Source of the DNA: Hypomesus transpacificus
Taxonomy: Eukaryota > Chordata > Actinopteri > Osmeriformes > Osmeridae
Length of the DNA: 64,000 nt
Assembly (NCBI RefSeq): GCF_021917145.1
Contig: NC_061075.1
Span: 2,835,038-2,899,037 of the forward strand
Reading direction: 5' to 3'
Below are positions 1 to 64,000 of this stretch, piece by piece (position 1 is the stretch's first letter; every line of letters begins with the position of its first letter). Under the pieces are notes generated by a model. The model did no database searches, was not told the origin of the DNA, and was given only the letters and a program-made list of their open reading frames with translations. Position numbers and translations under genes: made by a program.

Positions 1-660
1 GGTTTTCCTGGTGAAACCTTCCGCTAGGTGCGGTTCCAGGAACGTGGAGATATCACCCGTCCACTCATCAAAGATTCAGCTGCAGGTCGGTGAGGTGACA
101 ATGCTCGAGATAAGTTTCCAGCTCCTGTTTCCCTGCTCTCTATGGCTGTGACCTTCCTGGGCTTGAAAACACACTGATTATATGTCCTCACGCTTGTCAA
201 AGCCCGAATGGACAGAGTCCACCTTCCTGAAACCAGCTACTCAGTTACGTCCATTATGGTGGACACTGGTCTGGGTCCGGTAACTTTGCAGCCATACTGC
301 CCTTTGTGTTTATTTAGTTTGCCCCATGGAGAAGACATGACGGCTTCCTAATGAGGTCAGGAACTTGAATGACCTCGGGAATAGTTGTGAAATTCGAGTT
401 TTTAAGTTATGGATGCATAACTTCAACTATGTGGTGACATTTATTTTCCTTCAAACATGTTTTTTTACGCAAATGTCGAGCTGAGATCTTATTCTGTCCA
501 ATGGCCTTTTGCTTCGATTGAAAGCTTGTATCAAAAAGAACGATATTTTGAATCCTTTTTTCATTTAACCTTTATCGCCAGATAAGTCAATTGAGATCCA
601 GTTCTCAAGAAGTGTGTTCCCAACCCCTCAGTGAGTGTCACGTGGTGGGAGGTGTGGGCG
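1..660. other. Gene-free flank
   Basis: No open reading frame, splice pattern or repeat family I can recognise is present here. The sequence is AT-moderate and unique-looking. It lies downstream of kdr. In other vertebrates the next gene on that side is kit, but no kit exon is visible. Confidence 0.4.
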
Positions 661-663
661 GTG

Positions 664-955
664 TTGTTTATTGTTTGTTTATTTCGTTTATTTTTATAGG
701 GACAGTGCACATTAATCACTGTTATAAGAAAAAGTGCCGGTTTTAGCCAGCCGGCTAATTTTCAACCGAAGTCCCTGGACAAGTTATTAGAAACAGTCAC
801 AATGCAAACAGTCATTAAACAACAAACACAAGCAGGGCAACATAGGACAAGCAAGACATAGCATACAGATAGAGCAACATAGAACAAAAAGCAACAAGAC
901 AGAATCCATAAAAGCAACAAAGGGTTTCCACACCTCACAAGCTACAGACATTTAC
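664..955. repeat. Probable dispersed repeat, single copy in window
   Basis: The block starts with a T-rich stretch and 'agggacagtgcacattaat', then an A-rich body of short aacaa/acataga motifs that runs up to the next repeat. The texture, and my memory of similar sequence in other fish, suggest a dispersed element. No second copy lies in this window to prove it. Boundaries are approximate. Confidence 0.35.
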
Positions 956-1265
956 ATTTACATTTATTTACATTTAATCATTTAGCAGACGCTTTTATCC
1001 AAAGCGACTTCCAAGAGAGAGCTTTACAAAGTGCATAGGTCACTGATAATAACAACAAGATAGCCCCAAAGCATTGCGGGTAGCCAAAAACAAGAAGTAC
1101 ACATTGTGAACAACCAAAAAATAAGTTCTAAAGGGAAGAAACCATAAGAGCATGTAGTTAAGCAAGTTACAATTACACAACATGAATCTCTAAGTGCAAG
1201 TGTACCTGTAGGAAAGCAATACAAATAGGATTAACTAAAATAGAATACAACAGTTTAAATCAGCT
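948..1265 (-). repeat. Dispersed retroelement-like repeat, family A, copy 1
   Basis: About 315 bp. It begins with 'atttatttacatttaatca' and then 'tagcagacgcttttatcc', and continues through 'gcataggtcactgataataa'. It is closely similar to copies at 5364-5740 and 32145-32345. The first 55 bp, read on the minus strand, equal the 3' tail of the tRNA-derived SINEs elsewhere in this window (for example 60620-60812). The element is therefore probably in minus orientation and shares a LINE-type tail with those SINEs. The short reading frame inside it (1024-1224) has no coding support. Confidence 0.75.
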
Positions 1266-1560
1266 ACCACTAACCAACAAGTGAGACAGACAACATGGAA
1301 AGGGACAATACAGAGTCCCCGGCGTGCCTACCCAGCGAGGGGGTCTGAGCGGGGACAGTACTGAGCAGGGGGAACTCCACCATCTGCTCCACGGGTCCCT
1401 GGAGGTCCCAGGTCAGTCCTCGGACTCTGCCGGCCGGGAGACAGGGTGCACAGGGAGACCTGCCGGCACACGCATGACAGGACCCACAGCAGGGAGACAG
1501 CAGGACCAGGACTAGCCATCTGGATGGTTACCCTATGGTGGAGAGGGGGCCCGGGGGCTG

Positions 1561-1577
1561 GGAGGGGGGGGGGGGGC
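1561..1577 (+). repeat. Poly-G tract
   Basis: Interrupted run of G (ggaggggggggggggg) in a GC-rich segment. It is a possible quadruplex former and has no gene context. Confidence 0.6.
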
Positions 1578-1692
1578 ATGCTAGGGGAAGCTGGGGGGAG
1601 AGGCCTGGTCCGGACCTGTTGAAACTGGGTGAAACTGTCAGTCGAGACATGAGGTGTGGAACTCTAGAACCTCAGGCTCTGTTGTCTTCCCG

Positions 1693-1854
1693 CAGAACAC
1701 AGAACCAGAACACAGAACCAGAACACAGAACCAGAACACAGATCCAGAACCAGAACCAGAACACAGAACACAGAACACAGAACACAGAACACAGAACCAG
1801 AACACAGAACCAGAACACAGAACCAGAACCAGAACACAGAACCAGAACACAGAA
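1693..1854 (+). repeat. CAGAAC minisatellite
   Basis: Tandem mixture of 'cagaac' and 'cagaacacagaac' units, about 160 bp. Reading frames on both strands (1535-2149 plus, 1638-2009 minus) exist only because the repeat lacks stops. Confidence 0.9.
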
Positions 1855-2289
1855 CGGTCTCTTCTCCTCCTCTCCTCTCCTCGGCCCATGTGATCGTCAG
1901 CACATCTGTCTGGGACGCGAGGGGGACAGACGGCAGGGGAGGGGGGTACCCGACCGGGGGAGACAGACAGAGGTGTCAGCCTGTCTTGCCGTCCTCTCTC
2001 CAACCTCACCTTCTCACAAGCCTCCTGTCCGGGAATTCAAGCGACATAATGGAGCTGTCTGTTCCACGTCACATTTGACTCGCGCACAAAGGTCAGCCGT
2101 GATTTGTCTAGACAAAGGGTTTCTCATCTCATCTGATGGTAGTAGTTAAGTCTGGGCCTGGGGGCGGGCCCCCTACAGACTCCTCTCAGAAGACTGAGTG
2201 ATTACTACCAATCCAGACATTTCTTGGTATCCTCCAGAAGTTTCCTCAATTTCTGTGTGTTTCTGCTTGTCTTCTCTGAGGGATTAGGT

Positions 2290-2372
2290 TGGTTATAGGG
2301 CACTTATCTGTGCTAATCTGTAAAGCCCTTTGTGACACTGCTTGTAAAAAGGGCTTTACAAATTAAAGGGTA
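2290..2372 (+). repeat. Retroelement 3'-tail fragment
   Basis: Contains 'aagccctttgtgacactg' followed by 'cttgtaaaaagggcttta', a hairpin-like tail. It is shared, with divergence, with 3305-3360, 35340-35390 and 41385-41450, so it is a dispersed family. It is probably the 3' end of a non-LTR element or SINE. Confidence 0.6.
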
Positions 2373-2730
2373 TGGTCACGTTCTCCATCACACATTTCCT
2401 TCACAACCCTAGGAGAAGACGACAAATGTATCGTTTTTGCTTTGTCAAACAATGAAGGGCTCATTGAGGTTTGAAATCTCTTTTGCAAGAATGTTCAAGC
2501 CAAGACAGGCAGACCCAAGTTACTGCGCCATGACAGACAGCATGACAAACAAATTGTTTCGTAAGAACGAGTAAGAAAGAAGTAATGTAGCGTAGCAATA
2601 GCATGTTTAACCTTCTCCTTTCTAATCTTCTCTTACGGACCATCACACTGTGGAGCACACCTGCACATTCTTACCCAACCAGGGCCCTAGGCAGACGCTG
2701 CTTGTGTTTTTGAGAGAAGTTGAGTTTTTT

Positions 2731-2797
2731 AAAAGAGAGACAGAGAGAGAGAGACAGAGAGAAAACAGAGAGACACAGAGAGACACAGAGAGACACC

Positions 2798-2873
<76 letters not shown>
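2731..2873 (+). repeat. GA microsatellite
   Basis: About 140 bp of (GA)n with CAGA interruptions. All reading frames across it are low-complexity artefacts. Confidence 0.95.
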
Positions 2874-2875
<2 letters not shown>

Positions 2876-3304
2876 ACAAGCGTGTGTTTTCCATTTCATG
2901 CGCACTCTCCAATTTAATATCTGAAACCCAAAAAAAACTGATCCATTGTGTAATTCAAGGACAATTCCCATGAGCTTAAACAATGCCCATCATCTCCAGC
3001 TGAGTTAATGAGCGTTTCAAGCTGAAAGACTGCTCTCTCGGCCTGATCGCATCCTAACGTAAATCAGTCCAACTGCTCCTCACAACTATTTGAGATGTTC
3101 GTACCTCAGGGACATGGAACCTTTTCAAGTTATCGTTTTGTTTATGACCCCTCTGACAGAAAGAGGCAGTGGGGGGTGGAGGCCAGGGGGTGACGGCAGC
3201 CAGCTAATTAAATTGGGATTTAGGACCCTGCTGAACTGAGACCGTGTGACCTTACAGAGCATGTCTTTTAGGGTTTGAAGGTTATGGGACAGCTCTATGG
3301 GTGT

Positions 3305-3360
3305 GAAGCCCTCTGTGACATTGCTTGTAAAAAGGGCTGTACAAATACATTTTGATTTGA
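3305..3360 (+). repeat. Retroelement 3'-tail fragment
   Basis: Second copy of the tail seen at 2290-2372 ('gaagccctctgtgacattg', 'cttgtaaaaagggctgta'), ending in an ATTTTGATTTGAT-type terminus. Confidence 0.6.
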
Positions 3361-3570
3361 TGTCTTTTAAGGAGAGCCCTCGGCTACAGCTCAGCACAGC
3401 TTCAGGAGTCTCTCTCCTCTCTCTCCTTTCTCCTCTTCTCTTCTCTCTCTCCTCTCTTCCGCTCCCCTCTCTGCCCTCTCCTCCTCTCCTCTTCGTGCTC
3501 ACATCCTGTTGTTGCCAAGTCAGCACTCTTCCTTCCCAGCTGCAGCATCTCTGAAGTGTTTACACCACCT

Positions 3571-3690
3571 AAACACACACACACACACACGCAAACACAC
3601 ATATATCATACTGTACACACACACACACATACACACGCACACATGCTCTATTGTACTCTATGTAAACACCAGCCATGCACATACACACAT
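3571..3690 (+). repeat. CA microsatellite
   Basis: Compound (CA)n with ATACAC interruptions. Confidence 0.9.
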
Positions 3691-4079
3691 TCGCACACTC
3701 TATTGTAGCGCCTGCACTGGTCCTTATCTCTTCCTGCCCGCACACCTGCACCATCAGAGCTCTACTTCCAGGGACTTTGTAGTGCAAGTCCTGTCCAGAC
3801 ACTTGCAGTGTCAGTCCCCCGGACCGAGAGCCAGCTTTTCTCTGCTCCGTGTTAGCGAGCGCCGTCTGGCTGACCTCACAGCCTTGCAGGGGTTCTTCTG
3901 ACAGCATCACTCAGGAAGCCATGGGAATCACGACAACAACAGACTTCTCGACAAGCAAAGATTCCTACGAATAAACAATCTTCCGATTTGATTGGTTGGA
4001 ATTTTGTTCCGGAGTGTTGCTGTCTCTGAGTTGAGGGATGCCGTCCCTCTCCGCGCTGTTTTTTTTCCGGAGGCATAGA

Positions 4080-4263
4080 AGACACTCACACACGTGTAGA
4101 AAACACACACACACATTTACTCTCTTTCACTCTCTCACTCTCTCTCTCTCACACACACATTTACTCTCTCTCACTCTCTCACACACATTTACTCTCTCTT
4201 ACTCTCTCTCACACACACATTTACTCTCTCTCACTCTCTCACACACACATTTACTCTCTCTCA

Positions 4264-4294
<31 letters not shown>

Positions 4295-4560
4295 ACTCTC
4301 ACACACGTGTCGTCTCTCTCACACAGACACACCCATGCTCTCTCTCTCACGCTCACACACATACAGCCGTACAGGGAAAGCAAAGTGACGCATGAGTGTC
4401 CGGTGAGAACTCTGATAACCTACGAAGGCCTTCCTGCACAGCTGTGCTTGTCACACACTCACTGGTCTAGTACTGACCACACACACACACACACACACAC
4501 ATGCTTCCTCTCTCTTACATACACATACATGCACACACATACTCTCTCACACTGGACCAT
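4080..4560 (+). repeat. Compound CA / CTCTCA satellite
   Basis: Several copies of a roughly 32-bp unit built from 'cacacacatttactctctc' and 'actctctcacac' are followed by pure (CA)n at 4273-4300 and again near 4481-4500. Low complexity, no coding content. Confidence 0.9.
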
Positions 4561-5028
4561 CCGCTCCTGCATTGACACGTAAAGGTTCTGTTCCTCGGCA
4601 GCATAAACAAACCAATGCGAGTCTATCTCCACGTCAGCTTCATGGATGTCAGTGATCTTCCCGGAAGGAAGAGACTGACTTCAGGTTGAGACGCGGTAGG
4701 AGAGAAAACATCCTGATGCTTTCTAAATAAAGACCTCCCGTGTCATCCCTACCCCTTGCCTCCCCCATCCCACGCCCCTGACTCCCCCTGCCTCCAGCCT
4801 CCCTCCTCTCAAACAGCTCAATGACATCATTAGAGATTTCTGAATGAAGTACAACATCCAGCCTTATCTTCCCTCCGCCAGAACTGCCATGAGACAATAA
4901 CATCCTGCAAACAACATAATGGACAAAATGGATAATTGTGACATGAAATAGTGTTGTGAAAATCGAGTGTGATTGCTTTGGCATCGCTCAGCGCATGATG
5001 TGATGACAGCTGTAGAAGTGATAGGCCC

Positions 5029-6062
5029 CAGTGTTGGGGAGTAACTGAACACATGTACCGGCGTTACGTATTCAGAATACAAATTATAGGTAACTGTATT
5101 CCGTTACAGTTACAATTTAAATGGTTGGTATTTACAATACAGTTACATTGTTGAAATCAATGGATTACATTACGATACTTATCTGTTTCACGAGTTTATT
5201 CACTCTTTCCCTTAATAAATGAAGGCAACTCCATGCATTTTCCCAGAACTTCTATCTGGTGGTTTCTACACTACAAACACAACTACATCGATCACTCCCA
5301 TGTCATTGCCTCTTGTTCTTTCCTTCTGCAATGCTATTGGCTAAGCCAATGCATGGCCATCACATTACATTTACATTACATTACATTACATTTATTCATT
5401 TAGCAGACGCTTTTATCCAAAGCGACTTCCAAGAGAGAGCTTTACAAAGTGCATAGGTCACTGATAATAACAACAAGATAGCCCCAAAGCATTGCAGGTA
5501 GCCAAAACAAGTGCACATTGTGAACAACCCAAAAATAAGTGCCAAAGGGAAAAACCATAAGAGCATGTAGTTAGCAAGTTACAATTTAAACAACATGAAT
5601 CTGTAAGCGCAAGTGTACCTGTAGAAAAAGACAAGCAACAGTAAAATAAAAATATAAGTAACCAAAAAAAAGAATACAACAGTTTAAATCAGCTACCACT
5701 AACCAACAAGAGCAACAAGTCTCTAAGTAAGTCATTGTGATCCTTGAGCACGGGGGATGCAAACTCACGTACCATGTTTGGCCAAAGCATACCTCTCATC
5801 CACTCTCAAGTAGTTCTTAAGAGACACATACGAGGGTTCTCCTTACAAGAATGTTTGGGAAACCGCACGTAAGAAATAACGATGGTTCGTAGAGAACCCT
5901 CATAACCTCGGTAAACTCCGTTTAGTAAGCAGGATTTGATGGCCGCATTCCTAAAATGCAGTTCAATGTGGAAGTTATCCAAGTAATCCAAGTATTCAGA
6001 ATACGTTACTCAGATTGAGTAACGTAACGAAATATGTTTTTAAAGTATCCTTCCCAACACTG
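5029..6062. mobile_element. Non-autonomous hAT-like DNA transposon with nested repeat
   Basis: The left end reads CAGTGTTGGGGAGTAACTG. The right end, complemented, reads CAGTGTTGGGAAGGATACT. These are imperfect terminal inverted repeats of the CAGTG type typical of hAT elements. Both ends continue into related subterminal sequence ('cgttacgtattcagaatac' on the left, 'gtattcagaatacgttact' on the right). The flanking 8-mers are ataggccc and ttgggccc, matching at 6 of 8 positions, which fits an aged 8-bp target duplication. No transposase reading frame is present. A family A repeat (5364-5740) sits inside and accounts for about a third of the length. Confidence 0.75.
5364..5740 (-). repeat. Dispersed repeat, family A, copy 2 (nested)
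   Basis: The fullest copy in the window. It starts with 'acattacatttattcattt' and 'agcagacgcttttatccaaa' and ends near 'gatccttgagcacggggga'. It is inserted in the hAT-like element 5029-6062, so it is younger than that element. Confidence 0.8.
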
Positions 6063-6094
6063 TTGGGCCCCCAATCCATTGAGAACCTGAGAGA

Positions 6095-6395
6095 TCCCTG
6101 TTTGTTCCGTAGATAACCTTATAGTTCCTGAGAGAACCCTGTTTGTTCCTGAGAGAACCCTGTTCTGTTCCTGAGAGAACCCTGTTTTGTTCCTGAGAGA
6201 ACCCTGTTCTGTTCCTGAGAGAATCCTGTTTTGTTCCTGAGAGAACCCTTTTCTGTTCCCGAGAGTACCCTGTTCTGTTCCTGAGAGAACCCTGTTTTGT
6301 TCCCGAGAGAACCCTGTTCTGTTCCCGAGAGAATCCTGTTCTATTCCTGAGAGAACCCTGTTCTGTTCCTGAGAGAACCCTGTTTGTTTTTCAGG
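6095..6395 (+). repeat. 22-bp minisatellite
   Basis: About 13 copies of 'gttcctgagagaaccctgtt' plus two variable bases. Three units make 22 codons, so a repetitive 174-residue minus-strand frame (6006-6530) spans it. I regard that frame as spurious. Confidence 0.95.
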
Positions 6396-7029
6396 GAGAG
6401 GTTCCCAAGTACTGAGACTAAGGGGAGATGGAGAGCTGACCATGGGAGGATGGGTGGACACGCTTGTACATTCAGTTCTGGTTTCATGTGCTTCCAAGTC
6501 TTGATCTCCAGTATATTCATGTTGCTTCAAGCTAAATCATGTTTCTAGTTCATATTTCCCTGAGACTCCCTGATGTCATAAAGATCCTGTTTTTCTTAAT
6601 AAACTTGCTATCTCTAAAGCTCTTTGAATACAAAGAGCTGGTAATATTTTTTTAATCAAGATCCATTGCAACGGTCAGATCTAATATTGAAGAGATATGT
6701 GCAGCTCTGTCTGCATTCCTTTACTAACCGACAGCAAAATAAGTACATAGTGTTCCCAGTATTGCCTGAGAGCTTTTTGCTCCTTGGCAAATGGTGAATG
6801 GTGAATCTGCTGATTACTGATTGGTTACTGATTAACCTGCTAACTACTGATTGATTTCTGGTGAACCTAAAAAACGATAGGAATCAGGCGTCACCATGGA
6901 GTTGGATGGAAAAAATGACAGGTCGTTGTCACGGCACCAGAGATGAAGAGCGATCACTGATGATCTGATTGGGCGACGCTGACAGCATGCTTTCATTACC
7001 CGGACAAGTAGACAAAGAGACAGGAGAAA

Positions 7030-7145
7030 CACAGTCGTGCGAGGGTAGAGCTCAGTGGTTAGAGCATGTGACTTCAGATCAAGAGGCCTGCAGGTTCAAA
7101 TCACCCCGCGTGCTGTATGATGCTTTGGATAAAACTGTCTGCCAT
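7030..7145 (+). repeat. tRNA-Cys-derived SINE fragment
   Basis: Contains an A-box-like 'tagagctcagtggttagagc', an anticodon-arm-like 'gacttcagatcaag' and a B box 'ggttcaaatc', in tRNA-Cys order. A 'ggataaaactgtctgc' tail follows. The 3' acceptor strand does not pair with the 5' strand, so this is a SINE relic and not a tRNA gene. Related copies lie at 19885-19985 and 23683-23790. Confidence 0.7.
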
Positions 7146-7561
7146 AAGAAGTTGAGTTGTTATGTTTCCATGCAGGCTGACCATGGGTGCACAGCGTCCC
7201 CTGCTGGTGAGTAGGCTGGAGGGCAACACTTTACATGGAAATAACATTGAATACCCTGTAATCACAGCAACGTTTTACTTAAAGTTACATAAACTACCAC
7301 GTCGCAACACTTTACATTAAGGTTACATTTACTACCGTGTATGTAAAACTTAACTTAAGTTTAAGCACTCGCACTGACAGGAGGGGCTGCAAGGAGCCGG
7401 ACCTGCTATTGCACAATCTGAACACTAGAGGGCACCAGAGTCTGATCTCTCAGGGAGCAGAGTCTCTGCTGGATGTAATGTAAGAAAGAAAGACAGCCAC
7501 CGTTTGTCTCCTGTGTGTCATGTCCACGTAGGAGCTTTTGTGCATGCCTGTGTGTAAGTGT

Positions 7562-7583
7562 GGGGGGGGGGGGGGGGGGGGGG
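7562..7583 (+). repeat. 22-base G homopolymer
   Basis: Uninterrupted run of 22 G. It is a strong candidate for a G-quadruplex and also a likely length-error site in the assembly. Confidence 0.9.
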
Positions 7584-7697
7584 TACAGTCCATAGTGTGT
7601 GTGTGCCATCTATGCCAGGTATTTCCCGTCTGGGCAGAGCGCTGTCTTGATTCTGTTCCAGAGGAAATGAGTGTAGGTTCCTGCAGCCGAGGATATG

Positions 7698-8055
7698 AGG
7701 ATACACACACACCCACACACACACACATACAAATACACTCTCAAACAGACACTCACACACATATTCTCACACACACTCACACACATATTCCCAAATACAC
7801 ATAGCCTTGTGGCTGTGGCTGTGCTGATCCAGTAGGTTTGCTCATCCAAACCTCTCATATCAGGGTTAATCATGCTCCACAAAACCACTTCGTGTTTTTG
7901 TTCTCTGTCGCACAAAACATTTCTGAAAATTGTGCTCTGGGACACAATTCACTATTCAGTTATTGCGGGTCTCTAATAACGTGGTACCAAGGTACACACA
8001 CACACACACACACACAGACACACACACACAGACACAGACAGACACAGACACACAC
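7698..8055 (+). repeat. Two CA microsatellites
   Basis: (CA)n with interruptions at 7698-7800 and 7995-8055, separated by unique sequence. Confidence 0.9.
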
Positions 8056-8525
8056 CATGGTTCTGTTTTGTCTGCTCATGGTCTGATGGAAATAGAGAAG
8101 ATGGAAGGAGACATGTACAGACTGCCATGGAGCAAAAACTGTGTTCATTTTATAAAACCAACAGAATGTATTAGAGGTTTAGTATACTGTTTAACAGGCT
8201 CATCATAAAGTGTGGTAAGTTATTAACGCAAAAACAAGTTTAGTTATTATAACAAGCAATGTGTTTGTAATAAACTATACATAGAGGCAAGAACAAACTG
8301 CAAAGTTTATCTTCTCTCTAACTCATTTTCCCCCCAATCTGGTCTCTGACATAAACTCCTTTCAATAAAACACAATTGACAGAAAAGAGACAGAAAAAAT
8401 AAAGAAAACCTTCACACATTCAATTGTCTTAAATCCCAGTTGCTATTTCCTGTCCTGGAGGAAGTGGAGTGACGTCCTCAGGAAGTACGTTTTTCTGTCC
8501 ATCTCTGCCCAGGAGCAGACAAATC

Positions 8526-8785
8526 TCTCTATCTGGTCTCTCTCTGGTCTCTCTCTAGTCTCTCTCTGGTTTCTCTCTGGTCTCTCTTTGGTCTCTTTGA
8601 TAACTCTCTAGTCTGGCTCTGGTATCTCTGGCATGTTGTTGATCTGTCTTGGATCTCTCTCTGCTCTCTCTTTTCTCTCTGGTGTCTCTCTGGTCTCTCA
8701 GGTATATCTCTCTGGTTTCTCTCTGGTCTCTCTCTGGTCTATCTGGTCTCTCCCTTCTCTAACTCTCTGCAGTCTCTGTCTGGTT
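8526..8785 (+). repeat. TCTCTCTGG minisatellite
   Basis: Degenerate 9-12 bp units of 'ctctctctggt', about 250 bp. Confidence 0.85.
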
Positions 8786-9117
8786 TCTTGTTATGTGAGG
8801 GTTGGATTTGTTGAAGGTTGGGTTGTGTGAGCGTTTTGTTGTGTGACTGCTGGAAAAACATAATTCTTCCTAATTTGAAATGTTTTCCCTGGTCTCAGAC
8901 ATAGACCTATTTCACTACAACACAATTGACAGAAAATAGAAAAACACAAAGAAAACATTTGCTCATTCAATTGTCCTAAATCCCAGTTGCTATTTCCTGT
9001 GCTGGAGGAAGTGGAGGGACGGCCTCATAGGAAGTAGGTGTGTCCACAAGACTCGGCTCCCAGACCCCCAAACCCCCTAACCCTGTCTGTGTAAACAGGT
9101 GAGTTTTATACACATTC

Positions 9118-9482
9118 TCAGCCCCCCATCCTAATAGCCTCTCAGTCCCCCAGCTTCCTAGCCTCTCAGCTTCCTAGCTTCCCAGCCCCCCAGCCTCCTA
9201 GCCTCATAGCCTCTCAGCCTCTTAGCCTCACAGCCCCCCAGCCTTCTAGCCTCTCAACCCCCCAGCCTCCTAGCCACCTAGCCTCCTAGCCTCTCAGCCT
9301 CCTAGCCTCTCAGCCCCCCAGCCTCATAGCCTCTCAGCCTCCTAGCCTCTCAGCCCCCCAGCCTCTCAGCCCCCCAGCCTCCTAGCCTCTCAGCCTCCTA
9401 GCCTCTCAGCCTCCTAGCCTCTAAGCCCCCCAGCCTCCTAGCCTCTCAGCCTCCTAGCCTCTCAGCCTCCTAGCCTCTCAAA
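9118..9482 (+). repeat. CTAGCCTCTCAGCC minisatellite
   Basis: Units 'cagcctcctagcctct' and 'cagccccc' alternate for about 365 bp. No coding value. Confidence 0.95.
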
Positions 9483-9644
9483 GCTCTCACAGTAGAATTA
9501 TCCCACCCAACCCTAGTTCTCCTACTGAATATATTACATGTATCTCCAAGGAAAAGTTCATCATTCCCACCATACAGTGAATAAGGCACCATGTGCTGTA
9601 GCTGCTGCTAACTAGAGAGGAGGGCTCAGGGTTTATAAACCCTG

Positions 9645-9650
9645 TTTAAT
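9645..9650 (-). terminator. Possible kdr polyadenylation signal (ATTAAA)
   Basis: ATTAAA on the minus strand, 271 bp past the kdr stop codon. It is the first recognisable signal there. No downstream element was tested. Confidence 0.3.
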
Positions 9651-9659
9651 AAGAGGACT

Positions 9660-9885
9660 GTGTGCAAGTGTGTGTGTGTGTGTTTGTGCGTGTGTGTGTG
9701 TGTGTGAGTGTGTGTGAGTGAGTGTGTGTGTGAGTGTGTATGCAGATGTGTATGTGTGTTTATGTTGTATGTGTATGTAAGTGTGATTTGTGTGTGCATC
9801 TGTGTGAGTCGGTGTGTGTGTGTATGTCTGTGTGAGTGTGTGTGCAGGTGTTGTGTGTCTGTGTGAATTGTGTGCAGGTGTGGGA
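9660..9885 (+). repeat. GT microsatellite in kdr 3' flank/UTR
   Basis: (GT)n with interruptions, just downstream of the kdr stop codon, so probably within its 3' UTR. Confidence 0.9.
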
Positions 9886-9920
9886 GTATACTAAGGGTAC
9901 TGGTGGTGGTGGCGCGGTCG

Positions 9921-24732
<14,812 letters not shown>

Positions 24733-26706
24733 AGTCCGACAGAATGGCTGTACGGTCCCCTCATTAACACGCAATTAAAAAGTTTGGAAAAGGTAGTCCT
24801 ATCCACTTATCACGTACAACAGGACAGGAACATTTAATTATATTATTTTCCAGAGTACAATACAAAAAAGGAACTTATTGAAAGTAGTTAGGTTTTTCTT
24901 CAGTCGATGATGTCCTGTTTGTTTAGCAGACAGTTATCTGCGCTCCAGTTACGCACACCGGTCCAGACGGAGCCAACTCATGAGGGAGGATCCATCTAGC
25001 TTGAGCTTGCAAACTCGAATCCCAACAGCGCGAGGGAAGGGAGGAGCATATTCCCGACACTTTATCGCAACTTAATCGACCTGTTTCAAAGACAATGATT
25101 GAATCAAGAATAAGAGTGGGCAAATATTGACAGATAAACAAGGTACATTTCCTGTTTAGAAACGAGTCATGGAGTTGTCCCTGGATCTAATAAATCTCAA
25201 TTGATCTCTAGGAGACTTCAGGGACCAATACCCGACGCACGCAACATAACCAGCATGGGTGCGTGACTACATCAAACTAATTTGAAGACAGTAAAATGTA
25301 CACCCATCAGTGGCTCAATGTGTGAAATTAGGACGATGGACAATTTAATTGTCTGATGGCTGATATGTGGTTACTTTGCACAGTGCCTAAGAACAATCTG
25401 TTCTTACAAGTGTTTGCTCAATGACGAAAATATAGGCTAAATGTAAATTTGACAACGTTGTATGTGGGACAAGGGGACCCGGGTGTCATATCTCCATGTG
25501 TTTCCTGTCCTGGTCACTTCTGCTGGGACTCTTAGAACTGCCTCCCACCCAACACTTCCTGGAGGGAGGGCCTTTCCAGCCCACTATCAGACAGGCTACA
25601 GTGGAACGTTAACCTTATTTTACTGTTTTGTGTGGGGGTGTGGGGTTAGGAAGGGTAGGGCCCTATAGAAGGATGGGGGTGTAGGGGATTGGGTCGCGGG
25701 AAGGGGTTTGTTGGTGGAATAGGGGTGTGTGGCGTGGGGGGGTGGGGGTAGGGGATTTGTGCTTCCTTAGACAGGATGCCCTGCTCCTCTAAGAGCCATC
25801 CTGGAATAACATGCCTTAAGAGCATCACTGTACCGAACACATACGCGGGCACGCGCGCAAACACACACACACATACACAATAAACGAAGTGTATTATGAT
25901 AGCCTATTGACTGTTGCCATGGTGAATATGGGGAAATGTAGGCTATAGCTCAGCGGTAGTCTGTTTGGATCAAGCATCGAACATATGATTAAATGAACAC
26001 ATAATCATACCACGAGGAAGGCTTGAGGCAGGTGGACGACTGGAGCCAACGGTTGACATAGATTTCATGTACAGTAGCTTATTTGTTCTTGAAGGAGCTC
26101 GCATTGGCTGCATCTTCCTGTCATTGACTGCATTACCCTAAACCCATTTCGTAAACCTTACTGACGTAAAAAAAATCTAAGTAATGGTTGCTTTCTCTGT
26201 TGGGGCCGACGATTAGGAACTTCTGCTCTAAATTGTATTCTGATTTGTTGGTGTTAGGACTATCATTCTCTATTTTCACCTAGGCCAATGCACCTGATCC
26301 TTGGATTTCTTTTTGCTGTACTTTCTAAATGCACCAAATGTATATAGGCCTATCGCTTTGAAAAAAGCGTCTGCTCAATGAAGAAAATGTCAACGTAATG
26401 TAAAATGAAGGCCTAATTATGCAGATTTGAATTCACTCCGTCAGACGTGTGTGGTCTTCGCAGTCAGATCATGCTGCCGCCTGCCGTTACCCTTAAGCAA
26501 CTTCAACAACACAGGGTTGTCAGTGTGTCTCTCGCTCCATTAAGGACATTAAGGCTACTCAAATAATAACACGTATTTTGTAAAATGTTGCATTTGTTTG
26601 TTTTACAAGCTATGGTAAACTACGGGATAACAGTGTGGAACGAAACAAAGGTGTTCCCGTTTCCCTTCGGACGTTTCTATCTGTAGAACGGACTCATGTC
26701 GTAAAG
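24733..26706. other. kdr-srd5a3 intergenic region (divergent promoters)
   Basis: kdr and srd5a3 start codons face away from each other across 1974 bp, so both promoters must lie here. I see no TATA box placement I would trust. Two short SINE-tail-like fragments ('gtctgctcaatgaagaaaat' near 26370 and a similar one near 25410) and a CA stretch near 25860 are the only repeats. No additional gene is visible. Confidence 0.6.
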
Positions 26707-28277
26707 ATGTCAGTAGGGCTCAATGTAATTGAAACTACATGGTTGTTATTAGGAATATTATTTTTCTTGGCTGTATCAATCCACACGATTTCGCTTTACT
26801 TGCCTTATGAATGTGAGAAATTTCAAGCTTTCATTTTATTTCAAGACCTAATCCGATACGGTAAAACTAAGAAAAGTAAACGCGACACCTGGCTGCGTGT
26901 GTTTGACATCCCAAAAAGGTGACAACCTGTTTGATAGTTTCATAGCGGTTGCCCGGACGGGGGGGGGGGGGGGAAATTCCAAGCAGATTCCTGCTCGTTG
27001 AGCAGATGCTGATGCCCCATTGTTCCTTTTGAATAGATGGTTCTGGCACTTCTATGCAGTGTCTGTTCTCTGGAACGGATTGCTTGTGGTCGTATCCCTT
27101 CGTGCCATCCAGTGGGACGAGCCATACCCACCATGGTTGACTGACACACTGAGCTTTCTGGCAGGATCATCGGCGACTCACGGCCAAGGTAGCCGAGCTA
27201 CATTTTCTTTACTCCGTAGTGTCTCGTGTTAGAGTCTGACAAGGTATGTGTTGTCTCTAGTTATTTAAATGAATGGGTTATTCAAATGAATGACCCACTC
27301 AAATGAATGAATCCACCAGAGCTCGATAACAACCCATTCATTTGAATCAGGTGCGTTGGAGCAGGGAAACATCTAGAACATGCAGGGCAGGAGGTTTTCA
27401 AGCCGTCTCTCTTCCAGCTCCACATGTGTGCAGCGTGGCGGTGCAAGTGCTGGTGTGGATTCACTGCCTCAGAAGACTGGCGGAGTGTCTGTATGTCAGC
27501 GTGTTTTCTGATGGTGTCATTCACGTGGTCCAGTATGTGTTTGGCCTGGGATACTACATCCTGCTGGGACTGACTGTACTGTGCTGGGATCGAAACACCG
27601 AAGGGAAAGGTGAGGGTTGACCTGTTTCCGGATGTCATGTAGCTGCTGTATCTTCCATCACATTCCTGTATGATCACATTTAAGCGAGTTCCAACCACAG
27701 ATGTAAATAACACCTCAAGGACATTTTAGTTACCACCCTGTGTGATTGGGTGATGCTCGTTGAAGGGTGTATGGTTTCATTAGAAGGTCCTGTGCCTCCG
27801 GTGTTAACCCAGCTGGGTGTGGTCCAGGCGGCTGGAGTGCTGCTGTTCGCCTGGGCCTCCCTGCTCCAGCACCGCTCCCTGATCACTCTAGCTCACCTGC
27901 GGACTGGGGCTTCAGGTCAGCCATCAGCTTTCAACTTATCAAGTTCAAAATATGCTAAATCTCATGTTGTACCCGTAGTTTTTTTCTCCTTCATAATTTG
28001 ATCTCCTCTTCATGCAGGTGCAGTGGAGACTCTGGCCCACCGGGTTCCCAGCGGGGGATGGTTCGAGCTGGTCTCTTGCCCCCACTACCTGGCAGAGCTG
28101 CTTATCTATGCGTCTCTGAGCCTGGTGTCTGGAGGTGTTTCTCTCACCTGGTGGCTGGTCGTTCTCTACGTCCTCTTCAACCAGATGCTGGCTGCCCTGC
28201 TGTGTCATCAGTTCTACAGGAGCAAGTTTGAGTCATACCCACAGCATCGTAAAGCACTGATACCATTTATATTGTGA
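26707..28277 (+). CDS. srd5a3: Polyprenol reductase / steroid 5-alpha-reductase 3, 5 exons
   Basis: ER multi-pass membrane reductase. In the family it uses NADPH to reduce polyprenol-derived substrate in the dolichol route that supplies N-glycosylation. Exons: 26707-26918, 27037-27188, 27418-27609, 27784-27915, 28018-28277. The sum is 948 nt, or 315 residues (human 318), all GT-AG and in phase. Family marks: [11 protein letters not shown] and [16 protein letters not shown] near the N terminus, [14 protein letters not shown] and [14 protein letters not shown] in the middle, and a conserved C-terminal block with [17 protein letters not shown] (about 242-258), LTWWLVV and the ending [20 protein letters not shown] chose the Met at 26707 because it begins the first hydrophobic segment. 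An in-frame Met 72 nt upstream would add a polar extension. Confidence 0.97.
26959..26973 (+). repeat. Poly-G tract in srd5a3 intron 1
   Basis: Run of G just after the exon 1 donor. Candidate quadruplex and likely length-variable. Confidence 0.7.
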
Positions 28278-28435
28278 TTTTTGTTTTGTGTGTTGTATAA
28301 ATCATTCTCTTTGATCATTGATAAACAAAGCTGTTTCTAAAATACGGACTGCATTACTCAAGGGACAGGGTCGTGCAATTATACCTGGACCTATACATGC
28401 TGTGAATATCACATGTTCCACGTAACAATGACAAA

Positions 28436-28441
28436 AATAAA
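28436..28441 (+). terminator. Probable srd5a3 polyadenylation signal (AATAAA)
   Basis: AATAAA 159 bp after the srd5a3 stop codon, in AT-rich sequence. It is the first canonical hexamer downstream. Confidence 0.5.
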
Positions 28442-28724
28442 AGATACATTATTGTATGTTTTATATTTTTACGAAGTGGAATGAGAATATGGGTTGGCTG
28501 TGTGAAAATAGGTTTATCTTACAAGAAGACATGGCCTCTGACATCGAAGGTGATGCTTAATGTTTAATTAATGCTGCCTGCGCCCAAAGCTTCAGTTACA
28601 GTGCGCTTCTGTCAAACTTCATCGCACAAACTATGTATACTTGATTTGGTTAATATGTAAATGTGCTATTATGTTACTGTGGGAGCGGGAAGTATTGCGT
28701 CGGAACATGAGCCACTGCTTTATC

Positions 28725-30718
28725 CAGTAGGAGCTAAATCTTTTTTTGCGTTTTGGACGTCCATATGGACGTAGGAGCTAAATCTTTTTTTGCGTTTTGG
28801 ACGTCCATATGGACGTCCATAGACTGACGGCGATGGCTGCTGATCTTTGCATGGATGGACGGACGGCGATGCTGTTCAGAGTGCCGTCCATAGAGGGAGC
28901 ATATATTTTGGACGGCGTCATAGCCGTCCATATGGACGGCGATGCTGTTCAGAGTGCCGTCCATAGAGGAAGCAGATATTTTGGACGGCGATGGATTAGC
29001 AGGGACGTCCCTCGTGCCGTCCATAGAGGGAGCAGATATTTTGGACGGCGTCATAGCCGTCCATATGGACGGCGATGCTGTTCAGAGTGCCGTCCATAGA
29101 GGGAGCATATATTTTGGACGGCGATGGATTGAATGTTTAGCAGGCTGTTGAGCTAACAGAACTGCCGAAGGCTACCATAGCATGTAGCTAGCTACATTAA
29201 CTTTGGATGACTCAATCTTTTGTCAAGTTAATTTGTATGAATTGCATGTTAGTGCAATATTTACGCCTTTATTCTGTTTTTTTTACATAATCAGCAGTAT
29301 GATCTCATGACAATATAGACTTGAAAAACAATATGTTATGGTTTGGGTTTGCCTATAGGCTACATATATTTTAATTATTTCGAGAATTGTTAATAAAGAC
29401 TCATTTAAAAATTTAAAATTTGGAGTGTTAGGCCCATAGGCTATTACGTTTTGCATTTGTCTCCGCTCAAAGTGGTTCGTGCGCAACATTGGAGCTACTG
29501 ACTGGTGGCTCCAAATCCACCCATAAAACACTTTAAACTGACGGCTTCAAAGACCTAAAGGGCAATGTATTTCATAGGGTCATAACACAATGTTAAAATC
29601 TTAATTGAGTCTTTATTAACAATTCTCGAAATATTTAAAATATATGTAGCCTATATCTAGGCAAACCCTATAACATATTGTTTTTCAAGTCTGTATTGTC
29701 ATGAGATTATATTGTTGATTGGCCTACTTTTGTATGTTAAAAATAAAATAAAGGCGTAAATATATAGCCTTCACTTAAATGCAATTAATACAAAATAACG
29801 TGACAAAACTTATTGAGTCATCCACGGTTGCTGTAGCTACATTCATGGTAGCCTTTGACGGCTTTGGTTTGGCTCAACACATCGTATTGTGTTTTGCATT
29901 GGTCTCCGCTCCAAGCGAGTGTTTGTTGTTTTGCGTTTGTCTCCGTGCGCAAAGTTCGTGCGCAAGATTGGAGCTACTGACTGGTGGCTTCAAATCCACC
30001 CATAAAACACTTAAACTGACGGTTTAAAAGACCTAAATGGCAATGTATTTCATAGGGTCATAACACAATGTTAACATTTTAAATGAGTCTTTATTAACAA
30101 TTCTCGAAATAATTAAAATAAATGTAGCCTATAGGCAAACCCAAACCATAACATATTGTTTTTCAAGTCTATATTGTCATGAGATCATACTGCTGATTAT
30201 GTAAAAAAAACAGAATAAAGGCGTAAATATTGCACTAACATGCAATTCATACAAATTAACTTGACAAAAGATTGAGTCATCCAAAGTTAATGTAGCTAGC
30301 TACATGCTATGGTAGCCTTCGGCAGTTCTGTTAGCTCAACAGCCTGCTAAACATTCAATCCATCGCCGTCCAAAATATATGCTCCCTCTATGGACGGCAC
30401 TCTGAACAGCATCGCCGTCCATATGGACGGCTATGACGCCGTCCAAAATATCTGCTCCCTCTATGGACGGCACGAGGGACGTCCCTGCTAATCCATCGCC
30501 GTCCAAAATATCTGCTTCCTCTATGGACGGCACTCTGAACAGCATCGCCGTCCATATGGACGGCTATGACGCCGTCCAAAATATATGCTCCCTCTATGGA
30601 CGGCACTCTGAACAGCATCGCCGTCCGTCCATCCATGCAAAGATCAGCAGCCATCGCCGTCAGTCTATGGACGTCCATATGGACGTCCAAAACGCAAAAA
30701 AAGATTTAGCTGCCTCTC
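28725..30718. mobile_element. 2-kb non-autonomous hAT-like foldback transposon
   Basis: Flanked by perfect 8-bp direct repeats GCTTTATC (28717-28724 and 30719-30726), the target-duplication length of hAT elements. Termini are imperfectly inverted: left CAGTAGGAGCTAAATC, right complement GAGAGGCAGCTAAATC. Inside are near-identical inverted arms of about 635 bp (28776-29410 and 30077-30711, symmetric about 29743). Each arm carries several GTCCATATGGAC palindromes and repeats built on 'ccgtccatagagggagca'. The centre holds two diverged direct copies of a roughly 450-bp block (about 29435-29880 and 29885-30330), and the second copy overlaps the right arm. The same 100-residue frame appears on opposite strands (28797-29099 and 30388-30690), which simply reflects the inverted arms. 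No transposase is encoded. Confidence 0.85.
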
Positions 30719-30804
30719 GCTTTATCTACAACTTAATCAGCCGTTTCTTGGTAACTTCCTTCTCTTCTCTGCACGTCTGGCAAACACGACACTTTTTTCC
30801 ATGA

Positions 30805-30810
30805 CACGTG
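30805..30810. promoter_or_regulatory. Palindromic E-box upstream of tmem165
   Basis: CACGTG within GACACGTGAC, 326 bp before the tmem165 start codon. bHLH factors (CLOCK/BMAL, USF, TFEB/MITF types) bind this core. Whether it is used is unknown. Confidence 0.35.
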
Positions 30811-31130
30811 ACTGACAGGTCAAGTGTCCAATTGCAGCAATGCTGAGTGTTTACGTCAGAGTGTTTCTTACACGTTGTCGTTTCTCTGGTCGTACCACTG
30901 CAAGAGTTCCTCCTCTTGTAAGTAGCATGTCACCAACTAGATGTGCTCCGAGTCGAAAACATACCGTGAAGTTGACGAGTAGCTTCGCGGTGTGCAGCTT
31001 TATTTGACTTTTATTTTATTCTTGAAGACTTCATATTTATTATTCAATACTTATTCAATACGCATTTAAAGACGCTTTCCACACCAATCTATTCGAGCCT
31101 AGCCTAATCTCCGCGCTTTGCGTTGTTGAA

Positions 31131-34088
31131 ATGCCTTTCCTGTTCGATGGAAGGGATGAACGCGCTAACAGAAGAGTGATGTGTGTTTTGCTGGCTGGGG
31201 TAGTTCTGGTGTTGTTCTCCGTTGGAGTTGCTGGTACCCCGGAGGAACATAAACCCGTACAGGAACAATTGCCCCAAGAGGTACACTTACCTGCTTTTTA
31301 ACCAAAACACCTGTTTTGGCTAATTGGCTAACTTGCTAATGGTTGCTAGCTACTGTTTTGAGGACAAGACAGTCTTTCTGACTGCATTGTAGCTGGGGCC
31401 TCAATGTGTAGTGAGAAAGCGGCTTTACATAGGTTTGGTGTTATGTTTTGATTGGTAATATGACGAGAACCACATTTATATATATTAGCTAAGTGTTGTT
31501 GTTAACATTACAAACTAGATGGCGAAAAAATTATGAGGTTGTAACATTTTCTCAACTCTTCTGTTTTGCTTAGAGCAAAACAGGGAATTGCTATCAACAC
31601 ACAGAGCCAACTAGCTAATACTAGCTAACATGCTGGTTTCCCTCCATACAGAAAGTCACCACAGTACACCCTATAAGTGTAGTTGGAAGTGAAAATGATC
31701 CGAACAAAGGCAACCTGGGCTTCATCCATGCTTTTGTTGCGTCCTTCTCCGTCATCATCGTGTCGGAGCTGGGAGACAAGACGTTCTTCATCGCAGCTAT
31801 CATGGCCATGCGGTACAACAGGTTCACCGTGCTCGTCGGGGCTATGCTTGCTCTGAGCTTCATGACCTGCCTCTCAGGTAAGAGGGGATGGGAGGAGGGA
31901 AGGGTTGGTGAGGCGATGGAGGGGTGGTAGGATGAATGGAGAGGGTCAAATATGTCTCAAGACCCACGATAGATTCGAGATTTGCTAAAGTGGTGCTTCC
32001 TTGGACTGTGTGTGTGTTCTGGGTTTTGTCAGGGCTTCTATACTGGAAGCGTGTGGTCTGCCTGTTACTGTACTCATTTAGCAGGCGCTTTTACCCAAAA
32101 CATCAACTTCAAATTGAACTGCTCTATACACAGCGGTAACCACAACTCTACATTTACATTTATTCATTTAGCAGACGCTTTTATCCAAAGCGACTTCCAA
32201 GAGAGAGCTTTACAGAGTGCATAGGTCACTGATAATAACAAGATAGCCCCAAAACATTGCGAGTAGCCAAAAACATGAAACACATATTGTGAAGAACCAA
32301 AATAAGTGGCAAAGGAAAGAACCAAAAGAGCATGTAGTTAAACTGAACTGTTGTCTCTGTGTCTCAGTGCTGTTTGGCTACGCCACCACCATCATCCCCA
32401 GGATTTACACCTACTACGTGTCCACTGCCCTGTTTGCCATCTTCGGGGTGCGCATGCTCCGCGAGGGGCTGAAGATGAGCCCAGACGAGGGCCAGGAGGA
32501 GCTGGAGGAGGTGCAGGCTGAGATCAAGAAGAAGGATGAGGAGGTGAGGGCCGGGAAGCCGTGGGGTCATGCCTGGTCAAGGTATTATATCAATGTGTGT
32601 GGGGGGGGGAGGTAGGGAGGGACGTGTGCGGAGGGGTTAGGGGAGGAAGGGGGGAATATGGGTGGAGGAGAGAAGGGGAGGGGGGGTATGAATGTGTGTG
32701 GAGGGGTATGGGTGGAGTGGGTGTGTGTGTGTGTTGAGAAGGGGGTATGGAGATGTGTGGTCTGGCTCGGGGGTGTCTTCTGGGTCTGGTCTGAGCTCGG
32801 CTGTAGTTCTGGGTCTGGTGTGGCGTCTGGTTCACGTTGGGACTCTTTCAGCTCCAGAGGTCGAAGCAGCAGAACGGTATGTCGGACGTGGAGATGGGCG
32901 CCGGCGCCGGGGTGCAGCAGAGCCGCTGGCGTTACCTCATCTCCCCCGTGTTCCTGCAGGCGCTCACCCTCACCTTCCTGGCCGAGTGGGGCGACCGCTC
33001 CCAGCTCACCACCATCATCCTGGCCGCCCGTGAGGTCAGTCTGGGGCCCAGAGCCCAAGCTTTGAGCTGGAGCTCTCTACTGATCCAGGGCTTAAAGTAT
33101 TCCGGCACCGTGCCGGATTTCCGGCGTGCGGCCGCAAGAAGAAAAATAAGGGGGGGAACTTGCATGCATATTAATATTTTTGGGTCAATTGATTTCACCT
33201 ACCAATCCTATGAGAGGAGCACAGCTATAACTGACGTTACATGCCTATCAGAAACAGAGCAGGGTGGGTCCTGGCCACACGGTGTGAATTATATCCATAG
33301 GACACGTCGACGTTGTAAGCATGGAGCGCAAATTCATGAAGCCTGGGGATGATGTCCTTACCCATACATGTAAGACTACAAAATAAATGGCGCTGGTTTG
33401 TGGTTAGAAAAAAGTAGAGACGGCGAGCCTTTTGGCAGTTAGCGCCAGAAACTGAGGGAGCCTGGTGCTTGTTTCAGCACGTTTTGCAACAGCAACGTTG
33501 CAACAGCAATGCAACAAGAACCCATTAGTTTTATGAGTATAGCGCATCAGCAACACCCTCCCTTTGGTTTGCTTCATTAAAGTATTGATATTTGAGCATA
33601 AATCGACACATTACATTTAGCAGACGCTCTTATCCAGAGCGACTTACAGTAAGTACAAGGACATTCCCCCCGAGGCAAGTAGGGTGAAGTGCCTTGCCCA
33701 AGGACACAACGTGATTTGGCTCGGCCGGGAATCAAACTGGCTACCTTCAGATTACTAGCCCGATTCCGTCACCGTTCAGCCACCTAACTCCTATTATTGT
33801 GTTGCGCCCTCAGGACCCTTTTGGAGTGGCAGTGGGCGGTACCCTGGGACACTGCCTGTGCACCGGGCTGGCCGTGGTCGGAGGAAGGATGATCGCCCAG
33901 AAGATCTCCGTCCGAACCGGTAACCCCTCTCTCTGCCAGCTGTGGTTTCCCTGCCAGCCGGTCTCTTGTCTGCTCGTGGTTCCTTCATATTCTCTTTGTT
34001 TGGTTCCGCAGTTACGATCATCGGGGGCGTCGTCTTCCTGGGCTTCGCCTTCTCGGCACTCTTCATCAAGCCGGACGCTGCACTCTGA
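31131..34088 (+). CDS. tmem165: Transmembrane protein 165 (Golgi Mn/Ca transporter, UPF0016/GDT1), 6 exons
   Basis: Golgi membrane protein of the GDT1/UPF0016 family, thought to exchange Ca/Mn for protons and supply Mn to glycosyltransferases. Exons: 31131-31280, 31652-31877, 32368-32543, 32852-33034, 33814-33919, 34012-34088. The sum is 918 nt, or 305 residues (human about 324), all GT-AG and in phase. An N-terminal hydrophobic segment (about 17-35) acts as signal or anchor. The two family signature motifs are present: ELGDKT (89-94) and EWGDRS (229-234). A charged loop rich in E and K (LEEVQAEIKKKDEE, end of exon 3) separates the two halves. It runs in the same direction as srd5a3, with a 3' UTR to about 35.2 kb. 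Repeats are inserted immediately before exons 3 and 5. Confidence 0.97.
32145..32345 (-). repeat. Dispersed repeat, family A, copy 3 (tmem165 intron 2)
   Basis: 'acatttattcatttagcaga' then 'cgcttttatccaaagcgact', continuing to 'agagcatgtagttaaactga'. It is truncated relative to the copies at 948 and 5364, and ends about 22 bp before the exon 3 acceptor. Confidence 0.8.
32600..32830 (+). repeat. G-rich low-complexity segment, tmem165 intron 3
   Basis: Irregular GGGG(A/T)GG runs with 'gtatgggtggagtgggtgtg' units. Purine-rich and possibly quadruplex-prone. Confidence 0.6.
33606..33795 (-). repeat. tRNA-derived SINE, full length, tmem165 intron 4
   Basis: On the minus strand: tRNA-like head with B box near 33735-33750 ('ccgagc' and 'gggaatcaaactgg' on plus), body 'gtccttgggcaaggcacttc', and 3' tail 'gtcgctctggataagagcgt'. 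It matches 58803-59003 (same orientation) and 60620-60812 (opposite). It ends about 18 bp before the exon 5 acceptor. Confidence 0.85.
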
Positions 34089-34184
34089 GAAGCAGGACTC
34101 GACACTCAATTTGTACATACCTGTAAAAGTTGTTAGACTAGTCAGAGAGGCTGTTCTCTTTGTGAGCGAGTATATGTGACAGGG

Positions 34185-34320
34185 TACTGTGTGTGTGTGA
34201 GAGAGAATGTTAGGCTGTGTGTGTGTGTGTGAGAGAATGTTAGGCTGTGTGTGTGTGAGAGAATGTTAGGCTGTGTATGTGAGAAATTTGAGGCTGTGTG
34301 TGTGTGTGCGCGTGTCTGTC
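34185..34320 (+). repeat. GT-rich minisatellite, tmem165 3' UTR
   Basis: About four units of 'gagagaatgttaggctgtgt' plus (GT)n. Confidence 0.85.
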
Positions 34321-35165
34321 TGTGGATGCTGTCCTCTTGTCTTACTCAGTGTTTGATCCCTCAGCTGTCTGAACCAAGAGCCAAGCATACCTCTCCCCCT
34401 GTCAGGCCTTTCTCTACTGCCTCCCTCCCAGGACCACATGCATCCTGGCTCGTAGTGATTTAAAATAGCCCTCTGGAGGACCCGCCCCTTACCCAAGCCC
34501 TATGTCCCTCCCTCCCCCCCACGCACCACCCTCCTCCCCGAGTCTGAACCCTCACCCCTCACCTCCGAGTCCAGGTTCCAGAGACCTGTGCATCTCCGGT
34601 CCTCCCCAGCCAGTGCTCCTCTGTTTTCTCCCATTAGCATTCTGCTGCCATGGCAACACAAAGCCACTTGTCCTGTGGACCTGAGGTGTCGATAACACAA
34701 GCGGGGTTTACACCTCCAACCATGACTCGCCTGGTTCATAACTCTTAACGGTGACTCCGCTGGTTTGTAACTCCATTCCTCAGGTCAGACTGCAGCTACA
34801 CTTCCTCTGCACTGTCTGAGCAACACTGGTGTTCAAATCAGGCATCCTTTCCTTACGGTCACCTCCAGTAGAACAGGACACTTGGCAACAAAGAGATTGT
34901 AAAAACCCTGAGCCACTAAGTTACATCTTTTTATTGAGCATCATTTCTAATTTATTTTACAACTCTTGGAGCACAGATTATGGTTCATGGTTGTGCTGTA
35001 ATTGTTTTGTGTTTTTAGGCTACAGAGTGTAGGTGAGTGGGTATATTTTGTGGCCTGTGTACATGGTAATGCTACTGTCAATATTTGACAGGTTGTATCG
35101 TAGAGACGAAAGTGCTAGTCACATCGATGTACCTTCGATTCCTGAACGCCTGTCCTTCAGAGCTC

Positions 35166-35171
35166 AATAAA
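35166..35171 (+). terminator. Probable tmem165 polyadenylation signal (AATAAA)
   Basis: AATAAA in 'agctcaataaagcccttctc', 1078 bp after the stop codon, followed by a GT/T-rich stretch. This would give a 3' UTR of about 1.1 kb. Confidence 0.6.
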
Positions 35172-37267
35172 GCCCTTCTCATTCAGGCTGTTCTGAAGTC
35201 AGATGTTGTTTGTGAATGACAGTACCACTTACAATTCATGCAGCGTGGGACTATCCTACAGACATAAGCATTTACTAGCATTTGTAGGTGAAATCTGGGA
35301 CCTGGTTAAGGTTGGTTACGGGTACTAATCAGTGGGGATCTGGGAAGCCCTTTTGCGACACTGCTTGTAAAAAGGACTACTGATCAAATGTGATTAGACT
35401 GATCGAACTGTTTAACAGCAGTAAACCACCATTACAGATGTGTTTTGAGTCAGCATTTTCCAGGTTCATGGTAAGTTCTGCATCCTTACCCGGAGTAAAA
35501 ATGTGAATTAACATTGTCACATGGTGCATGGAGACAAGTGGTGGGTTTTTCAAAACGGGTATTCCTACTCATCACACGCTACTTCCAAATGGTAATTTTA
35601 GACCATAAAATATTGAAGATAGTTCATATTTATTGGGCCCTTGTAACAAACAAATGTCGACGATGACAGTAAAATCCAATTAAATAAAAACGCTTTCAGT
35701 TTTGCAGTCCCATCTCCAAGCAACAGCCTGCACAGTGCATGTGTGTCAGTTTGTTTAAAAGCTCTGTTGGTGTTTCCTGTCGCAAATGGCGGGGGAATGA
35801 CAGTTTGACATGACCATGATTTTATTCACACACGTCCAGGTGTACGTGTCGCTTCAAATCCTTCGTCTGTCTCTTGATCACTTTTCCCCCGCGCCCGTCC
35901 GTCATGATTTTGTCTTTGTGCAAAAGAATTGTGTCAGTGATATTGAATTACATTCAAGGGCTGCACTGCGTCACCCTGTACCCCAGGACCTGCATAGGGC
36001 AGGCTGTCTAACTGGTCTCTCTGCATGAATGGCCCATGTCTCTCCAGAGAGACCAGCCTTGCGGGTGTCTTATTCAACTTCACACTGCCAGTCCTGCTGA
36101 GGTGAAGACCACTCAGTCCTCAGCCTGCTTTTACAACTACAACTGAGTTCAAACGTGTTTGGGAACTGCAAGATCAGAGTTGTGTCTATGCTACAGCCGC
36201 CAGAGGGTGCGGTGGTGGGTGGGGGGGTTCCTGCATTGTGAACTTGAGATACTGCAACATGAAGTTGTCAACCCAGAAGTTGTTACTGTGCAAACTTGTG
36301 ATCCTGCACCGCAACATCACTGGCAACAGTGACATAAATATGTTAAGAGATCAACTGTGACCGTTTTAAACATGATAGAATGCATACAAAATCTGAGGTT
36401 ATTCCTATTGCAAAATATGACATCTTTAGGACAGGAAATGTATGGCGTTAATCCATGAGCGTTGCCATGGTAACATCCTGGAGTGTCACCTGGGTAACAT
36501 CCTGGACTTTCGCCATCGTAACAACCCTGGAGGTAAAAGAATAATCTCAGTCTTTTCGGTATTAAGAGCTGTATGTACTGACCTACAAAACACTACACTG
36601 TATAAAAATATTACATGTCTAAAACATGTCTGTAACCATGATGTAGATCGATAATGTTCAGTCGAGTTGCAGACAGAGTGAGTATTAAACAAACTGTGAC
36701 ACAGACTGCAGCTGTCACTCTGCTGCACAGTCCAAACCTTCTCTCTGCTCCCGTTAGAAAACAGCATATCCAACGCTACAAATAACAGCACACATTTAAT
36801 TTCATGCAGCATCATATAAAATATTAGTTATCTTTTTGTCCATACAGTATATTTACATATTATTTTACATATGTGTACAATCACAGCTCAATCCACTTTT
36901 TCTAAAATTCTTTTCGGACCCATGAATCGGTATGACAACAACAGTATGTCAGCAGGAGAGTCTGCCCTCTGAGGAGCCCAACACTGGAGCACTGAAATGA
37001 CCCGACACACCAGTGGTAGCGGACAGGGCCAAGAATCTGTATCAAGGAGAGAGTCTGCTGTGGGAGTCTGGAGCCATGGCCTGGACTTGGGGCGAGTCTC
37101 TGGCCTGGACACCTCTCTCTCTGGGGGGTGTCTCTTCAGGCGTGGGTCTCTGGAGTCTCCGTCTCACACCTGGACCCCGGTATCTCCAACTCACATCTGG
37201 TTCCTCCAGTTCTACTAGACTCCACCACACATACCATGGAGTCCATGTGTGTTAGGTGGTTGCCCAG
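35172..37267. other. Convergent tmem165-clock 3' region
   Basis: tmem165 and clock converge here. A retroelement tail fragment lies at 35340-35390. The clock 3' UTR must occupy the right part, and an ATTAAA on the minus strand at 36795-36800 is a weak polyadenylation candidate. No further gene is seen. Confidence 0.5.
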
Positions 37268-37323
37268 TTACTGAGGCTGTGTGCTGGAGCGGTCGGGCAT
37301 GCTGTCTGCCCTGTGGGAGGAGA

Positions 37324-37357
<34 letters not shown>

Positions 37358-40300
37358 CTGCTGTTGTTGTTGCTGAAGTTGGTGGAGTTGCTGTTGTTGA
37401 ATTTGTTGTTGTTGTTGGAGCTGTTGTTGCTGCTGCTGATGCTGCTGCTGCTGCTGTTGGAGCTGTTGTTGCTGCTGCTGCTGGAGCTGCTGCTGCTGGA
37501 GCTGCTGTTGCTGCTGGGCCACAGTGCTGAAGGCCCCGGGCTGGGGCAGGGGGAACGCTGCCTGCAGGATCAGCTGGGTGGGCTGGCTCCCATGTAGCAG
37601 ACGAGGAGCCTGGGGGGTGGGGGGAGAGGAGGACAAGAGGAGTGTGAGAGGAAGGAGGGGAGAGGAGCAGGAGAGGGCAGAGAGGAGCAGGCGGGTAAGA
37701 GCGTACCTGGATGAACTGGGGCTGCTGCTGGGTAAGCTGGGCCTGGCCTTGCTGCACACCTGGAGCCTGTTGCCCCTGCGTTTGCCCCTGGTTCTGCGTC
37801 TGCTGTTGCACCTGGTTCTGCCCCTGGTCCTGGGGTTGCTGCTGGGCGATGCTGATGGTCTGTGTCTGGCCTCCAGGTGGCGCAAATGCAGTCACCACCT
37901 GACCCATGAACATGGTGGTCGGAACCATGACCGCTCCACACCCCATTGGACCGGCCACCAGCTTAGTCAGGAGCTGTGATCCAGCAGGGAACCTGGGAGA
38001 GGAGGAAAGGAGAGAGAGAGCGAGGGGAGGGAGGGAGAGAGAGAAGGAGGGATTGAACGAAGGAGAGAAAGGCGGAGAGTAACGGCAGTAGTAAGAGAGT
38101 GCATTTACAGTGTACTGTGAGTAGTAGCTACTGTAACATGTGCTGGGGGATTCGGCGTCTCCACGGCAACAGCCGCTGCGACGCTGACTCGGGTCCGTAC
38201 CGGATCTGCCCCGAGCGGTCCTGAGCGAAGGTTGCCACGGCAGCGGCGTTGGGGCCTGAGTTCTGGGCCAGGCTGGTGGCGATCTGGACCACGCCGGGCT
38301 GGCCGGGCTGAGAGATCATCATGGTGTTGTAGAGAGACGCAGGCAGAACGCCCTGCTGGGCCTGCAGGGGAAGGGACGACCTCTGAGAGACACACACACA
38401 CACAGTCAGCTCTGTGTCCTAGAGGTGTACATTCCTACTAATTCCTTCAGGAATACTGGAATGAGGTATGTGGAAGGAGGATGTGTGTGTGTCAGACAGA
38501 CAGTGAGTTGTCTGACACAGGTGTGGAGGGCTGGACTGACCTGTGTGAGGGCTGAGCTCTGCTCTCGTAGCAGGCCCTGTGCCTGGGCAGGCTGCTGTGC
38601 GCTCTGCAGGCCTGCCACCACCTGGCCCTGCATGGTGACAGCGCCCCCCGGAGCCACGGAGGCCCCCGGAGCCAGCTGCACCGCGCCAGGCTGCAGGAAC
38701 ATCTGCCAGAGAGGGAAGCCAGAGTCAGGCTGGGACATACGCACAGGCACGCACATGCCCTCGCCCGTAGCCCCATTAGAGGGCGCTGCTGTGGCTGTGC
38801 TCTCACCTGCAGGCCCTGCCCGTGGACCTTGTGGAGCTCGTCCTGGATCTGCTGCAGCTCCTGCTGCTGCCACTGGATGTTGGCCTCGATCATGCGAGTC
38901 CTCTGCTCCAGCTGCTCCTTCAGGTGCTGCATGGCGTCCATCTGGCTGGAGAACTGCAGCATGGGCTGGCCGGAGGGAGGAGAGGAGAGAGTTAGGAGGC
39001 AGGGTCTAGATGACATCCCTCGGGAGGGATGGCGTGTTCGAGGTTCGGGGTCTCGATCCCATCCAACATTGGAGGAGGACAGCGCCGATTCAGTGGATCT
39101 CACCTGGATACTTGGCTGAATCTGCTGTTGTTGTTGTTGTGGCTGTTGTTGCTGCTGCTGCGACACCAGGGACGTTGCCGTGTTCTGCCCGGTGTTTTGG
39201 GAGCTCATAGACTGCTGTAGAAGGCCAATCAGAGGCGCCACATCAGAACCCGTGACCCCCCCCCACCCCATAATCTCATGCAACCACACAGCAATGTCGT
39301 CTGAAACCAACCTGGCTGCTGATAGACGACCTCCGCTGTGATGTTCTCTCGATGGCGGGCTGGCGTGCGGGCGCAGTTCTGTCTGTCTGCACCTTGGTCT
39401 GAGACGCTGAGGGGCACACAAACACACACTTATTTTTGAGGAACTGGTGGGGTGGGGGTGATTTAGGAGGGCTGTGTTGTGGGTGGTGTGAAGGTGATGA
39501 TGATGAGGCGTGCAGTATGGTGTGAATGTGACAGTGTGTGTGTGTGTGACGCTGCGCGTGTCTTACAGCCAGGGTCGGACACGGCGGTGTGGGAAGAGGA
39601 CTTGAGGGAGCTGTGCGAGGAGGCGGAAGGCGTGCGGCTGCGGTCGAAGCGTTCCAGCGCCTCCTTCAGACCGCACGTGTTCAGCTGAGACTCTGAGCCC
39701 GAGTCCTGACCCTGCTGGACCAGAGACACTAGTCAGACACACTCACACACACCCTGCTGGACCAGAGACACTAGTCAGACACACTCACACACACCCTGCT
39801 GGACCAGAGACACTATTCAGACACACTCACACACACCCTGCTAGACCAGAGACACTAGTCAGACACACTCACACACACACCCTGCTGGACCAGAGACACT
39901 AGTCAGACACACTCACCCTGCTGGACCAGAGACACCAGTCTCACACACACTCACACACACCCTGCTGGACCAGAGACACACTCACACACACACACACTGA
40001 CCCTGCTGGAGACACCAATCAGACACACACGCTGCAGTCACCAGGGCACATATCCCACTCACATCGAGAACTCAGAACAAAAACACCTCCTTTTCCCCCC
40101 ATTTGACAGGTCAATGGGATCCTGTACAGAACTATCCACCACAGCATCCTGCTCGACAGCGCGTCTTAGTCACCTTCTCTGCAGAGATCTCCGGGAGGGC
40201 CTCCTCGATCCCCAGCTCCCTGCGCTGCTCCACCCTCACCTCGGCGTAGCTGCGGCACACGGGACACACACAACGCCCTCGTCAGCACCCCGGCAGCTGC

Positions 40301-43300
40301 ACTGGCACACCGGCTCACACAGCGGCCCCTATATTGGTATATATGGTTGTACCCTGCTGTGTCACTGCAGTCGTATCCTATTGTAAGGGGCCACCTCTTC
40401 CTGCGTGACTTTGGTGGTCATGTCTTACCTCACCACCGTGTGAGTGCAGACGATGAACTCGGGCCGGGAGTTCCACTGGTGGTAGGTGATGTAGTAGTGC
40501 GTCTGCAGCCAGATCCACTGCTGGCCCTTGGTGAGAAACCTGTAGTAGCACGACTTCCCCTTCCCATACTGCAGTACTGTAGGGGAGGGAGAGAAAGAGA
40601 GAGGGAAAGAGAGAAAGATAAAGAGAGAGAAGGGAGAGAGAGAGAGACGGACAGTGAAAGACAGAGACAAAGAGAAACAGTGCAGGAGACAGAGGGAGAC
40701 AGGGAGAGAGGAGAGCCAGACAGGAAGGCAGGGTGAGTCGAGCGCAAAGTGACACCCAGTGCGTGAGGAGCAGAGCCCTGGGCAGGCGCGGCAGCGGGAA
40801 GACAGTCTCACACTGCTCGTGACACTTGGCCAGCGTCTCCAGGTCGTCCACGTGGTAGTAGTCGTACCCCGAGGTCCCCAGCACCTCGAACGGCAGGTAG
40901 CCTATGATGGGAGGCGCCCTGTGGAGGTAAACGACCACGCCCGTCACTCCACTCGGAACACACACACAGAGGACGCTGCTCGGGGGAATGGCTTGCGCCA
41001 ATACGAGTTTGATGTCGGGGTGCAGAGCGCACCTGTGGTCCAGGAAGAGAAACTTCCACTCCAAGCTGTGCCTGGAGGTGAACTCCTCGTTCGGCTCGTC
41101 CACCGTGCACATCTCCTGCGGAGACACGGAGGGAAGGTGTGATGCCACGCGCACCCCCCGGCGGAATACTCCCAGACACAAACGTACGGTACGATCGGGA
41201 CTCCCTACCTTGATGAACTGGGGTTTGGCTAATCTCACAGTCGCTATGAAACACACTCGGTCCCCAAACGACGAGTGGAGCGATCGCTGGATGACTCCGT
41301 CGAAACCGTTCAGAGTAGAATTAGGCACTGCAGGTAGAACAGACAGGTTGTGGGTGGGTAGGTAGGCCTGGTGCTGTATGGAGCCCTCTCTGACACTCTC
41401 TCTGGCTTGTAAGAAGAGGGCTTTGCACATCAAATCTGACTGGATTTGATAGGTGGAACGACAGTTTCGCCTGGTTCGGAGGCGCACCAGCCAGTGACTG
41501 AGGACCAGATGAACTCACCATTATTCAGGGATTTGAAGTTCCCAATGAATTTGACGTACTCGTACACGGGAGGCTCTTTGGGGTTGATGGTTCCTCGGAG
41601 CATGTGGCAACAGAACTCCAGCTGGTTTTTAGCTGCAAAACCAGACACTCCTGTTATTCACACCCAGGTCTACCTGGACTCGGGTTCGACCTTGGTCTAT
41701 CTGGACTAGGATTAGGCCCAGGTCTGGTTTAGGGTGAGAGGTTACTTACTCTTCATGTACTCTGGGGTGAGCGGCTCTCCTTCCAGGACGTGGGAAGACA
41801 GGGCCTTGTACACATCAGAGTGCTCCGTCGCAGGGAGGAAGTTCAGCAGGTTCTGATCCACCAAGTCAGACTGTAACACACGCACGGACATACGCATGCG
41901 TATACACACACACACACACGTATGCACACACACATGACATTTTTGGACTACTGACGTAGGAAGGTCACATACATCTGCCTACAGTTGGCCTTGGTTTCGT
42001 CCTTCCAGTCGTTACTCTACAGCAGAACAGCAGCATCCCTGCTGGTTTAGCTACAGACCATTCTTATAAAGGATACTCACAGGTAGGTGTTCCAGCAGCG
42101 AGGTGACACTTTCAGAAACGTAGATGATGTTTCCATCGGTCATGATGGCCAGGAAGAAGCCATCCAGAGCCTGCCAGACACATCAGTTATCGTTACACAC
42201 CACAACATGGGGAAGAGTCGTTCATGAGTCGTTTCATGAAACACTGGTAGAGCTCTGCCCTTTGGGTGCTTGATCTTCTGTACGTTCTGTATGCATGCAG
42301 CGCTGGATGAATGTTGTCCGCTTGAAGAATGAGACGTTGTGACGTGTGGGTGAAGCACTGAAGCGTCTCACCTCCAGCATCAGCTGAGTGAACTCTTCAT
42401 TACTGAGGAAAGTCGGTTTCCAGTCCTGGCGGATTTCACTGGACTCTGACTGAGCAGCGATTTCTGAACAGGGGAGATGACATTCATGACTACCGGCACA
42501 TTGAATACATACACTCAGGGTCAGGGTTACAGGGTCAAGGAACAAGGTTGCAGGGGTGAGGCTCTGTGTTACAGGGGTCAGGGTTACTGGGGTCAAGGTC
42601 AGGGCTTTACCTTTATGCTTACGTAGGAAGTCAATGCTCTTCTGCAGGATGGTGGACTTGTCCATCTTGCGTGTGTTGCCAGGCAACATGGTGCCCAGCT
42701 CCTTAATGAGAACATTGAACTGGTCTCTCCTCTTCTTCTCAGACTTGTTCCGGGACACGCTGGGGGTTCAGAGTTCAGACGGGTGGAACCACTCATGTCC
42801 GCTCATTACACAGTCATTTTCATCCCTACTTTCTACAGGCACTTTTTGTACGACACTTTGGATAAAAGTGTCTGCCAAATTCATCAAATGTAAAATTTCT
42901 GCAACAGGAGCATCTCGGTGACTCACCGAGGAAAAACGTGAACCCCACTTGAGGTCTTACCACAGTGCCCCGGGTTCAATTCCAGGCCGGGCCCTTTGTT
43001 GCGTGTAATCCTCTCTGTCTCCCCCCTGCCTTTCCTGTCTCTCTCATACTGTCATTATCATTCTTTTTTTTTAAAGCGTAAATGCCCAAAAATATTTCTA
43101 ACAAAACAAATCTTTAAAATATTACAGCAATGGTTACTTCTACTCCACAGTGCAGCTTCTCTTGATCAGGACCTCACCGTTTCGCTTTGTCTTTTTCATC
43201 TTCTTCCATTAATCCATCAAAGATACTGCCGTCATCCCTGCAAGGCAAACAGCACTTAATCCACAAACCAACCGTTCACACACAGGGACTGAAACAGTGG

Positions 43301-45010
43301 CATGCTAACCTCACACAACCCTGCAGCTTCACACTAGGATGAACCCTGATGCAACTTCACTAAGATGAACCCTAATGAACCCCGATGCAACTTCACTAAC
43401 ATGAACACTTATGAACCCTGATGCAACTTCACTAAGATGAACCCTAATGAACCCCGATGCAGTTTCACACTAGGATGAACCCTAATGAACCCTGATGCAG
43501 CTTCCCATCAGAACGACCTCCAGTGTTACTCAGCCCTGGCAGGAGAGGGCGCTGGACATAGCCAGGCTATATTTACAATGGACCCTGTGCTCAGTAACTC
43601 AGCTGGTATCCATAAGGACAGAACAAGGGTGCAGAGGGGAGACCCGTGTTTAGTCAGCTGACCCAGACTGGCGTCACACAACCAACTGTTTTTAGAACTC
43701 TAACACAGAGCGTTCTTAAAGGGTAACGACACTTCCAAACTTTTTTTTCAGGTAGACCACTGTGGTTTATATATATATATGCGCACTGTTAAACTCTTTA
43801 TCTTGGTCTTGATTCTTACAAATTTAGAAAAAGTATTTTGGAGGGCTTTTTGTGTGTGGTGGTCAACTGTATTTTTTTTTTGATGGGGAGGAACAAAGAG
43901 ATGCCAGAGCAGTGACGCTAGTCTCTGTGTACGTTAAGGGCGTGTTGCTGATGAACAGTAGGCCCTTCCTGAGGTAGGGTGACTGTACACATGACAGCAG
44001 GGAAGTGGGTGCAGCCCTCCAGCCCCACAGAAAGGTAGCTGAGCCAGGCTAGGTCACGCCTCACCTCCCCCTCAGACGTGAGTCACCACCAGAGCCCTCT
44101 GGCATTGGCCACATGCATGTACCTGCTCGTGTCATTCGCTCTGTGGTTTAGCACTCGGCCGCAAACTGATATGCATATGAGATTAGAATAATCCAGGCTA
44201 GACTAACCCAGGTAATACTAACCCAGGTAAGACTAGCCCAGGCTAGAGCGCAACCAAGCTCGAGCTAACCCAGGTTCTAAGGGATGGAGCCAGGCTAGAC
44301 TAACCCAGCTTGGTGTAACCCAGGCTAGACCCAGGGCATGGGTGTGTCAGCAAATATGCTATCTATTGTTGCACAGCCCATGCTTACAAACACACACTAC
44401 AATTCAAACAAACCTTCATCCACTTTACCTACAGGCCCCTGATTTAGCCCCAGGCCCAACCTCAGACTCTAGTTCCAGTCCCAACACCACACTCTAGTCC
44501 CAGCACTAGCCCCAGATTCTTGTCCCAACCCTAGTACTAGACTCCAGCCCCCATCCCAGACTCTAGTCATTCAATCCTAGCCTCCTATATCAACTGTGAG
44601 GGCACACACAAAATCACAAGCAACAACAAGACACTCAAAATGGAGCTTGTCCGAGCTGTCAGCTAATCCTCGGATTAGGACAGGAGATTCCACATTGCAG
44701 GGATACGTAGCTTCATTCACCCCAGTCCAGGCTGGCTCTAGTTATGAGAAATACTGTACTCTGTAACTATGAAAAGCACTAGAGGTGTAAAGGACAGTGA
44801 ACAGTTGTTGGGTTCTGTTTGGTTTGTTGTGATATGCCTATTGGAGTTTGATGGGGTAGTTTGAAAATGACAGTCATCTTTCCATCCATTGTGGAGCCAA
44901 CAGACAATGTTTGGAATGTTTGTTGGTGTTTGTTGGACATTGTTGGTGCAGTGTGACTGTGCACTAAGCATAGTGGCATGCTTGACTCACCGGTCGATGC
45001 TAGAGGTCAT
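37268..45010 (-). CDS. clock: Circadian bHLH-PAS transcription factor CLOCK, 20 coding exons
   Basis: Core circadian activator. In the family it pairs with BMAL/ARNTL and drives E-box genes such as per and cry. Exons, 5' to 3': 44991-45010, 43178-43237, 42611-42759, 42372-42463, 42081-42170, 41750-41870, 41519-41632, 41209-41327, 41033-41115, 40812-40918, 40429-40576, 40174-40249, 39567-39711, 39312-39406, 39104-39214, 38807-38965, 38541-38702, 38201-38382, 37707-37992, 37268-37609. The sum is 2661 nt, or 886 residues (human 846), all in phase. The bHLH spans about 27-77 ([20 protein letters not shown]), PAS-A about 95-178 ([20 protein letters not shown]) and PAS-B about 260-350 ([20 protein letters not shown]). 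The tail is Gln-rich and ends [18 protein letters not shown]. The start [15 protein letters not shown] aligns with the mammalian MSSIVDRDDSS. The 5' UTR is split. Confidence 0.98.
37318..37525 (-). repeat. clock: Coding CAG/CAA polyglutamine tract of clock
   Basis: The last coding exon holds roughly 70 codons with more than 50 Gln. They are broken by single Leu, His and Ile and end in 17 consecutive Gln before LSSHR. CAG and CAA are mixed. Confidence 0.95.
39710..40015 (+). repeat. 42-bp minisatellite containing a clock acceptor
   Basis: About eight units beginning 'cctgctggaccagagacact', starting at 39711, 39753, 39795, 39837, 39881, 39917, 39961 and about 40008. The first overlaps the acceptor of the exon ending at 39711. 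On the minus strand each unit repeats the acceptor-like ctggtccagcag. Confidence 0.92.
40580..40735 (+). repeat. GA-rich tract, clock intron
   Basis: (GA)n with GGAC interruptions beginning next to an exon acceptor (40577-40578). The minus strand is therefore a long pyrimidine tract. Confidence 0.9.
42855..42897 (+). repeat. SINE 3'-tail fragment, clock intron
   Basis: 'actttggataaaagtgtctg' followed by 'ccaaattcatcaaatgtaaa', the tail shared by the SINE families in this window. Confidence 0.55.
43325..43505 (+). repeat. GATGAACCCTAATGAACC minisatellite, clock intron 1
   Basis: Four to five units of about 42 bp built from 'tgatgcaacttcactaagat' and 'gaaccctaatgaacc'. Confidence 0.8.
44165..44580 (+). 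repeat. CTAACCCAGGCTAGAC and CCAGACTCTAGTCCC repeats, clock intron 1
   Basis: Two degenerate minisatellites: 'taacccaggctagactaacc' at 44195-44340 and 'agactctagtcccagcacta' at 44460-44580. Confidence 0.7.
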
Positions 45011-45082
45011 GTTGTGGGCTGTTCAGGGTTGCCGTGGTGGAGAGGGCTTTTTTAACCGTGAGGTAGACATTGGTGAACAAGC
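44991..45082 (-). other. clock: clock first coding exon with 5' UTR part
   Basis: A plausible acceptor (cctcctag) at 45083-45084 gives a 92-nt exon whose last 20 nt code MTSSIDR. A donor-like site ending at 45293 (gacaagag then gtgagacc) could be another non-coding exon upstream. Confidence 0.5.
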
Positions 45083-46374
45083 CTAGGAGGTGAAACCATA
45101 CATGAAAGAACGTCACATTCATCTTTTTCTACAGACGTGTACTTGAAATGTACATTCCCATACTTACGACAACTTAAATATATATGTATGTATGTTTATA
45201 CTTATACTGGTACACTTTCAGAATAATATTGTATAAAATAAAAAAGGTATATTTCAAATAATTGTATAATGTTTTGTTGCATGGGGTCTCACCTCTTGTC
45301 CTGCTGGATTGAGGCGAGGGCGTTGGGGGGCGGGGTAGGGGGCGGGGAGGGGGTGGGGGGCTGTGTCGGTGCTAGACAGATACAGCAGGAAGCGCTGCAG
45401 GGTTCACCACTGGCCAGCTCCCGGGTCAAAGGTCAGAGGTCACAAGGAAGGCGTTGCTGTGCTGTGTTTTCCGTCTGCTGCGCGTGGTGAGGTACCACAT
45501 GACAGCTACATGGAAGGACCTGCCAGGTCGGAGGTCAAAGTTCAGGGGTTGGGACAGGTCAGGGGGTCAGGACAGGTCAGTGGTCCCGGGTTTGGGGTGG
45601 ACAGTCTGAGGTCCAGCAGCAGATCTAGCTTGAGAAACGCACAGGAAGGTCACCAGTCACATGTTCTGTCTGGGAACCCACACAGAACCGGAAGACTCCT
45701 TGTTGCTTCTCGGATCTGGAAAAGAACACGGGACACATTAACGTTTGACCCCAAGTCACACACAGCCTGCACATGCCCCTGACTCCCACATGACCAAAGC
45801 TTTGCAAACACACAACCCTGCACTGTCTCCACACACACACACACAGACTGTATACGCACAAAACCCTGTAAACAAACACACACCCACAAAAGTCCACAAG
45901 TATTTCTGCTCTGACTGACAGCCTCATGGTGTCAAGTCATGCGGGTCAACATTGGAAATCGGCTTGAACGCAGGATGTTTCATTGCAGAGAAAAGTTGCT
46001 CAACGACAGTGGAGGTTCATCCCACAGCCTAAACAGGGACCTGGGTATATACAGCAACAGTCCAAGACGTCCAAAACATTTTATGAGCGTCAAATAGATC
46101 CCATGCTTGATATGAGTCCATGTCGGGGATCAGTAAGCAACACCAAGCTATGTGGCTGATGTTCAGGAGTCTGTGTGATACAATACTCTTGATTGTGAAG
46201 GCAGTCCAAAACCTTTGACTGCACTGTACCAGCTTAATGCACCCCAGAGAGATTGGTAGAGAGAGAGCTCCGTTGTGGGAACGAGGGGATAGGGAAGGAG
46301 GCGCTGGGAGGAAGTGTGTCGCGGTCCGCTGACTCCGAGCTATGACGGCCTCGCTGCACGCGAGTCCCTCGCCG

Positions 46375-46380
46375 CACGTG
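46375..46380. promoter_or_regulatory. Palindromic E-box in clock 5' intron
   Basis: CACGTG in 'cgccgcacgtgacacgacc', in a locally GC-rich patch. Feedback binding by CLOCK/BMAL is possible, but chance occurrence is equally likely. Confidence 0.25.
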
Positions 46381-47204
46381 ACACGACCTGCACGCTTAAA
46401 TGGCTCAGGCACAAACACAAAACTCCACGGAGAATCAGGTCTCCAAACAGGTTTTATAACATAATGACCCTCAGTCATGGCATAACGCTCGCCTGGACAC
46501 ATCTGGGTAAGGGGCCTGTGGACAATTGGCCAGAGCCCCAACTAGACCTGAACTCATTGTGCGATTAATTCCAGGATTAATTCCAGTGTCAGGAGAGACA
46601 AACAGATGTATTCATAGGCGTCATCTGTGGAAACATTGCTTGTTGTTGACTGGAGAAGTCCTGGATAATAACAGCAGTAGGTTATAACCATGGAGATGAG
46701 AAACAGGAATTGGAAAGAATGGACAGGGAACAGGAAGACAGCATCAGAAGAAGCAGGAAGAGGACAAGATCCGAGGAAGCAGGAAGGACTAAAAGGACAG
46801 CACCCGCGGAAGCAGGAAGCAGTACAGCTCCAGATGAAGCAGGAAACAGGAAGAAGACCGCTCGAGAGGAAACAATAAGACAGCATCATAGAAAGTAGGA
46901 GGTAGGGAGAGGACAGCTCCAGAGTGCAGCAGCAGTTCTAGGCTATAGTTGTGTAACTGTGACATCACAGTGCTTCACTGACCCGCTGACCCAATGACCT
47001 AGTTTTTAGTTTCCTACTCCTTCCACTCTAACCGCCCTGCTCTGTACAATCACAATACTCGATTAATCAATGTTCAAATCCCTAGGAGCCAATCCCTCCT
47101 CAGAACAAGCAGCAATTAGCCCTGAGCAGCCAACAGTAGCCCAGTTTGGCATATCACAGCATTCCTCAACCTATGACGCTGAGTAAAGGCAGACCCAGAG
47201 GAGC

Positions 47205-47440
47205 CAAAGAACAGGAGACAGGGAGGGGAGAGAGGTGGAGAGGAGACAGGGAAGTAGCAGGGGAGAGAGGTGGGTTGAGGACAGAGCTGGGCAGAGGGGA
47301 CAGGGAGAGAGCGGTGACAGAGACGGAGTGGGGACAGAGAGGGAGAGAGAGCAGGGGGAAGAGGGGGACAAGCAGGGTGGAGGGTGGGGACAAGGAGGCA
47401 GATGGGTGGGGAGGAGAACAGGAGGGTAGAAGTGTTCAGG
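47205..47440 (+). repeat. GGGGACAGGGAG purine-rich repeat, clock 5' region
   Basis: Degenerate (GGGAGAGA)n and 'gggacagggagagagc' units. Low complexity. Confidence 0.85.
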
Positions 47441-47964
47441 GAGCCGGCAGCTTCAGCCAACCCAACATGCCACACGTCTCATATTTCCTCAGCTTCCTCT
47501 CCGCCATCCCGTGTTCACACGCCCCTCACCAGACGGCTCACAAGTAGGTCAGCAGAGCTGTGAGGATGGAGCATCCTCGTCTCCACCGCGTGCACGCAGG
47601 ATCCGTAACGCCATAGCAACCGTACCACCATGACGGGTAAAAATAGCTCAGTTGAATTCCTCCGCACGGGATCCTCTCTCCATCCCTGACAGCATTCCCT
47701 CTTCCCCTCCTCCGTGTTCCCTCCATCCCCTGCAGCGATTTATTGATTTATTATTTGATTGACTTATTCCTATTAGGTGTTTGCTCCATGTTTGGACAGC
47801 CAAGTAGAGAGCAGGAAGAGATGGCAGGTAGAGAGAGCAGGCAGTGTCCAGGTGAGAGCTGATGTTAGAAGATATTACCAAGGTAACCAGAGCCCACTAA
47901 GCTCCAACAACCAGCCGACCTGCGGCCAGTCAGTGTCAGAGCTAGAGAACCTACTACTCCACTA

Positions 47965-48290
47965 GAACATCTAGAGAACATCTCACTGTGCCAGAAGAAC
48001 ATACGGAGAACATCTCACTACTCCACAAGAACATCTGGAGAACATCTCACGACTACACTAGAGCACCTGGAGAACATCTCACTGTGCCACTACAGCACCT
48101 GGAGAACATCTCACTGTGCCACTACAGCACCTGGAGAACATCTCACTGTGCCAGAACGACATACGGAAAACATCTCACTACTCCACAAGAACATCTGGAG
48201 AACATCTCACGACTACACTAGAGCACCTGGAGAACGTCTCACTACTCCACTAGAACATCTGGAGAACATCTCACTACTCCAACGCGTGCA
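47965..48290 (+). repeat. 36-bp minisatellite, clock 5' intron
   Basis: About nine units built from 'ctggagaacatctcactact' and 'ccactagagcac'. Frames through it (for example 47988-48221) are repeats of the same 12 residues and are not coding. Confidence 0.92.
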
Positions 48291-49154
48291 CACAGCCCAT
48301 ACCCAGACAACCCATAAACACAGAAAAGTGTGATGTCATGGAGAGCCTCAGAACACACACTGTCAAATACACATTAGGCTATGAAGTACACAAGCAAACA
48401 CGCGCACGTTAACACAAAGTACTCCATTTTGTAGACGCATACACACACACAACAAATAAGGTCTTCATTTAGCAGGCGCATATACACACTGAACAAACAC
48501 CAGGCTCCCCAGGCTTACTCACGCCCACAGAAGGTATAAAGAACAGCACCTCTTTACCTGACATCCACACCGTGATAGGGGCGTGCCCGGCCAGACTGGG
48601 CTTCCTCATTATTCAACTGTCGTTTCACCTTGATCACCTATGCTTTAGACGACATTAAGCTTTAATTCAGTCTCACAAAGACATTGTCCACGGAAACTCC
48701 ACCTAGAAACCATTTGTCTCCGCTGTTCTCTCTAAGGGCCTGAAAACCCTTACATACTGTACTCTGGGTGTGTAAAGGTACGCTCATCATTGCGTATTTT
48801 CAACAAATGTCACTAACTCGTCAATGCAATCCAAACGTACGACTGCGTTTTATCAGAACGCAGACGTTTCACAGCTCCTGCACGGCAGCCTATCAGTGTG
48901 TAGCACGGAAATCAGGAGCACGCCCACCCTCGGGGGACAGATCCGTGGACATACACAAGGGTGTGAAGCAGCGTTAGGGCTGCCCAAGACCCAGAGCTGT
49001 ACAGCCAGCTGTGCCTTCACCCACTCACTCACTATGCTCCAGGGCCACAAAGTGACTCTTTGTTGGGTGTTTGCATCCTAAAGCCCGCAGAGGGGAATGT
49101 CTGAAAAAACCAGCAGCATCTTTCACTGGCTGCAGGAGGAGGAGGACCCTATGT

Positions 49155-49295
49155 TGGAAGGGGGGGGGTGAGGAAGTGGAGGAGAAGGAAGAGGAGGGTG
49201 AGGAAGTGGAGGAGCAGGAGGAGGAGTAAGAGGAGTAGGAGGAAGGTGAGAAGGAGGAGGAGGAGCAGGAGGAAGGGGAGCAGGAGGAGGAAGTG
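49155..49295 (+). repeat. GGA trinucleotide repeat, clock 5' intron
   Basis: (GGA/GAA)n, about 140 bp, giving Lys/Arg- or Leu-rich artefact frames. Confidence 0.9.
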
Positions 49296-49689
49296 GCCCC
49301 TCAGGGCATCTGAAATGTCACCTCCACATGAACTCAGGACGAGCCCAGTCCAAAGGGAGACTTTATTGCTTCCGATAAACAAAGCATTTCCGAATGGCTT
49401 TCTAAGTCCCAAGTCACCTGCTTCTACCTCCTCAACATGACTCAGCATAGTGCACAGTCAACCCACTATTCAAGGCAACAATAAAACACATAGGGCTGGC
49501 ACAAGAAGGGAAACATGGACAGACCCTCAGGATCCACCCAGGATCCGCTTTTTTATCGATATCAAAATCAGTCAGACACCTGTCAAGGACTGGGGTGGGT
49601 CACTACCCTAGCTTGTTGTGTGACTACGTCGTTGTTGGGTTGTGTGGATATGTAGTTGTGATTGTGTGGTTATGAGGTACCCCCAGTTG

Positions 49690-49792
49690 AGCATTTGGAG
49701 CACCCTACTTGCCTCGGGGGGAATGTCCCTGTACTTACTGTAAGTCGCTCTGGATAAGAGTGTCTGCTAAATAACTCAATATAAATATAAAC
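49690..49792 (+). repeat. Truncated tRNA-derived SINE (3' half)
   Basis: 'acttgcctcggggggaatgt', 'ccctgtacttactgtaagtc', then 'gctctggataagagtgtctg', the same 3' half as 60620-60812. The tRNA-like head is missing. Confidence 0.75.
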
Positions 49793-50869
49793 ACAAGCTT
49801 CCTCTCCTGTAAGCCTCCCTAGTTTCCCTAGCGTAGTCCCAGCTTCACCTCGTGGCCAAAGTCGCTTCTCGGAGTCCGAGCAGAACCCAATGAGTAGCAA
49901 TCCAGCTATAGCCTTTGCATAATGACAATCAGTCTCGTCATAAAGATTCTTAACCTAAACACAAACTTTGCGCACCTTGAATGTGCACTAGCCTAATAAA
50001 CCCGACGTTCCATGTCGAGTACATGGAACTGTCAACAAACACTTGCTAAATGTTCTGAAAACACTAAACATCTCTATCGTTTGCAGAGAAAGTTAGAAGG
50101 CTAATACCCGAAATACTCAGGTATGATGCAGTTTCGTGCCATGACAACAAGGAAAATGTGAAACGAGTATTGGCCTGATAATCAAATCACATCCGGTGTA
50201 GTCACATATGTAGCCAATTGATTATTGATTATGCCTCCTCGCGCACAGGCGCTTACTCGGTCTGCTACAGGTTGCTCCCTCATCCTTTAGAACGGCGAGA
50301 GAAAGCACTCGAGGTCAATTGGATTTCTTTGCACTCAACGTCCAATTCCCCTCCAATAACATTGCCCAGGTAAAACAATAACAACCACTTTCAATACTCA
50401 CTGTACTCAGGTGCCCTGTGACTGCACGCTTTAACAAAGTCAGCACCACTTAGACATGAAATGTTAGCTAACTAGCTACGGCAGAGAGCTCAAGTGCGCG
50501 AGCTGTCATCTGAGAGTTGGCTACACGCAGCCGAAACTAACGTGTTTTATCTCTCATAAAAAACCAGGGGAACTGTAAAGGAAGCAGGCTATTTATACAG
50601 CTAAATATGTTATTGTCATTCAAATATAAACGTTAGAGAGCAAAGCGAGGAACGTTTTACATGTAATGATATTTGCGGCGCGTTATACAGTAAGGACAAG
50701 CCCCCCGGTTATTTCTCTTCTACATAAGGAATGTGGGTCACCAGGCCTTATGAATCAAAAAAGCATAGCAAGAAAAACTGCTCTTTATTCCTTCGCAATA
50801 CCACTACTCCGAAAGACAACAACAATCGAACACATTGCATATATGTTATGATAAATGTCACTCTCGTAC

Positions 50870-50975
50870 CTTGAATGTTTGTCCGTCCGTCGGGATTTTA
50901 TTGCTCCAATTTATCGCGAGCAGTAGACGGCTCCGCTGTGCGGGGCTGAACTCAGTTGGAACAACAGCTAGGCCT
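50870..50975 (-). promoter_or_regulatory. clock: Candidate clock non-coding exon 1 and promoter
   Basis: A good donor (cattcaag then gtacga, exon end at 50870) closes a GC-richer segment with TCGCGA and several CG dinucleotides, about 5.9 kb upstream of the start codon. Mammalian CLOCK also has distant non-coding first exons. The upstream exon edge is not determined. Confidence 0.45.
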
Positions 50976-50999
50976 ACGACTGGCTCGAAACGCGCATGC

Positions 51000-53725
51000 C
51001 CAGTTTAACATCAGCAATTTTACAATATTAGAATGATAAAAAGCGTTGACACATTGAAATACGTATGTGACTTACAACACAGTTTAATTAAAATGATAAC
51101 TGACTCATAGTTCGTGATCATAGGCTATATGAATCGCATTTGACTAACTGTGATTTCAGAGCCTGCAAACGAGCTTACATAGAATATTTAGGGTAGGCTA
51201 TTATAAACATACACGGCTATGCTGTACTAATATGAAGTGCCCTTTGACTTGTATGGTCAAATACCCTGAATCATAGGATTTGGCAACACTTCAGTTGTAG
51301 GCTAGCCTGCAATAAAAGTCATAATTGCTTTTTAAAATCTGTGTGAATCACATTTGTCGTCTTATGCAAAGGGAAGTATAATGATGGTTTGTATATTATA
51401 CTCGAGGAGATGAGGAATCTAGGCTACGATCTTTGAAGTATTCAGCACTGTATTTTCGTTATACAAATGATCTAAATGTTTGGCCTGCATACGTCGCTCA
51501 CTCCATTGGATGGATGCCAATTGGGTCAAATGCACTGGCCAACCAACCTTCAAGAAGCATGCTGCGCGCGCTGAGAACGCTTGTATGACGGTTTATACAC
51601 CCAATCACTGGCTTGTGCGTGTTCAGGCGGAGTCAATGTGCAGCCAATCGGATATAAGTCTACAACTTCATTAGCTTAGCATGTCAAGTTCCTGAAACGC
51701 TGTATTATGTGTTTAAACAGGTTAGTAAAAAAGAAAAAAAAAGAAAAAGGTAAATATTTATATAAAACATGCTTGGTCTTATTATCTTCCATTCGTATAT
51801 TTTCAACACAGTTGTCGGGCCATTTCAGGATCGCTCCGTAGTGCTGTAAGGATGTAGGCTACTTTGTTAACTGCCTAAATGTAATGGAGCGTTGCGGGTT
51901 ATTTTGTTATCAGAATTGACCTTTAACTGTAAATCATAAAGACTGCTACCTGTTAAGAATCGCGTTTACAACTGTGTTGTTGAGCAGTTAGGCTTGGCGT
52001 TGATTAACAGTCGCCTTATCAAAGTACTAAGAAAAAAACATTCTACTGTTTAAGAAACTCCCAGACTGGACTCAATGTTTTGAGAATGTCTGTTGAATCT
52101 CGAATATGTAACTGATTTCACCTCGGTATATTAGAGTAGTAACAATAATAATAGTGTAGGCTATAAACTTAGAAATAACAAAATTACATTTTTGTTTCAT
52201 TTCATTTGGATGAAGGTGATGTGACATGTCATGTATGCTCCAGACATTCCAATAAAGCACATTGTTGATTTTGTAATTTTGTTTTATTTTGTTTTAACAT
52301 GTTGATTTACTTGATGAGGGAAGTCAAATGCAAGTAATTATTTCCAGGACTACGTTGCCATCTATTGTTTATAGCAGGTACTGCAGACAGCCTGCCGTGC
52401 TGTGCCGACCTAAAAGCTACGGTTTCAGAACACCGTTGTACCTCAAGCGACACCGTATAATTTCGATGCTTAAATTAGTTTATAATAAATGTCTAAAAAG
52501 TGTATGATCATGTGTTTTTGCATTAACCTCCCCTCCTATCTCAGTAGACCAAAAGTCCTAACACGAGTATTAACGCTGATGCCATTGAAACCACTTGGTA
52601 GTGCTGTGGTCTAATATTCAAACGGAATCTCACATTCTTGTCACAGTGTCATGAGGCGGCGGGGTGGCGGGCTAAAAGATCCAGGGAACGGTCTGCTCTT
52701 TCTGGCGAGGTGACACAAGCTTTCTGCTTGGCTTGTTTCTCACCTCCAGACTCGGCCCCTCGCAGGGTGATTTCACACCCAGACCTCCAGACTGACAACC
52801 TGCGATGCAGATGTCCGTGCGCGGCATCCAAGGTGTGAAGCCAGTCCCTCTGGCTTCTAGAAGCAGAACACCCCGCACTATAACTCAGAACGCAACTGTT
52901 TCTCCTGCTGGGTCATTGTAAGTTTCCTTGTGGATCAGTTATTTTACAGTACGAGGGGAATTAAATTACTATTCTTATTCATTTATAATAGACTATCAGG
53001 GTATAAAAATATGATGTTATTAGTTTTTCATTTGTATATGCTAAGGCTTCTTGTATCAGGTGGTTTGAAATGAAAAATACAGGCTACTACTCGATCAGGT
53101 CTGTCCTCTGGCTGAATGGATTGGTCGGCGGTGTGGGTCGGTGGTGTATGATGAGAAGGAAACGTCCGCATAGCGTTATCATCATTATTATCATCATCAT
53201 CATCATTACGAGAATAAAAGGCTATAAAAGGCTGAAAGGCAAACCACGAGGAGCAAACCGTGCTCCACAAAACCATAGGACAACAAAAGTAATTATATCA
53301 CAATGCTTTAATTCAAAATACATTATCATAACAGCACATTTGGACAAACAATGAGCAACTTTATTAGGATTCTTTGTTTACATTCAACATCACTATACAG
53401 GGGCCGTGAGTAGGTGTGGTTCTTCCTAGGACGGGGGGTTTGATCCTCTCCATACAGCACCTCAGCCTGCAGACACTGAGGGACACATTACAAACTCAGC
53501 TCCATAAAACTCAAGCACTAAAACGATCTGACATCTGTAATAGCCTTTCTCAAATCAGGTCCTCAGGACAAACTGTCCTGTGTGTTTTTGATGTTTTCCT
53601 CTTTGGACACCTGATTTAGATGAGTCTTGAAGAGCGAAACACTTAAAACAAGCAGGGCATGGGGTCCTGAAAACCAGTATTGGGAAAGGTTGATCTAATA
53701 GGCTAAATACCTTGGCACTTTTTCC
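51000..53725. other. clock-nmu intergenic region, no gene recognised
   Basis: AT-rich with a short (ATT/ATC)n near 53180-53205. It contains no exon-like coding segments that I can link. In human this interval holds PDCL2. No phosducin-like exon was recognised. Confidence 0.5.
53360..53365 (-). terminator. Possible nmu polyadenylation signal (AATAAA)
   Basis: AATAAA on the minus strand, 361 bp after the nmu stop codon. Confidence 0.4.
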
Positions 53726-56700
53726 TTATTCATATTCTAGAGATCTTCTTCCATTTCGTGGCTGTTAAACAAGAGAGGAATGTTATTTTCCTGGTGGTGT
53801 GGTCTTGTGACTCAGTTTAGAGGTTGAAGAGTGGTTCAGAGATCTGCCTACCCGGTACAGGAAGTAGCCTCTGCTCTGGATGCCAGCCGGGCCCTTCAGG
53901 TCCTCCTGCACACACACACACACACACTGTCAGGACAGGAAGTCAGGTTCAGTACAGGAAGTCAGGTCATAACAGGAAGTCAGGGACAGACAGCCAAGAA
54001 ACCAGGAAAGGCTCCTTCCTTCCTTCCTCCCCACAGCATTTATTCTCTGCTAGTAGGTCAGTGGGTGCTGGTTATCTGTTAGGCTTCTAACCCCAAAGCA
54101 GCAGCTTCCTCGTCCAACACACAGCGTTTTCTGCGTCACTTTTCCACATTTCCTCGGATGTTTCCGCTGCTTCTACTACGCGAATGTCAGACAGCGAGAA
54201 GTTCACCACTTAGCCCCACCAATTTTAGACGATAATTGCCCTAAGTAGGAAAGGAACAGCTAATGCGGGCCAAGCTGGTACAGAGAGAGAGGGAACTGCA
54301 GAGGAAAACACTCTCGCATGTTAAAGATGACATGTTTGTAATAACACGCGTCCTTGTGTACGCATGTCGAGGTAGACCACTCTCACTCAGAAGCTGCTGC
54401 AACATGTTTTTTTTATGTTTCTTTATTATTGTGTTTTGTTTATTGTATTTTCTCTTTAGTTGCATGATGAGTGTTCAGGAGATCCTAAAGGGACTTTCCA
54501 GTAGAACGGGCGTTCCATCTTTTTTAATGTATTCTGCCTTGTCTCTCCGGAGTTAAACTAATCGGAGCCCAGGCATCATCCGAAGACATCGATCATTAGG
54601 TGACCAGTAAATTGTCAACCAATCCGTCAACTGGTCGTTTTGCTGTGTCTTTCCCAGGAGACGTTGGAAGTGAAGCATGGATGTGTGACACACGGAGGGT
54701 ACATACGTGCAGTCTGATTCCTTTCACTTGCCGTTTATCAAGCTGAGGAACCAGTTGCAGCAGAGGGTGCAACATGGGGGGCTGACGCATCCACACACCA
54801 ACATGGACAAACATGAGAACCATGAACAGCCACCCCTTGACACGGGGCCGGGGCGTGCAGAGAGGACTCAGGTAAAAACGTTTTCACACACACACACACA
54901 CACCCACAGTACTGGAAAGCACACACACACACTCACGCACATGTACATCCAGTTTAAAAGTCCATAGTGAGTCCTCAGTGCAGTCCTGTGTTCATTTGCA
55001 GACTCTGCATCAATGTTTCCAGAAACAGTAGCACAAAACACCACAATAACATCACACATAATTTAGGCCATGCAGGAACACGGAGGCAGGAAGCAGGAAC
55101 ACAGAGGGAGGAACACAGAGGCAGGAAGCAGGAACACGGAGGCAGGAAGCAGGAACACAGAGGCAGGAAGCAGGAACACAGAGACAGGAAGCAGGAACAC
55201 AGAGACAGGAAGCAGGAACACAGAGACAGGAATCAGGAACACAGAGACAGGAAGCAGGAACACAGAAACAGGAACGCAGACACAGGAAGCAGGAACACAG
55301 AGGCAGGAACGCAGACACAGGAAGTAGGAACACAGAGACAGGAAGCAGGAACACAGAGGCAGCGCTAAAGAGGGGCATGGAACATCAGTATTATCACAGC
55401 TGTCCGAGTGGTTTAGACAGTGTGAAAGGCCCAGGCTAGAAGGGATGTGGAGGGTGTTACAGACCAGCTAACAAGGCAACACACATGGACCTGAAGCATG
55501 CAGAGAGGGACACCCAGCACACAGTGACCCACATATGATTGACTGGGTGTCGGCCCTTGTGCCTGTTTCCATAGCATCGACAACGTCTGTGTTTGTTTTC
55601 ATGTTTTTTATGCGTATTTCATGTGTAACATGGTTTGGTTGCACTCAGAAAACAAGTGACAGACAAGTGACAGGCATCTAGTGATGCAGGGAGCCACAGA
55701 GTAGAGTCTTAACTAACTCTCCCTCCTCTCTGATATGGCAACACCTTGAGGCTTAGAGTAGTGAAATAAAAACTGCACACACATACACGTAGAGATGCAC
55801 AGACAGTCAATCACACACATACTCACAAATGCACACATATAGAAAAATAAATTGTCAATGTTTGATTCTGTGGTGGGCTGGGAATGGAGCACTGTAATGG
55901 TAGTAAAGTAAGTACTGACCCTTTTACTGGTGTCACGGGTTTTCAACTCCTATAAAAAGGAAGAAATCAAATGCTGAGTACACACTATAGATCTAAATAC
56001 ACGGCTAATGTCAAATGAATGTGAGTGCATCACGAGAAACTAAAATGTGTACGCAGGTGAAAAAAAAATATTACGCTTACAAATGAGTTACAATAGTAAA
56101 CTTAAAAAGTACTTTCACACATTAAATGTGTCAGTAACTATATGAGTAGACAAATCAGTAAATTTCAAGGACACTCCCAATTGTCCAATACAATACAATT
56201 AAAATATATTAAGCTCTCATTTAATACATTTAAATGGCTTTGATGTATACTCCTTTTTCGTGTGTATACATGAGTTTAAAGGATGTCTGGTCGTTGTGTT
56301 TACCTTGGACTTCTGAACTAGCATCAGGACACAGACTTCTCCCAGCAGGTCTGATGGCTTCAGCAGAGAGATTTAAGGAGATGATCCGACAAAAACCTTG
56401 TCACAACCAGCCATTTTCATCTAATTTCAACATGTCATCTTTATGACATTTATTTCATGTGATTAAGTTTTGGATTAGTCTATACAAATACATTGAATGA
56501 AGATGAGATTATGTAAAAAGTGTAATAAGACAGCGCTGTCATTAGAGACTTGATTACACTGAGCAGTAAAGCCTGAAGAGCGTTCAGCTCGTTATTACAT
56601 CCTCACTCACCCGAAATGGCAGGTCTGCAGAGAGGTAGGCTGAGCACACCTCATCCACCTGGGGGGCGGGGGGGGGGAGATGTGTCACCATCAAGCCAGA

Positions 56701-57892
56701 TGGAGTGACAGAAAAAGGAAGAAAGAAAGAAGTGAAAGAAAGAAAAAGAGAAAGATAGGGGGAAAAAGGATGAAAGGTAGAGAGACAAAGAATGAAAGGA
56801 AGAGAGGGAGCGAGAAAAAGATAGAGAGAAAAAGAGGAGGGTCTAACCTGACTGAGAAGTTGGTCCTGGTCTATTGTGGCTCGTTGCAGCACTACTGGAG
56901 CACCTTCATCAGTCAGCAGGCAGACAACCAGGTAGGAAGACAGACAGACAGTCAGGCAGGCACGTAGTCAGACAGACAGACAGGTGAGTAGGCAGGCAGA
57001 CAGAAAGTCAGTCAAGCAGACAGACAGGTATGAAGACAGGCAGACAGAGGCAGATAGACAGGCGGGCAGATTCGTCATATGATCTTGTAGCAGAACATCA
57101 ACATAGTTACAATATCATGTTTGGAATTATTTACCAGAGGGTATGCATTGGCCGGAATCTCAAATCATATGTATTTTTACAAGTCGTCTTACAGTCAATG
57201 TTACAAGTAATAATATGCCAGTCCTACCATATAGGCTATCACACGTACTGACAACTGTTAATTTTCCCGTTTCGTGTTTTTTTCTTCATCTGAATTGTAT
57301 TGGTTTCAAAAACAGACATTTCAATCTGTCTTTTAAAGTTTCTTTTTTCAGATTTTTCTCAAACTAAATTTGATTAAACAAAGTTGATTCGATAACGTTA
57401 ATTACAGAAATGTTTCATCATGGTGCTATTAAACATGAAGGAACTGTTCATATCTTCCTAAATACAGACAATAATCATTGGTTTTCCATGGTTTAAAATC
57501 ATGCAGTTAAAATGTATTCATGCGTGACCACCTAGAGACGTCCAAAGCTGGTTTAACGTCCTATCTCCCATTTGAAAAAAGTTTTAAACGTAAAAATAAA
57601 AAATATTGACTAAAACACAACCAATTTAATTGCACGGGTTCAGCACAGAAGGCCAAAAGTCGTACAAAGCAACACAACTCCTCGAAACAAAGTAGGTCAT
57701 TTTAAAGTCTCACTACATGTACACAAATGATAAGAACTTACTAGTGCAGACGGGGATTGCTGAGATGAGTAAAACGGCGAGGGTGATGCTGGCGGTGCTG
57801 AGCGGGATCATCGCGCTCCTGTAGAGGTTGGTCACTTTACTCGCGTTGCCGCTCTGAGAAACTCTGGTTTGGCACTGGGAGGTCTTCATCAT
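53726..57892 (-). CDS. nmu: Neuromedin U precursor, nine exons recognised
   Basis: Secreted neuropeptide precursor; the mature amidated peptide acts on NMUR1/NMUR2 (feeding, smooth muscle, stress). Exons: 57742-57892 (signal peptide, MMKTSQC start, hydrophobic core ITLAVLLISAIPVCTS), 56848-56903 (APVVLQRATIDQDQLLSQ), 56611-56658 (VDEVCSAYLSADLPFR), 56304-56357 (PSDLLGEVCVLMLVQKSK), 55920-55949 (ELKTRDTSKR), 55745-55772 (FLFHYSKPQ), 54707-54781 (PPMLHPLLQLVPQLDKRQ...), 53852-53905 (GIQSRGYFLYR) and 53726-53761 (PRNGRRSLEYE, stop). The active core FLYRPRN is followed by Gly-Arg-Arg, the amidation and cleavage signal. Most junctions are in phase. The one between 55745 and 54781 is not (phase 1 into phase 0), so a small exon is probably missing from my model. 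Human NMU has about ten exons. The location beside clock matches human. Confidence 0.92.
55070..55368 (+). repeat. 21-bp minisatellite, nmu intron
   Basis: About 14 copies of 'ggaagcaggaacacagagac'. The period is divisible by three, giving open frames on both strands. Neither frame is credible as a gene. It lies in the interval where a small nmu exon seems to be missing. Confidence 0.95.
56695..56840 (+). repeat. GAAA purine tract, nmu intron 2
   Basis: A/G-rich low-complexity sequence between the second and third nmu exons. On the transcribed minus strand it is a pyrimidine tract. Confidence 0.85.
56928..57066 (+). repeat. CAGACAGGCAGG repeat, nmu intron 1
   Basis: Degenerate (CAGA/CAGG)n tetranucleotide repeat. 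Confidence 0.85.
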
Positions 57893-58500
57893 TACGCTCT
57901 TCTGTTCTCTGCTATTCTCTGCTATCTCGTAGCCTGTCGGTTTAGTATTCGTTCTGGTGGTCTTAATCCTCCCCCCAGGACCGTTATAAGGCTGGAGTGG
58001 AGGTCACACGCTCGATGAATCAGTGACACTCCGTGGCGTCATTCGGGGCTTGTTCCACGGTGATATATTGTTTGCGCTACAGTACTTTACAGCAATTTTA
58101 CAACTTTATATGACTCAGTCAGGCATAATCAATTACGTTGGCAAAATCAAATAAGGCTCCCCAAACCTCAAGATACCTGTCCTGTGCTGGTTAGGGATAA
58201 ATGTGCAAAAGGATACTGGATGGAAAATGAGCCCATGAGCTTTAGGCTGTTCTAGAACTCTATAGCCATGATAGAAGGATGTTCTAGAACTCTATATTCA
58301 TGATCCAGTATGTTTCTGAACTTGAGACCCATGATAGCAGGATGTACTGTATATCAAGGCCGTAGCCATGAAGTCAACATTGGGCAGGACAAATTAAATT
58401 TGTTATGATCATTTAGGACAGCGTGCGTGGTTGCCTATCGTAGCGTAGCACATTTATAATTTTATTTTTATATCAATATATTTGGGGGGGACATTTTGAC
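57893..58500. other. nmu 5' flank
   Basis: Contains the presumed nmu promoter. A duplicated motif 'gttctagaactctata' occurs near 58248 and 58281. No gene and no clear core promoter element was seen. Confidence 0.4.
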
Positions 58501-58614
58501 CAGATTTGAATATATATTATGATTACGGCCTTGCTGCATATTGTCTTCTCTCAGTGAATCATGTTTCAATAAGATATGATCACAAGATCACATGCCACAA
58601 AAAAACCAGAGAGC

Positions 58615-58702
58615 TGCAGAAACTACACAAACACACACACACACACTTACACATGCACACACACTCATTCATTCATGCACACTCACACACACAAACACAC
58701 AG
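58615..58702 (+). repeat. CA microsatellite
   Basis: (CA)n with TCATTCATG interruptions. Confidence 0.85.
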
Positions 58703-58704
58703 TC

Positions 58705-59560
58705 TGTCAGCTCCCAATCACTCCCGCTACGGGTGTCATGCATGTTTTAAACATATCTTTAGATTGTTTCGATGTTTAGATTATTGCAATTCCCTTTATG
58801 ATGTCTTCAGATTTACATTTAGTCATTTATTAGACGCTCTTATCCAGAGCGACTTACAGTAAGTACAGGGACATTCCCCCCGAGGCAAGTAGGGTGAAGT
58901 GCCTTGCCCAAGGACACAACGTCAATTTGCACGGCGGGGAATCGATCCGGCAACCTTCTGATTACTAGCCCGACTCCCTCACCGCTCAGCCATCTGACTC
59001 CCTCTAGATGGTGCATAATCCTGCTGCCAGAATGTCATCATCCACTAGAAAGTTTGATCACATTTCCCCAGTCTTGGCCTCTTTGCACTTGCTTCCTGAC
59101 CAGTATAGAATACATGTTATTGTTTGTTTTTAAAGCTCTTAATGGACAGGCCCCTTTCTATATCTCGGACCTCATACAACTACACGCACCCATTAAGTCA
59201 CTGAGGTCTGCAGACAAACTATTTGTATACACTCGGTCATGCTGCATACATATAGGTGATAGAACCTTTGCAGTTTCTGGTCCTAGGCTGTGGAATCAAC
59301 TTCCCCTTTCTATCAGGCTGGCTCCTTCATTGTCTGTTTTTAAATCCAAACTTAAAACGCACTTATATGCACCAGCGTTTCACACTACCTCTTGAGTTAT
59401 GTTACTTATTTTACTGTTATTGACTGTTTGTATTTTGTTTTTATTATGTATTTTATGGTATCTTTTTGTGCTTTTGTTCGGCACCTCAGTCAGCCTTGCT
59501 GTGTTAGAGTGCGCTTTATAAATAAAATGTACTTACTGACTTACTTACTTTACTATCATG
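58705..59560 (+). mobile_element. L2-like LINE 3' fragment, interrupted
   Basis: 5' part codes CLDYCNSLYDVF, a reverse-transcriptase C-terminal motif. After a SINE insertion (58803-59003) the frame resumes with HNPAARMSS, then LLFVFKALNGQAPFYISDLI, SGPRLWNQLPLSIR and LSVFKSKLKTHLYAP, ending near 59395. A short 3' UTR ends in 'gcgctttataaataaaatgt' and TACT repeats. This is the usual C-terminal signature and tail of CR1/L2-type non-LTR elements. It is truncated and cannot be active. Confidence 0.85.
58803..59003 (-). repeat. tRNA-derived SINE nested in the LINE
   Basis: Nearly identical to the SINE at 33606-33795: 'tagacgctcttatccagagc', 'gacttacagtaagtacaggg', 'cttgcccaaggacacaac' and 'ggggaatcgatccgg' on plus. 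It splits the LINE frame between DVF and the HNPAAR segment. Confidence 0.88.
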
Positions 59561-60615
59561 AGCAGAGATGACTGCAGGCTCATCAAGTTGAACAATATTT
59601 TCTGAAGAAAGCTATATGAGAAAGTAAGAACATTCACATTCCAACCAGAAATAACAAGATTAAACACGGGTCAAGACAAACCGAACTGAGACAAACATAC
59701 GAATGACGACAAAAGCGCAGCAGGACACATTATGGGGGAAGGAACATTTTAAAACGTGTCTGAAGTGAAATGATTGGGCAGGGTTATCAAGGATCACCAG
59801 GTCCTGGAGCTGAGTTAATCTGAAAGGTTGAAGCTGGTGTGTCGAGGGGGAGAATGAGGCTGGTGCTCCTCCAGGAAAGAGCCTTTTTAAATTGTAATGT
59901 GTTCTACCATAGCTGGACTGTGAGCTGACCAGCCCCTAGACCCTGCAGGCCTTACAGCTAGACCCTGCACGCTCATCACAGTCCGTAGACCCTGTGTACC
60001 AGGCTTCCTTTAAGGCTAGAGCAGGCTATCACTTAAATAAATAATCCAATGTCTCTCATCCTCTCAGAACACCACTGACACTGCTTCACCCACCATGCTG
60101 TTTGTGAGCTGTCTGACCGTGACAGTGTGACTAACACATGCAATGTTCTACTGTCTTACTTGTGACAACATGCATTTGTTGTGCACCTTGGGGAAATTCC
60201 CATTTACGGTAATGGATACAGCAGTTTTAATGTGTCACACTCATAACACAGCGAGTATATGTTGACATGATCTCTGAGGACAATGGGGGACAGACTTGAA
60301 ATGTGAACTGCGCCTAGAGACATGGCACAAAGACATTTCTTGGTTAATGGTGAGTACTTTCCTTAGTACCCATCCTCACTGCATGCGTATTCCTCGCTGT
60401 GTATTTCATTTTTCATTCCTAAATTCGAGTGCGTTTGACTTAAAGTTTCAAAACGTCCGCAGACTTTATTTTTTTCCATCCGTAAAAATTGACAAAAGGT
60501 GAGAAAAGCTCAACTTTTGGGTGCGTAGGAATGCGTGAGGCCAATCAGGATGCAGATGTCTCCCAGCTCCGCACGGTAGCCTGTCGGTGTGTGTCACAAA
60601 CCATCAGAGAAAGAG
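59561..60615. other. No gene recognised
   Basis: Unique-looking sequence with a short CCTGCA/GACCCTG repetition near 59935-59995. The frame at 60296-60502 has no domain or splice support. Confidence 0.4.
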
Positions 60616-60617
60616 GG

Positions 60618-60812
60618 TCGGTTGGCTGACGGGTAAGGGGTCGGGCTATTAATCAGAAGGTTGTCGGTTCGATTCCCGGCTGTGGCAAATGACGTTGTGT
60701 CCTTGGGAAAGACACTTCACCCTACTTGCCACAGGGAGAATTTCCCTGTACTTACTGTAAGTTGTTCTGGATAAGAGTGTCTGCTAAAGGACTAAATGTA
60801 AGAAGGCTCTAG
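60618..60812 (+). repeat. tRNA-derived SINE, full length
   Basis: Head 'ggttggctgacgggtaaggg' and B box 'ggttcgattcccgg', body 'tgtccttgggaaagacactt' and 'caccctacttgcc', tail 'actgtaagttgttctggata' and 'agagtgtctgctaa', ending in aatgtaa. It is the plus-orientation reference for this family here. Confidence 0.88.
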
Positions 60813-61084
60813 TGCAGACAGGTCCGTGCAGATATTCTGTAGTGAGAAAACCGGATGTATGAGTGTGTACTCAGTGGATACTCCTTGCCTGCCTGTTACT
60901 CATGTGACCCTGAGAAGATACAACAGTAGCAGGGAAAGCAGAAGCTGGCTGCTTGCACGACTCCAAGAAACCACACAACGGATGCTGTAACCCTGGCGAT
61001 GACCTTGCTGTGACCCTGAGAGCTGCTACCAAGGCATGGACCAGACATTCTGTGATGAACGACCTGCTGTCAATGTTCTCTCTC

Positions 61085-62435
61085 ATCACTCCCCTCCTAA
61101 ATTAATCTTTCTCTCTGTCCCTCTACCTTTCTCTCTCTCTCTCCCTTATTTTCACACTCTTTGTCATTCTCACTCCCTTTTTCTACCTCCCTTTCTCTAC
61201 TCTCTCTAATTTAATTCAATTTAAATCTGTCAGCTTTATTTCAATGACTGTTCGAATTAAACAATGTCGCTAATGCAGTCCACAGCAAAATCAACCTCAC
61301 TCAGGTGTTTGTTTATGGGCATCTCTGCTCCACATTCAACATGCTGGACACACTTTTGTAATTGAGAAATTATACGTTTACTCATCATATGGGATGCAAA
61401 TAGATATTTTGTTTGTTTTTTCAAATCTTACTCGTAAAAACTCATACAGTGTCAAAATGTCACGACATTTGAGAGTTGATGATTGTGTTGCAATCTAAAT
61501 TGGGGGTGGGGAGGGTTAAGAGTGGCATTTGCATGCCCAGTCATAATTGGCTTGTTTGAGATGAGGCCCAATGGGAAAGACAGTTCATTACTGTCTCTGG
61601 TGTATCATGAAAGCTAATTAAGGCAAGCACGTTGACCTTAACTACACTAGGCTAAGCTTCAAACTGGAGTGCCAGGTAAGGTTGCAGTACAGTGATTAGA
61701 CACACTGTAAAATATATGACCAGTTTACTCACCTCTTGTTTACCTAGAAACATTTGATGAAAAGATACAAAGCAGTAATCACTAACAGGTTTTTCCCATT
61801 CCAAAGGAACGTCATGAACCTTATCAATATGATAAAAGAGTGAGACTACAACTCCAAATTGGACCAATCAAGGATTGTGCACCAGCTGTATGAGGCTCGT
61901 GCACCAGAGCCCTGAGAGGATGTGTAATTATCCTGTCTTCTGTTTCCTCGGTGGAAAAGCCCCTCCTTATGAAGTGTTAATGTTGATGTTTAACACCAGT
62001 AATCGAGCCGTCATTGTCTCCTCGTTGCTGGGGAGGACTTTGAGCCCCACATTATCCACAGGGTGACTTTCACAGACGGTGATAGACTCTGTTGTTTAAC
62101 CTTTCTTCATAAGTCCTACTTGATATGCTAATAGCATGGGTCTTATTAGATAGGAATATCCCTACCGTCCAAAAACCGTCTGGGTCACCCAGCAAGGACA
62201 CCTGATCTCCCTCCCATTTACAAAAACCCTCATGTTTAAGATGTCTGCTAACAGATTGCTGTTCTGGTTTCCTGGTCATTCATCGTTCTATTGCACATCA
62301 CAGATTCATAAGGGGAACTGTAAAATTGTGACAGGAGAAAGCACATCGTTTTAGTTGATGCTAGTGGCTGAGATCTTTTGGCTCTTTCCATGGTGTCCCA
62401 CCCCCAGTTCATTCTTCCCCCTTGAGCTGTCTGTA
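61085..62435. other. No gene recognised
   Basis: A CT-rich low-complexity patch at 61105-61210, otherwise AT-rich unique sequence. No exon-like coding signal was found. Confidence 0.4.
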
Positions 62436-62865
62436 TGTGTAGGTACACCTGTCTGCTTGCTGTGCAGGTAGAGCTGTCTGTCTGCTGTGTAGAGCTGTCT
62501 TTCTGCTGTGTTGAGCTGTCTCTCTGCTGTGAGGATAGAGCTGTATGTCTTCTGTGCAGGTAGAGCTGTCTGTCTGCTGTGTAAAGCTGTCTGTCTGCTG
62601 TGTGGAGCATACAGATAGTATGCTGAATAGGTAGAGCTGTCTCTCTGGTGTGATGTCTGTCTGCTGTGTACAGCTGTCTGTGCTGTATAGGTAGAGCTGT
62701 CTCTCTGCTTTGTAGGTAGAGCTGTCTGTCTGCTGTGTACAGCTGTCTGTATGCTGTATAGGTAGAGCTGTCTCTCTGCTTTGTAGGTAGAGCTGTATGT
62801 CTGCTGTGCAGGTAGAGCTGTCTGCTGTGTAGAGCTGTCTGCTGATTGTCTCTCTGCGCTGTCTG
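62435..62865 (+). repeat. GTAGAGCTGTCTGTCTGCTGT minisatellite
   Basis: About 16 units of 24-30 bp containing 'gtagagctgtctgtctgctg'. The 207-residue minus-strand frame through it is a repeat artefact. Confidence 0.92.
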
Positions 62866-62869
62866 TCTC

Positions 62870-64000
62870 ACATGTTAAAACGAGTAAAAGCGTTCACCAT
62901 GAGGGTAGGGAATTTGGGCCACTGAATCCCAACTTTTCCTTTGTAACTCGTTTTGATTATGTGTTGATGGAATAATTTAAAATTTGAAACAGTGACACAT
63001 TGAAAATCTTCCTCTCATATAGCTGCTGCAGTGTGGAAAAGGGACTCATATAATTAACCGAATTTTCCCTAATCGCCCGTGGAGTCCATGAACGCCAGCT
63101 CTAATAGCAACGGCTTTCATATATCCTGTGTAATTTGTTTTTTTGCTTTGTTAATTGCTTCTCATCATCTTTTCTACAGTGTTGCAGATGGAAGCTACAT
63201 TTATATCTCATTTTCACCCATCCTTAGAAATACAAGTACACCATACTACATTCACACCATGATTACAAATTCACACACACACACACTACAACTGAAATGC
63301 TCTGTTCAACACTCGGCTTGACAACACTTCCACTCCTGTCATGTTGACTTGTGTTTGCGAGATCCAGCATGTTTTTGTTGAAGTGTAGTTTCGTGGTTAA
63401 GACCACCCTTGTGGCTTGGAGTCATGAAGATTGAAGCACACAGTGAAGTTGAAATGAGGCACCCAGTTAAACAACTGCTATTACCCCTCCTGGTTTTTGT
63501 GGCTCTCAGGATGTTTCCTATTAGCGGCAGGTCACAGCATTGCTCTCACGCACAACTCTGTCGTCTGGGTAACGAGCTGGCCAGCCCATCAGGGGAGTCC
63601 TGGCCACCTCCGCACCGTATGGGGGCAAAGGTCACACCAAGAGGACGCTTGAAGTGAAAATTGAGTTCAGGGAGCACAGTCCTCCGCTGCTCACTATGTA
63701 TGCGATACTCTGTACCTTTTTGGCTTCCAAACTAGAGTGCAGAGTAGAACTTAACAATGCGTGAGCACTCCTAAAGCAGCTGCTGTGTTATGACTGTGTA
63801 CAAACACACAGGTGACTAGAAAAGGGAAGCCATCACATAGTTTCCCATTTCTCCCGAGATGATCTTTATCTTCACATCACAAACACACATGGTTAGAACA
63901 CAGCTCCAATTCAGTAAGACAGTAAAGGGCCACGCCAAATGTCAACCTGATAGCAACAGGCAAAAATATTCATATTTAGAAAAGACCTTTCTGATCGTTA
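62870..64000. other. No gene recognised at right edge
   Basis: AT-rich sequence with a short CA run near 63273. Frames at 63079-63321 and 63409-63657 lack recognisable domains or splice context. exoc1, the next gene in human, is not visible. Confidence 0.4.

Follow-up and report, generated by a model that had tools for sequence, protein, structure and literature searches.

A probable non-autonomous foldback DNA transposon with unlike tips and 8-bp target site duplications in a fish genome

Structure of the element and its gene setting

The window analyzed here, a stretch of 64,000 nt, contains on its forward strand the end of a steroid 5-alpha-reductase-like gene (28035..28277), which was recognized by a match to PF02544 (Steroid_dh) at 28035-28274 with an E value of 8e-19 and which stops at 28277. 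A match to GDT1 near 33814-33918 (E value 3.9e-5, 24.4 bits) fell below the family cut-off of 27. The initial annotation had named the neighboring genes srd5a3 and tmem165, and the Steroid_dh match together with the sub-cut-off GDT1 match at about 33.8 kb agrees with these names. A foldback element lies between the two matches; its left target site duplication begins 440 bp past the stop codon, and, provided that the next gene starts with the ATG at 31131, its other end would be located about 0.4 kb before that gene.

The element occupies 28725..30718 (1994 bp, no strand assigned) and is flanked by two forward-strand copies of GCTTTATC, one at 28717..28724 and the other at 30719..30726. When both strands of the window were checked, GCTTTATC was found at these two positions only. 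The expected count in the shuffled window was 1.37, so that the 8-mer by itself is not rare; its placement is, since the ends of the element are mirror-symmetric (28725 pairs with 30718) and GCTTTATC directly abuts both of them. The perfect 8-bp duplication at both flanks that had been reported from the sequence was thereby confirmed. The left tip is CAGTAGG (28725..28731, forward strand) and the right tip, read inwards on the reverse strand, is GAGAGGC (30712..30718). The left end also carries a perfect 44-bp tandem duplication (28727..28814, forward strand), an insertion that, among 39 copies compared, was listed for the window copy only.

The left inverted arm (28776..29410, forward strand) and the right inverted arm (30077..30711, reverse strand) match at 634 of 635 positions, in accordance with the initial description of near-identical arms of about 635 bp. 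When 28776-29420 was compared with 30067-30711, complementarity was 99.4% across 645 nt; past 29410, similarity stayed below the top score among 300 shuffles (15.0 versus 18.5 and 16.5 versus 18.0). Each arm contains 13 GGACGGC/GCCGTCC repeats, compared with 4 in the remaining window and with a mean of 0.028 and a maximum of 2 in 1000 Markov sequences. The element also contains perfect palindromes, 16 to 20 bp in length, the majority built on GTCCATATGGAC.

The arms enclose a central loop (29411..30076, no strand assigned), the orientation of which relative to the tips, designated A, is the less common of two, being found in 4 of 39 copies. A first, diverged direct copy of a loop/inner-arm block (29448..29879, forward strand) is 82% identical to a second direct copy (29928..30341, forward strand) that merges into the right arm. 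The center had been described as two direct copies of about 450 bp; both blocks are present, but because the second runs into the right arm the description is a rough one. This tandem block is probably an older duplication. The element thus has the build of a foldback, with long near-identical inverted arms and internal tandem repeats around a middle.

No cellular function of the element is indicated. The predicted fold of a transcript through it has an energy of -1449 kcal/mol, and in this model 634 of the 635 arm positions pair with their mirror positions; five mononucleotide shuffles gave -505 to -522 kcal/mol and three other stretches of the window -601 to -633 kcal/mol. The family could serve as a test case for the production of small RNAs from a long hairpin close to genes. 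The window as a whole (1-64000) is very dense in minisatellites and microsatellites (159 rows in Tandem Repeats Finder), and two UnaL2 LINE 3' ends were noted in it, at 33607-33660 on the reverse strand and at 49727-49780 on the forward strand.

Copies, tips and remnants in the host genome

The host genome (437 Mb in 376 contigs) was searched, with 40 of 210 candidates scored, and 219 matches were obtained, including near-full copies at 96-100% on many contigs. A further 39 copies were fetched (loci are given L numbers). L044, in which a single end was visible because the copy is split by an insert (its full locus is L066), was left out, and with the window copy included the sample comprised 39 copies with both ends. 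A perfect 8-bp duplication was present in 35 of these. The duplications of L031 and L048 match at 7 of 8 positions, L043 has no target site duplication (TSD), and L046, which is nested in the tip of the older copy L068 and is missing 3 terminal bases, is bordered by TCCTACTG on both sides once the missing bases are allowed for. Perfect duplications were also found in L066, L070 and L084, and the duplication of L068 is CCAGTTCT, its right-hand copy being located past the nested L046.

When flanks of different copies were paired randomly, 0 of 5000 draws matched at 8 bp. Comparison of 250-base flanks revealed that L029 and L032 are similar, lying at different places of one repeat, and that L032 and L046 share a 45-base match; no further similar pairs were found. 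A paralogous empty site of L032 could be read beside L029, where GGTTATTT occurs once and uninterrupted (119 identities, 1 mismatch, 1 gap). The empty site of L029, compared in turn, was not clean, with 5 mismatches and 9 gaps beside 108 identities. The element is thus represented by multiple dispersed copies with target site duplications. The initial annotation had made its proposal of a foldback transposon with an 8-bp target duplication depend on other genome copies having the same boundaries and duplication, and the many copies, the proportion of perfect duplications and the one clean paralogous empty site bear it out. The family looks young and is abundant in one fish.

In all 39 copies the outermost 7 bp differ between the two ends, one being CAGTAGG and the other GAGAGGC (the tip of L046 is damaged), and the arm bases that follow agree. 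Exact 16-base tips occur in the host genome 109 times for the CAG end and 233 times for the GAG end, and reversed controls gave 0. Tips were paired when located within 15 kb of each other, using the tips listed, which are complete for contigs 1-14. In these contigs 37 exact-tip pairs were obtained, comprising 36 CAG/GAG pairs and one GAG/GAG pair (L071). Unlike tips as an absolute rule are broken by this one copy. It has no TSD, as would be expected if it was born by recombination and not by transposition, although it is a single case.

There were 67 unpaired tips in contigs 1-14, namely 60 GAG and 7 CAG. Among six unpaired GAG tips sampled, four (L073-L076) proved to be one 23-bp remnant, L072 a 24-bp remnant and L077 an older relative. 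The 23-bp remnant joins 19 bases from the GAG end to ACTG from the other tip and lies between duplications of ACTAAACT, and with this duplication it sits inside another, dispersed repeat; the 24-bp remnant is flanked by duplications of GAACTATT. The two kinds represent at least two independent events and are read as near-complete loss of elements from between their 8-bp duplications, possibly by deletion at the foot of the hairpin. Of the seven unpaired CAG tips, all of which were read, five (L080-L084) lead into diverged copies, L084 having one change in the right tip and a perfect duplication; the tip in L079 breaks off after 58 bp, and that in L085 is followed by 51 further shared bases.

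Target sites, superfamily and candidate parents

The target motif was derived from the 35 perfect sites, pooled on both strands (n=70). The strongest position is -4, outside the duplication, where a pyrimidine is present in 60 of 70 (chi-square 50.3), followed by -2 (23.7) and -5 (17.7); values within the duplication range from 1.5 to 12.3. In the available parts of the sources (PMC10368747, PMC3276498), the target is given as nTnnnnAn for Hermes and hobo and as GTCCGGAC for the P-element. At the fish sites T is found at TSD position 2 in 4 of 35 and A at position 7 in 7 of 35, and the P-element motif was not seen at the 35 sites.

An origin from a P-superfamily (Galileo-like), Zisupton (KDZ) or Mutator-like parent is given about an even chance. 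According to the portions available of the respective papers, P and Zisupton both make 8-bp TSDs (PMC3276498, PMC12730594), Galileo belongs to the P elements, has foldback arms and inserts at a palindromic motif (PMC4168063), and foldbacks mostly seem to be Mutator members (PMC4079207). The host genome also contains 17 KDZ matches (61 of 61 candidates scored); however, inspection by eye placed none of them within 10 kb of the exact tips listed, and three fetched KDZ loci are without an exact tip. A P-superfamily parent is disfavored by the target motif, which is unlike GTCCGGAC.

Descent from the hAT superfamily proper, whose transposase would cut CAG-type tips and bind subterminal repeats, is plausible, though we place it somewhat short of even. 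The 8-bp TSD, the tip that begins with CAG and the many subterminal repeats all accord with it, as do 150 hAT dimerization matches listed in the genome (150 of 766 candidates scored). hAT elements typically have C at the outer end of both terminal inverted repeats (TIRs), of the CAG type, whereas one tip of the fish family is GAGAGGC in all 39 copies. The low counts of T and A at TSD positions 2 and 7 likewise speak against nTnnnnAn (PMC10368747, PMC3276498, as far as available). The label "hAT-like" in the initial annotation agrees with the 8-bp TSD (35 of 39) and not with the tips or the target motif. None of the listed dimerization matches was seen by eye within 10 kb of the exact tips listed, and no exact tip was present in five hAT loci that were fetched and that have long open frames, their only tip matches being unpaired and having up to 4 substitutions. 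For these transposase comparisons the tip listing comprised 100 of 109 CAG and 100 of 233 GAG tips, the latter reaching early contig 15. Across the five hAT and three KDZ loci (L087-L094), unpaired matches with up to 4 substitutions occurred in 6 of 8, and none of the loci showed 11-base inverted ends combined with an 8-bp duplication.

Neither the long copies read nor the hAT and KDZ loci searched yielded an autonomous partner. L066 and L068, read as candidate parents, carry inserts (1.39 kb and 3.47 kb) that are mutually unrelated, the frames having been checked by eye, and L070 (7.85 kb) is interrupted by a retrotransposon. L077/L078 is an older relative in which a search of 3 kb revealed no transposase domain; L079/L086 is a 58-bp tip beside an SRP RNA array, with weak and unrelated Pfam matches in L079; and L085, with four of six frames searched, gave one sub-threshold non-transposase match. 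Relatives in viral contigs were sought with four DNA patterns, of which one was unmatched and three led to 18 stretches whose matches reach little past the pattern (21 bases at best) and are ascribed to chance; plasmids and phages gave no match. A protein search with an arm frame returned one match (E value 2.4, 16 identical residues), the window matched back at 8e-07, and the result was not used.

In build, the fish family resembles the sea urchin TU elements and Xenopus 1723, which have long inverted repeats, tandem outer repeats and 8-bp duplications. In the accessible text of PMC4168063 and PMC2775673, Galileo of Drosophila (with Kepler and Newton), a member of the P superfamily, is described as having foldback-like long TIRs, TIR-only copies, a 7-8-bp TSD and a palindromic target motif, and some copies carry tandem repeats within their TIRs; the arms of some GalileoN copies are more alike within than between copies, and the middle segment is opposite in direction in two copies at inversion breakpoints. 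The fish family resembles Galileo, as described there, in its long foldback TIRs, tandem repeats in the arms, short TSD and a middle that lies either way, and differs in its 8-bp TSD (35 of 39), unlike 7-bp tips, pyrimidine at -4 and lack of a transposase link. Tetris of Drosophila virilis, to judge from the part of PMC4079207 available, is a non-autonomous foldback with internal tandem repeats and an 8-10-bp TSD for which no autonomous copy was found; it has the same foldback build, but three structurally complete copies, whereas the fish family has dozens of young ones and a TSD of 8 bp only. The Hermes/hobo type of hAT shares the 8-bp TSD, subterminal repeats and unlike ends (PMC10368747, in part) and differs in the nTnnnnAn target and in its tips, long foldback arms being a feature of the fish family. 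Since Galileo and Tetris share its architecture, the fish family joins a known kind of foldback. Unlike tips that stay constant as a pair, together with isomers still able to transpose, were not seen in the available parts of the Galileo and Tetris accounts. No vertebrate foldback family was named in a literature search at abstract level, though the full texts of PMC12368964 and PMC8758764 might name one, and a literature text search with the tip and palindrome letters gave no match.

Loop orientation and probable arm recombination

Loop orientation was scored by orienting copies by their tips and comparing them with the reference L030, either straight or with its inner part reversed. Four copies (window, L027, L028 and L036) match reversed L030 at 99.6-99.7% and straight L030 at 94.8-94.9% (orientation A), and 35 copies match straight L030 at 98.6-100% and reversed L030 at 94.1-95.2% (orientation B). 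A tree of 44 loops (the 39 copies plus L066, L068, L070, L081 and L083) was generated with FastTree, midpoint rooted and without support values; L080, L082 and L084, with fewer than 450 bases aligned, were left out, and their partial matches point to B, A and A, respectively. The Fitch minimum on this tree is 2 orientation changes, one on the young A group, which is nested among young B copies, and one on the older L083. At least two changes on the tree imply that the arms recombine, and crossover between inverted arms is supported as the simple explanation for the two loop orientations in these sequences.

An alternative is that the arms owe their identity solely to a recent origin or spread of the inverted duplication, in which case no arm-arm recombination would be required. 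The young copies accord with this, since the two arms of one copy differ on average at 1.27 positions (inner arms, 13 of 39 copies dropped for unequal length) and opposite-side arms of different copies at 1.30 (494 of 1482 dropped for unequal length), while same-side arms of different copies are closer, at 0.85 for the left (378 of 741 dropped) and 0.87 for the right (0 of 741 dropped). Within-copy homogenization was accordingly not supported for the young copies, and coordinated change is claimed for older time only. The initial annotation had proposed recent insertion or arm homogenization; a young family is supported, homogenization found no support among young copies, and recombination between arms is supported by the isomers and an old copy.

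The older copy L068 differs from L030 by 3.1-3.9% of aligned arm bases, plus many gaps, while its own arms are 98.1% alike in the inner piece (11 mismatches, 27 gaps) and show 0 mismatches and 6 gaps over 108 aligned bases in the outer piece. Short insertions common to both of its arms are present in neither arm of the window copy, and the diverged inner block of the window copy was seen, by reading, to resemble the old L068 arms at differing places. Whichever state is older, both arms of L068 appear to have changed together. The loop inversions on at least two branches, and an old copy with arms 98% alike that are jointly unlike young arms, make recent duplication alone improbable. Palindromes are difficult to assemble, but dozens of loci, each with its own flanks and with exact TSDs, share these arms, and an assembly artefact as the source of the inverted arms is exceedingly hard to credit.

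In the arm alignment certain groups of copies share variants between their two arms, and other variants are confined to one side (tip columns, which were badly aligned, were unused). Arm length, measured to the inner anchor, varies mainly on the CAG side. The CAG-side arm of B copies ranges from 417 to 990 bases, and their GAG-side arm is 635 bases in all except L065 (502). In A copies the GAG side is 635 bases, or 608 in L036, and the CAG side is 635, or 679 in the window copy.

The family is probably a non-autonomous cut-and-paste foldback DNA transposon, moved in trans with 8-bp staggered cuts, whose long arms recombine. A transposase acting in trans would make the staggered cuts that move the element; it would read the tips and the GGACGGC repeats and, as we infer, use two unlike tips, CAGTAGG and GAGAGGC. 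Crossover within the arms would turn the center around with respect to the tips, and in the longer run the arms may be kept alike by conversion or template switching that spares the last 7 bp. The window copy would belong to a flipped sublineage (orientation A) that kept transposing and later acquired the 44-bp terminal duplication.

More tentatively, and with the balance against it, this vertebrate family may be viewed as a recombining palindrome, in which the arms repeatedly flip the center and rewrite each other while the transposase enforces unlike 7-bp tips; the parent might then be a transposase lineage new to such tips and to a target with Y at -4 and R at +4. If this is true, only copies with unlike tips can move, and arm recombination and transposition would jointly explain the near-perfect arms, the constant unlike tips and the recurrent isomers. 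The unlike tips, the directional loop and the repeat number of the arm on the CAG side provide built-in markers for counting arm-arm recombination and palindrome loss in the vertebrate germ line.

Several loci carry further sequences. The inserts in L066 (7345-8733) and L068 (5305-8770) are unrelated and share one position in the CAG-side arm (reference position about 120-129), which may be a hot spot for insertion; by eye, the L066 insert seems to end in inverted repeats. The older copy L070 contains a retrotransposon (310-5656), presumably of the Gypsy type, whose 372-bp repeats are 99.7% identical. In L079 and L086 (C6:8033929-8042029) at least 13 full-length SRP (7SL) RNA matches are arranged in tandem with a spacing of about 585 bp, and this array adjoins the 58-bp transposon tip.
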